Source: Methanobrevibacter millerae
GTDB taxonomy: Archaea; Methanobacteriota; Methanobacteria; Methanobacteriales; Methanobacteriaceae
NCBI RefSeq assembly: GCF_900103415.1
Contig: NZ_FMXB01000008.1
Coordinates: 1 to 64,000 of the forward strand
Direction of reading: 5' to 3'
DNA: 64,000 nucleotides
Shown here piece after piece: positions 1 to 64,000 of this stretch (within the stretch, counting starts at the first letter, position 1; each line of letters starts with the position of its first letter). The notes under the pieces were generated by a model that had not been told where the DNA came from, ran no database searches, and saw only the letters and a program-made list of their open reading frames with translations. The position numbers were made by a program, and so were the translations under genes.

Positions 1-129
1 ATTTACAGTTTGTGTGTGTTTTGTTCCTTTTTTATATAATGATTTTTGAGTGTAGGGTTCATTTTGGAAGGATGCTTCATCAAATAAGACAATAATATCT
101 TTTGAAGATAAATTGTGTTCTTCTAAGTT
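1..129 (-). CDS. IS630-family transposase, catalytic (orfB) part, cut by the window edge
   Basis: This reading frame continues the transposase of the upstream orfA after a one-base slip. Forty-three codons are visible before the window ends. They include the segment LFDEASFQNEPYTQ, which resembles the first catalytic-Asp block of the IS630 DDE domain (D of FDE). There is no start codon of its own, so it is read here as the second half of a frameshift product, as in many IS630 elements. The rest of the DDE domain and the far inverted repeat lie outside the window, so it is unknown whether the element is intact. Confidence 0.7.
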
Positions 130-605
130 TTTTTTAGCTGTTCTTCTGCATCTTCAGGAGATTTCGAAAATTTAGGATATGCTTTACTGTAATTGTATCC
201 TAATTTCCTCACAATTTTTCCTATTTGCTTTAAACTATAATCTACATTAAATTTTTCATTAACAAGAAGATGTACATCTTTCATTGACATATTTGGTGTT
301 TCTTCAATGATTTTATCTAATTCAATCAATTGATCATAATTTAATTTTGATGGCCTCCCTCCACCAAATGATGGTTTTAATCCTTCTAATCCTTCAGATT
401 CGCAAATTTTTATCCATCTGTGGACTGTTTGATAGGATTTTCCCAATATATTTGCAGCATCTGCAATTGTATTTCCTTCACTAACTATTTTAACTGCAAT
501 TAACCTCTGATAGTACCTATGATAAGCCACATAAGCACTTATTTCTTCATCTAAAGCAGTTTTTGTCATTTTGTTAAAAACATTAATTTTAGATTTGCCT
601 GACAT
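123..605 (-). CDS. IS630-family transposase, N-terminal DNA-binding part (orfA)
   Basis: The product is a 160-residue protein. A Trp-containing helix-turn-helix lies near residues 45-68 (ADAANILGKSYQTVHRWIK), followed by a Gly/Arg-rich linker (GGGRPSKLN) and a second helical DNA-binding segment at about 105-135. This is the standard N-terminal half of IS630/Tc1-type transposases, which bind the element's terminal repeats. The frame ends at TAG just after a run of eight A on the coding strand, and the catalytic domain continues in the -1 frame. The ATG at 605 has no clear ribosome binding site. The element lies just downstream of the prefoldin alpha gene. Its inverted repeats were not identified. 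Confidence 0.8.
   Translation of the reverse strand: MSGKSKINVFNKMTKTALDEEISAYVAYHRYYQRLIAVKIVSEGNTIADAANILGKSYQTVHRWIKICESEGLEGLKPSFGGGRPSKLNYDQLIELDKIIEETPNMSMKDVHLLVNEKFNVDYSLKQIGKIVRKLGYNYSKAYPKFSKSPEDAEEQLKKT
128..135 (-). other. A8 slippery run joining IS630 orfA and orfB (-1 frameshift)
   Basis: On the coding (minus) strand orfA reads CTA AAA AAA ACT TAG. Slipping back one base within the eight-A run gives CTA AAA AAA AAC TTA GAA, which continues into the DDE domain. Homopolymeric A runs are typical -1 slippage sites in insertion sequences. A plain disabling mutation cannot be excluded from one copy. Confidence 0.55.
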
Positions 606-715
606 AATTTATTATTTGTCAGTCATCTATAATAAAAGTTTGGTTAGTAACTATAATGAAAATAAAAATAGCTTCAATTTAGTTTAATAAAAAAAGAAAA
701 AAAGGTTATAAGTAA

Positions 716-1147
716 TTAATAACCGGTTACGCCGCCCTGAGCTGCTGACTGGATTTGCTGGGCCTGACCCTGGAGATTAGCCAAGATATCGGAAATTTGC
801 TGTAAACTTGCAAGCATCTTATCCAAGCTGTCTTCCAAATCCTTTTTCTGCCCGGAGATAATCTCCTTGGCGCCTTCAGCATCCTTTTTGATGGCGTATC
901 CTGCACCAATACTTATAATGATTTCGTCTGTGTCCTTGAGCTCACCCTTAATGAAAGAACCTGCACCTACAGGAACGAAAGCTTCAACGGCCTTTTCACC
1001 GTTCAAGTCGTCCAGGGTGGTTGTCAATGCATCGACTTCAGCAATGGAAGACTGAATCAGTTCGATTTGCTGGCGAACCAAATCTGCCTGCTGGTTGTAT
1101 GCATTGATTTCATTGATGATCTCATTTAGTTTTTGCTGATCTTGCAT
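716..1147 (-). CDS. pfdA: Prefoldin subunit alpha
   Basis: This 143-residue protein is one of the two subunits of the archaeal prefoldin hexamer, a jellyfish-shaped ATP-independent chaperone that hands unfolded proteins to the thermosome. It shows the class alpha pattern: an N-terminal coiled-coil helix (about 1-48), a central beta-hairpin region with VPVGAGSFIKGEL and IISIGAGYAIKK (about 57-88), and a C-terminal coiled coil (about 90-135). The start has a GGGGTG ribosome binding site. It is the last gene of the translation-related string running from about 4964 down to here. In related methanogens ftsY often follows; here an IS630 element is found instead. Confidence 0.93.
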   Translation of the reverse strand: MQDQQKLNEIINEINAYNQQADLVRQQIELIQSSIAEVDALTTTLDDLNGEKAVEAFVPVGAGSFIKGELKDTDEIIISIGAGYAIKKDAEGAKEIISGQKKDLEDSLDKMLASLQQISDILANLQGQAQQIQSAAQGGVTGY

Positions 1148-1169
1148 AATAACACCCCGTCAAGTGTTT

Positions 1170-1394
1170 TTATAAGATCTCTTTTACAATTGGGTCTAAG
1201 ACTTCTTCAGGAGCAATTTCGGAGATTTCAGAAATCTTAATCTGGTTTCTGGTAATGCCGTGTTTGCTTCCGAAACGTTCATAAATCTTTTGCTCTACAT
1301 CAGCTTCGCAAGTAGCTTTGTACTCTTTTACAAATTTATGAAATTCATCGCCCATTACAAAAGTACCTTTTACTCTGTAAATTTTAGTTATCAT
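1170..1394 (-). CDS. rpl18a: 50S ribosomal protein L18Ae (LX/L20e)
   Basis: This 74-residue archaeal ribosomal protein belongs to the large subunit and begins MITKIYRVKGTF, the usual N-terminus of the family. A longer frame begins 30 bases upstream at 1424, but the ATG at 1394 is preceded by GAGGG at proper spacing and matches the family start, so it is preferred. The gene lies 19 bases downstream of eif6 and 22 bases upstream of pfdA, in the same transcription direction. The small size and the DEFHKFVKEYKA segment support the assignment. Confidence 0.88.
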   Translation of the reverse strand: MITKIYRVKGTFVMGDEFHKFVKEYKATCEADVEQKIYERFGSKHGITRNQIKISEISEIAPEEVLDPIVKEIL

Positions 1395-1413
1395 ATTGAT
1401 CCCTCGATAATAA

Positions 1414-2085
1414 TTATAAATCATCTAAAAAGCCTAACGCTTCTTCAACTCTAGCCATTTCAGGACCAGTACTGTTTTTTGCTACGATTGCTCCATTTGA
1501 ATTTGCAATGGAACATGCGCCGACCAAAGGAATTCCCTTGCCCACAGTACCGACGTTGCCCTCAACACCAAATACCTCTTGAGAGAAGTTAACTTCACTT
1601 TCAACAGCGTTTCCGCTAATCAGAAAGCCCTTATTGGTAACGGATATCAGTGATCCTATGATGTCGCTTCCGACCATTGAACTGGACTCGACATTGACGT
1701 CCAATGTGCTTTCGATAGTGTTAATGGCATCTTCGGATAGGAATGGACTTGCAATAGCCCCGTTATCGTTTGCGGCCACGATGTTTCCAACAGCAGTATA
1801 CCTGTCGGGAAGGGCGGCCACTTCAAGACCCATTTCTTCAAACTGCTTAACTTCTCTGTCTAGAACATGTGGGGAAACAACAATACCGCGTGAATTGGCC
1901 ACAGATAAAGATCCAATAAGGCTACTTCCGGAGATAGATGATTTGATTGCAGGGACTTCCATTATTTCCTCAACAACCTTGACCTTCTCATCAATCAGAT
2001 TGTACGGAACGATGACGAAATCGTCGGTTGCCTGAATGAAAACACCTATGTTAGGGTTTCCTACAATATCAATTCTTCTCAACAT
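1414..2085 (-). CDS. eif6: Translation initiation factor 6 (aIF6)
   Basis: The protein has 223 residues. aIF6 binds the large ribosomal subunit and prevents premature joining of the subunits. The sequence shows the repeated pseudo-symmetric units of this five-bladed fold: blocks with GSLSVANSRGIVVSP, GNIVAANDNGAIASP, GSLISVTNKGFLIS and GACSIANSNGAIVAK, each carrying a small-residue/Asn-Gly turn. The start MLRRIDIVGNPNIGVF is typical and has GAGGTAA just upstream. It sits between rpl31e and rpl18a in a compact minus-strand string of translation genes, an arrangement widely found in Euryarchaeota. Confidence 0.95.
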   Translation of the reverse strand: MLRRIDIVGNPNIGVFIQATDDFVIVPYNLIDEKVKVVEEIMEVPAIKSSISGSSLIGSLSVANSRGIVVSPHVLDREVKQFEEMGLEVAALPDRYTAVGNIVAANDNGAIASPFLSEDAINTIESTLDVNVESSSMVGSDIIGSLISVTNKGFLISGNAVESEVNFSQEVFGVEGNVGTVGKGIPLVGACSIANSNGAIVAKNSTGPEMARVEEALGFLDDL

Positions 2086-2128
2086 ATTGTTACCTCACTT
2101 GTTTAAGTATTTGAAAAAAGTACAATAG

Positions 2129-2374
2129 CTATTCTGCTAAAGTAGCTTCTACAACACCATCTTCATCTTTAACTGCTTTTACAGTAATTTTAGAAGGTAT
2201 TTTTTGAATACCCCTTGCCCAAATTACATGATTGATAGATTCATCAAGTTTGACTTCTTCAGCTTTCATGTGTTTGGTTAAGAAATTTCTAACTTCCCTT
2301 ATTGCTCTAGGAGCTCTGATAGTCCTTTTGACATTTTTTACATTTCTGAGTGGAATTGTGTAAACTCTTTCCAT
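2129..2374 (-). CDS. rpl31e: 50S ribosomal protein L31e
   Basis: This 81-residue protein has the L31e signature: [11 protein letters not shown] at the start, then a basic segment [45 protein letters not shown]31e sits near the peptide exit tunnel of the archaeal/eukaryotic large subunit. The ATG has GGGGGAT upstream. It is 12 bases downstream of the tiny rpl39e gene and upstream of eif6, all on the minus strand, so co-transcription is likely. Confidence 0.95.
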
Positions 2375-2386
2375 GATAAATCCCCC

Positions 2387-2542
2387 TTATAATTTAAGGC
2401 TGTTTCTTCTCCAATGTCTAGGTTTAGGTCTGTATCTAAGTTTACGGTTAGTCTTAGCATAAGCCCAGATTGGAATTCTCCTGTTTTGTTTGTTTGCTTT
2501 AGCCATTCTTAATTTTCTTGCTAATGGTTTATTTCTACTCAT
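2387..2542 (-). CDS. rpl39e: 50S ribosomal protein L39e (51 residues)
   Basis: A very small, highly basic protein ([20 protein letters not shown]..., ending NSLKL) that is unmistakably L39e: it contains [14 protein letters not shown] and [10 protein letters not shown]. It lines the peptide exit tunnel of the large subunit. The ATG at 2542 is preceded by a GGTGAGA-type ribosome binding site. It lies directly between the PP-loop ATPase gene and rpl31e. The gene is easily missed because of its length. Confidence 0.95.
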
Positions 2543-2570
2543 TTTCTCACCTGTGAATAAAGTATAATAA

Positions 2571-3155
2571 TCATTTCTTATATCCTATAACCCGAGTCTG
2601 ATAGTGTTCCGGAAATATATCCAGGGAATTTCCCCCTTTCTCGTCAATCAGCGTCCTTATTTCAACCTCATAGTCGGAGCTGTTGTCCTTATTACTCTTT
2701 TCATGTGATATTTCAAAGAGATTTGAGGTAATCAGCCTTATTGACTTGTGACCGAAGCTGTCCAGATTGATGTATTGCACATCCTTTCTGTCCTCAAGGC
2801 TTCTTATCTGGTTGACGTTAAGTTTTGGAGTCCTGTCGTCCCTTCTTGTACCGTCGGCTATAATGTCGTATCTTTCAGCGACTTCATCGATGACAGCCTC
2901 ATGAATGAACTTTATTCCGTCGTTGGGAAAGCCGTCCCTCATGATCATGTCGCAGGTTTTATCCAGAATCCCGAAATCCAATTCCAAGACCTTGTGATTA
3001 AAACCCAATGCCTCCGCTGATTTTCCGGCAGGAACGTATGAATCGTAAACGCCGAAGTTTGCAGTGCACAATTCAACGTCAAGACCCAGCCTTTTAAGCA
3101 TAACAGCCATAAAAGATGAATCCTTGCCGCCACTATATAATACAGCCGCTTTCAT
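2571..3155 (-). CDS. PP-loop superfamily ATPase, uncharacterised archaeal family
   Basis: The product has 194 residues and starts [24 protein letters not shown] is the PP-loop of N-type ATP pyrophosphatases, enzymes that adenylate a carbonyl or RNA base before amidation or thiolation. The rest includes [15 protein letters not shown], a second nucleotide-side motif. No cysteine pair typical of tRNA thiolases is seen, so the substrate is unknown. The frame is open to 3200, but the start at 3155, four bases after the PDCD5 stop, fits the family. Its fixed place between PDCD5 and L39e suggests a role in RNA or ribosome modification; this is inference. Confidence 0.8.
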
Positions 3156-3159
3156 GGAA

Positions 3160-3516
3160 CTATTTCCTTGTAATTTTAATCTCCCTTTTCTGACCGGCAA
3201 TCTGCCTTAAAAGGACTTTCAATTGCTCGTCAGTGACTTTTCCCCTTAAGCTTCCTGCCTGTGCAGACTGAATCAACTGAAGTTCAATCTGATTGACAAG
3301 TTCGGGTTTGGTCAGTTTGAGATTGGCCAGCCTGTTTCTTGCTTCAGAAGTCAGTATTTGACCTAAAATCTGTTTTTTCTGAGCTTCGAATTTTGCCTGT
3401 GCCTCTTGCTGTTGCAGTTGCGCTGCCTGCTGCTGTTGCATCTGCTGTTGCGCAGCAGCCTGTTGAGCCTGCAGTTCAGCCATTCTTTTTTGACGGATTT
3501 CATCAAGATCGCTCAT
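3160..3516 (-). CDS. PDCD5-family DNA-binding protein
   Basis: This 118-residue protein starts MSDLDEIRQKRMAELQAQQAA, with a Gln/Ala-rich helix at residues 15-45, followed by the compact three-helix core ILTSEARNRLANLKLTKPELVNQIELQLIQSAQAG and a basic C-terminus. This is the archaeal homologue of human programmed cell death protein 5 (TFAR19). Archaeal members bind nucleic acid in vitro, but their job is not settled. It lies between rps19e and the PP-loop gene with short gaps. The ATG has GGAGAG upstream. Confidence 0.93.
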   Translation of the reverse strand: MSDLDEIRQKRMAELQAQQAAAQQQMQQQQAAQLQQQEAQAKFEAQKKQILGQILTSEARNRLANLKLTKPELVNQIELQLIQSAQAGSLRGKVTDEQLKVLLRQIAGQKREIKITRK

Positions 3517-3553
3517 ATCAAACTCTCCGGTAATTTAGTTCAGAATATAATAT

Positions 3554-4273
3554 CTATTTTCTCCTTAAAGATGAAAGTAATGACTCTACAGCATTGCCCA
3601 GGTCTTCTTTGTTTATTGAAGAGACTGATTCAAATACAGGTTTGGAATGTCTTTCCTTTATGTCATCACTGAATTCTTTGATTGCTTTTGCAATGTGTTC
3701 ATGTCTTTCGTCGATTTTTGAAATCTTTTCAATGAACTCATCCTTGTCTGCATCTTCAATTTCAGGATTTTCTTTAATAGCTGAACTTAAGTTTCTAAGA
3801 AAATCAGAATGAACATTTCCAAATTCGGACTGGTTGTTGTATTTGGCGAGTTCCGGAATGTCTCTGATGATTTCACCGGAGGTTTTGTCCAAAAAGGATC
3901 TTCCTTTAGGTGAAACGACTCTTCCGCCTTCAACCTTTTCAACGAAACCTGCGTCTTCCAATTGGTGAAGAGCGTTTCTAATGATAGCTCCGCTACCTTT
4001 TCTAAATACTTCAGGAGTTACACCACGGTCTTTTTTACCACCGTAGAAAGTTCTTAAACTCATTACTCCAACAGGTCCGTCAATGTAAACTCTTCTGATG
4101 ATAGATGCGCATCTTACATACCACCAATCAGCGTTTTCCGGTTTTCTTTCTTTGTGAACACCGGTTTTGACGTAATTGGACCATGCAGGGGAATTGATTT
4201 TATCATTATCTTTAAATTCTTCTGCGACTTTTTCAATTAATAAATCTGCAGGTACATCAAATACAGTAGTCAT
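3554..4273 (-). CDS. rps19e: 30S ribosomal protein S19e with a long C-terminal extension
   Basis: The first ~145 of 239 residues are a normal archaeal S19e, a small-subunit protein needed for late 16S maturation: [18 protein letters not shown], the [21 protein letters not shown] core, then [21 protein letters not shown] and GRSFLDKT. Archaeal S19e usually stops near residue 150. Here about 95 more residues follow, charged and helical ([25 protein letters not shown], then [22 protein letters not shown]), ending SSLRRK. There is no frameshift or internal start signal, so the extension is part of the protein. Its function is unknown. The ATG has GGAG upstream. Confidence 0.92.
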
Positions 4274-4372
4274 ATTAATTCTCCAATATTTTATTAAATA
4301 ATTGTCCTCTTAATCCACTGTAAATTTAAGACCTAAAAAAATAGGGCCTGTAACTCTAAATTTAAGTAATTC

Positions 4373-4630
4373 TTAAGGCTTCTTTTTGTAAATTACAGCA
4401 ACATGTCCTCGAACGTCGATGAGCTTGCATCTGGTTCTTTCGACAATTTCTGCAATATAAGTATCTTTATCTCTAGCGATATTTTTTGCAAATTTAAGTT
4501 TGACAATCTCATTGGCCTTTAACTGGCGCTTGATTTCTTCGATAACATTATCGTTGACGCCGCTTTTGCCGATGTTAATTGTCATCGCGGAAAGAGCTCT
4601 ATTCATCATTTCTTTTTTTGATTGACTCAT
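4373..4630 (-). CDS. YhbY/CRM-domain RNA-binding protein
   Basis: This 85-residue protein consists of a single CRM domain. It shows INIGKSGVNDNVIEEIKRQLKANEIVKLKF and the C-terminal GHVAVIYKKKP. Bacterial YhbY associates with pre-50S ribosomal particles, and archaeal single-CRM proteins are assumed to act in ribosome assembly. The gene overlaps the 3' end of the RNase P subunit gene by 32 bases, so the two are translationally linked. GGAGAG precedes the ATG. Confidence 0.9.
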   Translation of the reverse strand: MSQSKKEMMNRALSAMTINIGKSGVNDNVIEEIKRQLKANEIVKLKFAKNIARDKDTYIAEIVERTRCKLIDVRGHVAVIYKKKP

Positions 4631-4964
4631 ATTTAGCTCTCCTCTTATTTTTCTTTTCCTTATTGTAAGGAATTCTCATGACATGGCCACATTCTCCACA
4701 AAAAATGCTGACTTTCTCGTCAACGAGCCGGACGGATGAATTATGACCATAGTAAAGGAACTTACCGCATTTCCTACAATATCTTCGAGACCATTTTTCA
4801 GGAATCTTGGTATTGTATTTGGTAGATAATTTTCTAGCCAGTTCAACATACCTGTGTGATCGTTCTGGATGGGTGATGAATTCCATCTCTGCACGCTCAA
4901 AAAGAATGTTCATTCTTTCAACAGCTATATCAATCATCCACTTTGGTCTTTTTCCTCTACTCAA
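4599..4964 (-). CDS. rnp4: Ribonuclease P protein component 4 (Rpp21/Rpr2)
   Basis: This 121-residue zinc-binding subunit of archaeal RNase P, the ribozyme that trims tRNA 5' ends, has helices in its N-terminal half (AVERMNILFERAEMEF, HRYVELARKLSTKYNTKIP). A zinc ribbon follows with CRKCGKFLYYG and CGECGHVMRIPY, and a Lys/Arg-rich tail. The start is TTG at 4964 with AGGAGGAT at good spacing. It is the first gene of the minus-strand string running to pfdA. The string as a whole couples tRNA processing, ribosome assembly and chaperone functions. Confidence 0.93.
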   Translation of the reverse strand: MSRGKRPKWMIDIAVERMNILFERAEMEFITHPERSHRYVELARKLSTKYNTKIPEKWSRRYCRKCGKFLYYGHNSSVRLVDEKVSIFCGECGHVMRIPYNKEKKNKRRAKYESIKKRNDE

Positions 4965-5014
4965 AAATATCCTCCTTAATTGTCGGATATAATATTCAAA
5001 ATTGAATTAAAATG

Positions 5015-5026
5015 ATTTGCGCAAAT
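5015..5026. promoter_or_regulatory. 12 bp perfect palindrome upstream of rnp4
   Basis: ATTTGCGCAAAT is fully self-complementary and lies about 50 bases upstream of the TTG start of the rnp4 string. It might be a protein binding site. No second copy was found in the window, so the call is weak. Confidence 0.25.
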
Positions 5027-5143
5027 TAAAACAAAAACCATAGTTAATGATAACCTTAGGTTAAAATGAATATTAAGAATAATTATGAATTTCAATACAT
5101 ATAAATGTTTGCAAAAATCGAGATTTTGAATGAAAAAAATAAG

Positions 5144-5674
5144 TCAGTGATTTGTAATTAACCAGTCCATAAAGTCTATTTCACCAAATGACAATTCCTT
5201 ATCGCCATTGATGACATCAGTGATTGCTGAAACTGCTTCGCCAACGCTTAAATCGCTGACATCCAATTCATAAACTTTATCTTCATAAATATCAAGGCTT
5301 TCAGCAGAACAGACTCCCAGAGCTTCGGCTTCCAGGTTTTCACGTATTTTAGCTTCGGAATACTCCCTTAAAGCCAGCCTTTTTTCAAGAATTTCGGGCC
5401 TGCACCTTAAAATAATCATCTTATCCGCACCATGGCAGAGATGGCTTAAATGGCCTTCAACGATTAAATCATCGGAAATAACTTCTAAAAGCAAATCGTC
5501 TAAAGCATCAATATCAATTATCTTATAGCCTTTTTCATCATCTATTCCCAAAACAAGATCGTTTTCAATGGCCAAATCATTGATTTTAATCAAATCATAA
5601 TTTAATGTGGAAGATAATGCTTCGCTGATAGTGGTCTTTCCGCTGCATGGAGTGCCGCTTATAAAAATAATCAT
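5144..5674 (-). CDS. AK6/Fap7-type adenylate kinase
   Basis: This 176-residue P-loop NMP kinase starts MIIFISGTPCSGKTTIS; GTPCSGKT at residues 7-14 is the Walker A characteristic of the AK6 (human hCINAP, yeast Fap7) group. DLIVEGHLSHL and a later LxxREYSEAKIRENLEAEALGV segment match the family's NMP-binding and LID regions. Eukaryotic Fap7 acts in 18S rRNA 3' cleavage with Rps14. Archaeal members are assumed to work in small-subunit maturation. The ATG lies 5 bases after the DRG GTPase stop, so the two genes form an operon. Confidence 0.87.
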   Translation of the reverse strand: MIIFISGTPCSGKTTISEALSSTLNYDLIKINDLAIENDLVLGIDDEKGYKIIDIDALDDLLLEVISDDLIVEGHLSHLCHGADKMIILRCRPEILEKRLALREYSEAKIRENLEAEALGVCSAESLDIYEDKVYELDVSDLSVGEAVSAITDVINGDKELSFGEIDFMDWLITNH

Positions 5675-5679
5675 GATAT

Positions 5680-6774
5680 CTATTTCTTTAAAATAATCCT
5701 TAAAACGTCCTCGTCATCAAGAACGTGGTCAGGTCCGACCTTTTGACCAGGGAATTTGACTGATGTTCCCCAAATCTTTGCGTGACGGAAGTTCTTAACA
5801 AATTCTCTGTGAAGCTTTCCGCAGACATCAATTACCGTAGAGCCCTTTTTGATAACCAGAGGATCTTCCATGTCCGCCTTTCTTCCCTGCGGCTTGAGAT
5901 AAACCCTTATTAAATCAAGATTATCAAAGATTAAATCTTTCAGTTCATCGATATTTGTTTTCTTATCGGCTGAAATAGGAATGAATTCCGGAATGTACTT
6001 TTTAAGCTCTTCAATGTAATCATCGTCAACAAGGTCCACTTTATTCAATAATATTAACATTGGAACGTAGGATTTGTTTCCATCAAGCACGTCAATGAAC
6101 TGATCGATTGTAACGTCGTCCCTAAATAAAACGTCTGCATTGTGCATTCCGTACTCGTTGATGATTGACCTGATTGTCTTTTCATCCAGATGTGTTAAAG
6201 GACACGTTGATGAAACCTTGACACCGCCTATTCTTTTACGGTTGACTGTAACGTCAGGAGGGTGTTCATTAGGCCTGATACCGATATTTCTTAATTCAGT
6301 TAAAATAACGTTTAAATGCTGTGGATTGAAAGTGTCCAATACAATTAAAATCAAATCTGCAGTTCTTGCAACTGAGAGAATCTCTTTTCCTCTTCCCTTA
6401 CCACTGCTTGCTCCGGTAATGATTCCCGGAATATCGAATACCTGTATTTTAGCGTTTTTATATTCCATGACGCCGGGAACGATATCCAATGTGGTGAACT
6501 GATAAGCTCCGACCTTACTTTCGGCATTGGTGATTTCATTTAATAAAGTAGATTTACCGACAGAAGGAAATCCTACAAGAACAACTGTAGCGTCCCCGGT
6601 CTTTTTCATATGGAAACCCTGTCCCTTATGACCGGAACTGCTTCTCTGCAAGGACTCTTCCTTTAATCTTGAAAGCTTGGCTTTCAGTTTACCGATATGG
6701 TGTGAAGTAGCCTTATTATAAGGAGTTCTTTGAATTTCTTCTTCAATATCTTTAATCTTATCTTCAATGCCCAT
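5680..6774 (-). CDS. DRG/OBG-type GTP-binding protein with TGS domain
   Basis: The protein has 364 residues. The G1 loop GFPSVGKST (about residues 68-76), DIPGI switch (about 114), NKVD (about 245) and a C-terminal TGS domain (about 285-362, [25 protein letters not shown]) define a DRG GTPase, a translation-associated factor. The N-terminal helix ([14 protein letters not shown]) also fits. The frame is open to a GTG at 6783, but AGTGAT ahead of the ATG at 6774 marks MGIEDK as the start, which agrees with family members. It is followed by the AK6 gene. Confidence 0.92.
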
Positions 6775-6823
6775 TAAAATCACTAAAATAATAAAAAAAA
6801 GAGATTAGGAGTTAAATCCCAAT

Positions 6824-9562
6824 CTATTTGCTTGTCTGGTTTGTACTGTTAGAACCAGTGCCTCCACCGGCAACAGTATTTTCAAAGTGTATTTTCCACA
6901 ATGATACACCGTTTTCCATATGAACCATTTCATATACGTTCTGGTTTGCACCACCAAGGAGGTACAGTTGAGTGAACATGGAATTGGCTAGCTTGTTGTG
7001 AATCAGAATTGGAGTGTAAGTGTTGTTCTCACCCATCAGGAAGAGGGTGTAGTTAGCGTCCTTTACGTCGCCGACTGATTCGTTTTTAACCAGATATCCA
7101 TTCTCAATTACCATAATGTTGGAAATGTTCAATGGGTTGTATGCTGAACCATTAAGGATAATTTCACTGTTGTTGTATGCTGATAACGCTTCAGTGTATC
7201 CGGTAGTTGAATTGTTACCTGTTCCTCTTTGGACAACCGTATTTACAATCAATCCTGATTGGTTGAGGACATTCAATCTGCCGGTTTCACCAGGTGCAAC
7301 TTCCAGTTGAGATCTAGGAACGTAGTAGTTGTAGTTTTCAGAACTCTGGTCTGTAAAGTTCCATGCACCGAAGTAACTCCACCAGCCTGCTTTTTGAAGC
7401 ATATCTGAACTTGCAACGAATATTACAGGACGTGGATTGTCAGGGTGAGTGTAATTTACAACGTGAGCTGCCTGTTCAGCGTTCAGATGATACTTGTTGA
7501 CCAGAGTGTTTGTAGCGTTACTTTCACTCATAGGTAAAATGTCGATTAATATGTCGGTTGATTTACCATAATCCTGGGTGTAGTTATACAATGCCTCCTG
7601 GGCTCTTGTACCCGTTGAATCCAGCATTCTGAAAATGCCCGCAGACAGTTCCAGATCGCTGGTCGTCATCGCCTGACCCAGCCAGAATGCGCGGTCTCCT
7701 GACTGAGAACCTCCGTCGAATGTTACTTGTCTGTCAGCAGCAATCTCAAAGAGGTAACCGAAGTCCCACCAAGATGTGATTACGGTATTGTTTTCACTGT
7801 TTTCGTTAATCCAGGTCATTGCGTTCCACATAGGGTCACTTGTACCCGGAACAACCTGATTTGCAGTAATGTAAGCACCGCAAACTGTAGGGGATACAAG
7901 CGCAAGAACAATGAGAAGAACGGCCACATATTTCTTGACAGGGACGCTTTTATTGTCAGCGGATTTGCTTTGCTTGATAAGATAAACTGAAGCGAGTCCG
8001 ACAGCCAATAATAGGACTAATAAAAGTAAACCCCATACAAGGCTAATCTGAGTTAGCGGATAAGCTGCAAGAGCTGCACATAAAATGATTATGGCGACCA
8101 GCCAGTTGTCGTTGTTCAGCTTGTGTTTAATGTAATCGCTTGCATATCCGATGAATACACCTGTCATTAAACCGAAAGGTAAAACAATGGTTGTAATAAA
8201 CCTTGAACCTCTGGTTACAGCTAAAATAGTAAGCAAAGTCCATACCAGGAATAAAGAAGCGTATAAAACAGTTAAACGTTTAGTTTTTGAAATTTCATCT
8301 TGAGTATCACCAAAGCTGCCTAATTCACCCAGCGATAACTTGAATCTGCGTTGATCATCAATCTTTTTAGAAGCGGAAACCCTATCGGCTTTGCTTGGTT
8401 TGCCTTTAAGCTGAGTTTTAGGAGCAGTGATTTTTCTGAGCCTGAATACTCTTCTTACCAATATGTACAATACGATTAAACCGGCAAACATTACGAAAAT
8501 ACCACCGATACCGTTTACAACACCATTGGAGTTAGCCAAGAATGCTGAACCCATTCCCGCACCAAGCATGTTAGGCATTTGCATCTCTGCAACGGAAATA
8601 AGTACGTTAGGGAAACCACCTACAACCCTAGCAGTGGATTGCAGTGAAAGCAGTGAAAGCAAGCTGTTGAACATACCAAATACGGTGTCAACACCTCTGA
8701 AAACAGCGATACATACTGCACCCAATACAACAAGGATAAGTATTGAAAGAATCTCTTTCTGGTGCAGGAACCACACAATCTTATTTGAATATTCGTTCTG
8801 ATTGTCTTCACCGACATTGAATATATAACATGCGATTAAATATACAACTGCGAATATTCCCATCAAACCTACGTAAAAGATATAACCAGTCCATGAAATT
8901 GAAAACAGACCGATTGAAACCATTGATAAAAATGCGTAGACAATCTTTAAAATTATATTGTCCGTCCGTATCGATTCGACAAAGAAGAATATAAAGAAGA
9001 GCGAGAATATGTAATAAAACATATCCGTATCGAAAAATCCAGGGAATGTGTGCGCAAAGTAGTTCGGAGCCAATACAATAATCAGGGTAGCTGCAATCGC
9101 CCCATAATCATTTGTCAGTCTTCTGGCAAATATGAATGCCGGAATTACAGCAAGGGACGCAACAACTGCACCTGTCCAGAATGCGACTTCCCTTACGGTA
9201 TGACCGCCAATGAACTGATTCACCATATCATTGAAGAACGACGTCACATACACAATACCCAGTTCGTAATTAATTATATTACCGTCAGGGGCATACCTAT
9301 GCAAATCCTTCTGTGTACCATCATCTAAATTCTCATCTCCTACAAAACCATGATCTACATAATCCTCGGTCAGCCTCAAGTTATAATATGAATCCATTTC
9401 ACTGAAATAAGGAAGACCGGAAGAATCTACATAATCCCCTTTGATTTCATTCGGGAGAATGTTGAGATCAGCTGCAGGAGCTCTTAATGCAAAAACAACT
9501 GCTAATAAAATTAATATAATGATTAATGATTTAGCAACTGTTAATATTGTATCTCTATTCAT
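6824..9562 (-). CDS. aglB: Archaeal oligosaccharyltransferase (STT3/AglB)
   Basis: This 912-residue membrane enzyme transfers lipid-linked oligosaccharide onto Asn in N-x-S/T sites of exported proteins such as S-layer proteins. It starts with a signal-anchor helix (LIIILILLAVVFALR), then the EMDSYYNLRLTEDYV loop, whose acidic residue binds the metal, and about a dozen further membrane segments up to about residue 560. The catalytic-domain hallmark WWDFGY is at about residues 597-602. The soluble C-terminal half contains many N-x-S/T sequons and ends in a Ser/Thr/Asn tail. AGAGGAT precedes the ATG. It is transcribed away from a 300 bp AT-rich leader. Confidence 0.95.
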   Translation of the reverse strand: MNRDTILTVAKSLIIILILLAVVFALRAPAADLNILPNEIKGDYVDSSGLPYFSEMDSYYNLRLTEDYVDHGFVGDENLDDGTQKDLHRYAPDGNIINYELGIVYVTSFFNDMVNQFIGGHTVREVAFWTGAVVASLAVIPAFIFARRLTNDYGAIAATLIIVLAPNYFAHTFPGFFDTDMFYYIFSLFFIFFFVESIRTDNIILKIVYAFLSMVSIGLFSISWTGYIFYVGLMGIFAVVYLIACYIFNVGEDNQNEYSNKIVWFLHQKEILSILILVVLGAVCIAVFRGVDTVFGMFNSLLSLLSLQSTARVVGGFPNVLISVAEMQMPNMLGAGMGSAFLANSNGVVNGIGGIFVMFAGLIVLYILVRRVFRLRKITAPKTQLKGKPSKADRVSASKKIDDQRRFKLSLGELGSFGDTQDEISKTKRLTVLYASLFLVWTLLTILAVTRGSRFITTIVLPFGLMTGVFIGYASDYIKHKLNNDNWLVAIIILCAALAAYPLTQISLVWGLLLLVLLLAVGLASVYLIKQSKSADNKSVPVKKYVAVLLIVLALVSPTVCGAYITANQVVPGTSDPMWNAMTWINENSENNTVITSWWDFGYLFEIAADRQVTFDGGSQSGDRAFWLGQAMTTSDLELSAGIFRMLDSTGTRAQEALYNYTQDYGKSTDILIDILPMSESNATNTLVNKYHLNAEQAAHVVNYTHPDNPRPVIFVASSDMLQKAGWWSYFGAWNFTDQSSENYNYYVPRSQLEVAPGETGRLNVLNQSGLIVNTVVQRGTGNNSTTGYTEALSAYNNSEIILNGSAYNPLNISNIMVIENGYLVKNESVGDVKDANYTLFLMGENNTYTPILIHNKLANSMFTQLYLLGGANQNVYEMVHMENGVSLWKIHFENTVAGGGTGSNSTNQTSK

Positions 9563-9863
9563 CTAAATCCTCTGTTTAGTTTGTTCATTATTAAAGTTTA
9601 AAATTGATTTGTAATTCTTATAATGCACCGTTAAGTGCATATCATTAAGTCAACGCTCTAATGAGAATTAACTTAATCAATTAAATTTATTTATGAAAAT
9701 GCGAATGTTACACATCGCAAAAATTTTTATAAAAATATTGCATAATCAAGCAAAATATTTTTATTAATTTATATATATTATTTTTAACACTATTAAATAT
9801 TTTGCATTTAAGGTAATATTATTAAAAATAAGAGTAATTTGAAAAAAATTAAATTTTTCAAAA
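9563..9863. other. AT-rich intergenic region between topA and aglB
   Basis: No gene is visible. It holds the minus-strand aglB promoter (TATATATAAATT around 9768-9780 on the complementary strand) and a leader of about 180 bases. A small hairpin, ATGCAC-N6-GTGCAT, lies at 9623-9640 in the presumed aglB leader. The topA 3' end lies at the other side. Confidence 0.5.
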
Positions 9864-12023
9864 TCACTTTTTAAGTTTATATTTCAGCTCGTCAAGTGCG
9901 CATGTGAAGCGGCATTTCGGAAAGCCCTTGCATCCTACAAAGTCACCGTAGCGTCCATGACGCTTAATTAAGTCCTTTCCACAGTCAGGACACTTGCCTA
10001 AAACCTCGATTTGTTCAGGTTCAAGATGTTCCTTTCCGCAGTTGGAATCGAGACATGCGTGCTTAGGAGGCTTGCTTCCAAATGAAATCATAGGAAGACC
10101 GCACTTTTCACATTTTTTCTTAAGGAAACGTGCGCCTTTAGGGATTGAATAGGTATTGCTGCAGTCAGGATAATTAGAACATCCGACGAAATAGCTTTTG
10201 TTTCTAGGAGAATACCTTTTAATCAGGTTTCCTCCGCATTTGCATGTTCCGACAATGTTGCTTTCCTGATATGCATCATAAAGCTTGGAGCCTATCTCAT
10301 CAGTGTTTTTAGCAATATCGACTAAAATCTCCTTGACGTCATTTTCACCTTCATCAATTACACTTTTACGGGTAGTAACCTCTTTATTAATGCCCTCAAG
10401 CTTTTCTTCAAGATCCCTGGTCAGCTCTTCACTGGTCAGGTTGTTACAGTAAGTGCTCAGGGTATCGATCAGGTTCTTTCCAAGCTGATTGACAGAAATC
10501 TTGTTTCCGTCTATATATTTTCTATCATACAGTTTATCGATGATATCGGCACGTGTAGCCTTGGTTCCCAATTCCCTTTTTTCAAGCTCCTTAATTAATG
10601 AAGCCTGATTGTAACGGGCAGGAGGCTTGGTTTCCTTTTCATCAGAAATGAGCTCCTTAACGCTCATTTTGTCGCCTTCCTTAATGTCAGGGAAGGTTTC
10701 ATCATCGATTTTCCTGAACGGATAATGCTCCATCCAGCCCTTGTGGGTAACCCTTCTGCGCCTGAAGCGGAACTCTTCGCCTTCAATGTCCAAAGAAGTA
10801 GCCATTGTTTCGAATTTGGCCGCTTCAAAGAAAACGGCAATGAATCTGTAAACAATCAAGTCATAAATCTTCTGTTCGTCTTTGGATAAACCGGACGGTA
10901 ATATTCCGGTAGGGTGAATGGCAGGGTGAGCCTCATCATCCTTTCTACCGTTATTAGGTTTTAGCTTGGCCGGAAGCTGGGAAATGTGCTTTCTGTATTC
11001 CTCGTTTTTGGCCAGCTGCTTGAATATGGATGAAAAGCCTAAACTTTCAGGTAATTTTTGAGAAGATGTACGTGGATAAGAAGTATAACCTGAACTGTAA
11101 AGGTTCTGGGCAATGACCTGAGTCCTTTTTGGAGTAAAACCAAATACGTTATAGGCCTCGGACTGCAATCCTCCCAGATTGAACGGTACTGGAGGCCTGG
11201 TTTTTGAATGGCCGATTTCTATTGAATCTACGGTTGCGTCCTTTCCCTTGCACTTGTTGAAGATTTCCTCTGCCCTTTCACGGTCAAAGATGCTTCCTTC
11301 AACGTGCTTGATTTCAATGTCTTCAAAGTCAAGAATTGCCCTGATGACCCAGTAAGGTTCCGGAACGAATTCTTCGATTTCCTTTTCACGGTCAACCAGA
11401 ATTGATAGCGTAGGGGTCTGAACACGACCTACAGACAGTTTCAAGAATCTCTTTTTGGATTTACGAACTGCATTTGAAAGCGCAATTGAAATGTTCATTC
11501 CGAAATAATAATCAATGATGTGGCGGGCAATACCGTTGTCCACCTGATGCATGTCTATCTTGATTTTGTTTTCATAAGCTTCAACGATGTCCTTTTTGGT
11601 CAATGTGGAGAACTTCATACGGGAAGCCTTGGATAGAGAATCCTCGCCGCAGCCGTATTTAAGGGCGTTGTATCCTATTAACGTTCCTTCAACGTCGTAA
11701 TCGCATGCGTGAACATAAGAATCCGCACCTTTTCCGAACTTCTGAATGGCCCTTACATAATCACGGGTGTATCCGCTTGTTTTCTTGTTGACTTCATAAG
11801 CGGGAGCCCAATGCAGATTGAATGAAATGCTGCTTTTTGAGGTATCAGGTATTAATGAGTATAAATGACCAACGCCGGATAAAACTGTTATGTCCTTTGA
11901 ATCCCTGTTCAATGTCCAGTATTTAATCTTTTTGTTGTATAAATTTTTTTTAGCCTTTGGAGATAAAGCTTTTGCAATTTTTTCAGCAGAACTAGGCTTT
12001 TCACAAATAATTACTTCTTGCAT
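9864..12023 (-). CDS. topA: DNA topoisomerase I (type IA)
   Basis: The product has 719 residues. The N-terminal Toprim domain starts MQEVIICEKPSSAEKIAKAL and contains HACDYDVEGTLIG, with the acidic metal-binding residues. The active-site tyrosine is in YTSYPRTSSQKLPE. The C-terminal third carries three zinc-finger units (CKCGGNLI...CSNYPDC, CEKCGLPM...CLDSNC, CPDCGKDL...CKGFPKC). The enzyme relaxes negatively supercoiled DNA. The frame is open to a TTG at 12044; the ATG at 12023 gives the conserved N-terminus and is preceded by GAGGAG, though at a rather wide spacing of 13 bases. Confidence 0.93.
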   Translation of the reverse strand: MQEVIICEKPSSAEKIAKALSPKAKKNLYNKKIKYWTLNRDSKDITVLSGVGHLYSLIPDTSKSSISFNLHWAPAYEVNKKTSGYTRDYVRAIQKFGKGADSYVHACDYDVEGTLIGYNALKYGCGEDSLSKASRMKFSTLTKKDIVEAYENKIKIDMHQVDNGIARHIIDYYFGMNISIALSNAVRKSKKRFLKLSVGRVQTPTLSILVDREKEIEEFVPEPYWVIRAILDFEDIEIKHVEGSIFDRERAEEIFNKCKGKDATVDSIEIGHSKTRPPVPFNLGGLQSEAYNVFGFTPKRTQVIAQNLYSSGYTSYPRTSSQKLPESLGFSSIFKQLAKNEEYRKHISQLPAKLKPNNGRKDDEAHPAIHPTGILPSGLSKDEQKIYDLIVYRFIAVFFEAAKFETMATSLDIEGEEFRFRRRRVTHKGWMEHYPFRKIDDETFPDIKEGDKMSVKELISDEKETKPPARYNQASLIKELEKRELGTKATRADIIDKLYDRKYIDGNKISVNQLGKNLIDTLSTYCNNLTSEELTRDLEEKLEGINKEVTTRKSVIDEGENDVKEILVDIAKNTDEIGSKLYDAYQESNIVGTCKCGGNLIKRYSPRNKSYFVGCSNYPDCSNTYSIPKGARFLKKKCEKCGLPMISFGSKPPKHACLDSNCGKEHLEPEQIEVLGKCPDCGKDLIKRHGRYGDFVGCKGFPKCRFTCALDELKYKLKK

Positions 12024-12108
12024 TCTAACAACTACTCTCCTCAAATTTTTTAATTAGATAAAATATAAAATAAATTATCATATATAAAAATTTCTATTGA
12101 GAAAAAAA

Positions 12109-12255
12109 TTACAGATCTTCCCTGTAGAAAGAATAAAATTCAGCGCAATAATCGCATATAGGATATTTACCATTACGATAATAAGCCAATTCGGATTTAT
12201 TCATGTCGAATTTCTTGCCGCATAAAAAGCAGGTTTCTATTTTTTCATCAGACAT
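12109..12255 (-). CDS. Small zinc-binding protein (48 residues), unknown function
   Basis: A short open frame with ATG at 12255 and a clear GAGGT ribosome binding site 6 bases upstream. The protein has two CxxC pairs, TCFLCGKKF and ICDYCAEFY, separated by about 20 residues, as in small treble-clef or zinc-ribbon proteins. It lies between the SerB-like gene and topA on the same strand, with separate intergenic gaps. I do not recognise a family; a partner in transcription or RNA binding is possible but unsupported. Confidence 0.75.
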   Translation of the reverse strand: MSDEKIETCFLCGKKFDMNKSELAYYRNGKYPICDYCAEFYSFYREDL

Positions 12256-12302
12256 GTAAAACCTCATTAAAAAAAGTAAAAAAATATAAATTAAAAATGT
12301 AT

Positions 12303-14096
12303 TTAATTTATATTGTATTTTTGTAAAAGCAAGAGCTCTTCAGTAGATAGTTTTCCACCTTGTTTGAATTTTTCAAAGATTTCTTCAGCTCTTTCTTTTT
12401 CTTCACGGTTTTTATTAGCACCGGATGAAGATTTTTTATCGGATCTTCTTTTTCTAGGTTTACCGGAACCTAATTTTTTGTTAATTACGTGAATATCGCT
12501 TAATACTGCTTTGAACTCTTCATGTTTTGCTGAAGCGTTGTTACGTGCTTCGATGAATTTCTTGTGAGCGTCGTCAGCAGCGGTTCTGATGTCATCAGTT
12601 TTTCTGAAGTAAGTCAGCATTTCCTCGTGGGCAGCCTGTGCCTGTTCGGAAAGGGTGATAACTTTTTCGTGCTCTTCTTCGGATAATTTCCTTAATTCCT
12701 GAGCTTCTTCTTTAACTGATTCATCTTCCTGGATGTCCATCAGTTGTTTTCTGAGATCGTTTGCGTTTTTAACAAGCTGGTTTTCTTTCTTGATATCTAA
12801 AACGCGAGTTTCGATAATTTTATCAATCTTTTTGATTTCATTTTCGATTTTAACTTTATCACGTTTACCAGAAGACCATTCTAAGCTTTTAATCTTGTTA
12901 TTTGCATCGTTACGAGCTTTTTTAGCTTCTTCAACGGATTTGTTGATCTCGTTACGTTCGTTCCTGTATTCAATAGCTTTGTTTAAGTTTTCTTTCAGTG
13001 ATGCGTTTAATTCATCACGGATTTTACGTTGTTCTTTAGCTATTCTGTTATACTCTTCTCTTTCTTCAGCAATTTGAGCGATTTCAGCTTCTTTTTCATC
13101 TTTTTGTTTTCTTACGCCTTCCATAGTGTCAGCGAGAACAAATTCAGATTTTGGAAGATCTTTTTTAGACTTTTTAGCTTCAGCTTCATCTTCTTGAGGT
13201 TCTTCAGCTTCTACTTCTTTAACTTCTTCGGTAGCTTCGGTTTCTGCTTCTTCTGCTTCTTCTTCAGCAGCTTCTTCAGGAGTTTCTTCTACTTCTTCTT
13301 CGGTAGCTTCAGCTTCAACTTCTTCTTCAGGAGCTTCTTCGTCAGCATCTTCGGTAGCTTCAACTTCTTCTACTGCTTCTTCTTCAGCAGCAGCTTCTTC
13401 AGGAGCTTCTTCTACTTCTTCAGCTTCTTCGTTTTCAACAGCGTCGTTTTCAGTATCTTCAGTGGTTAATTGATTAAGAATTTCGTCTAAGACTTTTGTT
13501 AAGTCTTTTTCTTCTACTACAATATCAGCTATTTCCTTTACGGAATCTTTTGCATTGAATGCAATACCGCAGCCAGCTGATTCAATCATGGAAATGTCGT
13601 TTGCGCCATCTCCAACAGCAACTACTTCTTCTAAAGAAATACCTGCCTTTTCGACGTGGTCATTTAAGACATCAAGTTTGGAACAGGATACTAAAGGACC
13701 AGTCACTTCACCAGTTAATTTACCATCTTCGACTGTGAAACTATTGGTATATACTGTGTCTACACCAAGCTTATCTTTAACCTTCTCAGCCACTACATCA
13801 AAACTACCGCTAATGATAGCTACATCAACATCTTTATTCTTCAAACATGTGATAGTGTCACAAGCTCCAGGCATTAATGGAAGTTCGTCAGCGACTTTTT
13901 CGATTTCTTCGATAGAGGTTCCTTCTAGAAGTTGGACTCTGTCTTTAATAGAAGTTTCAAAGTCTATTTCACCTTGCATAGCTTTTTCAGTAATTTCAGC
14001 TATCTCATCTTCAACATTTGCTAATTTTCCTATCTCATCTATTGCTTCACCATCAATAATAACGTTATCTAAGTCAAATACTACAAGTTTAATCAA
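12303..14096 (-). CDS. SerB-like HAD phosphatase fused to an acidic linker and long coiled coil
   Basis: Residues 1-205 form a phosphoserine-phosphatase-type HAD domain: motif I VVFDLDNVII, motif II IISGSFD, a motif III Lys (CSKLD) and motif IV GDGANDISMI. A Glu/Ala/Val-rich acidic stretch of about 100 residues follows (repeats like EEVEE and APEEA), then about 220 residues of charged coiled coil, a basic patch (KPRKRRSDKK) and a final helical segment. Total 597 residues against about 210-230 for ordinary SerB. A TTG start at 14096 with GGTGG upstream fits the family; the frame is open to 14108. It lies 13 bases downstream of tbp. The phosphatase may make serine, but the tail suggests a scaffolding role; this is inference. 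Confidence 0.85.
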   Translation of the reverse strand: MIKLVVFDLDNVIIDGEAIDEIGKLANVEDEIAEITEKAMQGEIDFETSIKDRVQLLEGTSIEEIEKVADELPLMPGACDTITCLKNKDVDVAIISGSFDVVAEKVKDKLGVDTVYTNSFTVEDGKLTGEVTGPLVSCSKLDVLNDHVEKAGISLEEVVAVGDGANDISMIESAGCGIAFNAKDSVKEIADIVVEEKDLTKVLDEILNQLTTEDTENDAVENEEAEEVEEAPEEAAAEEEAVEEVEATEDADEEAPEEEVEAEATEEEVEETPEEAAEEEAEEAETEATEEVKEVEAEEPQEDEAEAKKSKKDLPKSEFVLADTMEGVRKQKDEKEAEIAQIAEEREEYNRIAKEQRKIRDELNASLKENLNKAIEYRNERNEINKSVEEAKKARNDANNKIKSLEWSSGKRDKVKIENEIKKIDKIIETRVLDIKKENQLVKNANDLRKQLMDIQEDESVKEEAQELRKLSEEEHEKVITLSEQAQAAHEEMLTYFRKTDDIRTAADDAHKKFIEARNNASAKHEEFKAVLSDIHVINKKLGSGKPRKRRSDKKSSSGANKNREEKERAEEIFEKFKQGGKLSTEELLLLQKYNIN

Positions 14097-14109
14097 TAAT
14101 ACCACCAAA

Positions 14110-14655
14110 TTATATTAAATCTAGCTCACTTAATCTGTCGTAAGCTCTTTCGACACCTAATTTAGCGTCGCTTTTTGTTTTTGCTCCAGTACAAACAACT
14201 TTACCGGATCCAAACAATAACAGCACAACTTTAGGGTCAGATAATCTGTATACTAAACCAGGGAATTGTTCCGGTTCGTATTCAGTGTCTTCAAGTTCTA
14301 AAGCTACTGCTTCTAAGTTTAATGTGGATTGCAAGTTTGCAGATGCCACAATGTTTTGAATTTTAATTTCGAATTCATGAGGAATTTCTGTATCGACTTC
14401 CCTCATCAAGTCGACAGTTTTTTTGATTGCCAATTTTGAATCGTCTATGGATTTTGCGCCCGTACAAACAAGTTTACCTGAGCTGAAAATCAAGGCCGCC
14501 GTTTTGGGATCCTTGAGTTTAAAAACTAATCCTGGAAACTGTTCACGATTAAAATTAACACCTTCCAAAGCCTCGGAAACTTCAATAAGGTCTATATCTT
14601 TTCCAATGCTCGCAGAAGCTACAATGTTTTCTATTTTAATGTCAACATCGGTCAA
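14110..14655 (-). CDS. tbp: TATA-box-binding protein
   Basis: This 181-residue archaeal TBP is built of two direct repeats of the saddle fold: IKIENIVASASIGKDIDL...FPGLVFKLKDPKTAALIFSSGKLVCTGAK and IKIQNIVASANLQSTLNL...FPGLVYRLSDPKVVLLLFGSGKVVCTGAK. It binds TATA boxes and recruits TFB and RNA polymerase. The start is TTG at 14655 with GGAGGT well placed. The SerB-like gene follows after 13 bases. A TATA box (TTTATATACT on the minus strand) near 14748-14757 precedes it, in a region shared with the divergent CYTH gene. Confidence 0.97.
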   Translation of the reverse strand: MTDVDIKIENIVASASIGKDIDLIEVSEALEGVNFNREQFPGLVFKLKDPKTAALIFSSGKLVCTGAKSIDDSKLAIKKTVDLMREVDTEIPHEFEIKIQNIVASANLQSTLNLEAVALELEDTEYEPEQFPGLVYRLSDPKVVLLLFGSGKVVCTGAKTKSDAKLGVERAYDRLSELDLI

Positions 14656-14835
14656 ATTAAAACCTCCAATTAAGTTTTTAAAAGAAGTAAGTAAAAATTA
14701 AGAAAACAAGAATTAAATTTTTACTAATAAAATATTTTATTTAAATAGTATATAAACTTATGTTTATTTATATATGAAAAATGAAAAAATTAAAATTTCA
14801 AAAATTTTAAATATTAATCGTAAGGGGAAAATACC
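14656..14835. promoter_or_regulatory. Divergent promoter region for tbp and the CYTH gene
   Basis: A 180-base AT-rich gap between divergent genes. A minus-strand TATA box lies at about 14748-14757 (toward tbp), and a plus-strand one, TTTATATATG, at about 14766-14775 (toward the CYTH gene). Their positions are consistent with starts about 25 bases further on. No palindromic operator is seen. Confidence 0.5.
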
Positions 14836-15378
14836 ATGATAGAAGTTGAAGTTAAAGCAAAAATTGAAAATTTTCAGGATATGGAAAAAAAGTTAGAAAA
14901 ACTTGGGGCTATAAAAAGTAAAAAAGAATTCCAAGAAGATATTTATTTCAACAGTCCGATTGTCGATTTCGCAAAAACAGATGAAGCCTTAAGAATCAGA
15001 ACAACGAAAGAGGACGAAAACACCAAGATATTCATTACCTACAAGGGTCCCAAAATCGATTCAAAAAGCAAAACACGTGAAGAAATTGAAATCAGTATTG
15101 AAGACAGCGTGAAATGCTCAAAGATTTTCGAAAACCTCGGATTTAAAAAAGTAAGGGCGGTCAAGAAAAACAGGCAGTACTACAAATACGAAAACTTCGA
15201 GATTAGCCTTGATGACGTTGAAGGCCTAAGCCCATATATGGAAATAGAAATCGCTTTGGATGACGGTGCAGACTACAGTGAAGCCCAGGACAAGATATTT
15301 GAACTCTTTTCACAATTGGGAATAAATGACGGATTTGAGAGAACTTCATATCTGGAACTATTAGAAAAATTATATTAA
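14836..15378 (+). CDS. CYTH-domain protein (class IV adenylate cyclase/thiamine triphosphatase-like)
   Basis: This 180-residue protein starts MIEVEVKAKIENFQDMEKKL with the ExExK signature (E3, E5, K7) of the triphosphate tunnel fold. Further charged strands typical of the tunnel follow: ALRIRTTKEDENTKIFITYKGPK, KTREEIEISIED, and DDVEGLSPYMEIEIA. CYTH proteins hydrolyse or cyclise triphosphate substrates; archaeal CyaB-like members have no fixed role. AGGGGAA precedes the ATG. It is transcribed from the region shared with tbp, just upstream of aksA. Confidence 0.85.
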   Translation: MIEVEVKAKIENFQDMEKKLEKLGAIKSKKEFQEDIYFNSPIVDFAKTDEALRIRTTKEDENTKIFITYKGPKIDSKSKTREEIEISIEDSVKCSKIFENLGFKKVRAVKKNRQYYKYENFEISLDDVEGLSPYMEIEIALDDGADYSEAQDKIFELFSQLGINDGFERTSYLELLEKLY

Positions 15379-15426
15379 CGTTGAAGAAAAATACTTAATC
15401 TATATAATTATAAAGATGTGAGATAA

Positions 15427-16590
15427 TTGCAGTATTATGTTAGTCATTACAACAAAGAATGTGAAATAACCTTCCCGGAAGATTTCCTGATATATGACAC
15501 CACCTTAAGGGACGGTGAGCAGACTCCGGGCGTCTGTTTCAGTTTAGACGAAAAACTGGAAATTGCACGAAAGCTTGACCAGCTGAAAATCAACCAGATT
15601 GAAGCGGGCTTTCCTATAGTATCCGAAAAGGAAAGGGAAAGCGTGAAAACAATTGCAAATGAAGGCCTCAACGCTGAAATCCTTGCATTAACCAGGACGA
15701 AGCCTGAAGACATTGACGCAGCGCTTGACTGCGATGTCGATGGGATAATCACCTTTGTGGGAACCTCAGACATCCACCTGGACCACAAGATGCACATCAC
15801 CCGCCAGGACGCAATCAACCTGTGTGAAACAGCGGTTGACTACGCAAAGGATCATGGTTTATATGTGGCATTTTCAGCCGAAGACGCAACCAGAACAGAC
15901 ATTGACTTTTTAAAGAGAATCTATTCAAAAGCAGAGGAATGCGGTGCTGACAGGGTTCACATTGCAGACACCACAGGCGCAATAACTCCTCAGGGCATCG
16001 ACTATCTCGTAAGGGAGCTTGTAAAGGACTTGAACATTAATCTTGCACTTCACTGCCACAACGACTTCGGCCTTGCAGTAATCAATTCAATTACCGGAGT
16101 TCTTGCAGGTGCAAAGGGAATCTCAACAACAGTTAACGGTCTTGGTGAAAGGGCAGGAAACGCTTCCTTAGAAGAACTTATCATGGCTTTAAAAATATTA
16201 TACGGAAAGGATTTGGGATTCAAGACCAAATACCTTAAGGAACTGTCCGATCTTGTTGCAGAAGCAAGCCAATTGCCGGTTCCATACAACAAACCTATTG
16301 TGGGAAACAACGTATTCAGGCACGAATCCGGAATTCACGTTGATGCAGTTATCGAAGAGCCTTTATGTTATGAACCCTATGTTCCTGAACTTGTAGGCCA
16401 AAAAAGACAATTAGTTTTGGGAAAGCATTCAGGATGCAGAGCCGTAAGGGCAAAACTGAACGAATGCGAACTGGACGTCAGCGACGACGAGCTCATCGAA
16501 ATCGTAAGAAAAGTAAAGAAGTCCAGAGAGGAAGGCAAATACATCAACGATAAGGTGTTTAAGGAAATCGTCAAAAGCACGAAAAGGTAG
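15427..16590 (+). CDS. aksA: Homocitrate synthase AksA-type (isopropylmalate synthase family)
   Basis: This 387-residue DRE-TIM metallolyase shows DTTLRDGEQTPGVCFS near the N-terminus (catalytic Arg and Asp), LHCHNDFGLAVINS (metal-binding HxH) and GLGERAGNASLEELI. It lacks the ~120-residue regulatory domain of LeuA, so it fits the AksA/homocitrate synthase length. AksA condenses acetyl-CoA with 2-oxoglutarate and longer 2-oxo acids in coenzyme B biosynthesis. The aconitase-like large subunit directly downstream supports this. CimA (citramalate synthase) is the main alternative but is longer. The start is TTG at 15427, preceded by GTGAGAT. Confidence 0.8.
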   Translation: MQYYVSHYNKECEITFPEDFLIYDTTLRDGEQTPGVCFSLDEKLEIARKLDQLKINQIEAGFPIVSEKERESVKTIANEGLNAEILALTRTKPEDIDAALDCDVDGIITFVGTSDIHLDHKMHITRQDAINLCETAVDYAKDHGLYVAFSAEDATRTDIDFLKRIYSKAEECGADRVHIADTTGAITPQGIDYLVRELVKDLNINLALHCHNDFGLAVINSITGVLAGAKGISTTVNGLGERAGNASLEELIMALKILYGKDLGFKTKYLKELSDLVAEASQLPVPYNKPIVGNNVFRHESGIHVDAVIEEPLCYEPYVPELVGQKRQLVLGKHSGCRAVRAKLNECELDVSDDELIEIVRKVKKSREEGKYINDKVFKEIVKSTKR

Positions 16591-16595
16591 ATAGC

Positions 16596-17852
16596 GTGAA
16601 CATTACTGAAAAAATCTTATCTTCAAAGGCAGGCCATGAAGTGAGTCCCGGTGAAATTATAGAGATTCCGGTAGACCTTGCAATGTCTCACGACGGAACT
16701 TCACCACCTGCAATAAAGACCTTTGAAAAGGTAACGGATAAAGTCTGGGACCCGGAAAAGATTGTTATAGTATTCGACCATAACGTTCCGGCAAATACAA
16801 TCGGATCTGCTGAGTTTCAGAAAGTTTGCCGTGAATTCATAACCAAACAGGGCATCAAAAACAATTACATTCATGGAGAAGGAATCTGCCACCAGGTGCT
16901 TCCCGAAATGGGACTGGTGGAGCCAGGAAAGGTAATTGTAGGTGCCGATTCACATACCTGTACATACGGAGCTTTCGGAGCCTTTTCAACAGGAATGGGA
17001 GCAACCGATTTGGCGATGGTTTACGCAACCGGAAAGACATGGTTCATGGTTCCCCATACGATTAAAATGGAAGTTACAGGCGAGCTAAATCCCTACATCG
17101 CCCCCAAAGACGTTATTTTAAATATCATCGGGGAAGTAGGCATTGCCGGTGCAACCTACAAGACCGCTGAATTCTGCGGCGAAACCATAGAAAATATGGG
17201 CGTTGAAGGAAGAGCCACCATGTGCAACATGGCAATCGAAATGGGTGCAAAAAACGGAATAATGGAACCCAATAAAGAAGTAATCGACTACATCTGCAAA
17301 AGGACTTCCAAAAAGGAAAATGAATTAAAGATATACAAATCGGATGAAGACGCAGTCTATGAAAGGGAGATGCACTTTGACATAACGGACATGGAGCCTC
17401 AAATAGCTTGCCCGAACGACGTAGACAACGTAAAGGACATCTCAAAGGTTGAAGGAACCGCAATTGACCAGTGTTTAATCGGTTCATGCACAAACGGAAG
17501 ACTGTCCGATTTAAAAGATGCCTATGAAATCCTCAAAGGCAAGGAAATTAACGATAATATAAGATTATTAATATTGCCTGCATCCCGTGAAATATACAAG
17601 CAGGCAATGAATTTAGGATACATTGAAGCTTTCATTGATGCGGGAGCCATAATATGCAATCCGGGATGCGGACCGTGTCTCGGAGGACATATGGGAGTGC
17701 TGTCCGAAGGCGAAGTTTGTATTTCAACAACTAACAGGAATTTTAAAGGCAGAATGGGAGATCCGAAATCCTCAGTCTATCTTTCAAATTCAAAGGTTGT
17801 AGCCGCCTCAGCAATTGAAGGCGTTATAACAAATCCAAAAGACTTGAAGTGA
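16596..17852 (+). CDS. hacA: Homoaconitase/3-isopropylmalate dehydratase large subunit
   Basis: This 418-residue [4Fe-4S] aconitase-superfamily large subunit includes GADSHTCTYGAFGAFSTGMGATDLA, a cluster cysteine in IGSCTNGRLSDL, and the paired cluster cysteines in NPGCGPCLGGHMG. The length and lack of fused swivel domain fit the archaeal LeuC/AksD type, which works with a separate small subunit not present in this window. Placement 5 bases after aksA points to the homoaconitase step of coenzyme B synthesis, though LeuC cannot be ruled out. The start is GTG at 16596. Confidence 0.85.
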   Translation: MNITEKILSSKAGHEVSPGEIIEIPVDLAMSHDGTSPPAIKTFEKVTDKVWDPEKIVIVFDHNVPANTIGSAEFQKVCREFITKQGIKNNYIHGEGICHQVLPEMGLVEPGKVIVGADSHTCTYGAFGAFSTGMGATDLAMVYATGKTWFMVPHTIKMEVTGELNPYIAPKDVILNIIGEVGIAGATYKTAEFCGETIENMGVEGRATMCNMAIEMGAKNGIMEPNKEVIDYICKRTSKKENELKIYKSDEDAVYEREMHFDITDMEPQIACPNDVDNVKDISKVEGTAIDQCLIGSCTNGRLSDLKDAYEILKGKEINDNIRLLILPASREIYKQAMNLGYIEAFIDAGAIICNPGCGPCLGGHMGVLSEGEVCISTTNRNFKGRMGDPKSSVYLSNSKVVAASAIEGVITNPKDLK

Positions 17853-17858
17853 ATAAAA

Positions 17859-18422
17859 ATGCCAATGAATAAAAATGAAGCCAACAAAAGGCTTATTGAG
17901 AAAATTAATGCTGTAGAAGATTCATATCCCAAAAACTTTTCAAATACACAAAAGATACTGTTGACAACCGACGGTTCAATTACAGCAATTTTAGACGTAC
18001 TATACGGAAAAATTACATTATCAACACTTGAACAGCATTTTGAAGATGCAACGGAAGAAAGCGCAAAGCTTGTGAACTGCGAAGTGGGCGATCAGGTCAA
18101 TTTCAGGGAAATCGTAATGCACAAGGGTGACGAAAACCTCATCTATGCCATTTCATACATCCCGATTAAAAGGCTGACCGATGAGATATGCTGCGATTTG
18201 GTAAGGGCAGACATTCCTATCGGAAGAATTTTAAAGAATTACCAAATCGAATCCAGAAGGGAAGTCAACAACATTTTCATTGAAAAACCGAATGAAACGC
18301 TTCAGAAGCTATTCAATACTGACGAGGACATGCTTGCAAGGGATTATGCCATCATACACAAGGGCGAAATACTCATGTGGATTAAGGAAGTATTCCCGGT
18401 AAGCAAATTTACAGACATTTAG
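17859..18422 (+). CDS. Archaeal chorismate-lyase-like protein (DUF98 type)
   Basis: This 187-residue protein of the UbiC-like fold family contains KILLTTDGSITAILDVLYGKI, a conserved basic core (YIPIKRL, DIPIGRILKNYQIESRREV) and the terminal LARDYAIIHKGEILMWIKEVFP. In methanogens members are thought to release 4-hydroxybenzoate from chorismate for methanopterin. That functional link is recalled from the literature, not shown here. Only 6 bases separate it from the hacA gene, and its stop abuts the FEN1 ribosome binding site, so it is mid-operon. Confidence 0.75.
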   Translation: MPMNKNEANKRLIEKINAVEDSYPKNFSNTQKILLTTDGSITAILDVLYGKITLSTLEQHFEDATEESAKLVNCEVGDQVNFREIVMHKGDENLIYAISYIPIKRLTDEICCDLVRADIPIGRILKNYQIESRREVNNIFIEKPNETLQKLFNTDEDMLARDYAIIHKGEILMWIKEVFPVSKFTDI

Positions 18423-18431
18423 GTGGTATTA

Positions 18432-19415
18432 ATGGGAGTTAAGCTAAAGGACATTGTCGAGCCCGAAAAGATAAGCTTTAAGGACCTGGAAGGAAGAGCC
18501 GTTTCCATTGATGCATTCAATACGCTTTATCAGTTCCTCTCAACCATAAGGCAGAGGGACGGCCAGCCGTTATGTGATGAAAACGGAAATATCACATCAC
18601 ATTTAAGCGGAATACTTTACAGGAATTCATCAATGGTTGAAAAGGGAATAAAGCCAATCTATGTCTTTGACGGTAAAGCTCCGGAGCTTAAAAGCGACAC
18701 TCAGGCAAAAAGAAGGGAAGTTCGCGATGAAGCCGAAAAGATATATAAGGAAGCATTGAAAAGCGGAGACACCGAAAAGGCCCGCAAATATGCAATGAGA
18801 TCATCAAAGCTGTCTCCCGAAATAATAGAATCATCAAAAAAGCTCCTTACATTAATGGGAATACCTTACGTTGAAGCCAAAGGCGAGGGAGAAGCCCAGG
18901 CAGCCTATCTGGTTGAAAAGGGTGACGCATACGCCGTTGCTTCACAGGATTATGACTGTTTGCTCTTCGGAGCCAAAAGGGTTGTAAGAAACCTTGCAGT
19001 CAATTCCAATTTAGGAAACCTTGAATACTATGAATTAAGGCACGTCCTGCATGAACTGGGCATTACACGTGAAGAGCTCATTGATATGGGCATATTAATC
19101 GGAACTGATTTCTGCGACGGCCTGAAAGGAATTGGTGCTAAAACCGCTTTAAAGCTTGCTAAAAAAGGACAGCTTGAAGAAAAAATGGCTGAACTTCAAA
19201 AGGAAAGTGACCATGACCTCAATGAAGTCAGAGACATTTTCCTAAACCACAACGTTAATGAAGATTACGAAATTAAATGGAAAAAACCGGACAAGGAAGG
19301 GCTTGTTGAGTTTTTATGCTACGAACATGGATTTTCAGAAAGCCGTGTCTCAAAAGCCTCAGATAAGCTCAAGAACCTAAGCTCATCACAGGGAAGCCTT
19401 GACGCCTGGTTTTAA
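18432..19415 (+). CDS. fen: Flap endonuclease 1
   Basis: The protein has 327 residues. FEN1 removes 5' flaps during Okazaki fragment maturation and repair. The N-terminal region starts MGVKLKDIVEPEKISF with Gly2 needed at the active site; metal ligands are in IDAFNTLYQF, VFDGKAPELK, EAKGEGEAQAAYL and ASQDYDCLLFGA; the helix-hairpin-helix is GIGAKTALKL. The last residues QGSLDAWF form a PCNA-interacting PIP box. A GTG at 18423 is in frame, but GGTGGT then ATG at 18432 gives the conserved start. Confidence 0.96.
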   Translation: MGVKLKDIVEPEKISFKDLEGRAVSIDAFNTLYQFLSTIRQRDGQPLCDENGNITSHLSGILYRNSSMVEKGIKPIYVFDGKAPELKSDTQAKRREVRDEAEKIYKEALKSGDTEKARKYAMRSSKLSPEIIESSKKLLTLMGIPYVEAKGEGEAQAAYLVEKGDAYAVASQDYDCLLFGAKRVVRNLAVNSNLGNLEYYELRHVLHELGITREELIDMGILIGTDFCDGLKGIGAKTALKLAKKGQLEEKMAELQKESDHDLNEVRDIFLNHNVNEDYEIKWKKPDKEGLVEFLCYEHGFSESRVSKASDKLKNLSSSQGSLDAWF

Positions 19416-19560
19416 TATGGCGGGAAATCCTCGCCGAATACTTTTTTTTGCATAATCCATTGCCATGTAGACCTGAAGTTCGTATTTTTTAATGATGATT
19501 TTTTCAATGAATTCATGAAAATCGTTGAAAATAAGTCGGTGAAAATAATCTGTGAAGATT
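19416..19560 (-). pseudogene. Degenerate duplicate of the 3' end of the DUF2119-like gene
   Basis: The sequence from the ATATGG box at 19416 repeats the 3' end of the intact gene at 19756, with scattered changes. Read on the minus strand it gives KKYELQVYMAMDYAKK, then loses frame because the T run has eight bases instead of seven in the intact copy. Upstream similarity fades by about 19560. There is no start region. It is best seen as a partial tandem duplication left behind after rearrangement. Confidence 0.75.
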
Positions 19561-19654
19561 AAAGAACCCATAAAGCACCTAATTCGCCGCTCATCACGAC
19601 GAGACTAAATGGGAGTACTTTTATCTTTAAATCTTACAGTTAATACTTGAGTTG

Positions 19655-19681
19655 ACATACTATTTAAAGAGTATGTTTTTC
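19655..19681 (+). terminator. Hairpin plus T run between the duplicate fragment and the DUF2119-like gene
   Basis: ACATACT pairs with AGTATGT across an 8-base loop and is followed by a T run on the plus strand. It could end a transcript running on from fen, although it is about 240 bases past that stop codon. Confidence 0.35.
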
Positions 19682-19755
19682 ATTTTTAACTGAAATCTGT
19701 TTGTGGTGTGATTTTATGAAAAAAAATTCAAACTGATAATTAGAAGCCATATACA

Positions 19756-20406
19756 TTAATATGGAGGGAAATCCTCGCCGAATACTTTTTTTGCATAATC
19801 CATGGCCATGTAGACCTGAGACGGATATTTTTTCAGTATGGCCTTTTCAAAATCAGGTCTGCTTTCGGATTTGGTGATTAGACGAAGCAAATCCTTATAT
19901 CTATCAATTGACTTGTTTTTATCAAAATTAAATTCATTACATATCTCAGGAGTCAGTTTCTCGATGCATGGGAATTCAAGGGTTTTGCATACCGTTTCGG
20001 TTGAAAAATAGGTCATTCTTATTAATGGTGAAACGGATGAAACCAGAATGTGGTCTCCTGCCGGAATCAGCGGAGGAACTCCAGTTTTTCTGTAACGCTC
20101 CATTGAGGTTAACTTTTCATAATTCTTTAAATCATAGCAGTGCAGCTCGGTGTAGAAATCCGGCTCAAAGTAATTAATCAGCCCTAAAATCTTCTGGCCC
20201 AGTTCGGACTCATAATATTGCTGATTAAGCGTTGAAATATAGTCTGTTCTGTCAAAATTGTAAAAATAGAATTGGCCGTCAGATAAATCTTCATTTTTAA
20301 TGGATTTAATAAAGCGGATGGAAGTTTTACCTTCATTTCCGTGAACTCCACCTAAAAAGAGTTTAACCGGGCCTTTGCCGTTGTCAATATATTGAAAATA
20401 GGACAT
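19756..20406 (-). CDS. DUF2119-like methanogen protein, M14/AstE-type metallohydrolase fold
   Basis: This 216-residue protein has LFLGGVHGNEGKTSIRF near the start: HGNE with following Lys/Thr resembles the HxxE zinc site of M14 carboxypeptidases and succinylglutamate desuccinylases. DFYTELHCYDLKNY offers the third zinc ligand His. It appears to be the small methanogen family annotated DUF2119, whose function is unknown. It lies downstream of ahcY on the same strand, 21 bases away. A broken copy of its 3' end lies 200 bases beyond its stop. Confidence 0.72.
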   Translation of the reverse strand: MSYFQYIDNGKGPVKLFLGGVHGNEGKTSIRFIKSIKNEDLSDGQFYFYNFDRTDYISTLNQQYYESELGQKILGLINYFEPDFYTELHCYDLKNYEKLTSMERYRKTGVPPLIPAGDHILVSSVSPLIRMTYFSTETVCKTLEFPCIEKLTPEICNEFNFDKNKSIDRYKDLLRLITKSESRPDFEKAILKKYPSQVYMAMDYAKKVFGEDFPPY

Positions 20407-20427
20407 AAAAAATAAAAGTTGAAGGAA

Positions 20428-21678
20428 TTATGTTCCTTCCTGCCAGTTAGCCATATAAGCTTTTTGCTTATCGGTTAATGAGTCGATTTCAATGCCCATT
20501 GCTTTCAGTTTCATGGTTGCAACATTGTAGTCGATTTCATCAGGAGCCTTGGTTACTCCAACAGGCAAATCGTTTTCCAAGATGTGCTTTGCGGACAATG
20601 CCTGTACGGCAAAACTCATGTCCATGATTTCAGCAGGGTGCCCCTGTCCACGTGCAGCTGACAAGTTAACTAAACGTCCGTCAGCGAGTAAATAGAGTTT
20701 GCGTCCGTCTTTGGTGGTGAACTCTTCGATACTTTCCCTTACCTCTTTAACTTCGGTTGAAATAGCCTCTAAGTCTGGACGATTAATCTCAACGTTGAAG
20801 TGTCCGGAGTTTGCAAGCATACAGCCGTCTTTCATGTACTTGAAGTCATCACCGCAGATAATGTCTGCGTTTCCGGTTACAGTAATGATTAAATCAGCCT
20901 GTTTAACGGCTTCTCTGATAGTCATTACCCTGTATCCGTCCATTCTTGCTTCCAAAGCACGGATTGGATCGACTTCGGTAACGATGACATCGGCACCCAG
21001 ACCTGCTGCCCTTAACGCAAGTCCACGTCCGCACCAGCCGTATCCGCAGACAACAACTGTTTTTCCTGCGATTACCATGTTGGTTGTACCCATAATGGCG
21101 TCGAAACTGGACTGTCCGGTACCGTATCTGTTATCGAATAAGTATTTTGTGTAAGCGTCATTAACGGCAATAACCGGGAACTTTAATGCTCCGTCAGCGT
21201 GCATTGCCTGAAGACGGTGAACACCGGTTGTGGTTTCCTCACATGCGCCTTTGATGTGGCTTAATAATTCTGTCCTTTCGTTGTGGAGAACCATAATCAT
21301 GTCGGCTCCGTCATCGATGATAATGTCAGGCTTGTGGTCAAGCACCATGTTAATGGTCTGGTAGTATTCCTCATCGTCCTGTTCTCTCCATCCGTAAACG
21401 TTCAATCCCAAATCGGCAGCTCCTGCTACCGCATCATCATGAGTTGACAATGGGTTGCATCCGGTCATTGCGACTTCTGCTCCACCGGCCATTAATGTAA
21501 GACCTAAGTTGATTGTTTTAGGTTCCAAGTGTAAGCATGATCCGATTGTAATTCCCTTAAAAGGCTGGGTTTCCAAATATTCTTCCTTAATGTGTTCCAA
21601 AACAGGCATGTGTTTTTGAACCCATTCGATTTTTCTGACACCTTCAGGTGCAAGAGACATATCCTTAACTTTACTCAT
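20428..21678 (-). CDS. ahcY: S-adenosylhomocysteinase-family hydrolase (AhcY; SIHH in methanogens)
   Basis: The protein has 416 residues. NAD-dependent hydrolases of this family remove S-adenosylhomocysteine, or in methanogens S-inosylhomocysteine, after methyl transfers. Seen are HLEPKTINLGLTLMAGGAEVAMTGCNPLSTHD, the substrate Lys/Asp region FPVIAVNDAYTKYLFDNRYGTGQS, and the NAD Rossmann motif VVVCGYGWCGRGLALRAAGLGADV. The enzyme is about 15 residues shorter at the C-terminus than eukaryotic SAHH, as usual in archaea. An AAGGAGAT site precedes the ATG, and a minus-strand TATA (ATTTATAAAT) lies near 21715. Confidence 0.95.
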   Translation of the reverse strand: MSKVKDMSLAPEGVRKIEWVQKHMPVLEHIKEEYLETQPFKGITIGSCLHLEPKTINLGLTLMAGGAEVAMTGCNPLSTHDDAVAGAADLGLNVYGWREQDDEEYYQTINMVLDHKPDIIIDDGADMIMVLHNERTELLSHIKGACEETTTGVHRLQAMHADGALKFPVIAVNDAYTKYLFDNRYGTGQSSFDAIMGTTNMVIAGKTVVVCGYGWCGRGLALRAAGLGADVIVTEVDPIRALEARMDGYRVMTIREAVKQADLIITVTGNADIICGDDFKYMKDGCMLANSGHFNVEINRPDLEAISTEVKEVRESIEEFTTKDGRKLYLLADGRLVNLSAARGQGHPAEIMDMSFAVQALSAKHILENDLPVGVTKAPDEIDYNVATMKLKAMGIEIDSLTDKQKAYMANWQEGT

Positions 21679-21837
21679 AAAAATATCTCCTTATAATTAC
21701 TAACATTAAATTATTTATAAATCATTTTTAATAAAACTTACCTAAAAAAATATGATTTTATCAAAAAAATTATCAAAAAGCCCGAAAAAAGCAAACCTTT
21801 AAATGTAATAATGAATTAATATATGTATGTTATATAT

Positions 21838-21947
21838 GCCGGGGTGGCTCAGCTGGTTAGAGCGCACGGCTCATAGGGTATAAAAGCAGTGCTCTGACTA
21901 ATACCTGGGATACCGTGAGGCCACGGGTTCGAATCCCGTTCCCGGCA
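21838..21947 (+). tRNA. tRNA-Met (CAT), elongator type, with a 36-base intron
   Basis: The acceptor stem GCCGGGG pairs with TCCCGGC, discriminator A. The D arm GCTC/GAGC, anticodon stem CACGG/CCGTG and T arm CGGG/CCCG are intact. The anticodon CAT is at 21872-21874. After A37 an insert at 21876-21911 interrupts the loop at the canonical 37/38 position and is presumably removed by the splicing endonuclease. The mature length is 74 bases. CCA is not encoded. tRNA-Ile2 (CAT, modified) is the alternative reading. A TATA-like AATTAATATATG lies about 20 bases upstream. Confidence 0.92.
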
Positions 21948-22053
21948 TACTTAAATCCCAGGTATTCACTTTTTAAACTATTTTTCTATTATTTCAGCAA
22001 ATCATAACAATTTTATACTTTTTTTAACAAAAATACCTGTAAGAGGGTATTAA

Positions 22054-23220
22054 ATGTTATATAACAAACTGGGAAAAAGCGGTCTGGAAGTTTCAAGACT
22101 CGGTTTTGGAGCCATGAGATTACCTACAATCGGTTCCAACGATAATATCGATGAAACAGAAGCTTCCAAAATGTTTACATACGGAATAGAGCATGGAATT
22201 AATCTGATTGATACCGCCTATCCATATCACAGCAAGGAGCTTGACGGAAACGGAAACAGCGAAAGGTTCATCGGCAAATTTCTTAAAGAAAATAGCTATC
22301 GCGATGAAATAATACTTTCCACCAAATCCCCGTCATGGCTGATGGAAGAAAAGGGCGATTTTGAGCGTTATCTCGACATACAGCTCGATAAACTGCAGAC
22401 CGACTACATTGACGTTTACATGCTTCACGCACTGACCGTTCCCGACTGGAACAGGGTCAATAATCTGGATGTATTGGACTTTTTAGATGATTGTTTGGCC
22501 AGCGGAAAGGTTAAACACGTCGGATTCTCGTCACATATCGAAGTGGATTACTTTATCGAAATTCTGGATGAATATCCAAAGTGGGAAGTCGTCCTCACCC
22601 AGATGAACTATCTTGACGAGTATTACCAGTCCGGAATCATGGGACTCAATTACCTTAAGGAAATTAACGTCGGAAGCATGATAATGGAGCCATTGAGAGG
22701 AGGAAGACTGGTCAACAACATTCCCGAAGAAGTTCAAAGGCTATGGAACACGTCAGAAGTCAAAAGAACTCCGGTCGAGTGGGCGCTGCAGTATCTATGG
22801 AACAGGGATGACGTCGACTGCGTACTGAGCGGAATGACCTCATTGGAGCAGGTCAAGGAAAACGTTAAAATAGCTTCAACGGAAGACATAATAAGCGAAA
22901 GCGACCAGGAACTAATCAGAGAGGTTGCAAGAACGTACAGGAGCTTTCTTGGAAACAGATGCACCAGATGCGGCTACTGCATGCCATGTCCGGAGGGCGT
23001 TGACATCATCAACTGCTTTACCGAATACAACATTGCCCACATGATGGGCGATCCCAAGGCAAGCGCAATGCAGTACTTTACGCTGATTGATGACGATTCA
23101 AGGGCAGACAGCTGCATCGACTGCGGAGAGTGCATACCATACTGTACCCAGATGATAAACATTCCAGAAGAACTTCAGAAGGTTTATGAATATTTCGGTA
23201 GTGAATTCGATCATTTTTAA
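22054..23220 (+). CDS. Aldo/keto reductase with C-terminal 4Fe-4S domain
   Basis: This 388-residue protein starts MLYNKLGKSGLEVSRLGFGAMRLPTIG. The catalytic tetrad region includes LIDTAYPYHSKE (Asp, Tyr) and DVYMLHAL (His). The barrel ends near residue 280. The tail carries cysteine motifs CTRCGYCMPCP and CIDCGECIPYC, enough for two iron-sulfur clusters. This two-part design is common in anaerobes and suggests electron transfer from ferredoxin-like centres. The substrate is unknown. The ATG follows GAGGGT. The ThiF-like gene starts 9 bases after its stop. Confidence 0.9.
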   Translation: MLYNKLGKSGLEVSRLGFGAMRLPTIGSNDNIDETEASKMFTYGIEHGINLIDTAYPYHSKELDGNGNSERFIGKFLKENSYRDEIILSTKSPSWLMEEKGDFERYLDIQLDKLQTDYIDVYMLHALTVPDWNRVNNLDVLDFLDDCLASGKVKHVGFSSHIEVDYFIEILDEYPKWEVVLTQMNYLDEYYQSGIMGLNYLKEINVGSMIMEPLRGGRLVNNIPEEVQRLWNTSEVKRTPVEWALQYLWNRDDVDCVLSGMTSLEQVKENVKIASTEDIISESDQELIREVARTYRSFLGNRCTRCGYCMPCPEGVDIINCFTEYNIAHMMGDPKASAMQYFTLIDDDSRADSCIDCGECIPYCTQMINIPEELQKVYEYFGSEFDHF

Positions 23221-23229
23221 GGTGAAATA

Positions 23230-23985
23230 ATGCCAACAAGATATATAGGAGACGGATATTGGGAAATAGTATCCCGGCAAATGAGTATTGTAACCAGAAG
23301 TGAACAGCAAAGGTTCAAGGATGCCAAAATTGCCGTTATAGGCTGCGGCGGCATCGGAGGCGAAACGATAGAGATGCTTGCAAGAATGGGCGTCGGAAGT
23401 CTCGCCGTCGTTGACGAGGACGCATTTGACATGTCCAACCTCAACAGACAGACATTGGCGTCAATGGCTGATTTAGGAATTGAAAAAAGCATAGTTGCAA
23501 AAGATAAAGTCAGACTGATCAATCCTTACGTTAACATAACCAGCTACAGCGAACACGTTGACGAAACAAACATTGATAAAATCATCGGCGATGCCGATAT
23601 CGTCATAGACGCTTTGGATAACGTGCTGACGAGAGTGATTCTTTCAAGAAAAGCAAAGGAAAAAGGAATTCCATTCATACACGGCGCAATCCACGGAACC
23701 TTAGGCCAGGTTACAGTATTTTTACCTGACGGTGAAAGAAGCTACGAAGAGATGTTTAACCTTCCGTCAAAGGGCAAGGAACTGAACAATGACACCATCG
23801 AAGCTTTAAGAAATGTCACTTCAGGAGTTCCGCCAGTAATAGGGCCTACCCCGAATCTGGTGGCGTGCCTTCAGGCCATGGAAGCCTTCAAGATAATCAC
23901 CGGCACGGGAAAAATTACCGCTGCGCCTGAAATATTGACTTTCGATTTGTTGGATTTCTCCTCATTTTCTATAGAGGAAATCTAA
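23230..23985 (+). CDS. HesA/MoeB/ThiF-family adenylyltransferase without the usual catalytic cysteine
   Basis: The protein has 251 residues. The E1-like nucleotide fold is clear: IAVIGCGGIGGETIEMLARMGVGSLAVVDEDAFDMSNLNRQ holds the ATP-binding loop, the acidic residue and the NxxRQ motif; DIVIDALDNVLTR follows. At the place of the catalytic Cys in MoeB/ThiF the sequence is RNVTSGVPPVIGP, with no Cys, and no zinc-binding CxxC pairs are present. It may adenylate a ubiquitin-like or other carboxyl group without thioester transfer. GGTGA precedes the ATG; it follows the aldo/keto reductase as a likely operon. Confidence 0.85.
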   Translation: MPTRYIGDGYWEIVSRQMSIVTRSEQQRFKDAKIAVIGCGGIGGETIEMLARMGVGSLAVVDEDAFDMSNLNRQTLASMADLGIEKSIVAKDKVRLINPYVNITSYSEHVDETNIDKIIGDADIVIDALDNVLTRVILSRKAKEKGIPFIHGAIHGTLGQVTVFLPDGERSYEEMFNLPSKGKELNNDTIEALRNVTSGVPPVIGPTPNLVACLQAMEAFKIITGTGKITAAPEILTFDLLDFSSFSIEEI

Positions 23986-24120
23986 ACATCAATTATTTTA
24001 TATTAATTTGAACAAATAAATATTAATTTAAATAATATAGCTATTTTGTTTACTTAAAAGAAATAATATTATACATTAATATTAGATAACAGGCATTTAT
24101 AATAATTTTTTTTCAAAATC

Positions 24121-24157
24121 TTTATATACTAATAAAATGATAGTATTAACTATTAAA
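24121..24157 (+). promoter_or_regulatory. glnA promoter (TATA box)
   Basis: TTTATATACT at 24121-24130 is a good archaeal TATA box. A start of transcription about 25 bases on would fall near 24150, directly ahead of the NrpR-type operator and about 60 bases upstream of the glnA ATG. Confidence 0.6.
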
Positions 24158-24171
24158 GGAAGCATATTTCC
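24158..24171 (+). promoter_or_regulatory. NrpR operator of glnA (GGAA-N6-TTCC)
   Basis: GGAAGCATATTTCC matches the palindromic GGAA-N6-TTCC operator described for the nitrogen repressor NrpR in methanococci. It lies just downstream of the predicted transcription start of glnA, the position where a bound repressor blocks initiation. The nrpR gene itself follows glnA at 25604, so regulator, target and operator are together. Confidence 0.8.
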
Positions 24172-24212
24172 GACTATTTAATAAATTTTAAAAGAACTGG
24201 AGCTTGATTTTA

Positions 24213-25568
24213 ATGAGCGATATTCCTGAAGAAAAAATAGAAAGAATTAAAGAGATAATGAAAGAGGATAATATCAAATTTATCCGTTTACAATTTGTTG
24301 ACATTAACGGTACCGTAAAAAACATCGTAATTCCATTCAACGGCGAAGACATGTCTGAACTGTTCAATGAAGGAATGCTCTTTGACGGATCATCCATCGC
24401 AGGATTCGTTGGAGTAAACGACAGTGATTTGGTCCTTAAACCGGACATTGACACATATTCAAGGCTTTCATGGAGACCTGAAGAATCCGCAACCTGCAGA
24501 TTCATATGTGACATATGGACACCTGAAAAGAAGCCTTTCGCCGGAGACCCTAGGGGAGTGCTCAAGAAATCCCTTTCACACATCGCCGAAATGGGACTGC
24601 AGTACAACATCGGTCCGGAACCGGAATTCTTTATTGTGGACATCGATGAAAACGGATATCCGATGCCTTACGACCAGGCAGGATACTTTGACGTTGAGCC
24701 TCTTGACAAGGGACCTGATTTCAGAAGGGAACTTACCTTGAACCTTGAAGATCTGGACTTTGAGGTTGAAGCCTCTCACCACGAAGTGGCACCGGGCCAG
24801 AACGAAATCGCATTCAAATTCAAGGACGCATTAAAGACAGCGGATGCGGTAATCACCTTCAAACAGGCCATCAAGGCCATTGTAGACAATATGGCTACCT
24901 TCGACCAGATGGACTACAGGGTAACCTTCATGCCTAAGCCGTTCTTCGGAGTGAGCGGAAGCGGAATGCACTGTCACCAGTCAGTATTCAAGGGGGACAG
25001 GAACCTCTTTTCAGACCCTGATTCAGAAACCGGCCTTTCACAGGATGCGCTTTACTTCATGGGAGGACTGCTCAAGCACGCTCCGGCGGTTACTGCAATC
25101 ACCAACCCTATCGTTAACTCATACAAGCGTCTTGTTCCAGGCTTTGAAGCTCCTGTATACAGGGCATACGGCCTTAAAAACAGGTCAGCATTAATCAGGG
25201 TTCCTGCAGCCAGAGGAAAAGCAACTCGTATCGAATACAGGTCACCTGACCCAGCATGTAACCCTTACCTCGCATTTACCGTAATGCTTGAAGCCGGTAT
25301 TGACGGTATCGTAAACAAGATTGACCCAGGCGAACCAATCGAGCTGGACATTTACAAGATGACCGAAGAGGAAAGGGAAGCAATGGGCATCAAGGTACTT
25401 CCTACAAGTTTATGGGAAGCCTATCACGCACTTGAAGAGGATCCTCTCATACTGGACGCATTAGGAAGCCACATTAGCCAGAAATTCCTCGAACTCAAAT
25501 ATCAGGAATGGGATGAGTATAGGGTTCAGGTATTCGGATACGAGCAAAGAAAATATTTGGATATCTAA
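24213..25568 (+). CDS. glnA: Glutamine synthetase, type I
   Basis: This 451-residue GSI enzyme makes glutamine from glutamate, ammonia and ATP. It has [17 protein letters not shown] (the Asp loop), [10 protein letters not shown] (metal-ligand Glu), [26 protein letters not shown], and [31 protein letters not shown]. The segment equivalent to the adenylylation site reads [10 protein letters not shown], not the bacterial type, so covalent control is unlikely. A TTG at 24204 is in frame, but the ATG at 24213 gives the usual N-terminus. Expression is expected to be repressed by NrpR when ammonia is plentiful. Confidence 0.96.
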
Positions 25569-25603
25569 ATCCGAATATTATTTTTTAAAATCAGGAGTAT
25601 TCC

Positions 25604-27286
25604 ATGTCTGAATCAGAACGCAGAATGATTGAAATATTAAGAATCCTGAACAAGCAGGAACAGCCAACCGGTTCCAAGCTGATAGCTGACGAACTGAGGG
25701 AAAAGGGCTTTAATTTAGGTGAGCGTGCCGTAAGATACCATATGCAGATACTGGATGAGAAGGGATATACCGAGAAGATGGGCTATTCCGGAAGGCGGAT
25801 TACAGAACTGGGACGTGAAAAGCTGGAAAAGGGACTCATCTATGATCAGGTCGATTTCATATATTCAAAATTTGAAGAATTGATATATCTGACTGACTTC
25901 AACTATATGGACAAAACAGGAAATGTTGTTGTAAATACCTCGACCATTTATAATGAAGATAGCTATAATATAATTAAAGATGTTTTTCAAAATGGCCTTT
26001 CTGTGAGCCCTTACGTTAATTTAAATAGGGTCGGAAGTGGCAGCAATCTGGAGATAAAAACCATATGCGGCACGACCATCGACGGGATTCTTCTCAAGGA
26101 AGGCATAGCATCACAGCCTACATACGGAGGACTGCTTAAAATCGAGGATTACCATCCGGTATCCTTCAAGGAAATAATATCCTACAAAAAGACCTCCATT
26201 ACGCCACTTGACGCATTTATAGCTCCTGGAATGACTTCAGTGCTTGACGTCATCGATGAGGGTACGGGATACATTCCGGCAAACTTCAGGATGATACCGA
26301 GCCTTGCGTATGACAGGACCATGAAAATCATCGATGACCTTAAAAAGATTGGCGTCAACGGAACGATAGCCGTGTCAAACGACGGGGAAGATATTTTGGG
26401 ACTGCCGATAAGCAAGGGAATGATCGGTGTTGCAATAATCGGCGGAATAACTCCGTTCTGCGCAGCCCAGGAACTTGGATACGACATTGACATCAAGATA
26501 GGTGAGGAACTGGAAAACTTCGAAAGATTAACCCCTATCGTCAAGGACATAAAGTATAACCTGAAGGAAAGCAAGGGAAAAAGCGATACAAGAATACCGT
26601 TCATTCTTTCCAAATCATGGAATCTGATTCATCAGGTCGATTTTGACGTTGAAAGGGAATGCGGAAACATCATAGCAAACATCTCATACGTCAAAAGGGA
26701 CGACCTCGATGAAACCGTTAAAATAATGAAGGAAAGCTACGATGCAAACAGCAAATACATCAATCCACACTATCAAATCGTAAAGCTTCCGGCTGATGAC
26801 GAAAAGGTGGGAATAGCTACAATCTGCAGCCTGAGCGTGGACGGAATGTTAATCAAAAACGGAATAAAGTCCACTCCAATCTACGGAGGATTGCTGGAAT
26901 TGACCGAGCCGCCGCTTTTCATTGATTTGATTTCATATACAGGCTCATCAATCGATCCCCACAAGATATTCATCGCCAAAAACATGACTGCAATAACAAA
27001 GGACTCAGGACCTAAACGATTGCTTGCAAGTATCAAGGAAGCGCCACTAATTTCAAGGGATTACGGCGTTTACCTGCTGGATAAACTCTCAAAAATAGGA
27101 TTTTCAGTTTATAAGGTAGGAAAGGCACGTGAACTGACCTACAATGCAAAAGCCGAAAACTACAACTTCGGAATCGTAACCGGAAGCGGGCTTAACAGCA
27201 TTGCAGCCATTAAAGAAAAAGGAATAGATATTGAAGTAAAGGCTGACACCCAGCTCTTGCCTTACGAAAATATGGATACACTGTAG
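25604..27286 (+). CDS. nrpR: NrpR, global nitrogen transcriptional repressor
   Basis: This 560-residue repressor has an N-terminal winged helix at about residues 5-70 (IEILRILNKQEQPTGSKLIADELREKG, ERAVRYHMQILDEKGYTEK). Two homologous NrpR effector domains follow, about 85-315 and 330-555; each has the ICGTTIDGILLKEGI / ICSLSVDGMLIKNGI pair and a YGGLL motif. In methanogens the protein binds GGAA-N6-TTCC sites and releases DNA when 2-oxoglutarate rises. The gene follows glnA by 35 bases and may share its promoter. AGGAG precedes the ATG. Confidence 0.95.
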   Translation: MSESERRMIEILRILNKQEQPTGSKLIADELREKGFNLGERAVRYHMQILDEKGYTEKMGYSGRRITELGREKLEKGLIYDQVDFIYSKFEELIYLTDFNYMDKTGNVVVNTSTIYNEDSYNIIKDVFQNGLSVSPYVNLNRVGSGSNLEIKTICGTTIDGILLKEGIASQPTYGGLLKIEDYHPVSFKEIISYKKTSITPLDAFIAPGMTSVLDVIDEGTGYIPANFRMIPSLAYDRTMKIIDDLKKIGVNGTIAVSNDGEDILGLPISKGMIGVAIIGGITPFCAAQELGYDIDIKIGEELENFERLTPIVKDIKYNLKESKGKSDTRIPFILSKSWNLIHQVDFDVERECGNIIANISYVKRDDLDETVKIMKESYDANSKYINPHYQIVKLPADDEKVGIATICSLSVDGMLIKNGIKSTPIYGGLLELTEPPLFIDLISYTGSSIDPHKIFIAKNMTAITKDSGPKRLLASIKEAPLISRDYGVYLLDKLSKIGFSVYKVGKARELTYNAKAENYNFGIVTGSGLNSIAAIKEKGIDIEVKADTQLLPYENMDTL

Positions 27287-27287
27287 A

Positions 27288-27581
27288 TTACACTACAGTA
27301 ACATCCACCACTTCACCATCATCCTGAGGATAATGTGTAAATTCAATCAGATCCTCCTGGATTTCATAAATGTCGATTTCTATGGTCGGATTCAAATGCG
27401 TTTCATCCAGAGACATCAGCATCTTAAAACCAGGTTTTCCGAAATATTTGGAAAAATCAACGTTTAAAACTTCACCTTCGGCAAAAATCCTATTGTAAGC
27501 TATTTCTAAGTTATCATGGATTTTTACGTTTTCTTTCAAGTAATTAACAGCTTCATCTACAGACAATTCTAATTTTTTCAT
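27288..27581 (-). CDS. Small methanogen protein, paralogue of the 27679-27972 protein
   Basis: This 97-residue protein (MKKLELSVDEAVNYLKENVK...) shares with the next gene the pattern DEA-(V/I)-x-Y-(L/V)-x-x-NVK and LEI-x-YNRIFA-x-GEVL, then a beta-rich half with alternating acidic and hydrophobic residues. No catalytic motif is visible. Function unknown; it may belong to a DUF2097-like group, which I cannot verify. The ATG at 27581 is preferred over a GTG at 27590 because GAGGTGA lies just upstream. Its own promoter carries two palindromes, one of the MsvR type. Confidence 0.75.
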   Translation of the reverse strand: MKKLELSVDEAVNYLKENVKIHDNLEIAYNRIFAEGEVLNVDFSKYFGKPGFKMLMSLDETHLNPTIEIDIYEIQEDLIEFTHYPQDDGEVVDVTVV

Positions 27582-27604
27582 AGACGTCACCTCTACTAAT
27601 TACT

Positions 27605-27620
27605 TATATGATGTCATATA
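27605..27620. promoter_or_regulatory. Palindrome over the promoter of the 27288-27581 gene
   Basis: TATATGA-TG-TCATATA is a 7+2+7 inverted repeat overlapping the minus-strand TATA box/transcription start region of the small gene. It is adjacent to the MsvR-type box, so two regulators or a compound operator are possible. AT richness makes a chance match possible. Confidence 0.4.
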
Positions 27621-27626
27621 TAAATG

Positions 27627-27650
27627 TTTGTTCGTATGTATACAAACAAA
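27627..27650. promoter_or_regulatory. MsvR-type operator (TTCGTA-N4-TACAAA) upstream of the small gene
   Basis: A 24-base inverted repeat with one mismatch, containing TTCGTA-N4-TACAAA flanked by TTTG and CAAA. Except for one base it equals the site in the nrdD promoter at 60193-60216. It lies directly upstream of the minus-strand TATA box (27616-27623). The MsvR redox regulator of Methanothermobacter is known to bind TTCGTA-N4-TACGAA. Confidence 0.65.
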
Positions 27651-27678
27651 ATTAAAAATCAATAAAAAAAAGAATTGT

Positions 27679-27972
27679 TTAGAAATCAATTTCTATAACG
27701 GTTTCCTTGTCTTCTGTAATGTGAACCATTTCAAGCAAATCGTCGTAAATTTCCTTAAAGTCAATTTCTACAGCCTGATTTAGGATTTCACCATTTAACT
27801 GCATGTTAACCCTAAGGCCTTCTCCAGTTTCTTCATCCTCTTCGGTAATTCCTAAAACTTCACCCGGAGCGAAAATACGATTGTAGGAAATTTCCAAAGT
27901 GTCACCGACTTTTACGTTGTTTCTTACATATTCAATAGCTTCGTCAGTGGTTAACAAGATTTCTTCTGCCAT
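27679..27972 (-). CDS. Small methanogen protein following fwdC
   Basis: This 97-residue acidic protein (MAEEILLTTDEAIEYVRNNVKVGDTLEISYNRIFAPGEVLG...) is clearly paralogous to the downstream gene at 27288. It starts 38 bases after the fwdC stop on the same strand with a GGTGATT ribosome binding site, so it is likely the last gene of the fwd transcript. The domain looks like a small alpha/beta unit; no metal or nucleotide motif is seen. A role with formylmethanofuran dehydrogenase is suggested only by position. Confidence 0.78.
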   Translation of the reverse strand: MAEEILLTTDEAIEYVRNNVKVGDTLEISYNRIFAPGEVLGITEEDEETGEGLRVNMQLNGEILNQAVEIDFKEIYDDLLEMVHITEDKETVIEIDF

Positions 27973-28009
27973 AAAATCACCTTAAAAAAAATAAAAAAAG
28001 AGAGAGGAA

Positions 28010-28876
28010 TTATAAATTCCTGTATTCTCTGATTGAAGTATAGTCGTCGTCTAATTCTCCGTAAGTGGATAGTTTTTCTTTGTTTGCTTCAGCATCTAAG
28101 TATAAACTACCTTTACCGTTAAGACCGATATCTCCAGTATATTTAATGTATTTACCAGGGAAAACAACACCACTGTCTTCAGGGTCTTCTACGATACCTT
28201 CAAGGACAAATCCTTCAAGTAATCTTCCTAAGAATCCGTGAATAACGATAGTACCGTTTTTCATTTGTCCGCCAGGCCAACGGTTAACGTCACCGTCGAT
28301 TTCAATGATACCTTTGGTCATGTGAATACCGGCTAAAATATCACAGTTTCCTTTTACGTGGATTTTACCACCAGTTAAACATTCACCACATTGTTTACCT
28401 GCGTTACCGCCGACAACAATTTCTCCTCCAGTCATACCTCTCCAGTCACCGATGTAGGAAGCACCAGTGAATTCTTTGGTATTTCCGGTAATTTCAAGGT
28501 ATCCTCCGGACATTTCCCTTCCTGCGTGAGCTGCTGCATCACCGTTAACGAGAATGGATCCACCGCTCATTTCAGCACCGACGTGGAGGTCGACACTGCT
28601 GTTACAGATGATTTCACCAGCGCTCATTTTGCAGCCGATGTATTTGACTCTGTTTAAATCCCCGTTGAAAATCATTTTAACGTCAGCAGGGCCTTCAGCT
28701 TCACCTTCAACAGTAATATCAAAGAAGTCAGTAATTGGGAATCTGGAGTTTCCAATAGGCACTTCATATTTAGCGAAGTCAGCTTCGGTCCAGGAATAAA
28801 TTTCATCAGGAATTACTTCATCCATTTCTAATGCGATTGAAGAAGTTTTTATTTGATCAAATGTAATTGTTTTCAA
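28010..28876 (-). CDS. fwdC: Formylmethanofuran dehydrogenase subunit C
   Basis: This protein of about 288 residues consists largely of a right-handed beta helix like the C-terminal domain of glutamate synthase. Repeating GG-x-(I/L)-x-(V/I)-x-G-(N/D) units are seen: [49 protein letters not shown] and [14 protein letters not shown]. In the Fwd complex, subunit C helps hold the formyltransfer and redox halves together. The preferred start is TTG at 28876 behind GGGGTG; a GTG at 28885 is the alternative. It follows fwdA by 14 bases. Confidence 0.93.
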
Positions 28877-28890
28877 ACTAAACACCCCAT

Positions 28891-30597
28891 TTATTTTTCA
28901 ACATCTACTCTGATTGGGTTAGATACGTAGTGGTCGTGTACTGGGTAATTTTCCCATTTAACTGAGTAGTACTGATTGAAGAATGGCATAAGGTTGTCGA
29001 GAACTTTCTGTTCTTGTTTTTCCCATCCTTTTACGTTAACCCAAATGTTTTGACTTTCTTTAACTTGTACGATTTCTTTATCTTTAACTAAGATTTGACC
29101 ATCTTTGATTGTGTAGTCAGCTACAGTGAAACCTTTTTCGATTTCTAAAGCTTGTCTGGATGGGTCAATATCATTAGGATTTATGTCATAAACTGCAATG
29201 TCAGCTCTGCATCCAGGGGTAAGAGAACCTCTGTCTTCAAATCCGTAGATTTTAGCAGCAGCAGCCCTTGTAATGGTTGCAATTTCGTAGAAATCGTATT
29301 CCCTTTCGATACTTGGGAGAGTAGTTCTTTTGTAAATCCATTTGTGGACTTCGTTTTCGCACATGTCTTGTCTTTTCTCGTTACTCATTAACCAGGAAAT
29401 GATTCTAGGATATCTCATGAAAGGACCAGCGTTAGGGTGGTCAGTTGTTAAACAGAGTTTCCATGGGTCGTTTATGAGTAAGAACAATTCAAGACCGATA
29501 CCCCATTGTAATGTGCTGACAGGACTTTTCTTGGAGTAAATACAAGGAATGATACCTGCAGCGGTTTCACATTCAATGTCTTTGTTGGTCCATTTTAAAC
29601 CTGATAATTTGAATAAGTCGTATTCCATAGGAGCATCTGCAGTCATGGTTGTGGTTTCATCAAAGGTAACCTGACCGATATCACAAGTAATGTGGTCATG
29701 TTTGTTGATGTAGTCTGCAACTTCTACAGCACCGGATCCTGCGTCTTTCCAGCTGTTTCCGGTGTAGGAGTGGAACTGCAAGTGAGTTACGTGCATAACC
29801 TGGTTCCTGATGTCAGCTTTGGAACTTTTCTTGATGTCTTTGACTGAGTCTAAGGTTGCAAGAGTGGTTGGGACGTTACCAGGATGTCCTAAATCGTTAG
29901 GGTGAATGTGAATAGAGTGAGGAAGTCCTAACATTTCGTTTGCTTTAGCTAAAGCTCTTACAACTTCCCTTGAGGTTACGTCGAAATATGGTGCTTTGTC
30001 ATCATATCCGTGTACGTTCATACCCCAACCCCATGCTTCACTTCCACATGGGTTTACGATTTTTACACCGTATCCTTTTGAGATTTTTAACCATGAAGCG
30101 ATAAATGCTGCTAAGTCTTCAATGTTGTTGTCTCTTGCGTATTCCATTACAAACCAGTTGTTACCGAATAATGGTAAAGCTGGAATATCGATGTTAGGAA
30201 TAGTTGCAATTTCTTCGTGAGTGTGTTTTGCTTCAAGAGGAGGCATAGCTGCTTCTACAACAGTACCGTAACCCATTCTTGAGTATCTGTAACCGGTTGC
30301 TGGACAACTTGGAATTGAGAAACCTGATTCAGATCTTAACACTTTAGTTTTTTGGGAAACACCCATTCTTGAATCTTCTGGTCTGTATAATCTTCCTACA
30401 ACTAATTTTGGACCTGCTACGTGAGCGTGTGGGTCGACACCTGCTGGCATGACGATTTTATCAGTTACGTCAATAACTTTAGCGTCAGCAGAAACTTCAT
30501 CGACAATAATGCCGTCTTTGAACATTACGTCTTTTTTCTCCCCATTAATTTCGTTAATAGGATCATAAACAATACCGTTTTTAAGTATATATTCCAT
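28891..30597 (-). CDS. fwdA: Formylmethanofuran dehydrogenase subunit A
   Basis: This amidohydrolase-like subunit of about 568 residues condenses formate with methanofuran to make formylmethanofuran, the second half-reaction of CO2 fixation in methanogenesis. The binuclear-metal HxH is in [17 protein letters not shown], further ligands are in [14 protein letters not shown] and [10 protein letters not shown], and the late Asp is in [10 protein letters not shown]. Two adjacent ATGs follow GGTGAT; the second (30597) has better spacing. The gene sits between fwdB and fwdC with gaps of about 10-14 bases. Confidence 0.95.
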
Positions 30598-30607
30598 CAT
30601 ATCACCA

Positions 30608-31993
30608 TTACATTGCTAAATCTAAGTTTGAATTTGGTACATACTTAGGAGCTACATTTGGCTCTTCTCTGAGTTTCATTACTCTTTCTTTCAATTCACG
30701 GACAATCCATTCGTCGTCACGACAGGTTTCTGGTTTGTCGATTGCTTTTTTCATGTAAATAGGAACTCCATCCATACGATAACTGGTACCGGCACATTCT
30801 ACACCGATGAATGATCCTGGCAATACAACGTCAGCAAGTTCGGTGGAAGGTCCCCAGTGAATATCGATTTGAATAACTGGAATATTAGCTAAGTGCTGGT
30901 TTGCTCCGTTAGGGAAGTGTGCACCAGGGTCAGCTGCAATAACCATGAAACAGTCAGGTTCTTTTCTGACCAGTAAATCGATAGTGTTGGTTTCTCCCAT
31001 CATATATCTGGTTGTACCTCTACAGAAGTCAACACCGAATGCGAATCCGGTTTCGAATGCCATGAAAATGTTGAATCCGTTTACGTTAAAGTGTCCCCTC
31101 ATTGGAGTGAGACCCCATTTACTGTATTTGTTCAGGTCCTGAACCATTTTAATAGCAATATCGATGTTTCTTTGTTTGGATAAAGTGTGAGTTAAACCGA
31201 GACCGAAGAAGAGAACACCGAATTCAGCGTTTTTCATTTCTTCAGCTAATTCATAAATGTCTTCTTTAGGAATTCCGGAAATTACATCTTGATATAATTC
31301 TTTTCCTCTTAATACAGCCCTAATTGCGTTGTAGAAACCGTAATCACCGTTTTGTTCGAATCCAATCCATTTGTCAGAACATTTTGCAGTGTCTGAGAAT
31401 TTTGGGTCCATGGTAATAACGGTTCTGTCAAATCTTCCTCTTTGTCTGAAGTATCCACGGCAGAATACAGCGTATCTTGCCATGTGTCTAGGGTGAGAGT
31501 TCATTGCGTTACTTCCGGAGTAAGCAATAACATCTGCTCTGTTTTGTACTTCACCTAAAGTCTGGATAGGGTAACCTGCATTCTGTACAGCTTGCAGGGA
31601 AGGACCGTGACAGATAGTAGCTTGGTTATCCAGTACAGCACCGATATATTCACCTAATGCTAAACCTTCTTTCATACATTCGGTAGAGGTTTCAGACCAT
31701 CCGTAAAATACAGGTCTGATGGAATTAGCAATATATTCAGCAGCTTTGTCTAAAGCAGTATCCCAATCTACTTCCATAAGTTCTCCGTTTTCATCCCTAA
31801 TCATTGGAACAAGTAATCTTTGGTCCATATCTTCCATGATTTTACTTGCACCAAGTCTGCATGCGTGTCTTACAGCAACTACGTGACCGTTTTTAACTAA
31901 GTAGTCTAAATCGTCACAGTTACAACCACAAAATGCACAAGTACAATTTTCAACAATGTAATCGTAATCAGTTATAGGTGGCTCATAAGTCAT
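30608..31993 (-). CDS. fwdB: Formylmethanofuran dehydrogenase subunit B (tungsten/molybdenum catalytic subunit)
   Basis: This protein of about 461 residues has an N-terminal [12 protein letters not shown] motif for one [4Fe-4S] cluster. NQATICHGP follows, where Cys near residue 128 is the probable metal ligand; it is encoded as cysteine, not selenocysteine. The bis-pterin enzyme reduces CO2 to formate. The start ATG at 31993 overlaps the fwdD stop, so translation is coupled. FwdB and FwdD together bind the pterin cofactor; whether the metal is W or Mo cannot be told from sequence alone, but the gene order fits the tungsten (fwd) type. Confidence 0.95.
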
Positions 31994-32552
31994 GATCAAT
32001 CAACTCCTCCCATTTACGTCCTTTGTAAACTGGTAATTCTCCTAATGATTCCATGTTTTCAACAGTGTCATCATCGGTTTCGTCTACGTATTTTTTGTAT
32101 ACCCATCTCATTAAGTCAGCCATGAGTAAAACTTTTCTGTCTGTTTTTTCGACGGTACATCTGATACCTTTGTAGGTTGGGTCAGAACAGCAGTAAGTGT
32201 CGTGACTTACGATAGTGTTAGCCCAAGGTCCTTTACAAATGAATACAGTACCTTCGTGAGGTGCGTCCCTTGATACTGCGCAGTTAACTACGACTTCACC
32301 GAAATCGGTTTTTACCAATACAGTATCCCAGTTGTTTACACCTAATTTTGCCATGTCTCTTGGATCCATGTAACAAGTTCCTGAAGCGTTTTTGTATTCT
32401 TCTTTTAAAGTGGAACCTCTTTTCTTACATGCACCTTGATAGATGTCAGATCCAGTGTTTAACATACATTTGAGGACATCTGTAGTTCCTTCACCAGTGA
32501 TTTTTACGTCTGGTACTACAGGTTTTTCTAAATAAGTATTAGCATAATGCAC
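31983..32552 (-). CDS. fwdD: Formylmethanofuran dehydrogenase subunit D
   Basis: This 189-residue pterin-dinucleotide-binding subunit has the small double-psi-barrel pattern: a core with [32 protein letters not shown] and [20 protein letters not shown]. It is longer than the roughly 130 residues I expect for FwdD because of an acidic C-terminal tail ([20 protein letters not shown]). The start is GTG at 32552 with GGGGGAA upstream. Its last codons overlap fwdB. Confidence 0.93.
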
Positions 32553-32564
32553 TATAATTCCCCC

Positions 32565-32795
32565 TTATTCTAACCATATAGCATTTACTGGGCAAAACAT
32601 TTGACAGGTACCACATAATTCACATTTATCTGGACTGAAAAGTTTAATAAACCCATTTTCTACCATGATAACTACTTCGTCAGTTTTTGCACCGCTACCA
32701 CCGGCGTTTTCCGGACTGATAGCTGCGTTAACAGGACAAGCAATTACGCAAATTCCACATCCTAAACAATTATCTTGATTTACTTTAAGTTCCAT
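32565..32795 (-). CDS. fwdG: Formylmethanofuran dehydrogenase subunit G (ferredoxin-like)
   Basis: This 76-residue protein has two [4Fe-4S] motifs, CLGCGICVIACP and CELCGTCQMFCP, and little else. It passes electrons within the Fwd complex to the catalytic subunit. GGTGATT precedes the ATG. It sits between fwdF and fwdD with gaps of 8 and 12 bases. Confidence 0.94.
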   Translation of the reverse strand: MELKVNQDNCLGCGICVIACPVNAAISPENAGGSGAKTDEVVIMVENGFIKLFSPDKCELCGTCQMFCPVNAIWLE

Positions 32796-32803
32796 CGAAT
32801 CAC

Positions 32804-33901
32804 CTAGTCTTTAATAGCGTTTAAAGCGTCTGTCCAAGTTGCTGAATTTGTTGGAGTGTGATCAATTTCAGTTCTTTTTACAGTTATTGCACCGTTAGGA
32901 CATGCTTTAGCACATGCTTTACATTTTACACAGTACTCGGATAGTGCGACAATATGGTCTAATCTTGAACCCGGACCAGTTGAAACTGGGAATGCTAATG
33001 CATTACATTTACAGATGTCTACACAAGCACCGCATGCTTGACATTTTTCTTGGTCAACTTCAATTGTACCTTCAAATGGTTTTTTGACTTTTGCTGCATC
33101 GGTTGGGCAGACTCCTTCACACCATCCGCAGTAAACACAGAGTTCACTGTCGATGACGGAGTTACCGGTAACAACAGCTTTTGCAGGGTCAATGTCGTAT
33201 TCACCGTAAGAACAGATTCTACATAAAGCCTTGATTGCGTTGGTAGGACATGCTTTTTTACATACTAAACAGTAAACACATTTGCTGGTATCGATTTCAA
33301 TGGATTCCTTACCAGTTTCCTTGTCAACAACGATAGCTTCTGCAGGACATAATTCTTCACAGACACCACAGTAGATACAGTCATCATCGTTTACTTCGAT
33401 TTCACCGGTTACTAAATCAGCACGGTCTGGTAATTTTCTGTCAATTGCGATTGCACCACGTGGACATGCAACTTCACATCTTTTACAATAGACACATTCG
33501 TCATCGTCGATTTCGGAAAATGCATTGTAGTGAGGATATGCTTCGATTTCACGAATTGGTATGCCGTCAATGGTTAATACCAGTGCGTCAACAGGACATA
33601 ATCCGCTACACATACCACATAATACACATTTGTCTTCATTAATACTAATTCTTTGAACATCAAATTCGTCATGAATGTTTTGTGCGATTTTTTCATGACC
33701 ACTGAAGTAGACGTTGTTGGCTACCTGAACACGAGAGTCAACAGCAATCTCATTCAATGTTATAGCACCAACAGGACAGGTGGACTCACAAATTCCACAT
33801 CCAATACAGATGTGATCCTTGAAAGACAAATTCCTTACTTCCTCCGCTGGCCTTGTAATGTCAAAGTTATTGTCATTAACTTCTTTCAAATTTCTTATCA
33901 T
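32804..33901 (-). CDS. fwdF: Formylmethanofuran dehydrogenase subunit F (polyferredoxin)
   Basis: This 365-residue polyferredoxin has eight CxxCxxCxxxC cluster motifs, among them CIGCGICESTCP, CVLCGMCSGLCP, CVYCKRCEVACP, CIYCGVCEELCP, CVYCLVCKKACP, CVYCGWCEGVCP, CQACGACVDICK and CVKCKACAKACP. Such arrays conduct electrons over a long distance and link Fwd to heterodisulfide reductase. The start codon overlaps the end region of the helix-turn-helix ferredoxin gene (stop at 33904). Confidence 0.95.
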   Translation of the reverse strand: MIRNLKEVNDNNFDITRPAEEVRNLSFKDHICIGCGICESTCPVGAITLNEIAVDSRVQVANNVYFSGHEKIAQNIHDEFDVQRISINEDKCVLCGMCSGLCPVDALVLTIDGIPIREIEAYPHYNAFSEIDDDECVYCKRCEVACPRGAIAIDRKLPDRADLVTGEIEVNDDDCIYCGVCEELCPAEAIVVDKETGKESIEIDTSKCVYCLVCKKACPTNAIKALCRICSYGEYDIDPAKAVVTGNSVIDSELCVYCGWCEGVCPTDAAKVKKPFEGTIEVDQEKCQACGACVDICKCNALAFPVSTGPGSRLDHIVALSEYCVKCKACAKACPNGAITVKRTEIDHTPTNSATWTDALNAIKD

Positions 33902-33903
33902 TA

Positions 33904-34353
33904 TTAAATCTCCAAAATTTTAATCGAATCAGTTGGGCACTCATCTTTACATAGCTGACAACCACAACATAGTACGGAGTTTGTATGTGCTGTTAATGAT
34001 TCTAATTTAATAGCCTTCATAGAACACACATTTACACATAAGCCGCAACCAATACAGGAATCTTCAATAATTGCTTCATAGTTTTTATCTCGGCAAATAT
34101 TCACAATTTTTCGACTCTGTTCTGGTTCATCAAATACCGCATTGGTCATCATTAAAAAATCTCTGGGAGTTAATTGAGTGATAGTCCTTGCAACATTAAT
34201 AGAATGCCAGGATAAGTTACTGCCATTCAGATAATGTGATACAGTAGATCTATCAATGCCTAACTCGTCAGCTATTGCCTGGTGACTTTCACCGGCTTCT
34301 TTTAACTTAACCGCAGCCAGATATTTTAAACCAGATGCAATATGCTTCGGCAT
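33904..34353 (-). CDS. Helix-turn-helix/ferredoxin fusion at the head of the fwd operon (FwdH position)
   Basis: This protein of about 149 residues has a helix-turn-helix at about residues 15-40 (LKEAGESHQAIADELGIDRSTVSHYL), a middle helical part, and two [4Fe-4S] motifs, CIGCGLCVNVCSMK and CCGCQLCKDECP. It is the first gene of the fwd operon, where Methanothermobacter has fwdH. The DNA-binding half suggests a regulator that senses redox or iron-sulfur status and controls the operon. Three matching palindromes lie upstream. ATG at 34353 behind GGTGGTT is preferred over ATG at 34365, which would overlap the nearest palindrome. Confidence 0.82.
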   Translation of the reverse strand: MPKHIASGLKYLAAVKLKEAGESHQAIADELGIDRSTVSHYLNGSNLSWHSINVARTITQLTPRDFLMMTNAVFDEPEQSRKIVNICRDKNYEAIIEDSCIGCGLCVNVCSMKAIKLESLTAHTNSVLCCGCQLCKDECPTDSIKILEI

Positions 34354-34363
34354 TTGAACCACC

Positions 34364-34382
34364 ATGTGTAATGATTACACAT
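34364..34382. promoter_or_regulatory. Palindromic operator 1 (fwd side)
   Basis: Nine bases pair perfectly across one central base: the core TGTGTAATGATTACACA spans 34365-34381. It lies just before the fwd operon's first ATG, in the leader or over the transcription start. It shares TGTGTA-N5-TACACA with sites at 34443 and 34689. Confidence 0.75.
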
Positions 34383-34430
34383 ATGTTTTCTTATATAAAT
34401 ATACTTGCCTAATAAAATTAAATGAAAAGC

Positions 34431-34439
34431 CTTATATAC
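34431..34439 (-). promoter_or_regulatory. fwd operon TATA box
   Basis: On the minus strand TATATAAG lies about 80 bases upstream of the fwd start codon, immediately downstream of operator 2. A start near 34405 would be expected. A second TATA-like stretch (34390-34400) is possible and would put operator 1 on the start site. Confidence 0.45.
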
Positions 34440-34442
34440 TAC

Positions 34443-34459
34443 TGTGTAGATACTACACA
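34443..34459. promoter_or_regulatory. Palindromic operator 2 (fwd promoter)
   Basis: TGTGTAGATACTACACA has seven paired bases on each side of ATA. It abuts the minus-strand TATA box of the fwd operon, over the TFB recognition region, 78 bases from operator 1. Confidence 0.75.
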
Positions 34460-34688
34460 AAAAATTTTTTCAAAATTGATTAAAAACAATATTTTTATAC
34501 AAATAGAGTATATCATTAATATTTCAATTAATTAACATCAAATAGCTTGAATTAATTAATTTAATTCCTTTAAAATCTTTTAACATTAAAAAAATGGTGA
34601 TTTTCGCTAAAAATACGTAATACTTAACTCATGAAAAAGTATTACAAAAAGGCTGAAAATTCCAAATAAATTTTTGGTTGACCTAAAA

Positions 34689-34705
34689 CGTGTAGTAACT
34701 ACACA
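34689..34705. promoter_or_regulatory. Palindromic operator 3 (MobB side)
   Basis: CGTGTAGTAACTACACA, with GTGTAGT and ACTACAC pairing perfectly. It lies 61 bases upstream of the plus-strand MobB-like gene and matches operators 1 and 2. The three sites frame the 400-base divergent region. Confidence 0.75.
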
Positions 34706-34765
34706 TATTAAATTATTAATATTTTAAAAAATATAATTATAATTAATATATAGGGGATTATTAAT

Positions 34766-35800
34766 ATGAAAATTGTATCGATTGTAGGGAAGAAAAATAC
34801 AGGAAAGACCTCATTAACTGTAAAAGTTATTGAAGAGCTTACAAATAGAGGGTATAAAGTCGCTTCAATAAAACATTCCCATCACACAATGGAGATGGAC
34901 AGAGAAAATACGGACACCTGGAAGCATAAGGAAGCCGGATCACAAGTGGTTGTCGGCGTCGGGTCAACAACGTTTTTTAACATGAGACAGGACATGGATT
35001 TAAACAGACTGCTTTATTTAATCAAGCATATGGACAACGTTGATTTTGTTGTCATTGAAGGCTTTAAGACATACAACTACCCGAAAATTGCCACTTCAGA
35101 CAATGTAGTTGACGAATACACCATAAAGCAGGTTGATTCATTCACGATTACTCCCGAAGGCGTAAGCGAACTGGTTGATTTGATAGAGGAAAGGGGTCAC
35201 GATATCGTTGACACCCTCTTTGCAAACAACTGCGGATACAACGACGGAGAAATCATTGCAAAAGAAATCCGTGAAGGCAACCTTAAAACCGATGACTTGG
35301 ATGACGTTTCAAGCTATTTATCCATTGACAATAATATTATAGGTCTGAACAGATTCGTAAGCGATTACTTCAGGCAGGTCGTCCTTGGAATAATCAGCAC
35401 CCTTAACATTAAAGATTACGGCGTTGAGGATATCTCAAAAATCGAGCTTCTGATTAACAATGAAGATAATCCCTCTGAAAATGACTTGAATGGTGAAATA
35501 TTCATCAACAAAAAGCCTTTAGACATTAACCGCTTCGTTAAAGACATAATCTCAAGTTCAGTTCTGGGAATCGTTAAATCACTCAAGACTGAAGGTGAAG
35601 TAAAAAAGATATCCGTAGAGATTACGGGTATTGAAAACTGTTCATTATACGATGCAGCTATCAGCCTTAAGGTAAACGATAAGGATTTGGCAATAAACAA
35701 ATTCACATCAGGCATTCTAAAGGAAACGATCTTTTCAATGGTAAACACCCTAAAAATTGATGGAAAGATTAATGAAATCAAAATAGACGTGGAAGTATAA
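34766..35800 (+). CDS. mobB: MobB-like molybdopterin guanine dinucleotide protein with a triplicated C-terminal unit
   Basis: Residues 1-150 are a MobB P-loop domain: [23 protein letters not shown] (Walker A), [24 protein letters not shown] and [14 protein letters not shown]. MobB helps attach GMP to molybdopterin. The C-terminal half has three related units at about 185-230, 246-288 and 299-343, each with (L/I)-x-(I/L)-N-(R/K)-F-x-x, a hydrophobic helix and a closing beta strand ([27 protein letters not shown]). I do not know the function of these. The gene is divergent from fwd and next to moaA, so cofactor supply and enzyme may be co-regulated. Confidence 0.8.
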
Positions 35801-35802
35801 TC

Positions 35803-36735
35803 ATGACGCAAAAAGTAGTAAAGGACAAGTTCGACAGGCCGATACTTTCACTCAGGATTACCCTGACCAACAGGTGCAACGTTAACTGCATCTACTGCCA
35901 TCATGACGGAATGAGATCCTCTAAAAATGAAATGACCCCTGACGAGATATACAGAATCTGTAAAGTGGCCAAAGAGATTGGCGTTAGAAAAATAAGGCTT
36001 TCCGGTGGAGAACCCCTAATCAGAAAAGACATTGTCGAAATCGTATCCAAAATAGCTAGCCTTGACTTCAAGGACATTTCAATGACATCAAACGGTATTT
36101 TACTTGAAAAATACGCCAAGGATTTAAAAGAAGCCGGCCTTGACAGAGTTAATGTCAGCCTGGATACGCTTAACCCTAAAACTTATGAATTCATAACCAA
36201 AAAGGATTACCTTAAAAAGGCCAAGGAAGGAATCCTTAAAAGCGTTGAAGTCGGGCTTTACCCCGTTAAAATCAACATGGTCATCATGAAGGACATCAAC
36301 GAACATGAGATAAAGGAAATGTTCGAGTTCTGCAAAGACAACAACATGGTTCTGCAGCTGATTGAGCTTATCGAAAGCGAAAACTGTGATGACGATAAAT
36401 TCTCAGCGGAATACCACTACAAGCTTGACATGGTCGAAGATAGGCTGGCTGATATAGCTGATGACGTAAGAGAACGTGAATTTATGCAGGGCCGTAAGAA
36501 ATATTACATTAACGGTGGAGAAATCGAGGTAGTCAAGCCTGTTGATAACTCTAAATTCTGCGCAAATTGTACCAGATTGAGGGTAACTCCTGACGGTAAA
36601 ATCAAGCCATGTCTTTTAAGAAACGATAATCTTGTAGACATAATCACCGAAATCAGAAATGATGCAAGTGATGAAAAATTAGAAGAGATCTTTTTAAAAG
36701 GTATTAATAAACGCGAACCGTTTAATATCGATTAA
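35803..36735 (+). CDS. moaA: GTP 3',8-cyclase MoaA
   Basis: This 310-residue radical SAM enzyme begins molybdopterin synthesis from GTP. It has the [12 protein letters not shown] cluster motif, [14 protein letters not shown] and the C-terminal second-cluster motif [21 protein letters not shown]. The family's terminal GG dipeptide is absent; the protein ends KREPFNID. It begins 2 bases after the MobB-like stop, so the two are an operon. T runs follow the stop codon. Confidence 0.93.
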
Positions 36736-36740
36736 AAACT

Positions 36741-36760
36741 CTTTTTTTTCTCTTTTTTTT
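36741..36760 (+). terminator. T-rich terminator after moaA
   Basis: Two runs of eight T (36742-36749 and 36753-36760) directly follow the moaA stop codon, the usual form of archaeal intrinsic termination. The convergent fdhB gene ends about 110 bases further on. Confidence 0.55.
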
Positions 36761-36869
36761 GATAAAATATTATAAAACTAGTTTTGAAAAAAAAATAAAA
36801 AAAAATAAAAAATGAAAGAAAGGTGCATTTTTTACAAAAAAATAAAATAAATAAAGCGAAACGCTTTAT

Positions 36870-38069
36870 CTATAATTTTTCAGCTTTTGAGATGTGTTCA
36901 GTGAATGGGATTCTGTCGTCAGTGTCGAATCCAGGGATGTATCCGTAAACTTCTCTTACTTTGTTGTTTACAGTACTCCATACTTTGGATACAGGGATTT
37001 CACAAGGACATACATCACTACATTGACCACAGTTGGTACAAGCATCAACCATGTGTACCATACGAGTTAAGTGGAAGAATGGTGCTGCAGGAGTGTATCC
37101 ACCAGGTACCCATTCAGGACCTTCAGCTTCAAGACAGCAGTCTTCACAGAAACATAATGGACATGCTTCACGACAGCCGTAACATTTCATACATTTGGAG
37201 AATTCTTCGTCGTACATGTGGAATACATCAATGATGTCTCCAGTAGTTCCAGCATAGTCAACTTCTTTCTTAGCGTTGGAAGCTTTGAGCATGAAGTTGT
37301 TAATGTTTTCTCTGATTTTGATACCTTTTTCGATAGGTTCGGTAACTTCGATTAAACCGTCGTTGATAACGTCAGCTAAGATTTCAGCACCTTTGTCGGT
37401 AAATACTTCTACGAAAGTAGCTTTACCAGCTAAGTCGCCGATAACTCCCCAGTTACCTAATGCAATATCAGCATTGGATGGGATTTTTAAGCTGCATCTT
37501 TGACAGTTTTCTCTTCTACCCATGCCGTCTTCTTCTAAGTCTTCGATACCGAAGCCTTTTTCTTCACCGTCAGCAGTTTCCATGATAAGTTTACCTTTAG
37601 AGATTTCTTCTTTGACAACTTCTTTAGGGTCTAATTCGTAGACATCTCTGATCATGTTCATGGTTGGTACAGGTGGTAATGTTCCACCACAGTTTACACC
37701 AATCATAATGATGTTGTCTCCGATGATTTTTCCTCTTTTGATTAATTCTCTAATGGTCATTGCGTCACATGGTTTACATGAGACAGCAACTTTCATGTCT
37801 CTGCATCCATCTAAGTATTTGTATACAAATTTAGCTAAGTTTAAAGTACCACAGTGAATTGAACCAGCGGTTTTAATAATGTCTTCAGGTTCGGTTACTA
37901 AACATGGTACACCATCGTATAAGTCGTGACCTTCTTCTACACCAACAACTGCATCAACTTTACCACTTTCTAATAAGTATTTCATGATAGTGGTTACAAC
38001 TCCACCATATTCACCTTTAGCTTTGATGTCGTCATTAGCTGAGTAAGCATAATACATATTTTCGCTCAT
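36870..38069 (-). CDS. fdhB: F420-dependent formate dehydrogenase beta subunit
   Basis: This 399-residue protein of the FrhB/FdhB group transfers electrons between formate oxidation and coenzyme F420. It has [26 protein letters not shown] at the N-terminus and [14 protein letters not shown]. Iron-sulfur motifs are [19 protein letters not shown] and [19 protein letters not shown]. The ATG is 17 bases downstream of fdhA, and it is the last gene of fdhCAB. Confidence 0.95.
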
Positions 38070-38086
38070 TTAAATCGACTCCTTGT

Positions 38087-40252
38087 TTATTTACCTACTT
38101 GAACAGTGGTAGTTGCTATATTTTCTGCTTTGATTTCAGTGTCAGTACCTTCTTTGTAGACTTCGCCTTTCATTTCTAATTTTTCAGGGAATTTTTCTAC
38201 TTGGATAGCACATGCTTTCAATTCAACCATTTTGGATTTAGGGTCGAATGAGTCAGAGTTAGTTAATACGTTAGCAGCACATTCTACGAAGTGCATTGGG
38301 ATGTTAACGATACCTTCTCTGATGTCGTCAGTTACACGAGCAGGAATAGCGATTTCTCCTCTTCTGGAGAATGCTCTTACAACTTCACCGTTAATAATTC
38401 CTCTTTCAGCAGCATCTTTACTGTTGATTTCGATGAATCCAGTTTTAACTTCGTTGTTTAATGTTTCACATCTTCTGGTCATAGCAGCGTGATAGTGGAA
38501 CAAAATCCTAGTAGTAGTTAATAATAATGGATATTCATCATCTACAGTTTCAACTGGTCCTTTGTGTTCTAATGCCTGGAAGACTCCTAAACCATCAGGG
38601 TGTGCAAATTTCTCTTTGTGCATTAATGGTTGACATGGGTCGTCTTCAGATGGGCAAGGCCAGTGAAGTGCTTCAGGAGTGTCTAATCTTTCACGGTTCA
38701 TACCAGCCATGATAGGAGCACATTCTCTGATTTCTTCGAAGATGTCTTGAGCAGATTCGTAGTGGAATAATTCTCTTGGAACTCCCATTCTAACTGCGAT
38801 TTCTTCCATGATCTTCCAATCTAACCATGCGCCTTCAGGTGGTTCTTGAGCTTTGTGTAAGCATTGTACTCTTCTTTCACCACTGGTGAATGTACCTTCT
38901 TGTTCACCCCAACCTGCTGCAGGTAAAACAACGTCAGCACATTGTGCGGTGTCAGTTAAGAAACATTCTTGTACAACTAACATTTCTAAGTTTTCGAGTG
39001 CTTCTTTGGTGTGTTGTACATCAGCATCTGATAATACAGGGTCTTCACCGTGGATGTATAATACTTTTAAGTCTCCAGCGTGAGCTGCATTCATCATTTC
39101 AACTAAGGTTAAACCAGGAGTGGTTGGTAAGTTGACTTCGTAGCCGTATCCACTGTAGTAGTCATTGAACCATGCAGTAGTTTCTGGGTCTTTAACTTTT
39201 CTGTAACCTACGTAATCGGAAGGTAATGCACCCATATCACAAGCACCTTGTACGTTGTTTTGTCCTCTTAATGGGTTTACACCAGTACCTTGTTTACCGA
39301 TGTTACCGGTTAACATTGCTAAGTTAGCAGTGGACATAACGTTGTCTGCACCGTGTGAGTGTTCTGTAATACCTAATGAGTATACGATAGCTGCTTTGTC
39401 AGCAGATGCGTAATCAATAGCTAATTTTTTAATTACTTCAGGTTTGATTCCGGTAATTTCAGAAGCCATTTCTAAAGTGTATTTTTGAACGGTTTCTTTC
39501 ATTTCTTCGTAACCTTTGGTTCTGTTAGCAATGAATTCGTCATCTTGTAATCCTTCATCGATGATAACTTTAATCATTGCGTTCATTAAAGCTACGTCAG
39601 TACCGGTTTCAAATTGTACATATTCATCAGCGATTTTAGCAGTAGGAGTGAATCTTGGGTCTAAAACAACTAATTTAGCACCGTTTTGTTTAGCTTGAAT
39701 CATTTTACGACCGAATAATGGGTGTGCTTCCATGTTGTTTGATCCAATACAGAAAATGTAGTCTGCTTCTTTGATACTGTCGAATCCGTTGGTCATAGCA
39801 CCGGAACCGAAAGTGGTTGCGAGACCTGCTACAGTAGGACCGTGACAGATACGTGCACAGTGGTCTACGTTTTGGGTACCACAAGCTACTCTTGCTAATT
39901 TTTGAGTAATGTAAATGTTTTCGTTTGGTGAACGAGCACATGCGTAGAATCCAACTTTGTTTGGGTCTTCATCTGAAACTTCTTTGAGTTTGTTAGCAAC
40001 TAAATCTAATGCTTCATCCCAGGAAGCTTCTCTGAATTCGCCATTTTCTTTTATTAATGGAGTAGTTAATCTATCTTCTCTGTTAATAAACTGATATCCA
40101 AAGTTACCTTTTGGACATACTTTACCCTCATTTACAGGGTGTCTTTTGTAAGGTTCAACCCCAATGATTTTACCGTCTTTGACTACAAAGTTGATTCCAC
40201 AACCAGTACCACAGTACGGACAAATAGATGGGACATATTTAATCTCAACCAT
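38087..40252 (-). CDS. fdhA: Formate dehydrogenase alpha subunit (molybdopterin enzyme)
   Basis: The protein has 721 residues. The [4Fe-4S] motif is [18 protein letters not shown] and later CPKGNFG. The active site is [17 protein letters not shown], where the metal ligand is cysteine at about residue 132, encoded as an ordinary Cys codon rather than selenocysteine as in some methanococci. [11 protein letters not shown], the [12 protein letters not shown] loop and the C-terminal barrel [11 protein letters not shown] match the family. Formate is oxidised and electrons pass to FdhB. It follows fdhC by 86 bases. Confidence 0.96.
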
Positions 40253-40338
40253 TTTATAATCTCCAAAATTTTTTTATTTATTTTTTTGATAAAAAATTTT
40301 ATTAAGAAGCAATGAATGCTTCTTAAAAAGTTTTAACA

Positions 40339-41130
40339 CTAGTCTTTAAGAAAAGTGTACCAATATATACAAGCTACAAATACAGCTCCACCAATAATGT
40401 TTCCTAAGGTTACAGGAATTAAGTTATTGATGATCATGGATCCCCAGTTTACACCTTCAGCTCCTAAGAACATACCTAAAGGTATAAAGAACATGTTAGC
40501 AACACTGTGCTCAAATCCGATACATACGAACGCCATGATTGGGAACCAAATACCGACGATTTTACCAATGATATCATCTGATGCATTAGCTAACCATACA
40601 GCCAGACAGACCAACCAGTTACAACCGATTCCTCTGATTAATGCTTTATCAAATGGTAAAGCTACTTTAGCAGCTGCTACAGAAGTAGCTTTTGTTGCAA
40701 ATGCTGAATCTGCTGGGAAGAGACCTCCCATGTAAGCAAGTACGAATGCAACAAATAATGCACCGACAAAGTTGAAAATCCAACTTAATACCCAGTTTTT
40801 AGCGAGACCGCCAACAGATGCGGTACCGTCTAATACACCGAGGGTCATGAACATTACATTACCTGTGAATAATTCTGATCCTGCGATTACAACAATAATC
40901 AAACCTACAGGGAACACTGCACCGAATACGAATTTTTCTAATCCGACAGGTGCGCCTGCGGCTAACATTCCTGCGCTAGCAATTTCTGCTAGCAATCCAC
41001 CGAATGCGATATAAGCTCCTGCTAAAAAGGAGAGTAAAATCACATTTACTATATTTGCTGAGTTTTTAGCTCCAGCTGTATTAGATATTGCTTTTGCAGT
41101 ATCTACTGGACTTTTAAAAGATGAACTCAT
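40339..41130 (-). CDS. fdhC: Formate transporter FdhC (FNT family)
   Basis: This 263-residue membrane protein has six hydrophobic helices. FNT landmarks are [21 protein letters not shown] (first helix), [40 protein letters not shown] and [19 protein letters not shown]. The family forms pentameric channels for formate or nitrite. The gene is first in fdhCAB, so uptake and oxidation of formate are co-expressed. AGGTTGAGAT precedes the ATG. Confidence 0.95.
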
Positions 41131-41587
41131 AATCTCAACCTCTTTTTTTATCCCCTTTATAAATTAATTTATAGAACATAATACAGATGAATCTGCCAAA
41201 TTGTATAATCCATTGTATTATGATTATTATATTTAGTATTCATATAATAAAAAGGCTTTGTTATTAGAATCAAAAAGAAAATTTTAAATACTTTAAAGTG
41301 AATAAATAAAAAGTTAATGATAAATCATGATAGAAATTTATTCACATCGTTACTTTTTTGTACATTTTAGGCATACATAAAATAAAATTGTTCGAATACT
41401 ATCAAACAAATTTTAAACAAATAAAAAAAGAAAATAAAAGATTAATATTAATTAAATTAAATAAATAAAGCATAATATCCAAAATTTTTTTAAGCATTTC
41501 TTCGACATGTGACAAAACGTAATATTGACCCATAACCGCCAAGATACATTATGAATTTTGAAGACAATTTTTGAATAATCAGTTCAA
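41131..41587. promoter_or_regulatory. fdhC upstream region with an inverted repeat
   Basis: A 457-base AT-rich region with no gene. CATAATACA (41177-41185) and TGTATTATG (41214-41222) form a perfect 9 bp inverted repeat 28 bases apart in the fdh leader or promoter, with another TTGTATAAT between them. TATA-like stretches occur further upstream on the minus strand. TTGTTCG...CAAACAA at 41389-41409 has the spacing of an MsvR box but is degenerate. Confidence 0.4.
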
Positions 41588-42157
41588 TTATTCATCAATC
41601 ACTTCGTAATATGCACCTTCAGCGCAAGGTCTGCAAACGGGTTTGCCATCAACAATAAGATGACGGCCATCAGTTACCCTATCACCACAGACAGAACATG
41701 TTTCACTGACATGTGGCTTGCCCGGCATCTGTACTTCATTCAAGTCAACTTTCACCTTTTGAACAGTGAATAATTCTTCGGGAGGAGTGGTCTTAAACCT
41801 TTCAATCATTTCATCACGGGTTTCCTTAACCTTATCCTTCCTGTTTGCATCAGCATCAACAATCCTTAAGGCTTCACCAGTATCCATATTATAGAAAGTG
41901 GCTGCAAATTTACCGTAATATGCCTGTTTCAGTGAACGCTTACCCATTGAGCATTTGGTTACGGCCTGAACAGCATCAGCCATACACCGGTCAATTTCCA
42001 AAATAACAATCAGGTTTTTATGGCGAGTATTCAATTCCATGCCCATCAATTCCAGTCCGTACATTGCCAATTTAGTTCCAATGGCTATTCCGCCACAGAT
42101 TTCACCATGGAATTCACCGGCCATTTCCAATTGCTCTTCATAATCCTTTTGATCCAT
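41588..42157 (-). CDS. FmdE-family protein with C-terminal zinc finger
   Basis: This 189-residue protein starts EEQLEMAGEFHGEICGGIAIGTKLAMYGLELMG, the FmdE N-terminal motif with a Cys and His that could bind metal, followed by a core with LEIDRCMADAVQAVTKCSMGKRSLK. The tail has CSVCGDRVTDGRHLIVDGKPVCRPCAEGAYY, a four-cysteine zinc finger. FmdE was named from molybdenum formylmethanofuran dehydrogenase operons but is not a core subunit. Many copies occur in methanogens; the role may be in metal or pterin handling. It sits between fdhC and fdhD. Confidence 0.88.
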   Translation of the reverse strand: MDQKDYEEQLEMAGEFHGEICGGIAIGTKLAMYGLELMGMELNTRHKNLIVILEIDRCMADAVQAVTKCSMGKRSLKQAYYGKFAATFYNMDTGEALRIVDADANRKDKVKETRDEMIERFKTTPPEELFTVQKVKVDLNEVQMPGKPHVSETCSVCGDRVTDGRHLIVDGKPVCRPCAEGAYYEVIDE

Positions 42158-42284
42158 AATATCCCATCCAATTATTATTATATCTTAACGGAATTCGAAC
42201 TTCCTATTAATATATATTATATTATTGAAACTTAAATACAACATTAAACAAAAATAACAATTGACATAATAGGAGATAATTCAA

Positions 42285-43034
42285 ATGAGAATTGAAGAGA
42301 TTGACGCAATATCATACAAAAACAATGAAGCAAAAGAAGTTAGGGAAAATGTCGTACAGGATGAAACGATTACATTAACAATTAACGGAGACATTTCCCG
42401 TAGTCTGTCAGCCATTGAGGACTCTCTTAAAGAGTTTGCGGTCGGATACATGTTCAATGAAAACATGGTCGATTCACTGGATTCAATAAAAGAAATCAAA
42501 ATAGAAGGAAATCAGATTTTTGCCGAAATTGACGACAGACTGCTTAAGACTAACGAAACCGTTTTGTGTTCCGATTCCGCCGGAGGCTGGAGAAGCAAAA
42601 TCAAGGACGTTAAGGAAGTCAAATCCGATTTTCAGGTTTCAGTCCATGAACTGATTGACAGAATTGAAGAGCTTAAGGACAATGCCGAAATTTGGCAGGC
42701 AACTGGAGGAACTCACGTGGCCGGAATTGTTTATGATGGTCAGTTTGTAGTAAAAGAAGATGTCAGCCGTCACGTTGCAGTCGACAAGGTAATCGGATAC
42801 GGAATACTGAATGGCTTTGATTTGTCAAACTCTTATGTTATCTACAGCGGAAGGATGCCTGCGGACATGGTCATCAAAATGACTCGTGCCGGCGTTCCAA
42901 TATTGGCCTCAAACGCCGCTCCGGCCAATTCAGGATACAACATTGCAAAAAAAGGAAATGTTACGCTGGTCGGTTTCCTGCGCGGTGAAAGGTGTAATAT
43001 ATATAATAATCAAAATAGAGTAATTTTTGACTAA
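42285..43034 (+). CDS. fdhD: FdhD-family formate dehydrogenase accessory protein
   Basis: The protein has 249 residues. FdhD passes sulfur to the molybdenum cofactor of FdhA. The central and C-terminal motifs are clear: ATGGTHVAGIVYDG, EDVSRHVAVDKVIGYG, YSGRMPADMVIKMTRAGVPILASNAAPANSG and LVGFLRGERCNIY. The sulfur-carrying CxxC loop of bacterial FdhD is not visible. Only one cysteine (about residue 95, in LCSDSAGGW) lies in that region. It is divergent from the FmdE-like gene and near fdhCAB. Confidence 0.9.
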   Translation: MRIEEIDAISYKNNEAKEVRENVVQDETITLTINGDISRSLSAIEDSLKEFAVGYMFNENMVDSLDSIKEIKIEGNQIFAEIDDRLLKTNETVLCSDSAGGWRSKIKDVKEVKSDFQVSVHELIDRIEELKDNAEIWQATGGTHVAGIVYDGQFVVKEDVSRHVAVDKVIGYGILNGFDLSNSYVIYSGRMPADMVIKMTRAGVPILASNAAPANSGYNIAKKGNVTLVGFLRGERCNIYNNQNRVIFD

Positions 43035-43035
43035 A

Positions 43036-43626
43036 TTACTCTAAAACAGTGTGTCTTGCTTTTAAATCACTTTCGGTCTGATGCATCTTCTCCATTAATT
43101 CAGATACGATTGCATCCAGAAATACCAAAGTGGTCAGTTCAAATGCAGTACCCAAAGGCGTCAATGAGGTATAGTTACCGTGAATTTGACGCTTCATATA
43201 ATTTTCATCATCAACCTCTTTTTTTGTTCTACCCTTGACGAGAATGCATGCATCGGCCAGTTGACCCAAGGTTGAATCAGGATAGGAAGTAACTGTCAGG
43301 ACCTTTGAACCCCTGCTTTTAGCAATTTTTGCTGCAGAAACTATGGTGTTCGTTTCACCGGATCCTGAAATGGCTATTATACAATCATCCGCATTGATGG
43401 CCGGGGAAATTGTTTCTCCGACAACATATGCGCTTACGCCCAAGTGCATCAGCCTCATGGCAAAAGCCTTTGCGGCAAGCCCTGATCTTCCGGCACCGGT
43501 TACAAAAACGTTGCTGGATTCAATAATAATGTCTTCAAATTCATCAATGGATTCCTCATCCAAAAATTCTTCGGCACTTACAATATTTCCTATAATCGCT
43601 TTAATAGAGCTTTTCATTAATTCCAT
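43036..43626 (-). CDS. hxlB: 6-phospho-3-hexuloisomerase (SIS domain)
   Basis: This 196-residue single SIS domain protein has VFVTGAGRSGLAAKAFAMRLMHLGVSAYVVGE, then CIIAISGSGETNTIVSAAKIAK and the C-terminal TPLGTAFELTTLVFLDAIV. In archaea PHI works with hexulose-phosphate synthase to make ribulose 5-phosphate, or runs the reverse. No synthase gene is next to it here. The stop is 2 bases from the convergent fdhD stop, and the start faces the LysR-like gene. Confidence 0.92.
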   Translation of the reverse strand: MELMKSSIKAIIGNIVSAEEFLDEESIDEFEDIIIESSNVFVTGAGRSGLAAKAFAMRLMHLGVSAYVVGETISPAINADDCIIAISGSGETNTIVSAAKIAKSRGSKVLTVTSYPDSTLGQLADACILVKGRTKKEVDDENYMKRQIHGNYTSLTPLGTAFELTTLVFLDAIVSELMEKMHQTESDLKARHTVLE

Positions 43627-43685
43627 TTTATCATCCTAATACCAGTAATTTAATTATATAGAAAAACTTTAATATATAATTAATT

Positions 43686-44555
43686 ATGAAACTCCAAAGC
43701 AAAGGGTTGATTAGTTTAGAGATAAATGGTGAAATCTATGGTTACAAGTTATATCAAAGTCTGGAATCTCTAAACAGGACAAATTCCCAAAGAAAGTCCG
43801 CCAGAGAACTGAACATTTCACATACTGTTTTAAACCGAAGAATCCTTAAGGCCGAAAATACATTGGGATTCAAGCTGACAGAAAAAAGAGGTAACGGAAG
43901 CGTTCTTACGGAAAATGGCCTAAAACTTTTAGAGGAGTACAGAAAATACCTGATTCAGATTGCCGAGCCGGACAACATCAACATCGCCGGAGGCCATATC
44001 AGCTCCAGCCTTATAGAAAGCCTTGACCTGCCATTCAACATTAACGTTTACAGCAGCAATGACGAGGATGCATTTAAACTGGCCAAAAGAGGAGTTGTTG
44101 ACCTATTGACGCTGGATGACCCATTAATAGCTTATGAAAGGGACATCAACTTCATCCCCATAGCATACGATTATCTCGTTCTGATTTCAAGCCCCGACTC
44201 CAAGGAAATCAAAAGCATAAAGGATTTGGACAATCTTGAATTTGTAAAAGTCAACGGCTCAGCCCAGAGGCTTGCATGGAATACGCTCGAACACTATGAC
44301 CTGAATTACAGCATCAGGCATGAAGTCAATTCACAGTTTGATGCATTTAAACTCGTTAAAAATTCCGAAAACCTATACAGTTTCCTTAATGCGAGCTATT
44401 TTACCGGGAATGAGATATTGAAGTTTGATACAAGACATGTAATCAGCCTGATTAAAGTTAACGATGAAGACCCTAAAACTGATGAATTCATCAATTATTT
44501 GTTGACCAATGCACAAAAAGACATCGTTAAGCAAGGTTTCATTGCCATGGACTGA
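43686..44555 (+). CDS. LysR/ModE-like transcriptional regulator with substrate-binding domain
   Basis: The protein has 289 residues. The N-terminal winged helix at about 35-65 (SQRKSARELNISHTVLNRRILKAENTLGFKLTEKR) is of the LysR/ModE type. The remainder looks like a periplasmic-binding-protein-like effector domain (INIAGGHISSSLIESLDLPFNINVYSSND...DDPLIAYERDINFIPIAYDYLVLIS). It lies among formate and molybdopterin genes, so control by molybdate, tungstate or formate is a reasonable guess. It diverges from hxlB across only 59 bases. Confidence 0.8.
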   Translation: MKLQSKGLISLEINGEIYGYKLYQSLESLNRTNSQRKSARELNISHTVLNRRILKAENTLGFKLTEKRGNGSVLTENGLKLLEEYRKYLIQIAEPDNINIAGGHISSSLIESLDLPFNINVYSSNDEDAFKLAKRGVVDLLTLDDPLIAYERDINFIPIAYDYLVLISSPDSKEIKSIKDLDNLEFVKVNGSAQRLAWNTLEHYDLNYSIRHEVNSQFDAFKLVKNSENLYSFLNASYFTGNEILKFDTRHVISLIKVNDEDPKTDEFINYLLTNAQKDIVKQGFIAMD

Positions 44556-44700
44556 ATAGTTCTCACACGCTCTCACCAACATTATTTATACTGTGAAAAC
44601 ATATTGTATATTACACCTCATTGCAATGTTGTGAAATCTTATTCATATAGGTTTTTGCAGCATATTAATTTATACTAAAAACGAAAATAAAGTGATAATT

Positions 44701-45615
44701 ATGGTTAAAGACATAGATTTACTAGCAATTGGTCATTCAGCTCACGATTATATTATTAGAGTGCCTTCATTTCCAAAAGCAAACTTTTCTGCTCCAATAA
44801 CAGATATGAAAACCTTCAATGGCGGAGCAGCTGCAAACGTTGCTTGCGTTGGAGCAAATCTCGGACTGAAAACCGCTTTGGTATCTGCAGTTGGTGGAGA
44901 CTTCAAAAAAACCGAGTATTTCGAACACATGGAAACTCTGGGCGTTGACACCGAATCATTAATTGTTGTTCCTGGAGAAAAAACTCCAACAGCATTCGTT
45001 TTAACTGACGATAACGAAGACCAAATCAGTTACTTCTACTGGGGTGCCGCCAAGGAATTTGCAGAAAGCAAAGTGCCTGCAAATGTAATTAAAAACGCAC
45101 AGGCAATTCATCTGGCAACAGGCGACCCTGACTTCAACTGGAAATGCTCAGAAGAGGCCAAAAATGAAGACATACTCGTTTCATTCGATCCGGGTCAGGA
45201 TCTTGGAATGTACGACACCAAAAAGTTAAGGGATGTCATCGAAAACGCAACAATCCTTTTCGGAAATCATCATGAAATCGAAAGGATTTTGGAATCTCTT
45301 GAGACCGATTTGACCGGATTAAGGGAAATGGGTCCTAAAATAATCGTTAAAACCTGCGGAGCAAACGGAAGCGAAATCTACTCCAGTGAAGAAAAAATCA
45401 CGATTGACGCAATTAAAGTTAATGTCGTCGATCCTACCGGAGCCGGAGATTCCTACAGGGCAGGATTCCTGTCAAGGTTCCTTAACGGAGAATCACTGGA
45501 AGAATCTGCAAAATTCGCATCTGCAGTTTCATCATTTATTATTGAGCACCAAGGCTGTCAAACCAACATGCCTAGCTTTGACGACGCCTTTGAACGTATG
45601 AATGAGTTTTATTAA
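44701..45615 (+). CDS. PfkB-family sugar/nucleoside kinase
   Basis: This 304-residue ribokinase-type protein has FNGGAAANVACVGANLGLKTALVSAVGGD and the C-terminal DPTGAGDSYRAGFLSRFLNGESLEESAKFASA with the catalytic Asp in GAGD. Archaeal relatives include broad nucleoside kinases and ADP-independent sugar kinases; the substrate cannot be set from sequence. The frame is open to a GTG at 44692, but GTGAT before the ATG at 44701 marks the start. Confidence 0.88.
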   Translation: MVKDIDLLAIGHSAHDYIIRVPSFPKANFSAPITDMKTFNGGAAANVACVGANLGLKTALVSAVGGDFKKTEYFEHMETLGVDTESLIVVPGEKTPTAFVLTDDNEDQISYFYWGAAKEFAESKVPANVIKNAQAIHLATGDPDFNWKCSEEAKNEDILVSFDPGQDLGMYDTKKLRDVIENATILFGNHHEIERILESLETDLTGLREMGPKIIVKTCGANGSEIYSSEEKITIDAIKVNVVDPTGAGDSYRAGFLSRFLNGESLEESAKFASAVSSFIIEHQGCQTNMPSFDDAFERMNEFY

Positions 45616-45643
45616 ACTCATTTTATTTATTTTTTTGATTTTT

Positions 45644-46513
45644 ATGCACTATCGCCAGGTTAAAAGTATCCTATCACCAAATAACGGTATGAATCTTTAT
45701 AGGGGATGTTCCCACGGCTGCATCTACTGCGACTCAAGAAGCGACATTTACCAGATAAATCATGATTTTGAGGATATTGAGGTAAAGGAGAACGCTTTGG
45801 AATTATTGAAAAAATCCCTAAAAAACAAGCGCCAGAAAGTCATGATAGGAACCGGTTCAATGTCAGACCCATACATGCCGATTGAAAAGAGACTTGAATA
45901 CACAAGAAATGCCTTAAAATTAATATACAAGTATGGCCACGGCTTTACATGCATTACAAAGTCCGACTTGATTTTAAGGGATCTTGAATTAATCAAAAAG
46001 ATTAATGAAAATACAAAGGCCGTTGTCCAGATGACACTGACCACCGCCGATGAGGATTTGTGCAAAATTTTAGAACCAAACGTCTGTACAACAAAAAGGC
46101 GCGTTGAAGTATTGGAAATTTTAAACGAAAATGACATACCGACCGTTGTCTGGCTGTGCCCGATTTTGCCCTTCATTAATGACAATGAGGACAATATTAA
46201 CCAGATTCTTGACTACTGCATTGACACCAATGTCAAGGCAATACTGTGCTTTGAAATGGGCCTGACCCTAAGAGACGGAAACCGACAGTATTTCTACAAG
46301 AAGCTTGATGAAAGCTTTCCGGGCCTGAAGCAGAAATACATCAGGCACTTTAAAAGCAATTATCACATTCCAAGTCCGAATAACGCGAAATTAATGAAGA
46401 TATTTAACCGGAAAACAACGGAAGCAGGAATCATGACCAATACAGACGAGATTTTTGCTTACCTGCACGAATTTCCAAAAAGGGAAACTACAAAACAATC
46501 AAAATTGTTTTAA
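45644..46513 (+). CDS. Radical SAM protein, spore-photolyase-like (SPL) family
   Basis: A protein of about 290 residues. The cluster motif is YRGCSHGCIYCDSRS (CxxxCxxC), followed by KVMIGTGSMSDPYMPIEKRLEYTRNALKLI, a hallmark of the SplB-like group, and MTLTTADEDLCKILEPNVCTTKRRVEVL. No UV-lesion function is proven for archaeal members. An ATG at 45602 would add a hydrophobic stretch overlapping the kinase gene; the ATG at 45644 gives the family's start (MHYRQVKSILSPNNGMNLY), although the ribosome binding site is weak. Confidence 0.85.
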   Translation: MHYRQVKSILSPNNGMNLYRGCSHGCIYCDSRSDIYQINHDFEDIEVKENALELLKKSLKNKRQKVMIGTGSMSDPYMPIEKRLEYTRNALKLIYKYGHGFTCITKSDLILRDLELIKKINENTKAVVQMTLTTADEDLCKILEPNVCTTKRRVEVLEILNENDIPTVVWLCPILPFINDNEDNINQILDYCIDTNVKAILCFEMGLTLRDGNRQYFYKKLDESFPGLKQKYIRHFKSNYHIPSPNNAKLMKIFNRKTTEAGIMTNTDEIFAYLHEFPKRETTKQSKLF

Positions 46514-46654
46514 AATAAACTTTAGTTAATTCAAGTTATATAGAGTTGCAATCAATTAATTTATATATTATAAAGTCAAAATAATTAATATCAAATAAAA
46601 ATGATTTTGTTATCAAATCATGTTGATTTAATTAAATGTTAATTGAGTGATAAT

Positions 46655-47953
46655 ATGACACAGATTAGTGATGCGAAAAAAGGTATTTTAACCGATGAAA
46701 TGAAACATGTGGCAGAAATAGAGAATGTTTCAGAAGACTTTATTCTTAAATCCGTTGCAAACGGAACCATTGTAATCCCAAGTAACGTTAACAGAGACAT
46801 TGAAGCTGCAGGTATCGGTGCAGGACTCAGGACAAAAGTAAACGCAACAGTCGGAACATCCACAGATATCGTTAACTTTGATGAGGAAGTTCAAAAGGCA
46901 CAGATAGCAATTGACCACGGTGCAGACTGTCTGATGGAGCTGAGTATCGGCGGAGACCTGGACGTTATCAGAAACAGGGTTTTGGACATGTCCCCATTAC
47001 CTGTAGGATCCGTACCGGTTTATCAGGCAGCAATTGAAAGCATAAGAAGGGACGGTTCCGTCATTTACATGACTGAAGATGACTTGTTCAACACCATCGA
47101 AAAGCAGGCAAAAGACGGTATCGACTTTATGGCAGTCCACAGCAGTATCAACATTGAAACCTTAACCAGACTCAAAAGGCAAGGCCGTGTAACAGGACTT
47201 GTTTCAAGAGGAGGTTCATTCATGTCCGGATGGATTGTAGAAAACGAAAAGGAAAACCCTTTATACGAAAACTTCGATTATGTCTTGGAAATCGCCAAAG
47301 AGCATGACGTAGTGCTTTCACTTGCAAACGGTATGAGGGCAGGATCCATTGCTGACTCAACAGACAGGGCCCAGATACAAGAACTGATCATTTTAGGCGA
47401 ATTGATTGACAGGTCACGTGAAGCAGGCGTTCAATGTATGATTGAAGGACCTGGACACATCCCAATCAATGAAATCCCAACAAACGTCATGATTCAAAAG
47501 AAAATGTGTTCAAACGCACCGTTTTATATGCTCGGACCTATTGTATGTGACGTGGCACCTGGTTACGACCACATCGTATCCGCAATCGGAGCCGCATCAT
47601 CCGCAAAAGCTGGAGCAGACTTCATCTGTTACGTAACTCCTGCAGAGCATCTGGCTCTTCCTTCACCTGAAGACGTTAAAGAAGGAGTCATTGCAACTAA
47701 AATCGGAGCCTACGCAGGTGACCTTGCAAGCGGCCAAATTGACGGTTCACAAGACTTGGCAATGGCTGAAGCAAGAAAAAGATTGGACTGGGAAGCACAA
47801 TACGAATGCGCAATGTTTCCGGAAGCTGCACGTGCAAAAAGAGATGAAAGACCTCCTGAAGAGGAAGACACATGTACCATGTGCGGTAACTACTGCGCAG
47901 TAAAAATCGTTAACGAATGGCTGGACCAATCCGATTCAGACTTAATTAAATAG
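46655..47953 (+). CDS. thiC: Phosphomethylpyrimidine synthase ThiC
   Basis: This 432-residue radical SAM enzyme rearranges aminoimidazole ribotide to the thiamine pyrimidine. It has [60 protein letters not shown] and the late cluster motif [11 protein letters not shown]. The length is that of archaeal ThiC. The TTG at 46643 is in frame, but GTGAT ahead of the ATG at 46655 sets the start. No TPP riboswitch is visible in the upstream 140 bases. Confidence 0.95.
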
Positions 47954-47985
47954 ATTCTTTAATCTATTTATTTTAATTTTTTATA
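47948..47985 (+). terminator. thiC terminator
   Basis: AAATAGATT pairs perfectly with AATCTATTT over a four-base loop, followed by T-rich sequence. It begins within the thiC stop codon. Confidence 0.65.
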
Positions 47986-48222
47986 TTAACTATAGTATAT
48001 AGAATTTTAATTAGTGTTCATTTAGATTCAACTCTAATTCTAGCACCATTTTAAAATTAGACAACAATAAAATCACCACATAACTTAATAAGATTATAAT
48101 CCCATTAAAGAAAAAAAATTAGCTTACTAATTATAATAAAGATTTTATCATTAAATTAAATCCCAAACTGGGAAAGAAAAAAAATCTTTAATAACATGAT
48201 ATCTGCAAACACATTATATTTT
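47986..48222. other. AT-rich gap between thiC and the RNA ligase gene
   Basis: No gene or RNA is recognised. The converging thiC and ligase terminators lie at its two ends. Confidence 0.5.
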
Positions 48223-48256
48223 AAAAAAAAATGTTTGAGGAAAAAATCCCCAAACA
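48223..48256 (-). terminator. Terminator of the RNA ligase transcript
   Basis: On the minus strand TGTTTGGGG pairs with CCTCAAACA around an ATTTTTT loop with one mismatch, followed by nine T. It lies directly after the ligase stop codon. Confidence 0.6.
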
Positions 48257-48259
48257 CGA

Positions 48260-49480
48260 CTATTCCCCTCTTTTAATTAGGTACTTGCAGGAAATATTTT
48301 TAAAACTGAACTTAGGATCAGTTGTTTTGTAGTATACCCAACCTTCCATAGCACATTTTTCATGACCTTCACATACATCGGAATCGTAGTATCCGTCAGC
48401 GCTTAGCTTGAACTCTTCGAAATCATCCGGAAGAACGTATTCCTCATCATCAATCGGAACACTTTCAATTCCGTATTCATCCCAGATCTTTTTAGCTTCG
48501 CGAATGTCGAACATTCCATTACTGTCGATCATGTGGAAACAGAAAAGATGATTTTGCGTTAACTTATGCGGATTTCCTTGAATTTTCGGACCGCAAATCT
48601 CGCCTTGCCAGCAGACATACTTGCAGCCTTTGTGCTTTTCCAGATAATCTCTGAGTTTTCTTTCAATGTCAAGCTTATCCGCCAGTTCCCAGTATGGATT
48701 GTCATTATCAACTAAAGGGTCATCTTCCCTGAATACGCGCAGATTGCGGGAGCAGACGTAGAATTCATAGTCCTTTTTTAATGGATGTGTATTGGTCACT
48801 TCCAGAATGTATGTGGCGGAAGATCCGTCACATTTCTGCGTACGGACAAACGGGGTCTTGTCCTGCAATACGTCCGGCATGTTTTCGCAGCGTTCCTGGT
48901 CAGTCTTGGAAATATGATCAAATTTATTTGGAAAACGCTTACTTTTATCTTTCCTGTCATCACCTAAAAGGAAAAATAACAGTTTTTTACCCCAATCTCT
49001 ATTCATTAACCATTTCACCCAGGATTTTTCAAACAGTTCCTTGTTGCGCAGCGCCATGGCTTCGTACTTGTTTAGACCTTCGCCTTTGCGTTTAGCGTCC
49101 TTAGGGTTTGAGTATTTAATCTCAAGCAATTCGGTTACATCCGTGCCTTCCTTTTTTGGAATTTCGACATCGAAAATATCCAGAGGAAGTGCTATGCCCT
49201 GAGAGATAACATTGAACCTGGAAAGTCTCATGGTCTTGATTTTGAAGTGTTTGCGTCTTAAAAACTCAGACCACTCCTTTTCGGGAACCTTTGAATCTAT
49301 TTCAATGTATACGCAAAAATCCCCTTTTTCAAATTCGCCGATTTTTGAGATACAATTCCATCCCAGAACCCCAATAAGTTCTATGTTATCCGCCCCTTCA
49401 ATTTCTTTAACCCAGGATATTTTTTCAACGTGGGCAAGGGAACGCTTTCCATCAATTATCAAACATTTCACCTCCGTCAT
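48260..49480 (-). CDS. RNA ligase, Rnl5/DRB0094 family
   Basis: The protein has 406 residues. The N-terminal OB-like domain (about 15-100) shows EIEGADNIELIGVLGWNCI, KIGEFEKGDFCVYIEIDSKVPE and KTMRLSRFNVISQGIALPL, the pattern of Deinococcus DRB0094 ligase. The nucleotidyltransferase domain has motif I KCDGSS (Lys216 would be adenylated), motif III around WQGEICG (about 291-297), motif IV EGWVYYK (379-385) and motif V with Lys394 and Lys399. Such enzymes seal 3'-OH/5'-phosphate RNA nicks. It lies 87 bases downstream of an eleven-member tRNA array on the same strand, with no strong promoter or terminator between, and has its own terminator after it. Repair of cut tRNA is the obvious guess; not shown. 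Confidence 0.88.
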   Translation of the reverse strand: MTEVKCLIIDGKRSLAHVEKISWVKEIEGADNIELIGVLGWNCISKIGEFEKGDFCVYIEIDSKVPEKEWSEFLRRKHFKIKTMRLSRFNVISQGIALPLDIFDVEIPKKEGTDVTELLEIKYSNPKDAKRKGEGLNKYEAMALRNKELFEKSWVKWLMNRDWGKKLLFFLLGDDRKDKSKRFPNKFDHISKTDQERCENMPDVLQDKTPFVRTQKCDGSSATYILEVTNTHPLKKDYEFYVCSRNLRVFREDDPLVDNDNPYWELADKLDIERKLRDYLEKHKGCKYVCWQGEICGPKIQGNPHKLTQNHLFCFHMIDSNGMFDIREAKKIWDEYGIESVPIDDEEYVLPDDFEEFKLSADGYYDSDVCEGHEKCAMEGWVYYKTTDPKFSFKNISCKYLIKRGE

Positions 49481-49567
49481 TTATTATTTAATAATTATGG
49501 CAAAACATGCTATTAACTAATACAATTTTAATGAAAACAAGCTGTTATTACAGAATGTCTTCAAGAA

Positions 49568-49640
49568 TGGACCTGCCGGGATTTGAACCCGAAGCATCCT
49601 CCTTGCAAGAGAGGCATTCTACCAATTGAATTACAGGGCC
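49568..49640 (-). tRNA. tRNA-Ala (TGC), with a C3-U70 mismatch
   Basis: Acceptor GGCCCTG against CAGGTCC pairs except at position 3:70, where C faces U. Archaeal and other tRNA-Ala normally have G3-U70, the main AlaRS identity element. The D arm, anticodon stem CCTCT/GGAGG (one U-G) with loop CTTGCAA, and T arm CGGG/CCCG are sound, discriminator A. Reading the anticodon as GCA (Cys) breaks the stem. Last member of the array, next to the ligase gene. Confidence 0.82.
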
Positions 49641-49645
49641 ATAAA

Positions 49646-49718
49646 TGCTATAGCTGGGATTCGAACCCAGATTCCAACCTTGGAAGGGTCGTGTGTTACC
49701 GATTATCACTACTAAAGC
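49646..49718 (-). tRNA. tRNA-Gly (TCC), with a U4-U69 mismatch
   Basis: Acceptor GCTTTAG against CTATAGC pairs except T4-T69. The D stem has a 13:22 A-A mismatch. The anticodon stem is CGACC/GGTTG with loop CTTCCAA; T arm CTGGG/CCCAG; discriminator A. Only 5 bases separate it from the tRNA-Ala gene. CCA not encoded. Confidence 0.82.
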
Positions 49719-49735
49719 ATGGAAAAATTTTTAAA

Positions 49736-49820
49736 CGGTGAAGGAGAGATTCGAACTCTCGTGTCCTAACGGACTCTGGATTAGCAGTCCAGTAGAATAG
49801 GCCATCTATCTGACTTCACC
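49736..49820 (-). tRNA. tRNA-Ser (GCT)
   Basis: Perfect acceptor stem GGTGAAG/CTTCACC, discriminator G as in serine tRNAs, anticodon stem CTGGA/TCCAG with loop CTGCTAA, and a long variable arm (GTCC/GGAC). 85 bases long. Well formed, unlike its two neighbours. Confidence 0.9.
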
Positions 49821-49898
49821 AATAGTTCTGGATTATAAACCTCATCTGCAGGGCCTAATTGACTCATGCAAGACAATCAGCCCATGATTTTTAGAGTA

Positions 49899-49969
49899 TG
49901 GGGGTAGAAGGAATTGAACCTCCAGCCACTGATCTGGAGTCAGTGATGTTGCCATTACACCATACCCCC
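49899..49969 (-). tRNA. tRNA-Trp (CCA), intronless
   Basis: Acceptor GGGGGTA/TACCCCC, D arm GTGT/ACAT, anticodon stem ACTGA/TCAGT with loop CTCCAGA, T arm GGAGG/CCTTC (one G-U). Discriminator A. Euryarchaeal tRNA-Trp genes commonly carry a box C/D intron; this one does not, so it may be an extra copy. Confidence 0.88.
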
Positions 49970-49977
49970 CCCAAAAC

Positions 49978-49996
49978 GGGCAGGAAAATCCTGCCC
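49978..49996. other. Hairpin in tRNA array spacer
   Basis: GGGCAGGA-AAA-TCCTGCCC, a perfect 8 bp stem between the Trp and Gly(GCC) tRNA genes. Only four T follow on the minus strand, so it is not a typical terminator. Confidence 0.6.
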
Positions 49997-50017
49997 ATTT
50001 TAATTGCCGGGCCTAAG

Positions 50018-50089
50018 TGCTCTAGCAGGGACTTGAACCCTAATCTCAGCCTTGGCAAGACCGTATGTTACCAATTACACCACTAAAGC
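50018..50089 (-). tRNA. tRNA-Gly (GCC)
   Basis: Acceptor GCTTTAG/CTAGAGC (one U-G), D arm GTGT/ACAT, anticodon stem CGGTC/GGCTG with loop TTGCCAA, T arm TAGGG/CCCTG. Discriminator A. Its sequence is related to the Gly(TCC) gene of the same array. Confidence 0.88.
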
Positions 50090-50092
50090 AAA

Positions 50093-50109
50093 AGCCGGAA
50101 AAACCGGCT
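50093..50109. other. Hairpin in tRNA array spacer
   Basis: AGCCGG-AAAAA-CCGGCT, a perfect 6 bp stem directly upstream (minus strand) of the Gly(GCC) tRNA 5' end. Confidence 0.55.
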
Positions 50110-50148
50110 AATTAGAGGAATAGGGATTTATGGAATATGTAATCCCAA

Positions 50149-50217
50149 AGGGGGAGACTCGACTTGAACGAGTATCACTTGAAAAACCAAGGGTTTTACC
50201 AGTTAAACCACTCCCTC
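50149..50217 (-). tRNA. tRNA-like gene, probably Lys (TTT), malformed anticodon arm
   Basis: Acceptor GAGGGAG/CTCCCCC with A2-C71 mismatched; D arm GTTT/AAAC and T arm ACTCG/CGAGT are good. The best anticodon arm is CTTG/CAAG, four pairs, with a six-base loop GTTTTT, not the usual five pairs and seven bases. The discriminator is T. Either a decayed gene or an unusual tRNA; the amino acid is a guess. Confidence 0.5.
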
Positions 50218-50239
50218 AATTGATTATTAAGCGGTAATG

Positions 50240-50254
50240 GGGGGATAAACCCCC
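50240..50254. other. Hairpin in tRNA array spacer
   Basis: GGGGG-ATAAA-CCCCC, a perfect 5 bp G-C stem between the two malformed tRNA-like genes. Confidence 0.5.
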
Positions 50255-50308
50255 AATAAAAATACCCTGATGGAGAAATTAGCTTCCACCAAGATATTTT
50301 GCTTTTGG

Positions 50309-50377
50309 TGCGCCGTAGCGGACTCGAACCGCATCATCTTCCAAAAGGAGATGCTCTTCCATTTGAGCTAACGACGC
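50309..50377 (-). tRNA. tRNA-like gene, probably Lys (TTT), oversized anticodon loop
   Basis: Acceptor GCGTCGT pairs with ACGGCGC (one U-G), D arm GCTC/GAGC, T arm GCGG/CCGC. The anticodon arm is CATCT/AGATG with a nine-base loop CCTTTTGGA, or ATCTC/AAGAT with a C-A closing pair and loop CTTTTGG; both centre on TTT. Gln (TTG) is the alternative. The variable region is only about two bases. Uniquely in the array, CCA follows the discriminator A (50306-50308). Confidence 0.55.
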
Positions 50378-50392
50378 ATAATCATCTGACCT

Positions 50393-50425
50393 GGGCCTAA
50401 TTGAAATATTTAATCAATTAGGCCC
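50393..50425. other. Long perfect hairpin in tRNA array spacer
   Basis: GGGCCTAATTG pairs with CAATTAGGCCC over an 11-base loop: an uninterrupted 11 bp stem. GGGCCTAATTG also occurs at about 49852 in another spacer, with an imperfect partner. Confidence 0.65.
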
Positions 50426-50521
50426 TTTAGAATTAATGGGAATAATGAAAATCAGATTAAATGGGCGGAATGATTCCCATATTCCCAATCACCATTGAAT
50501 TACCAATTACATGCATTAAAA

Positions 50522-50593
50522 GGTTTCATAAGGGAGTTGAACCCTTGCCTCATGCGTCACAGACATGTATGTTGCCGTTACACCAATGAAACC
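50522..50593 (-). tRNA. tRNA-His (GTG)
   Basis: An eight-pair acceptor GGTTTCAT/ATGAAACC gives the encoded G-1 facing C73, the histidine identity pair. D arm GTGT/ACAT, anticodon stem CATGT/GCATG with loop CTGTGAC, T arm AAGGG/CCCTT. Well formed. Confidence 0.92.
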
Positions 50594-50603
50594 ATAGCCC
50601 AAA

Positions 50604-50677
50604 TTGGCTTGGAGGGATTCGAACCCTCGGCATCCGCCTTGTAAGGGCGGCACTCTACCAGGCTGAGTCACAAGCCA
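50604..50677 (-). tRNA. tRNA-Val (TAC)
   Basis: Acceptor TGGCTTG/CAAGCCA (unusual U1-A72 start), D arm ACTC/GAGT, perfect anticodon stem CCGCC/GGCGG with loop CTTACAA, T arm GAGGG/CCCTC, discriminator A. Confidence 0.88.
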
Positions 50678-50766
50678 GTATATTATTTGGAGTTTAAAAT
50701 TAAACCCCAAATTTTGGAGATCAAAATATGAAAGCATATCTTTGAATGGCCAGATAATAAGGCCAA

Positions 50767-50840
50767 TGAGTGCGAAGGGAATTGAACCCCCGATTTTCGG
50801 ATTAAAAGTCCGACGTATTACCCTACTATACTACGCACCC
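50767..50840 (-). tRNA. tRNA-Lys (TTT)
   Basis: Acceptor GGGTGCG/CGCACTC (one G-U), D arm GTAT/ATAC, anticodon stem TCGGA/TCCGA with loop CTTTTAA, T arm GGGGG/CCCTT (two G-U). Discriminator A. A regular lysine tRNA, in contrast to the two odd TTT genes downstream in the array. Confidence 0.9.
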
Positions 50841-50868
50841 GCTATGAATAATTATTCTGAAATTTGAA

Positions 50869-50940
50869 TGGGAAAGCCAAGACTCGAACTTGATTCCCAT
50901 GCTTCCAAAGCACAGATGCTAACCCGTACACCACTCTCCC
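50869..50940 (-). tRNA. tRNA-Pro (TGG)
   Basis: Acceptor GGGAGAG/CTTTCCC (one G-U), anticodon stem TGTGC/GCATG with loop TTTGGAA, T arm TCAAG/CTTGG. First gene of the array in the direction of transcription. Confidence 0.85.
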
Positions 50941-51252
50941 AACATGAAATTCAAATTTTTCTTCAACTCATAATGCTAAGATTAGAATATTTTCTAAATC
51001 TGCTATACAAGTTAATCCATCGATCTAATTATTTAAAAGCCGTAAAAAATCAGTTTCATTAGATAACTCTAATGGAAGATAAACAAAATATAACGGGTAA
51101 TGAAAAAAAGGTAATTGGCGGATAATTAATCATTAAGCCCAAAGTTGGACTTAACCAAATACCTACTGCATTGCCACGCAGAAATATTCTGTCTATTCAT
51201 TGACTTTGTACAACTCGGGCATTTAATATTCATAACAATCTCTCATTAATTT

Positions 51253-51324
51253 ATTGAAATCTAAATAATAATCTATTTCATTTTATATATAAATCAAATA
51301 AAGGAAACACTTTATATTAACCTA
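51253..51324. repeat. 72-base direct repeat, copy 1
   Basis: From ATTGAAATCTAAAT to ATATTAACCTA. It matches copy 2 except for three bases (TTT versus CCC before ATATATAAATC). It carries a TATA-like TTTATATATAAA stretch readable on both strands. The copies are 80 bases apart, with an eight-base spacer. Confidence 0.85.
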
Positions 51325-51332
51325 CACATCCA

Positions 51333-51404
51333 ATTGAAATCTAAATAATAATCTATTTCATCCCATATATAAATCAAATAAAGGAAACACTTTATATTAA
51401 CCTA
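51333..51404. repeat. 72-base direct repeat, copy 2
   Basis: Near-identical to copy 1. Two copies in a promoter-rich region suggest duplicated promoters or duplicated small RNA genes rather than a CRISPR or mobile element. Confidence 0.85.
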
Positions 51405-51748
51405 AAACACATATTATGATACTGCTAACATCAGGTTTTGTACTCTTTTTAATCCGGTTATTTGAATATTGTCATAGTTAAAACAACTAAACTTTTATCC
51501 GCATTAGAAATTAGAAAATATATACAGAGAGTCCATAGATTATCCGTTGACTATGAATCGAAGCTGAAGGATTAATTAATTTAAGTGATTCCACCTTACA
51601 TTAACATTACATTGGATTCCAGAACCTATTTTTTGATGAATATTTTACCAAATGACAATCCTTTTTGCAGATAAGAATCATATATTATATTAATAATATA
51701 ATTTTTATATAACCCACAGGATTATCTTAAAAAACAGGGGAAAATAAA

Positions 51749-52939
51749 ATGGAATCTGTAGACGATTTTACAAAGGAAGAATTGCTTGAAACGATTGAAC
51801 TTTTAAAAGATGAAAACGAAAAGACCGTTGACGAGCTGATGGAGAAATTAAGAAGCATTGAAGGCGAACAGTTCAAGACCAGCATCTCCAATCGCCAGAT
51901 GGAAGGCAAAATCAGAGAGCTTAAAGGCGAAATCAACTCATTTAAAAAGACCCCTTTAATCCTTGCAACGGTAACCGAAGTCTTTGATGACAAGCAGGTG
52001 GGAATCCAGGGCGCAGTGGGACATGAATTCCTGGTTACCTATCCAGGTTCAATTAAAAAGGAATCATTGGTACCCGGTGCAAGAGTAGCATTAAACCAGA
52101 AGAATTTAGGCGTAGTCCGCGTATTTCCACCTAAAAAAGACAGGAACGTAGCAGCAATGGAAATTGATGAAAAGCCTGAAACGACCTATGATGACATTGG
52201 AGGCCTTGACCCCCAAATCACAGAAGTAAAGGAGACTGTAGAGCTTCCGATTAAAAATCCTGAAATATTTAAAGAAATCGGAATCGATCCGCCAAAGGGA
52301 ATACTTCTTTACGGACCTCCGGGAACAGGAAAAACCCTGCTTGCAAAAGCCGTGGCAAATGAAACCAATGCAACCTTCATAAAGATTGTAGCTTCCGAAT
52401 TCGTGAACAAATACCTTGGTGAAGGTTCAAGAATCGTGAGGGACGTATTTGAGCTTGCGAAGGAAAAATCCCCTGCAATAATATTCATTGATGAAATCGA
52501 CGCAATCGGAACAAAAAGGGTTGGAAGCAGTGAAGGAGCAGACAGGGAAGTTCAAAGAACCCTAATGCAATTACTAGCAGAACTTGACGGATTCGAATCA
52601 AGGGGAGACGTCGGAATCGTTGCGGCCACCAACAGACCAGACATTCTGGATGAGGCTCTTTTAAGGCCGGGAAGATTCGACAGGGCAATTGCAGTGCCGA
52701 ATCCGGTAAAGGAAAGCAGGCAGAAAATCCTTGAAATACACACCGCCAAAATGAAAATAGACGAAGACATTGATTTCGATGAAATAAGCGAAGTAACGGA
52801 AGGATTGTCCGGAGCAGACCTTAAGGCCGTTTGTACGGAAGCTGGAATGTTTGCAATCAGAGCCGAGAGAAAACAGGTAATCGCAAAGGATTTCCTTGAC
52901 GCCATCGACAAAATCATGTCGGATATCAAAATAAGTTAA
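51749..52939 (+). CDS. pan: Proteasome-activating nucleotidase (PAN)
   Basis: This 396-residue AAA ATPase unfolds proteins for the 20S proteasome. It has an N-terminal coiled coil (about 3-70), an OB domain (LATVTEVFDDKQVGIQGAVGHEFLVTYPG), Walker A GPPGTGKT, Walker B PAIIFIDEIDAIG, and the second region of homology ATNRPDILDEALLRPGRFDR. The last residues are DKIMSDIKIS. The C-terminal HbYX motif (hydrophobic-Tyr-any) that docks PAN on the 20S ring is absent. AGGGGAA precedes the ATG. Confidence 0.95.
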   Translation: MESVDDFTKEELLETIELLKDENEKTVDELMEKLRSIEGEQFKTSISNRQMEGKIRELKGEINSFKKTPLILATVTEVFDDKQVGIQGAVGHEFLVTYPGSIKKESLVPGARVALNQKNLGVVRVFPPKKDRNVAAMEIDEKPETTYDDIGGLDPQITEVKETVELPIKNPEIFKEIGIDPPKGILLYGPPGTGKTLLAKAVANETNATFIKIVASEFVNKYLGEGSRIVRDVFELAKEKSPAIIFIDEIDAIGTKRVGSSEGADREVQRTLMQLLAELDGFESRGDVGIVAATNRPDILDEALLRPGRFDRAIAVPNPVKESRQKILEIHTAKMKIDEDIDFDEISEVTEGLSGADLKAVCTEAGMFAIRAERKQVIAKDFLDAIDKIMSDIKIS

Positions 52940-53018
52940 TCTTTTTATATTAATACATACAAAGAATAAGAATATACTTATTTTTAAGATAATTTTTTTA
53001 TTATTAACGGTGAATTAG

Positions 53019-54602
53019 ATGACACATTGGATTGAAAACATAGCTGATGAATTAAGTAAAAAAGACGTAGAAGAACATATCATAGCAAGCGGAACCTCAA
53101 TATCAGGTTCAATACACATTGGAAACTCTTGCGACATATTCATAGCTAACGCAGTTGGAAAGAAATTAAGAGAAAAAGGAAAGGAAGCCAAAACCATATG
53201 GATTGCAGACGACAACGATCCGCTCAGGAAAGTTCCATATCCGCTTCCTGAAGACTACGACCAGTATTTGGGAATGCCGTACTCAACAATTCCATGTCCT
53301 GACGGATGCTGCAGCAACTTCGTGGAGCACTTCGAAAAGCCATTGCTGAATGTCATTGAAGATTATGGCATTGAAATGGAAGCCAAATCAGGATACGAAA
53401 TGTATAAAAGCGGAGTTTATGACGACTACATTAGGATTTCATTTGAAAATGTTAATGAGATAAGGGAAATCTTCAACGAATACAGAAGGGAGCCTTTAGC
53501 TGAAGACTGGCTGCCTTACAATCCTGTCTGTGAAGAGTGCGGACGTATCAATACCACTTACGCTTATGACTATGACGGAGACATCGTGAAATACAGATGT
53601 GAATGCGGCCATGAAGGCGAAATGGATATCAAATCCGGAAACGGAAAACTCACATGGAGAGTCGAATGGGCAGCAAGATGGAAAATATTCGGCATTACCT
53701 GCGAACCTTTCGGAAAAGACCACGCAGCAAGCGGAGGATCATACGACGTGAGCAGCGTCATTTCAGAAAAAATCTTTGATTATCCTGCACCTTATCCAGT
53801 TCCATACGAATGGATTACCTTGGACGGTGAAGCTATGAGTAAATCCCACGGCGTATTCTTCGCTCCGGACGAATGGCTTAAAATCGGTCCGGCCGAAAGC
53901 CTTAACTATTACTTATTCAGGTCAAAACCAATGAAAGCAAAGGATTTCTCACCTAAAATGCCTTACCTTGACTTTATAGACCAGTTTGACAAGGTTGAAA
54001 AAGTGTTCTATAACGAAGAGGAAGCTCCTTCCGAAAAAGAGGACAGGAAATTCAGGGAAATCTATGAAATAGCCCAAATCAATGCCGGCGAGCCTCTGCC
54101 TTTCAGGCCACCATTCAGATTTTTGGTTAACGCATACCAGATTGCAGGTGACGATTTGGAGAAAATCTTTGAAATACTTAAGAAAAACTCACAGCTGACC
54201 AAAAGCTTTGAGGATAAGGAATTTGATGACTTGACCGAACTGGAAATGTCCCAATACCGTGAAAGGGTCGATAACGTAATTTACTGGTTAGATACCTATG
54301 CACCAAAATTCGTTAAGTTCCAGGTACAAACCAAGAAAGTCCCTAACCTGCCGTTAACTGACGAACAAACCCAATTCCTTGATGCTTTGGCAGATTTAAT
54401 TGAAGCGACAGAGTTCAGCGATGCCAAGGAATTGCACGATGCCATGTACGGAATTTTAGAAAACCTGGGCTTAAAGCCACAAAAAGGTTTCCAGGCAATC
54501 TATAAAATGATTCTTGGTCAAAAACAAGGCCCTAGAGCAGCATCATTCCTGTTAAGTTTAGACAAGGACTTTGTAGTTAAAAGATTAAGAAAAGAAGCTT
54601 AA
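53019..54602 (+). CDS. lysK: Lysyl-tRNA synthetase, class I
   Basis: This 527-residue class I enzyme is the archaeal form unrelated to the common class II LysRS. It shows the HIGH-type motif [13 protein letters not shown], a KMSKS-type motif AMSKSHG, a zinc-type CxxC...CxC region ([27 protein letters not shown]) and [26 protein letters not shown]. It charges tRNA-Lys, one clear and two odd copies of which are in the array 2-3 kb upstream. The 3' end overlaps the convergent GNAT gene by 4 bases. Confidence 0.95.
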
Positions 54603-54627
54603 ATCAAGCTTCTAAACTCTTTTTTTA
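54593..54627 (+). terminator. lysK terminator
   Basis: AGAAGCTT pairs with AAGCTTCT over five bases, followed by a run of seven T. It overlaps the lysK stop and the end of the convergent gene. Confidence 0.6.
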
Positions 54628-54982
54628 TTAAAATTTCATCATCATTTTTGACAATTTCATAATCGAGTTTTTTAAAAATTTCAAGGGCAAGATCATCCTC
54701 GTCCAGATAGGCATAAGAGGCCTTAAAGCCCAAATCAATAGCTATCTTTTCAAGCTGCTTAATCAACTTATATGAAATCTTTTCACGGTTTTTAGATGAT
54801 TTAATGAACAGGCTTACAATTTCAACGGATTGTGAATCAAATACCTTAAAGCTGGCGCATCCCAGGGTTGAATCGGGTCCGACCAAAAGCAGCACGACCT
54901 GTGGATCGTCCAATACGCATCCATATGATTTGCACAATTCAATGAACCTACCATCGCGCTCGTCGGTTACGATGACCTGCAT
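54599..54982 (-). CDS. GNAT-family N-acetyltransferase-like protein
   Basis: This 127-residue protein has a GNAT outline: [54 protein letters not shown], which resembles the acetyl-CoA binding strand-loop-helix, then a final [25 protein letters not shown]. The substrate is unknown. The start codon follows the deaminase stop with no gap, so the two are an operon. The pyrophosphate-type loop (usually Q/RxxGxG) is degenerate here (KNREKIS). Confidence 0.7.
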
Positions 54983-55453
54983 CTATTTAACCTCCGTAGT
55001 GTTTCCGACCTTAGCCAGTTCCTCATCCCAGATTTCAGAACAGTTGCAGGTGAATTTCAAAAACAAGTCCCTGCATCGGATATCGTCAAGAACCACCACT
55101 TCGACATCGTTGCATTCAAGGAGATTTTCCGCACCCATCAATGTGGTGTTTTCGCCTATTACGACTCTTGGAATGTTGTAAAGTATTACGGCACCGGAAC
55201 ACATCGGACAGGGTGACAGGGTTGTATATAATGTGCATTTCCTGTAATCCCCATAATTCAAGCGGCCGGCTTTTTCTATTGCATCCATTTCGGCATGCAG
55301 AATTACAGAACTGTTTTGGATTAATCTGTTATGGCCTTTGGATATCACTTCACCGTCTTTAACCAGGACGGCTCCAATCGGAATCCCGCCTTCATTTAAA
55401 GACTTTTCAGCTTCCTTAATGGCCAGTTCCATAAAATAAGAATCGTTTTTCAT
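54983..55453 (-). CDS. Cytosine/nucleoside deaminase (CDA superfamily)
   Basis: The protein has 156 residues. Zinc-site motifs are HAEMDAI (His, catalytic Glu) and SPCPMCSGAVILY. The segment GENTTLMGAENLL...VEVVVLDDIRCRDLFLKF resembles yeast cytosine deaminase Fcy1 more than tRNA deaminases (TadA). It would salvage free cytosine or another base. It is followed at once by the GNAT gene. AGGTTTAG-type leader is weak; the ATG is 31 bases after the coiled-coil gene's stop. Confidence 0.85.
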   Translation of the reverse strand: MKNDSYFMELAIKEAEKSLNEGGIPIGAVLVKDGEVISKGHNRLIQNSSVILHAEMDAIEKAGRLNYGDYRKCTLYTTLSPCPMCSGAVILYNIPRVVIGENTTLMGAENLLECNDVEVVVLDDIRCRDLFLKFTCNCSEIWDEELAKVGNTTEVK

Positions 55454-55484
55454 GAAAAAAAGAATAGAGATGATTAATTGATAA

Positions 55485-56576
55485 TCATCCTTTTAATCTG
55501 TTAAACAAACCGCCTTTGCTGGATTGTTTTTGATTGTCTTCTTTAAGTTTATCAACTTGTCCTCTCAAATCGGAAATGGTTCTTTGAGATTCGTTGGATA
55601 ATTTGTCATAATTACTCTGTTTGATTTTTAATTCGGATTTGAGAGTAACTATTTCCTCTTTCAATTTGTCAATGGATTTTTGGGCTTGTTCATCAACTTC
55701 ATCCTTGTAATCGCCCATTTCGATGAGTTTTTTCCTTAAATCATCAACTTCGCCTTGAAGTGTGGAAACTTCTTTTTTGGATTCTTCCAACTCATCATTG
55801 GAGGTTTTTAAATTATCCCTTAACTTTTGATTGGTTTTTTCCAATTCTTCAACATTTGAAGATTGCAAATCAGAAATTTTGGCTTTTAATGAGGCAATTT
55901 TTTCTTCATATCCATCTTTAATGCTGTCCAATTCAGATTGGAGTCTGTCAGTTCTTGCCTTATTGACTGCACTGTCTGCACCCAATTCGCCAATACGATT
56001 GCTTAAATCTTCATTGATGTCAAGCTGATTATAATATTTCCTGGAAGTTTTTTCTAGAGCGTCAGACAATTCTTTTTTAAGACGTTTGAGCTCACCGTTT
56101 TCCTTCTTTAAATCAGGAATGATTGTATTAGTCAGATAATTCAATTCATTTGATTGATTTTTTAATTTTGATTCTTTTTCCTTTAGCTCTTTTTTCAACT
56201 TAGCAACAGAAGAATCATCTTTTTTAGGCTGCTTTTTAGGTTCTTCTTTAGGTTTTTCAACAATCTTTTCAGGAACTTCCTCAACTACAGGTTCCTCAAC
56301 AACCTCTTCAGGAGCTTCCTCTTCAACAGCTTCTTCAAGAGGAGCTTCCTCAACAACCTCTTCAGCTACTTCTTCAACAGCTTCTTCCTCAGTTACAACC
56401 TCTTCAGCTACTTCTTCTTTGATTTCTTCAACTTGAGGTTCAACTGGTTTTTCTTCAGTTTTTACAAGTTTATCTTCAGTTTCACTTGAAACTTCTTTTT
56501 TAGAGTTTTTACCTAATTTAGTAAAGTCTAATCTTACTTTATTTCCATACATTTTATTTGCTGGTTCATCAGCCAT
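55485..56576 (-). CDS. Acidic coiled-coil protein, unknown function
   Basis: This 363-residue protein has a short basic N-terminus with NKVRLDFTKLGKNSKKE. Residues about 35-110 are a Glu/Val-rich acidic stretch (EEVAEEVV, EEAPLEEAVEEEAPEE). A long coiled coil fills about 120-345 (KLKKELKEKESKLKNQ, IASLKAKISDLQSS). It ends GGLFNRLKG. ATG at 56576 with GGTGATA is preferred to the longer frame. The architecture resembles the tail of the SerB-like protein at 12303. A cytoskeletal or chromosome role is possible but unsupported. Confidence 0.78.
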   Translation of the reverse strand: MADEPANKMYGNKVRLDFTKLGKNSKKEVSSETEDKLVKTEEKPVEPQVEEIKEEVAEEVVTEEEAVEEVAEEVVEEAPLEEAVEEEAPEEVVEEPVVEEVPEKIVEKPKEEPKKQPKKDDSSVAKLKKELKEKESKLKNQSNELNYLTNTIIPDLKKENGELKRLKKELSDALEKTSRKYYNQLDINEDLSNRIGELGADSAVNKARTDRLQSELDSIKDGYEEKIASLKAKISDLQSSNVEELEKTNQKLRDNLKTSNDELEESKKEVSTLQGEVDDLRKKLIEMGDYKDEVDEQAQKSIDKLKEEIVTLKSELKIKQSNYDKLSNESQRTISDLRGQVDKLKEDNQKQSSKGGLFNRLKG

Positions 56577-56774
56577 CTTTATCACCACTAAAAGCAATGA
56601 AAAATTTTTAAAAGTTCAACAGTCTATGTAAAGTAAACATTTCTTTTTTAAAATATTTAAATCTTTATAAATTTAATATATAAAGGGTTGCAAATTTCAC
56701 ACTTCCCTAAATTTAATATAGTTCGAAATATACATATAATAACTAACTGATTTTAAAAAAACCACGGCGATATT

Positions 56775-59700
56775 ATGGATTATTTTGAAAGATTGGAAGC
56801 TGAAACACATGTATTATACGACATAGCTAATGAAGCACGTTCAAAAGGTTTGGATGTTGAAACGAAAACCGAAGTGCCATTGGCAAAGGATTTAGCTGAA
56901 AGGGTTGAAGGGCTTGTCGGTCCTGAAAACGTAGCTAAGCGTATAAAGAAATTAGAGGAAGATATGAGTAGGGAAGAAGTGGCCTTTGAAATAGCCGCCG
57001 AGATTGCCTCAGGCAAGTTCGAACTGATTGGCGAAAAGGCGGAATATGACGAGGAGCAAAGATGCGACCAAGGCCTAAGAACAGCTCTGGCCATCTTGAC
57101 AGAAGGGGTTGTAGCCGCTCCTCTGGAAGGTATCTCCCAGGTTAAAATCAAGGACAATTTCGATTCAACAAAATATATCGCCGTTTACTTCGCAGGTCCT
57201 ATCAGAAGCGCTGGAGGTACTGCTGCAGCACTTGCCGTTCTGTTGGGAGACAAGATTAGGCAAGCAATTAACATTGATGCATTCAAGCCGATTGAAGATG
57301 AGATTGAGCGTTACGTGGAGGAAGTTGAGCTTTACGAATCTGAAGTTACAAACCTCCAGTATTCACCGACACCGGAAGAGGTGAGGTTTGCGGCCAATCA
57401 CATCCCCGTTGAGGTAACTGGCGAACAGACAGACCAGGTCGAGGTTTCACACAGGGATCTGGAACGTGTCGAGACGAACAACATCCGTGGAGGGGCGCTG
57501 CTCGCTATGGTTGAGGGAGTTATTCAGAAATCCAAAAAGATTCACAAGATTTCAAACAAGCTCGGTCTCAACTGGGAATGGCTTACGGAATATTCAAAGC
57601 CTAAAAAGGAGGAATCTTCAGAATCATCCGATGATTCAGACGTTGTAAGCGAACCAAAATACATTCAGGATATCATTGGCGGAAGACCCATTCTCGGATA
57701 TCCTTCAGAAAAGGGTGGATTCAGGCTAAGATACGGCAGGTCAAGGAACACCGGGCTTGCCACAATGGGAGTCCATCCGGCAACAATGGCTCTTCTTGAC
57801 TTCCTGGCCGTTGGAACGCAGCTTAAAATCGAATATCCTGGAAAAGGAAACTGCGTTGTTCCAGTCGATTCCATTGAAGGACCGACAGTCAAGCTTAAAA
57901 ACGGCGATGTCGTAATCCTCAACAGCGTAAAGCAGGCCAGGGAACTTAAAAAGGACGTTGTGGAAATATTGTTCCTTGGAGACATGCTTGTCGCATTCGG
58001 GGAATTCTTAAGAAACAACCAGCCGCTTTATCCTTCAGGATGGTGTGAAGAATGGTGGATTGGGCTTTTAAAGGAAAGCGAGAACTACAGCGAAGATGAC
58101 GATTTGGATTTGGGAAGGCTTGAATACGATTATCTATCAGCCAAGGAGGCCTTTGAGCTATCCAAGAAATACAACATTCCACTTCATCCCAAATACACTT
58201 ACTGCTATGATGACGTGACGATTGAAGATTTGAATGCATTATATGACTTATTAATGGAATGCAAGGATACCTACAGCCTCAATGAAGGTATCAAATTGAA
58301 GATGTCCTACCCGAAAAGGACACTTGAAATCATAGGCGTTCCCCATATCGTGCGTGACAATCAAATAATAATTGATGCGGACAATTCATATGCGCTTCTT
58401 GCAACGCTGGTAGACAGGCTGCCTCAAAAAGAAACGACGATTGAAGCCTTAAACGAAATTTCCAATATCGAAATCAAGAACAAGGCTCCGGCATATATCG
58501 GCACCCGTGTAGGAAGACCTGAAAAATCAAAGGAAAGGCTGATGAAGCCTGCGCCACATGGACTATTTCCTATCGGACAGTACGGAGGAGCCCAAAGGCT
58601 TGTTGCAAACGCAGCCAAAAAGGGCACCATCAAAGTCGAGCTTTCAAGAAGGAAATGTACCAATCCGGACTGCAAGCTAATGTCTTTCAGCTCAATATGT
58701 CCAAACTGCGGTTCACCTACCGAAATGGGCAGGCCGGAACTTAAAAAGATCAATTTATCCTCAATGCTTAAGAAGGCATCAGATAACGTCGGCGTAAGAA
58801 AAGTCGACAAGGTAAAGTGCGTTGTAGGTATGATTTCAGAGTCAAAGCTTCCTGAACCACTTGAAAAGGGAATATTAAGGGCTAAAAATGAAGTATTTAC
58901 ATTTAAGGACGGAACAGTTCGCCATGACTCCACAGACTTGCCGCTGACCCATTTCATTCCTAAGGAAATCGGAGTAAGCGTTGAAAAGCTCCTGGAAATG
59001 GGCTATGAAAAGGACTGCTATGGAAATCCTATCGAAAATGAAAATCAAATTATAGAGCTTAGGGTACAGGACGTCGTCATTTCAGACAACTGTGCCGAAT
59101 ACCTCGTGAACACTTCACATTTCATTGACGATGAGCTGAGCAAATTCTACGGAATGGACACATTCTATAACGTAAAGACAAAAGAGGATTTGATTGGACA
59201 TCTGATTGCGGGACTGGCTCCCCACACGTCTGCAGGAGTTCTGGGCCGCATAGTCGGATTCACAAAGGCGTTAGGATGTTACGCTCACCCGTACTTCCAC
59301 TCCGCAAAGCGTAGAAACTGTGACAGTGACGAAGATGCCGTAATGCTGCTTCTGGACGCATTAATTAACTTCTCAAAAACTTACCTTCCGAATACGAGAG
59401 GGGGAAGTATGGATGCTCCGCTGGTTCTGTCCACAAGAATCGATCCAGAAGAGATAGATGACGAATCCCACAACCTTGATATCTATGACAGGTTCCCTGT
59501 TGAATTTTATGACAGGACAAAGGATCCTTTAAAGCCTGCAGAGGTTCTGGATTTGATTGACAACGTTGAAATGCATCTTGGAACGCCGCAGCAGTATGAG
59601 GGACTGATGTTTTCACACCACACCTCAAGCATTCACGCAGGGCCTACAGTATGCCTTTATAAAAGATTGCCGTCAATGAAGGAAAAGGTTGAGGCACAGA

Positions 59701-60071
59701 TTGAGCTTGCAGAAAAGATTCGTGCCGTAGACCAAAGGGGAGTCGTTGAAAAGGTATTGTCTTCCCACTTTTTACCTGACATCATGGGAAATTCAAGGGC
59801 ATTTTCCAAGCAGAAGGTAAGATGCACAAAATGCAATTCCAAGTACAGGAGAATACCGCTGACCGGAAAATGTACAAAATGCGGAGGAAACCTGATTCTT
59901 TCAGTTTCCAAGGGATCCGTTCAAAAGTATCTTGGAATATCTCAGGACCTTGTTAACAGGTATCCTGTGTCACCATATTTAAAACAGCGTTTGGAAATTC
60001 AGGAATTTGGTATAAATTCACTGTTTGAAAGTGATAAATCAAAACAAAGCTCTTTAGATTTATTCTTCTAA
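56775..60071 (+). CDS. polC: DNA polymerase II (PolD) large subunit DP2
   Basis: This 1098-residue catalytic subunit of archaeal replicative polymerase D has its N-terminal part starting MDYFERLEAETHVLYDIANEARSKG; FAGPIRSAGGTAAALAVLLGDKIR and GLATMGVHPATMALLDFLAVGTQLK follow. Zinc motifs are CTNPDCKLMSFSSICPNCG and CTKCNSKYRRIPLTGKCTKCG. Catalytic aspartates are expected in AKRRNCDSDEDAVMLLLDALINF. The extreme C-terminus QSSLDLFF is a PIP box for PCNA. No intein is present, although many DP2 genes have one. The small subunit DP1 is not in the window. Confidence 0.96.
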   Translation: MDYFERLEAETHVLYDIANEARSKGLDVETKTEVPLAKDLAERVEGLVGPENVAKRIKKLEEDMSREEVAFEIAAEIASGKFELIGEKAEYDEEQRCDQGLRTALAILTEGVVAAPLEGISQVKIKDNFDSTKYIAVYFAGPIRSAGGTAAALAVLLGDKIRQAINIDAFKPIEDEIERYVEEVELYESEVTNLQYSPTPEEVRFAANHIPVEVTGEQTDQVEVSHRDLERVETNNIRGGALLAMVEGVIQKSKKIHKISNKLGLNWEWLTEYSKPKKEESSESSDDSDVVSEPKYIQDIIGGRPILGYPSEKGGFRLRYGRSRNTGLATMGVHPATMALLDFLAVGTQLKIEYPGKGNCVVPVDSIEGPTVKLKNGDVVILNSVKQARELKKDVVEILFLGDMLVAFGEFLRNNQPLYPSGWCEEWWIGLLKESENYSEDDDLDLGRLEYDYLSAKEAFELSKKYNIPLHPKYTYCYDDVTIEDLNALYDLLMECKDTYSLNEGIKLKMSYPKRTLEIIGVPHIVRDNQIIIDADNSYALLATLVDRLPQKETTIEALNEISNIEIKNKAPAYIGTRVGRPEKSKERLMKPAPHGLFPIGQYGGAQRLVANAAKKGTIKVELSRRKCTNPDCKLMSFSSICPNCGSPTEMGRPELKKINLSSMLKKASDNVGVRKVDKVKCVVGMISESKLPEPLEKGILRAKNEVFTFKDGTVRHDSTDLPLTHFIPKEIGVSVEKLLEMGYEKDCYGNPIENENQIIELRVQDVVISDNCAEYLVNTSHFIDDELSKFYGMDTFYNVKTKEDLIGHLIAGLAPHTSAGVLGRIVGFTKALGCYAHPYFHSAKRRNCDSDEDAVMLLLDALINFSKTYLPNTRGGSMDAPLVLSTRIDPEEIDDESHNLDIYDRFPVEFYDRTKDPLKPAEVLDLIDNVEMHLGTPQQYEGLMFSHHTSSIHAGPTVCLYKRLPSMKEKVEAQIELAEKIRAVDQRGVVEKVLSSHFLPDIMGNSRAFSKQKVRCTKCNSKYRRIPLTGKCTKCGGNLILSVSKGSVQKYLGISQDLVNRYPVSPYLKQRLEIQEFGINSLFESDKSKQSSLDLFF

Positions 60072-60177
60072 AGAGTTTTAACCGATTAGTTATCACGCGC
60101 TCTAGGAAAAATCTGATATTTATTAATAAGAATAATTAAGAGCAGATGACATTATAGTTCATGTTCACAGCCCAAGT

Positions 60178-60190
60178 ATTTATATATAAA
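60178..60190 (+). promoter_or_regulatory. nrdD TATA box
   Basis: TTTATATATAAA lies directly upstream of the MsvR-type palindrome and about 135 bases upstream of the nrdD start codon, giving a predicted start within or just after the palindrome. Confidence 0.55.
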
Positions 60191-60192
60191 AA

Positions 60193-60216
60193 TTTGTTCG
60201 TATGTATACGAACAAA
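60193..60216. promoter_or_regulatory. MsvR-type operator in the nrdD promoter
   Basis: An 11+2+11 perfect inverted repeat containing TTCGTA-TGTA-TACGAA, exactly the TTCGTA-N4-TACGAA site reported for the redox regulator MsvR. It abuts the TATA box on its downstream side, so binding would block polymerase. A one-mismatch copy is at 27627. Confidence 0.75.
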
Positions 60217-60322
60217 ATATATACAAGTACTGACTAATAGTATAATCAAGTGATTAGTAGTAGATAGCTTGCTCTATCAACTTTTTTTACTAATCTAAAC
60301 TAAATGGAAAATGGTGTGTTAA

Positions 60323-62638
60323 ATGGAAAAAAGTTCAGAAATTGCAAATAATTTAAATAAATCCGTTAAAATTAATGTAGAGAAGAATAACGGAATTAAA
60401 GAAAGATTTAGTTATGAAAAATTAATGAAGTCATTGGTAATGGTAGAAACCCCATTCTTTGAATCTGATAAAATCGTGGCAACTGTCGTATCCCAATTAT
60501 ACGATGGAATCACTACAAAGGAAATCAAAAAAATCGTTTACGAATGTTTAGAAGACATCGATAGTGAAATCGCAAACAAATACCTTGCAAGTACCCAATT
60601 GAAGGTACGTACTTCAAGAGACACTATTGAAGCATTCGACTTATCCAAAATTGCCAATACGTTAATTGAGGAAACCGGCGCAAGTCAGGAAACCGCATTC
60701 GAAATAGCTACAGAAACCTGGAAAGAGCTCAAGAAGTTAAACGTCGAATACCTGACCGCTCCAATGATCAGGGAAATAGTCAACACAAAACTGGTTGAAT
60801 ACGGACTTGAAGACTTAAGAAGCCGTTACACCCGTTTAGGTATCCCTGTTTACAACATTACCTCATTAATCGAAAACGGTAACAGGGACAACGCAAACAT
60901 GATTCACAACCCGGAAAGTATCCACAAACATGTGGCAGATGAAGCATTAAAACAATACGCATTACTTAAAATGCTTCCGGCAAGCCTTGCTGACGCGCAC
61001 ATGTCCGGGGACATTCACATTCACGATTTGGAATTCTTCGCAGGAAGGCCTTTAAACTGTATGCAGCATGATATAAGGACATTCATCAAATACGGCCTTA
61101 AAGTGGACGGTACAGGTGACCACACCTCAATTGCAGGTGCTCCAAACCACATGGAAACATTAATGAACCATACCGGCGAAATCATGCTTGCAGCTCAACA
61201 GAACATGTCCGGAGGACAGGGAATGTCACTCTGGAACGTATTTGTAGCTCCGTTTGCAAGAGGAAGAAGCTACGATGAAATCAAGCAGTCCGTACAAATG
61301 CTCGTTTACAACCTCAACATGGCTTACGCAGCACGTGGATCACAGGTACCGTTTACAAGCATGGCACTTGAATTCGGAGTTCCAAACTTCCTTAAAGACG
61401 AAACCGCTTACGGACCAAAAGGAAAAGTAGTCGGAACCTACGGAGATTACGAAGAGGAAACCAGATTGATTCAAAGAGCATTCACCGAAACCCTGCTTGA
61501 AGGAGACAACGAAGGAAAACCTCACTTATTCCCTAATACCATTTACACATTACGTGAAGAAACAATGACCAGCGAATATGAAGAAGATATCCGCTTAGTC
61601 CACGAATTGTCTGCAAAATACGGTTCATCATACTTCGTAAACATGCTTGCAGGATACAGGGGAGAAATGGCCAACTACATGGGCTGCAGAACCTGTTTAC
61701 AAGATAACTGGACCGGCGACTGGGACCAGGACTGTTTAAGAACCGGTAACCTCGCTTACGTAACCTTAAACCTTCCAAGAATCGGATACCAGTCCAAAGA
61801 CGAAACCCAGGTATTCGAATACTTAGACGAATACATGGACCTTGCTACCGAAACATTAATGCTTAGAAGGGAACAGGGTTTAAAATGTCTAAACGACTTC
61901 CACATATTACCGTTCTTAAAGCAGAAAGTGGCTGAAGACTCCTACTACAGAATCCAAAACTCAACCTTATCATTCGGTTTTGTCGGACTTAACGAAATGT
62001 TACTGTCATTATTCGGCGAAGGAATCGAAAACCCAGACGCCAACAAGTTCGGTATCAAATGTCTTGAATACATAAATGAAAGGGCAAATCAATTGAAAGA
62101 TGAAACCGGACTCAGGTGGTCAGTACTGCAAACACCTGCAGAATCCACAGCTTACAGATTTGCAACTCTCGATAAAAAACAGTTCGGAGACGAAGCTATC
62201 GTACAGGGAGACGGAAACGCAAACTACTACACAAACTCCTCCCACGTGCCTGTAGACACTTCCGCATCATTAATCGAAAAAATCAAGATAGAAGAGCAAT
62301 ACCATCCATTAACCCCTGGTGGACACATCTTCCACGCATTCATGGGTGAATCATACTCAGATCCTGATTCATTAATGAGCTTAACCAATAAAATCGCAAG
62401 AAAATCCGATATCGGTTTCTGGGCTTACAGTTCAGCATTAAGCTTCTGTTTAAAATGCAAAACCTTAATGAAAGGACTCAACCACGTTTGCCCAACCTGC
62501 GGTGAAAGCGAAGATGTGGAATGGTATGACAGAATTACCGGCTACGTACAGCAAGTCGGACGTGCAAAATCCGCATCCGGAGGCTGGAACCCTGGTAAAC
62601 GTCAGGAACTTATTGACAGAAGAAGATTTGAACAATAG
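60323..62638 (+). CDS. nrdD: Anaerobic ribonucleoside-triphosphate reductase
   Basis: This 771-residue class III reductase makes deoxynucleotides without oxygen. An ATP-cone regulatory domain is at about 15-110 (ERFSYEKLMKSLVMVETPFF). The catalytic part has GDIHIHDLEFFAGRPLNCMQHD and MSGGQGMSLWNVFVAPFARG. The C-terminal zinc site is CLKCKTLMKGLNHVCPTCGE. The glycyl-radical loop is RITGY, with Gly at about residue 740. The activase NrdG is not in the window. The gene has a long leader and an MsvR-type operator. Confidence 0.95.
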   Translation: MEKSSEIANNLNKSVKINVEKNNGIKERFSYEKLMKSLVMVETPFFESDKIVATVVSQLYDGITTKEIKKIVYECLEDIDSEIANKYLASTQLKVRTSRDTIEAFDLSKIANTLIEETGASQETAFEIATETWKELKKLNVEYLTAPMIREIVNTKLVEYGLEDLRSRYTRLGIPVYNITSLIENGNRDNANMIHNPESIHKHVADEALKQYALLKMLPASLADAHMSGDIHIHDLEFFAGRPLNCMQHDIRTFIKYGLKVDGTGDHTSIAGAPNHMETLMNHTGEIMLAAQQNMSGGQGMSLWNVFVAPFARGRSYDEIKQSVQMLVYNLNMAYAARGSQVPFTSMALEFGVPNFLKDETAYGPKGKVVGTYGDYEEETRLIQRAFTETLLEGDNEGKPHLFPNTIYTLREETMTSEYEEDIRLVHELSAKYGSSYFVNMLAGYRGEMANYMGCRTCLQDNWTGDWDQDCLRTGNLAYVTLNLPRIGYQSKDETQVFEYLDEYMDLATETLMLRREQGLKCLNDFHILPFLKQKVAEDSYYRIQNSTLSFGFVGLNEMLLSLFGEGIENPDANKFGIKCLEYINERANQLKDETGLRWSVLQTPAESTAYRFATLDKKQFGDEAIVQGDGNANYYTNSSHVPVDTSASLIEKIKIEEQYHPLTPGGHIFHAFMGESYSDPDSLMSLTNKIARKSDIGFWAYSSALSFCLKCKTLMKGLNHVCPTCGESEDVEWYDRITGYVQQVGRAKSASGGWNPGKRQELIDRRRFEQ

Positions 62639-62661
62639 CTAACATTCGTTAGTTATTTTTC
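62638..62661 (+). terminator. nrdD terminator
   Basis: CTAAC-ATTC-GTTAG followed by TTATTTTT, directly after the stop codon. Confidence 0.5.
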
Positions 62662-62788
62662 ACACCATTTTTTTAACACACACGTTAATTATCACCACAA
62701 AAAACATCAAAAAACAAAAGTATATTAATATCTTTGAATATAAATTATACTATTATCATATCACTGATGATAAAATTATTTTCACACT

Positions 62789-62842
62789 CTATGTTACTAG
62801 TATCATATGGGCTTTTTCGATACTAGGTAGCTGATAACATAG
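62789..62842 (+). other. Bulged stem-loop upstream of rpl21e
   Basis: CTATGTTACTAGTATC pairs with GATACTAG and, after an eight-base bulge (GTAGCTGA), with TAACATAG, around a 14-base loop: 16 base pairs in two coaxial blocks. It ends 43 bases before the rpl21e start codon, in the likely leader. It could be a protein or ribosomal-protein binding site controlling the operon, or a small RNA. Confidence 0.5.
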
Positions 62843-62885
62843 ATTTAATTAATACCCAGTGCATTAAATAAATCGAGGTAATAAA

Positions 62886-63176
62886 ATGCAAAGATCAAGA
62901 GGATTTAAAAGCAGATCAAGAAAAAAATTAACTAAAGTTGAAAGAAAAGGAAGAACCAACCCTATTACAAACAGATTCCAAAGATTTGAAGAAGGGGATT
63001 TAGTTCACATTATCATTAATCCAAGTATTCAAAAAGGTCAACCACACTCAAGATTCCACGGTAAAACCGGTAAAATCGTTGGAACCAAAGGTAAAGCATA
63101 CTTAGTAGCTTTAAAAGAAGGAAACAAAGCTAAAGAATTAATTATCAGACCTGACCACTTAAAATTACAAGCATGA
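62886..63176 (+). CDS. rpl21e: 50S ribosomal protein L21e
   Basis: This 96-residue protein starts [23 protein letters not shown], with the conserved [38 protein letters not shown] core. The ATG has GAGGTAA upstream. It is the first gene of a set with rpoF and the DUF655 gene, a known archaeal gene order. Confidence 0.96.
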
Positions 63177-63181
63177 TTTAA

Positions 63182-63526
63182 ATGATTGGTAAAAACGTCA
63201 TTAAAAAAGAGGAAATTCCTGGAGTCACAGTCAAAGAGACTCTTGAAGAATTTTCCCAGGAATATGAACTAAACTACGAGCAAAACGTGACTCTAAACCA
63301 TCTTGCAAGGTTTCCAAGATATTCTGCCGAAGATACAGAAAAAATCATTGCGGAACTTCAAAGCGAGCTTGGCTTAAGGCACAAGGTTGCTGTTCATATT
63401 GTTGATTTAATTCCAAAAGACATTGATGATTTAAGATTGATTTTCGCAAAGGAACCTATTCAAATCAATAAAGAGGAAATGGAGAAGATTCTGGATATCT
63501 TAAATCAGTATTTCGTTGATGAATAG
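63182..63526 (+). CDS. rpo4: DNA-directed RNA polymerase subunit Rpo4 (F)
   Basis: This 114-residue Rpb4-family protein has VKETLEEFSQEYELNYEQNVTLNHLARFPRYSAEDTEKIIAELQSE and an HIVDLIPKDIDDLRLIFAKE core. Rpo4 pairs with Rpo7 to form the stalk of archaeal RNA polymerase. It starts 5 bases after the L21e stop. A hairpin and T run follow its stop codon. Confidence 0.92.
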   Translation: MIGKNVIKKEEIPGVTVKETLEEFSQEYELNYEQNVTLNHLARFPRYSAEDTEKIIAELQSELGLRHKVAVHIVDLIPKDIDDLRLIFAKEPIQINKEEMEKILDILNQYFVDE

Positions 63527-63560
63527 TTTTTTTACTATTCACTTTTTAACTTTTTTTTAA
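63521..63560 (+). terminator. Terminator after rpo4
   Basis: GAATAG (including the stop codon) pairs with CTATTC over a T-rich loop, followed by two T runs. It may separate the DUF655 gene, which has its own leader. Confidence 0.5.
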
Positions 63561-63636
63561 CGCTATTTTTAGATATATTTATTACTTATTAAACATTAAA
63601 AATAATTATAGATTTTTAAATTAGTGAAGTGATATT

Positions 63637-64000
63637 ATGGATAAGAGAAATAAAAACAAAAAAAATCCACCTCAAAAAACTGAGGACTATGCAGTCGTAC
63701 TAGATTACCTTAGTTTAGGATATGTACAATCTGATATGTCAAAGTTTAAAGGAAAAGCTATTGCTCAAGCTATTGGTACCGATTACTTCACTTTACTTGA
63801 ATTAGCTCCAAAAAACGGAGTTGATTTGGAAATTCAAGACACCGTATATATTGGAAAAGGAAAAAGAGACAAGATCTACAGGGTTTTAGGAAAATTGGAC
63901 TTTGAAAACCTGACCGCTACCAGTAGAATAGAACTCGAATACGCCATTAAGGACATTATCATCTCAAGAGAAGATGAATTCGTTGACTTTTTCAATACTG
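63637..64000 (+). CDS. DUF655 family protein (N-terminal part, cut by the window edge)
   Basis: 121 residues are visible. After a Lys/Asn-rich start, KTEDYAVVLDYLSLGY and TDYFTLLELAPKNGVDLEIQDTVYIGKGKRDKIYRVLGKLDFENLT match the DUF655 family, which has an OB-like N-terminal part and a helix-hairpin-helix region later. Function unknown, but the family is linked by position to L21e and Rpo4 and often to the KsgA methyltransferase downstream. The start ATG has AAGTGAT upstream. Confidence 0.88.
   Translation, partial: MDKRNKNKKNPPQKTEDYAVVLDYLSLGYVQSDMSKFKGKAIAQAIGTDYFTLLELAPKNGVDLEIQDTVYIGKGKRDKIYRVLGKLDFENLTATSRIELEYAIKDIIISREDEFVDFFNT

Follow-up and report, generated by a model that had tools for sequence, protein, structure and literature searches.

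Palindromes kept upstream of fwdH across the Methanobacteriales suggest autoregulation of the formylmethanofuran dehydrogenase operon by a ferredoxin-bearing helix-turn-helix protein

The conversion of CO2 to methane begins with formylmethanofuran dehydrogenase, and how rumen and gut methanogens control the synthesis of this enzyme is, to our knowledge, poorly understood. The stretch of DNA analyzed here (the window, that is, the first 64,000 nucleotides of contig NZ_FMXB01000008.1 of Methanobrevibacter millerae) raises this question in concrete form: three matching palindromes lie between the fwd operon and the divergently oriented mobB and moaA genes, and the first fwd gene encodes a helix-turn-helix (HTH) joined to a ferredoxin domain. 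A sequence-only reading had proposed that this protein senses redox state or the supply of iron-sulfur clusters or metal, binds the three sites and controls both the dehydrogenase and the synthesis of its pterin cofactor. What, then, acts on these palindromes, and on behalf of which genes?

The fwd operon occupies the minus strand, with fwdH (33904..34353) as its first gene, followed directly by the polyferredoxin gene fwdF (32804..33901; NCBIfam FwdF above cut-off) and by fwdG, fwdD, fwdB, fwdA and fwdC (28010..32795), the open reading frames of which were named by eye and after a published gene order (PMC3087415). That source gives the order as fwdHFGDACB, tabulates FwdH as a part of the enzyme and calls the tungsten enzyme constitutive. 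On the plus strand lie mobB (34766..35800; Pfam MobB and TIGR00176) and moaA, coding for GTP 3',8-cyclase (35803..36735; NCBIfam TIGR02668 and NF001199). A pattern search found again all three copies of TGTGTA-N5-TACACA that had been read at 34365, 34443 and 34689. The proximal core palindrome (34365..34381; TGTGTAATGATTACACA, a 19-bp palindrome with its flanks included) starts 28 bp before the fwdH ATG, the distal one (34443..34459; TGTGTAGATACTACACA) starts 106 bp before it, beside a TATA box, and palindrome 3 (34689..34705; CGTGTAGTAACTACACA, one mismatch) lies on the mobB side and is kept near -352 within the genus. The fwdH start is very probably 34353 (MPKH...) and not 34365, because many orthologs align only from MPKH and GGTGGT (34358-34363) precedes it, which would place the proximal palindrome wholly upstream of the gene. 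Across the 2.72-Mb assembly, a genome-wide search, as proposed with the earlier reading, returned only four sites when up to one mismatch was allowed, three of them within 341 bp at this locus and the remaining one inside a long open frame (L111). A Markov model of first order, based on the intergenic region, predicts 0.002 such sites per 400 bp, and none of 20,000 simulated 400-bp sequences held three or more. When two mismatches are allowed there is no excess genome-wide (46 vs 63 per strand for the reversed control), and with three there is none within the window (23 seen vs 25.8 expected).

The product of the first fwd gene is a protein of 149 aa with an N-terminal HTH and a 2[4Fe-4S] ferredoxin domain, as the earlier reading had it: the HTH matches HTH_23 (E 1.1e-5; 25.5 bits against a cut-off of 24.6), the ferredoxin domain matches Fer4_21 (E 5.5e-12; 46.1 bits), and both CxxCxxCxxxC motifs are present. 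The gene can be identified as fwdH from its place immediately before fwdF, seen in 93 of 95 loci, in which the match to fwdF begins 446-459 bp after the fwdH start; at L056 and L057 the best hit is an upstream paralogue, and the downstream gene there stands outside this count. A single ortholog (E <= 1e-12) was found in each of 25 of the 30 genomes drawn from the order, the other five all belonging to one genus, g3. Here and below, we take g3 (and genome G028) to be Methanosphaera, family f2 to be Methanothermobacter, G145 to be Methanothermus and G025 to be M. ruminantium. In 12 genomes of families f2 and f3, the orthologs are 52-56% identical over residues 5-153 (E 2e-51 to 8e-56), and 93 distinct FwdH proteins occur among the 95 loci. 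The phylum-level search covered 151 genomes of 20 genera, with 20 genomes without a match standing outside the list of results, and a named search yielded Methanobrevibacter together with a single weak match in Nealsonbacteria. Conservation of the HTH is strong, with 22 of 96 columns invariant in 14 diverse rows, and R35, S36, T37, S39, H40, Y41, L42, N43 and G44 are invariant in the same comparison. The PDB chains among the matches listed (60 of 111), including those of the Fwd complexes 5t5i, 9sw6 and 7bkb, match only the ferredoxin half. The full-length fold model was poor (pLDDT 46.7) and was left out of structure searches, and the model of the HTH part (pLDDT 74.7) gave weak structure matches only. 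With it, Foldseek returned no match at E <= 0.001 (best E 0.21), and the best VIA match was the DNA-binding domain of DeoR (Z 4.9; 1.1 A over 43 residues), a Z below 8 being one that may reflect merely a common arrangement. In an hmmsearch with the HTH, the designed protein 8tac came first (7e-5), other matches were at 0.001 and weaker, and the group of the controller protein C.Esp1396I stood at 0.008. By its sequence, FwdH bears the name of an enzyme subunit yet has the build of a gene regulator.

If FwdH acts on the palindromes, these should accompany its gene. The comparison was made on 95 oriented loci, the window's included, with at most one mismatch to TGTGT-N7-ACACA as the criterion; a second fwdH copy in G104 and the gene of G079, where the contig ends 14 bases before it, stand outside this set. 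A distal palindrome starts 103-110 bp before the fwdH start codon in 80 loci and a proximal one 25-32 bp before it in 62; both are present in 50 and at least one in 92. The core palindromes thus recur at the same positions in other fwd promoters of the Methanobacteriales, and loci that keep the HTH-ferredoxin gene without them, the observation that the earlier reading had named as telling against itself, amount to three of 95. Among 37 background windows of equal width, 33 held no hit and the other four held 1, 2, 1 and 1. The spacing between the core sites is confined to 77-80 bp in the 91 loci scored (78 bp in 61, 77 in 18, 79 in 10 and 80 in two). The sites are kept down to about 50% FwdH identity (genomes at 50-58%), in promoters that otherwise share little. 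The distal threshold is missed in 15 loci and the proximal one in 33, including all 14 loci of genus g10, which keep only the right half of the proximal site. G145 has no site within one mismatch, and a degenerate one can be seen by eye at the distal position. A D-to-N change before the recognition helix of FwdH and an A-to-G change in the half-site go together, albeit loosely; we rejected this covariation as evidence, as it is suggestive only and confounded by phylogeny.

The position of the distal site relative to the promoter is equally regular. The probable TATA box of the fwd operon (TATATAA; 34432..34438, minus strand) lies 4 bp from the distal palindrome, and a second TATA-like stretch (34391..34403, minus strand), as read from the sequence, may be an alternative fwd promoter. 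In 86 of the 95 loci, a TAWAWA stretch comes no more than 20 bp downstream of the distal palindrome, and in 64 the gap is 4 bp; of 1840 random 20-mers, 310 contain one. The TATA-like stretch is followed by an element TTTCTATTT in 42 of the 95 when up to one mismatch is allowed. The usual archaeal spacing from TATA box to start would put transcription initiation near -57 and, on the strength of that spacing, the proximal palindrome probably lies in the fwd leader.

Genus g3 offers a natural loss of the gene. An fwdH ortholog is absent from all 20 g3 genomes (best E 8e-10 or weaker), in which the best matches to the query, where listed, are ferredoxin-type, and fwdF is absent at E <= 1e-40 from the nine tested, fwdA being kept in all five tested. 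The four g3 fwd stretches that were read (10 kb each; L170-L173) carry fwdD, fwdB and fwdA, plus fwdC where the stretch reaches it (all named by eye), and none holds a palindrome with at most one mismatch. Over the 20 g3 genomes, the looser exact pattern TGTGTRNNKNNYACACA gives four matches vs 10 for the reversed control. M. stadtmanae is described in a review as devoid of molybdopterin biosynthesis genes (PMC10658910). Where fwdH is present, the sites gather around it. The stricter pattern TGTGTANNKNNTACACA, searched for in 49 genomes of the genus to which the window belongs, yields 79 exact sites vs 11 for the reversed control, with matches in 40 of the 49. Judged by contig and position, 66 of these sites are no more than about 2.5 kb away from fwdH, two lie on a contig of G117, in which no fwdH was found, and 11 lie on other contigs. 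Such a concentration at the fwdH locus is what would be expected for a local autoregulator. The eight f2 genomes hold 21 sites vs none in the control, seven of which are one conserved sequence at another place.

Some sites away from fwdH deserve a record of their own. Eight of the 11 sites of the genus on other contigs were opened. At L137:1784, L138:1768, L139:1685 and L140:1686, a TGTGTAA-N5-type palindrome stands beside a gene resembling those for VWA-domain proteins, accompanied in three of the four by a small winged-HTH-like gene (both by eye), and these palindromes are probably the site of another regulator. The sites of L143 and L144 adjoin, on different sides, a gene named by eye as symporter-like, and those of L141 and L142 fall inside long open frames. 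In f2, TGTGTGTCTCATACACA (L149:1767, L151:1773) is kept in seven of eight genomes, with methyltransferase-like genes alongside in the two opened.

Sequence comparison thus establishes that the sites exist, that they are conserved along with the gene throughout the order, and that the fwd regions of genomes without the gene do not have them. FwdH is the best candidate binder, because it is local, bears an HTH, is present along with the core sites and is missing where the fwd region lacks them, though this is association and not proof. The explanation that survives best beside it assigns the palindromes, as operators, to some other transcription factor encoded at an unlinked locus, and makes of FwdH an electron carrier or assembly factor of the Fwd complex that simply travels with the operon. 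FwdH does have canonical ferredoxin motifs and its gene adjoins that of a polyferredoxin, fwdF and fwdH are missing together in the g3 genomes tested, and a few matching sites persist in two genomes of other genera (G008 and G013; 89% and 91% complete) without hits for fwdH, fwdF or fwdA, where TGTGTRNNKNNYACACA gives four matches at three places and one match at one place, respectively, against none for the reversed control (L211 and L213-L215 for G008; L210 for G013). Against this stand the strongly kept HTH, the restriction of the PDB matches listed, Fwd complexes included, to the ferredoxin half, and the clustering of sites at the fwdH locus, so that we regard an unlinked factor as rather unlikely.

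Taken on these associations, it is highly likely that FwdH binds the palindromes, and a fuller reading, in which they are FwdH operators through which a FwdH dimer autoregulates the fwd operon, most likely as a repressor, appears probable. One dimer would sit at the distal site, directly against the TATA box and over the usual location of the TFB-recognition element, and a second would sit some 78 bp downstream at the proximal site, probably in the leader. Occupancy would lower transcription of the operon that encodes FwdH, in a negative feedback; we lean towards repression over activation. The two clusters would most likely report the supply of clusters or of low-potential electrons and change DNA binding, such that cluster occupancy or reduction tunes repression. 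We hold a cluster-dependent signal to be somewhat more likely than not, tempered by the fact that labile sensor clusters do not typically have canonical ferredoxin motifs, which counts against a sensor. The description of the tungsten enzyme as constitutive (PMC3087415) likewise speaks against the reading.

A less likely account of the proximal palindrome makes it an mRNA leader hairpin by the ribosome-binding site, or makes its right half an initiation signal. The site does lie in the probable leader, just before GGTG. In 79 of 95 loci its right half, ACACATGGTG, has no mismatch, and this holds also for loci that have lost the left arm; part of the proximal conservation may therefore serve translation. 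The palindrome nonetheless recurs upstream of the TATA box and upstream of mobB, where co-transcription is not expected. With two site classes outside the probable transcript, an RNA hairpin was rejected as a general explanation, and we consider this account improbable even for the proximal site.

The preferred reading, autoregulation by FwdH, thus concerns the two core sites above all. On the sequence evidence, the three palindromes are not equivalent: two are order-wide elements of the fwdH promoter, and the third faces mobB and belongs to some lineages only. Hence, of the link drawn earlier between protein, palindromes and fwd, the part that concerns the core sites is supported over the 95 loci, and the part that concerns the third site narrows to those lineages. 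Within the window's genus, a palindrome near -352 from fwdH stands in front of mobB-moaA, and in one g17 locus a palindrome faces moeA. Four loci (L145, L146, L148 and L152) carry two separate palindromes, one near -353 of fwdH and another at the mobB promoter, and the -352 element may therefore serve both fwdH and mobB; in these loci, ferredoxin-like and FwdF-like polyferredoxin genes (337-343 aa) lie between mobB and fwdH (L146:2314-3531, and likewise in the other three). The intergenic stretches between mobB and fdh of G125 and G120, genomes of other families, hold no palindrome. The supposed coupling of fwd to pterin synthesis accordingly retains a mobB-facing site in the genus and fails to extend to these two mobB promoters, so control of pterin synthesis, if there is any, would be confined to certain lineages. 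In the window's lineage, FwdH would also control mobB-moaA.

Two further elements accompany palindrome 3. The first, on which the earlier reading did not remark, is an iron-box-like palindrome, TTTTGGTTGACCTAAA (34672..34687), which has one mismatch to TTTAGGNNNNCCTAAA, lies 1 bp from palindrome 3 and is kept in the genus. The 14-bp consensus of IdeR is given as TTAGGNNNNCCTAA (PMC8464063), to which the window copy has one mismatch. Allowing one mismatch, this 14-mer accompanies 29 of the 40 palindromes that the genus has at -345..-370, at a distance of 1-5 bp and in every case towards fwdH; 16 of the copies are exact. It lies beside none of 143 core palindromes. In the interval -345..-320, the iron box occurs in 29 of 41 loci of the genus, one of 11 g10 loci and two of six g4 loci, and in none of the other genera counted; eight other 25-bp windows gave it in none of the 41 loci each. 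In the same genome, the 14-mer occurs three times upstream of a gene named by eye as feoB (L204), and a one-mismatch copy (C2:132807) lies about 60 bp before a DtxR-family gene. Further exact copies adjoin genes without an obvious iron link, and over the whole genome the 16-mer shows no excess when up to one mismatch is allowed (31 vs 49 per strand). The IdeR/DtxR-type box beside palindrome 3 is independent ground for suggesting an iron link. Elsewhere in the window, a one-mismatch iron box (41366-41381) lies about 236 bp upstream of an open reading frame that resembles a formate transporter by eye (start 41130) and precedes fdhA-like and FrhB/FdhB-family genes.

The second element is an inverted repeat, GTAATAC-N15-GTATTAC (34617..34645), also kept in the genus. 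With up to two mismatches and a spacing of 15, it is found in 27 of 41 congeneric loci and in one of 49 loci outside the genus; the remaining spacings between 11 and 19 give 0 to 6 of the 41, and its exact form occurs only at fwd loci in 1.2 Mb of loci, including 400 kb of the same genome. NikR sites resemble it in geometry. It is tempting, although doubtful, to picture FwdH as a ferredoxin that has become a transcription factor, one that would sense how the CO2-reducing enzyme is supplied with electrons or clusters and would set its synthesis, and to see in the fwdH-mobB region of Methanobrevibacter a metal-integrating hub. There, FwdH would act jointly with a DtxR-type iron regulator and a third factor at the inverted repeat, so as to match the tungsten or molybdenum enzyme, along with its pterin cofactor, to the supply of iron and perhaps of nickel.

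It is very unlikely that a regulator already known (Tfx, the DtxR-family protein or NrpR) is responsible for the TGTGTA sites. An NrpR-type gene does lie within the window and a DtxR-family gene elsewhere in the genome; the NrpR operator, GGAA-N6-TTCC, does not fit the sites, and the DtxR-type box is a different palindrome. For Tfx, the precedent is binding to the promoter region of the related fmd operon in Methanothermobacter (PMC3087415). That the sites do not belong to Tfx, as the sequence-only reading had held, is borne out: its TFX_C domain is absent from the genome at hand and from 10 of 12 other genomes tested (it is present in G125 and G120), and FwdH has no TFX_C match at E <= 0.001. 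Tfx, DtxR and NrpR were consequently rejected as binders of the TGTGTA sites, on the absence of TFX_C and the difference of the other operators. Chance, for which only the lack of excess at two or three mismatches could be adduced, is practically negligible in view of the rarity of the sites in the genome, the Markov simulations, and the position-specific conservation and fixed spacing in the 95-locus set.

In the open-licence PMC literature, none of the matches listed describes a TGTGTA operator, presents FwdH as a regulator or gives it a role in DNA binding. Iron-sulfur regulators and autoregulators are well known as such; the novelty, in our judgement, would lie in an HTH joined to a full ferredoxin that guards the first step of methanogenesis. 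If the reading is correct, a dedicated, order-wide regulator has been hidden under the name of a subunit, with defined operators that make it directly testable, and a full 2[4Fe-4S] ferredoxin joined to an HTH is to be added to the designs of regulators.

Several known systems share features with the one proposed here. Lambda-repressor/XRE-like and tri-helical HTH repressors, such as C.Esp1396I and DeoR, may resemble FwdH in the HTH, with the profile matches given above and a weak fold match, and we know of no ferredoxin domain in any of them. For the iron-dependent repressors IdeR/DtxR, the 14-bp consensus recurs beside palindrome 3 and upstream of the gene named by eye as feoB; the regulator is another one, and its palindrome is not that of the TGTGTA sites. 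In Methanosaeta harundinacea, FilR1 is likewise a regulator reported to bind an fwd promoter, yet it is a two-component response regulator from another kind of methanogen, and the account of it in PMC3991700, as far as the relevant passages go, reports no ferredoxin domain. Tfx of Methanothermobacter, which binds downstream of the fmdECB promoter (PMC3087415), is, as FwdH is proposed to be, a DNA-binding protein tied to a formylmethanofuran dehydrogenase operon, but ends in the C-terminal domain TFX_C. The closest counterpart is the FwdH of the fwdHFGDACB operon of Methanothermobacter, which is listed as a part of the enzyme (PMC3087415) and, like the gene product studied here, is encoded first in the operon, before fwdF; the FwdH orthologs of the eight f2 genomes, presumably of that genus, are 55-56% identical to the FwdH of the window and have both upstream palindromes with at most one mismatch.

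Follow-up and report, generated by a model that had tools for sequence, protein, structure and literature searches.

Phages, some bacteria, and a few archaea are known to carry redundant arrays of tRNA genes, the purpose of which is a matter of debate. In Anabaena sp. PCC 7120, the TrcR regulon unites a silent trn operon of 26 tRNA genes with rtcB, rsgA, and rimK, and its induction by translation stress has been proven (PMC10272220). Phage arrays such as those of A3Wally and the jumbo phages (PMC7824862) place tRNA genes ahead of an RNA ligase gene, on one strand, and the ligase is of the same family as that considered here. Archaeal tRNA gene clusters of this kind were reported by Morgado and Vicente in 2019, including those of M. 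ruminantium M1 and RUG344, and the sections of their report drawn on here describe no regulon, leader RNA, ligase, or elongation factor link for these clusters (PMC6333295).

The locus described in this study lies in a window of 64,000 nucleotides, the whole stretch of Methanobrevibacter millerae DNA that was analyzed. It is best read, by analogy, as part of an archaeal counterpart of the TrcR regulon: in both, a redundant tRNA array, an RNA ligase, and translation genes appear to stand under one operator, since in the archaeon and its relatives the same box precedes tRNA arrays, RtcB, and RlaP-ligase genes. In contrast to the TrcR regulon, the archaeal one has a box with a TATA element in place of the TrcR site, is predicted to be inducible, and adds an Rnl5-type ligase, RlaP, a second EF-1A and EF-2, a leader RNA, and several arrays. 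It shares RlaP, RtcB, and kinase partners with the phage array and ligase systems; unlike phage arrays, the locus is chromosomal and archaeal, has no viral genes nearby, and carries a box apparently held in common with elongation factors and chaperones. We consider it fairly probable that array and ligase form one operon, an outlier within a regulon of the chromosome that is probably inducible and serves translation repair and tRNA replacement. If so, archaea would possess a reaction to damaged translation machinery that parallels the TrcR regulon, and functions could be assigned to a large number of genes of methane-producing gut archaea that are as yet unexplained.

The tRNA array

ARAGORN located 11 tRNA genes between 49567 and 50941 on the minus strand, and the same 11 exceeded the threshold of the Rfam model RF00005 (38.7 to 70.2 bits), which bears out the preliminary description of eleven one-strand genes within 1.4 kb:

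50868-50941, minus strand, tRNA-Pro (TGG)
50767-50840, minus strand, tRNA-Lys (TTT)
50604-50677, minus strand, tRNA-Val (TAC)
50521-50593, minus strand, tRNA-His (GTG)
50306-50377, minus strand, tRNA-Lys-like gene (TTT) with encoded CCA, lowest score of the array
50149-50217, minus strand, tRNA-like gene with a short anticodon loop and no isotype call
50017-50089, minus strand, tRNA-Gly (GCC)
49899-49969, minus strand, tRNA-Trp (CCA), intronless (the host copy on contig C22 has an intron)
49735-49821, minus strand, tRNA-Ser (GCT)
49645-49719, minus strand, tRNA-Gly (TCC)
49567-49641, minus strand, tRNA-Ala (TGC)

The fifth and sixth genes had been described as two odd TTT genes; the fifth was called as TTT here, and the sixth received no isotype. 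This genome yields 77 tRNA matches against 31 to 38 in complete array-free genomes of the genus, and 11 tRNAs in 1.4 kb are therefore not a product of chance. Eight of the nine array anticodons are also present in the ordinary tRNA set, and the array is thus largely redundant, as would be expected of an extra set; the exception is Ala-TGC, for which no copy outside the window array was found in the draft assembly. The nearest relatives of the array tRNAs are found in the arrays of other Methanobrevibacter species. Some array tRNAs have a degenerate look. Evasion through altered anticodon loops, as in mycobacteriophage tRNAs (PMC10264068), was considered with a mixed outcome: only some array loops differ from those of the host, and several are identical.

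The RNA ligase and its junction with the array

Two features follow the array on the same strand:

48260-49480 (likely start 49462), minus strand, Rnl5-type ATP-dependent RNA ligase with intact motifs (Pfam and alignment)
48231-48257, minus strand, strong hairpin-plus-T9 terminator 3' of the ligase

The ligase type first proposed was upheld by an N-terminal OB module (PF21189, 78.2 bits) and an RNA-ligase nucleotidyltransferase domain (PF09414, 46.4 bits), both above cut-off, by the catalytic motifs K216-x-D/E-G, SRN, QGE, EG, and SFK, and by the invariance of K216, R245, E294, E379, and K394 in an alignment of 19 sequences. Because most orthologues open with MII(D/N)GKRSLAHVE, translation probably begins with the TTG codon at 49462, which is preceded by GGAGGTG. 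The score against the NCBIfam equivalog TIGR02306 (84.8 bits) falls below the cut-off of 151.15, and we therefore name the protein Rnl5-type, a divergent relative and not a DRB0094 equivalog. Sealing of nicks with 3'-OH and 5'-PO4 ends in duplex RNA is characteristic of the Rnl5 (DRB0094-type) ligases. The closest matches in sequence and fold (structure prediction with a pLDDT of 69, from an input without phage-record rows) are Rnl5/DraRnl (DRB0094) and Naegleria gruberi Rnl (PDB 5cot), with which it shares the N-terminal OB module and a nucleotidyltransferase with motifs I to V; unlike these, it has about 406 amino acids and an additional helical stretch at about 138 to 172. PADLOC returned no match for the ligase, RtcB, or RlaP.

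Array and ligase are separated by 86 AT-rich bases in which no terminator was found between tRNA-Ala and the ligase, and the sole terminator is that 3' of the ligase, in agreement with the preliminary description. The ligase would most simply be read from the promoter of the window array; since no box directly precedes it in this genome and the gap is AT-rich, a private promoter within the 86 bp is also possible. The preliminary description had proposed a search of relatives for the same array next to the ligase, and a conserved neighborhood must be rejected: none of nine other Methanobrevibacteriaceae ligase loci has an array within the surrounding DNA compared, and the adjacency is peculiar to this genome among these loci. 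Its proposal of a tRNA supply and repair system survives on a different footing; the two are probably parts of a single such system because of a common promoter box and a regulon that includes RlaP, RtcB, and other tRNA arrays, and not because they are adjacent.

A common promoter box and a leader RNA

Three elements lie upstream of the array:

51366-51394, minus strand, distal copy of the regulon box, TAAAGTGTTTCCTTTATTTGATTTATATA, an inverted repeat plus TATA
51286-51314, minus strand, proximal copy, identical in sequence to the distal copy, 80 bp on
51129-51222, minus strand, leader RNA with a three-way-junction-like fold, 31 consensus pairs, 99.8 bits

The box combines a palindrome with a TATA element (TAAAG-N6-CTTTA-N2-YRANTTATATA). 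A search of this whole genome (G000) gave 18 matches, 2 in the window leader and 16 in the interval from 65 to 142 kb of contig C5, with none in the control, and all 10 matches away from tRNA arrays fall inside this 77-kb island. Boxes on C5 precede three further tRNA groups, RtcB, the second EF-1A, the second EF-2, a kinase/Hsp70 neighborhood, and others, and RlaP has its own copy with two mismatches. In relatives, the box precedes RtcB (37 to 47 bp away) and RlaP (34 bp), as well as RlaP-ligase operons, EF-2', EF-1A', VWA proteins, GlmS', and tRNA arrays; G047 and G050 gave no match to it. The sequences themselves place the box before arrays, Rnl5-type and RtcB ligase genes, genes of RlaP nucleotidyltransferases, which restore RNA ends, and the second EF-1A and EF-2. 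TrcR is a ribbon-helix-helix repressor, whereas the archaeal box has no more than a candidate regulator, the FHA-domain protein encoded in the RtcB operon.

The leader element also precedes arrays in four other species and occurs twice on C5; it was found in 5 of 139 genomes, each with ligase and array. Its covariation is thin (three pairs with double changes in eight sequences). A small open reading frame is open in every copy, yet variable columns are spread 13/13/14 over the codon positions and the pairs are kept, and we therefore prefer an RNA to a coding sequence.

The C5 island and the distribution of arrays

Taken together, the arrays of C5 and the window account for all 20 amino acids and have only two isotypes in common, compared with 5.6 in shuffles (p 0.008). 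The second EF-1A shares 82% identity with the chromosomal copy, and a canonical EF-2 is likewise present besides the second gene; the idea that the second EF-2 has an altered diphthamide loop was rejected, as the canonical protein has the same HRGPAQ loop. The island also holds Hsp70s, a kinase-Hsp70 fusion, the FHA protein, ClpXP, VWA proteins, and phosphatases (product names from Pfam and NCBIfam), and its kinase resembles generic defense kinases in PADLOC. RlaP and the RNA ligase form one operon in four relatives; in this genome, RlaP stands apart on C5. The TROVE domain (PF05731), common near haloarchaeal clusters, was found in 0 of 27 genomes.

Among 62 genomes widely scored for tRNAs, arrays occur in 7 of the 10 with the ligase versus 6 of the 52 others, counts that are not independent because the genomes are related. 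Arrays without this ligase were seen in G057, G049, G050, G031, G072, and G022, and the ligase without arrays was seen in G047, G075, and G094, with an in-frame stop in the latter two; some of these discordant genomes are incomplete. In G057, the array is itself part of this island, with VWA/EF-1A' on one side and DnaK on the other, and M. ruminantium M1 (G019) has an array at 360 to 363.8 kb together with ligase, RtcB, a second EF-2, and boxes.

Proposed function and alternatives

We suggest that damage to the translation apparatus, such as that done when toxins or antiviral nucleases cleave tRNAs, would bring about derepression or activation at the box. The cell could then resume translation with the spare tRNAs, EF-1A, and EF-2, rejoin cut RNAs by means of RlaP and the ligases, and dispose of the products through chaperones and proteases; such a system could plausibly counteract toxins that cut tRNAs. 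Box, leader RNA, and isotype complementarity together offer a concrete, testable answer to the purpose of such arrays in a culturable rumen methanogen. More tentatively, the regulon may be a switchable parallel translation apparatus in which a complete additional set of tRNAs, served by a separate EF-1A and EF-2 and linked to the palindromic box through the kinase-Hsp70 fusion and the FHA protein, takes the place of the ordinary one for as long as cut tRNAs are under repair by RlaP, RtcB, and the Rnl5-type ligase.

An island derived from a virus or mobile element, in which array and ligase are a phage counter-defense cassette kept by chance or serving an integrated element, is unlikely. The locus does not lie in a virus or provirus but is flanked by the housekeeping genes ThiC, PAN, and class I LysS, and capsid, terminase, and integrase are all absent among the products scanned, although the ligase is 47 to 53% identical to ligases of rumen viral contigs, several of which also bear tRNA genes, and although in Microbacterium phage A3Wally a ligase of this family lies 48 bases downstream of six annotated tRNAs, on the same strand. 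The array tRNAs match those in the arrays of other Methanobrevibacter species, relatives of the ligase occur in RlaP operons apart from arrays, and box and leader are common to EF-1A, EF-2, and RtcB. The archaeal ligases form a single group that nests among those of the viral contigs, and it is therefore possible that the ligase came from a virus long ago; the locus is not a recent virus remnant, and the virus-derived unit first envisaged is not supported.

It seems to us improbable that the extra tRNAs and elongation factors boost translation for fast growth or for large surface proteins, with RNA repair secondary: several large adhesin-like/beta-helix proteins are encoded in the C5 island and elongation factors are duplicated, but nearly all array anticodons duplicate those of the host, so that no new codons are served, and the presence of RlaP, RtcB, and the Rnl5 ligase in the regulon points to cut RNA. 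Least probable, in our view, is that the arrays are relics, partly pseudogenes, and that the ligase is their neighbor by coincidence, has a promoter of its own, and performs some other task such as RNA circularization; the two odd tRNA-like genes, the pseudogenes noted for most archaeal clusters (PMC6333295), and the unconserved adjacency would fit such decay, but 10 of the 11 array genes score 43 to 70 bits, all 11 keep six to seven paired acceptor stem positions, and box, leader RNA, isotype complementarity, and ligase motifs are preserved.

Array and ligase in the window

Eleven tRNA genes followed by an RNA ligase on one strand, as the preliminary description had it, are both present on the minus strand of the window (contig C8:1-64000), part of a 2.72-Mb genome (48 contigs) whose relatives are Methanobrevibacter. 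The features are as follows.

51366-51394 and 51286-51314: two copies of the box, preceding the array
51129-51222: leader RNA, behind the box
49567-50941, minus strand: tRNA array, 11 genes
50719-50705 and 50109-50093: weaker hairpin-plus-T matches inside the array
48260-49480, minus strand: ligase ORF, after the array

A strong terminator lies downstream of the ligase and none ahead of it, as the preliminary description had stated. Because the array-ligase interval has no terminator and no box precedes the ligase, array and ligase probably share one transcript. An intron-containing tRNA-Met (CAT) at 21837-21948, plus strand, is an ordinary host gene.

Distribution of ligase and arrays

The Rnl5-type ligase is single copy here and full-length or nearly so in 9 other genomes of the 139 family genomes searched; the match in G086 contains a TAA, and those in G075 and G094 each have an in-frame stop. 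The preliminary description proposed looking for the same array beside the ligase elsewhere; none was found at the other nine ligase loci (0/9), that of G069 having one tRNA-Leu nearby; adjacency is not the link between array and ligase. Ligase genomes tend to be rich in tRNAs (77, 58, 66, 52, 45, and 43), whereas most genomes lacking the ligase have 31 to 38. Arrays were seen in 7/10 ligase genomes versus 6/52 others (P = 0.0003, ignoring relatedness, among genomes that include drafts and are related to one another).

A shared box and a restricted leader

Comparison of the DNA upstream of arrays revealed a repeated unit, a TAAAG-N6-CTTTA inverted repeat followed by a TATA-like sequence. A pattern search allowing one mismatch gave 18 matches in this genome, 16 in kb 65 to 142 of another contig (C5) and the 2 before the window array, and none with a reversed control. 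In other species boxes precede RtcB, RlaP, EF-2, EF-1A, GlmS, VWA proteins, a metallophosphatase, and RlaP-ligase operons. G019 carries a copy with three mismatches immediately upstream of the ligase itself. In L032 (G028), a gene for a VWA-domain protein, a class that carries the box in other genomes, is immediately upstream of the ligase.

Box and gene content are conserved over two GTDB genera; conservation of the leader is confined to one. The leader, with a stable predicted fold and a long terminal helix, was found by covariance model in 5/139 genomes, exactly the ones in this genus found to have an array as well as the ligase. Its place in M. ruminantium-type arrays is occupied by a different element, which in L089 to L092 is foldable and has an open frame of about 48 codons. 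Between box and RlaP-ligase operon, L028 and L029 (both about 600-690) and L030 (about 3600-3700) have a small RNA-like element ("mini-tRNA") comprising a tRNA acceptor stem and T-arm and little else.

The C5 region contains 30 tRNA genes, in groups of 4, 9, and 17, together with RtcB, RlaP, a polynucleotide-kinase-like protein, and three LMW phosphatases; C5 also encodes a Ser/Thr kinase-Hsp70 fusion, an FHA protein, a SIS protein, DnaK, ClpP, ClpX, a GlmS paralogue, and second copies of EF-1A and EF-2 (the latter assigned by sequence). Over about 90 kb (C5:56000-147000; L132, L001, and L133 to L135), the island also includes VWA and beta-helix proteins and four LMW phosphatase domains. In G057, which lacks ligase and RlaP, the array is embedded in this island, with VWA/EF-1A genes on one side and DnaK on the other. 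The G019 array matches a tRNA cluster listed in PMC6333295. G078 and G081 have four RlaP genes apiece and no detected Rnl5-type ligase.

A second tRNA set and its probable working

The window and C5 arrays are complementary, jointly covering all 20 isotypes and sharing only Ser and Val (2 versus a shuffled mean of 5.6; P = 0.008). Where an isotype could be compared both ways, the array tRNAs are in most cases closer to other species' arrays than to the host's ordinary tRNAs. That the window array might supply sole copies holds at most for Ala-TGC, not found elsewhere in this draft genome; its other anticodons recur in the ordinary set, which argues for backup rather than new decoding capacity.

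The box is probably an operator, opened or activated upon translation damage, whereupon spare tRNAs and second elongation factors would carry translation, RlaP and both ligase types would mend and reseal cleaved RNAs, and clean-up would fall to chaperones and ClpXP. Candidates for sensing and relay are the kinase-Hsp70 fusion and the FHA protein, whose genes adjoin each other in the RtcB neighbourhood. The functional model is the Anabaena TrcR regulon, in which translation stress derepresses a silent 26-tRNA operon and rtcB (PMC10272220).

Ligase type and origin

Domain profiles confirm the Rnl5 architecture, and all catalytic positions are kept in alignment. The score lies below the cut-off of the DRB0094 equivalog. 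The nearest solved relative by sequence is the Naegleria nick-sealing ligase, to which fold comparison of a predicted model (moderate confidence) also points. In a tree, the archaeal ligases form one group, nested in a strongly supported set whose other members come from rumen viral contigs and a single Bacillota bin, and Microbacterium phage A3Wally has the window's gene order, tRNAs then ligase. For the ligase, an old exchange with phages is likely; taken as a whole, the regulon appears to be chromosomal. Jumbo phages are recognised to counter tRNA cleavage with RlaP, ligases, and tRNAs (PMC7824862), and gut phages with theta-ribozyme-associated tRNAs are enriched in DRB0094 ligases (PMC10879173). 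G046:C83 and G050:C134 (L038 to L041), from genomes without the Rnl5-type ligase, carry a distant homologue, 25 to 41% identical to the window ligase and encoded in a 449-codon open frame; G050 has 55 tRNAs.
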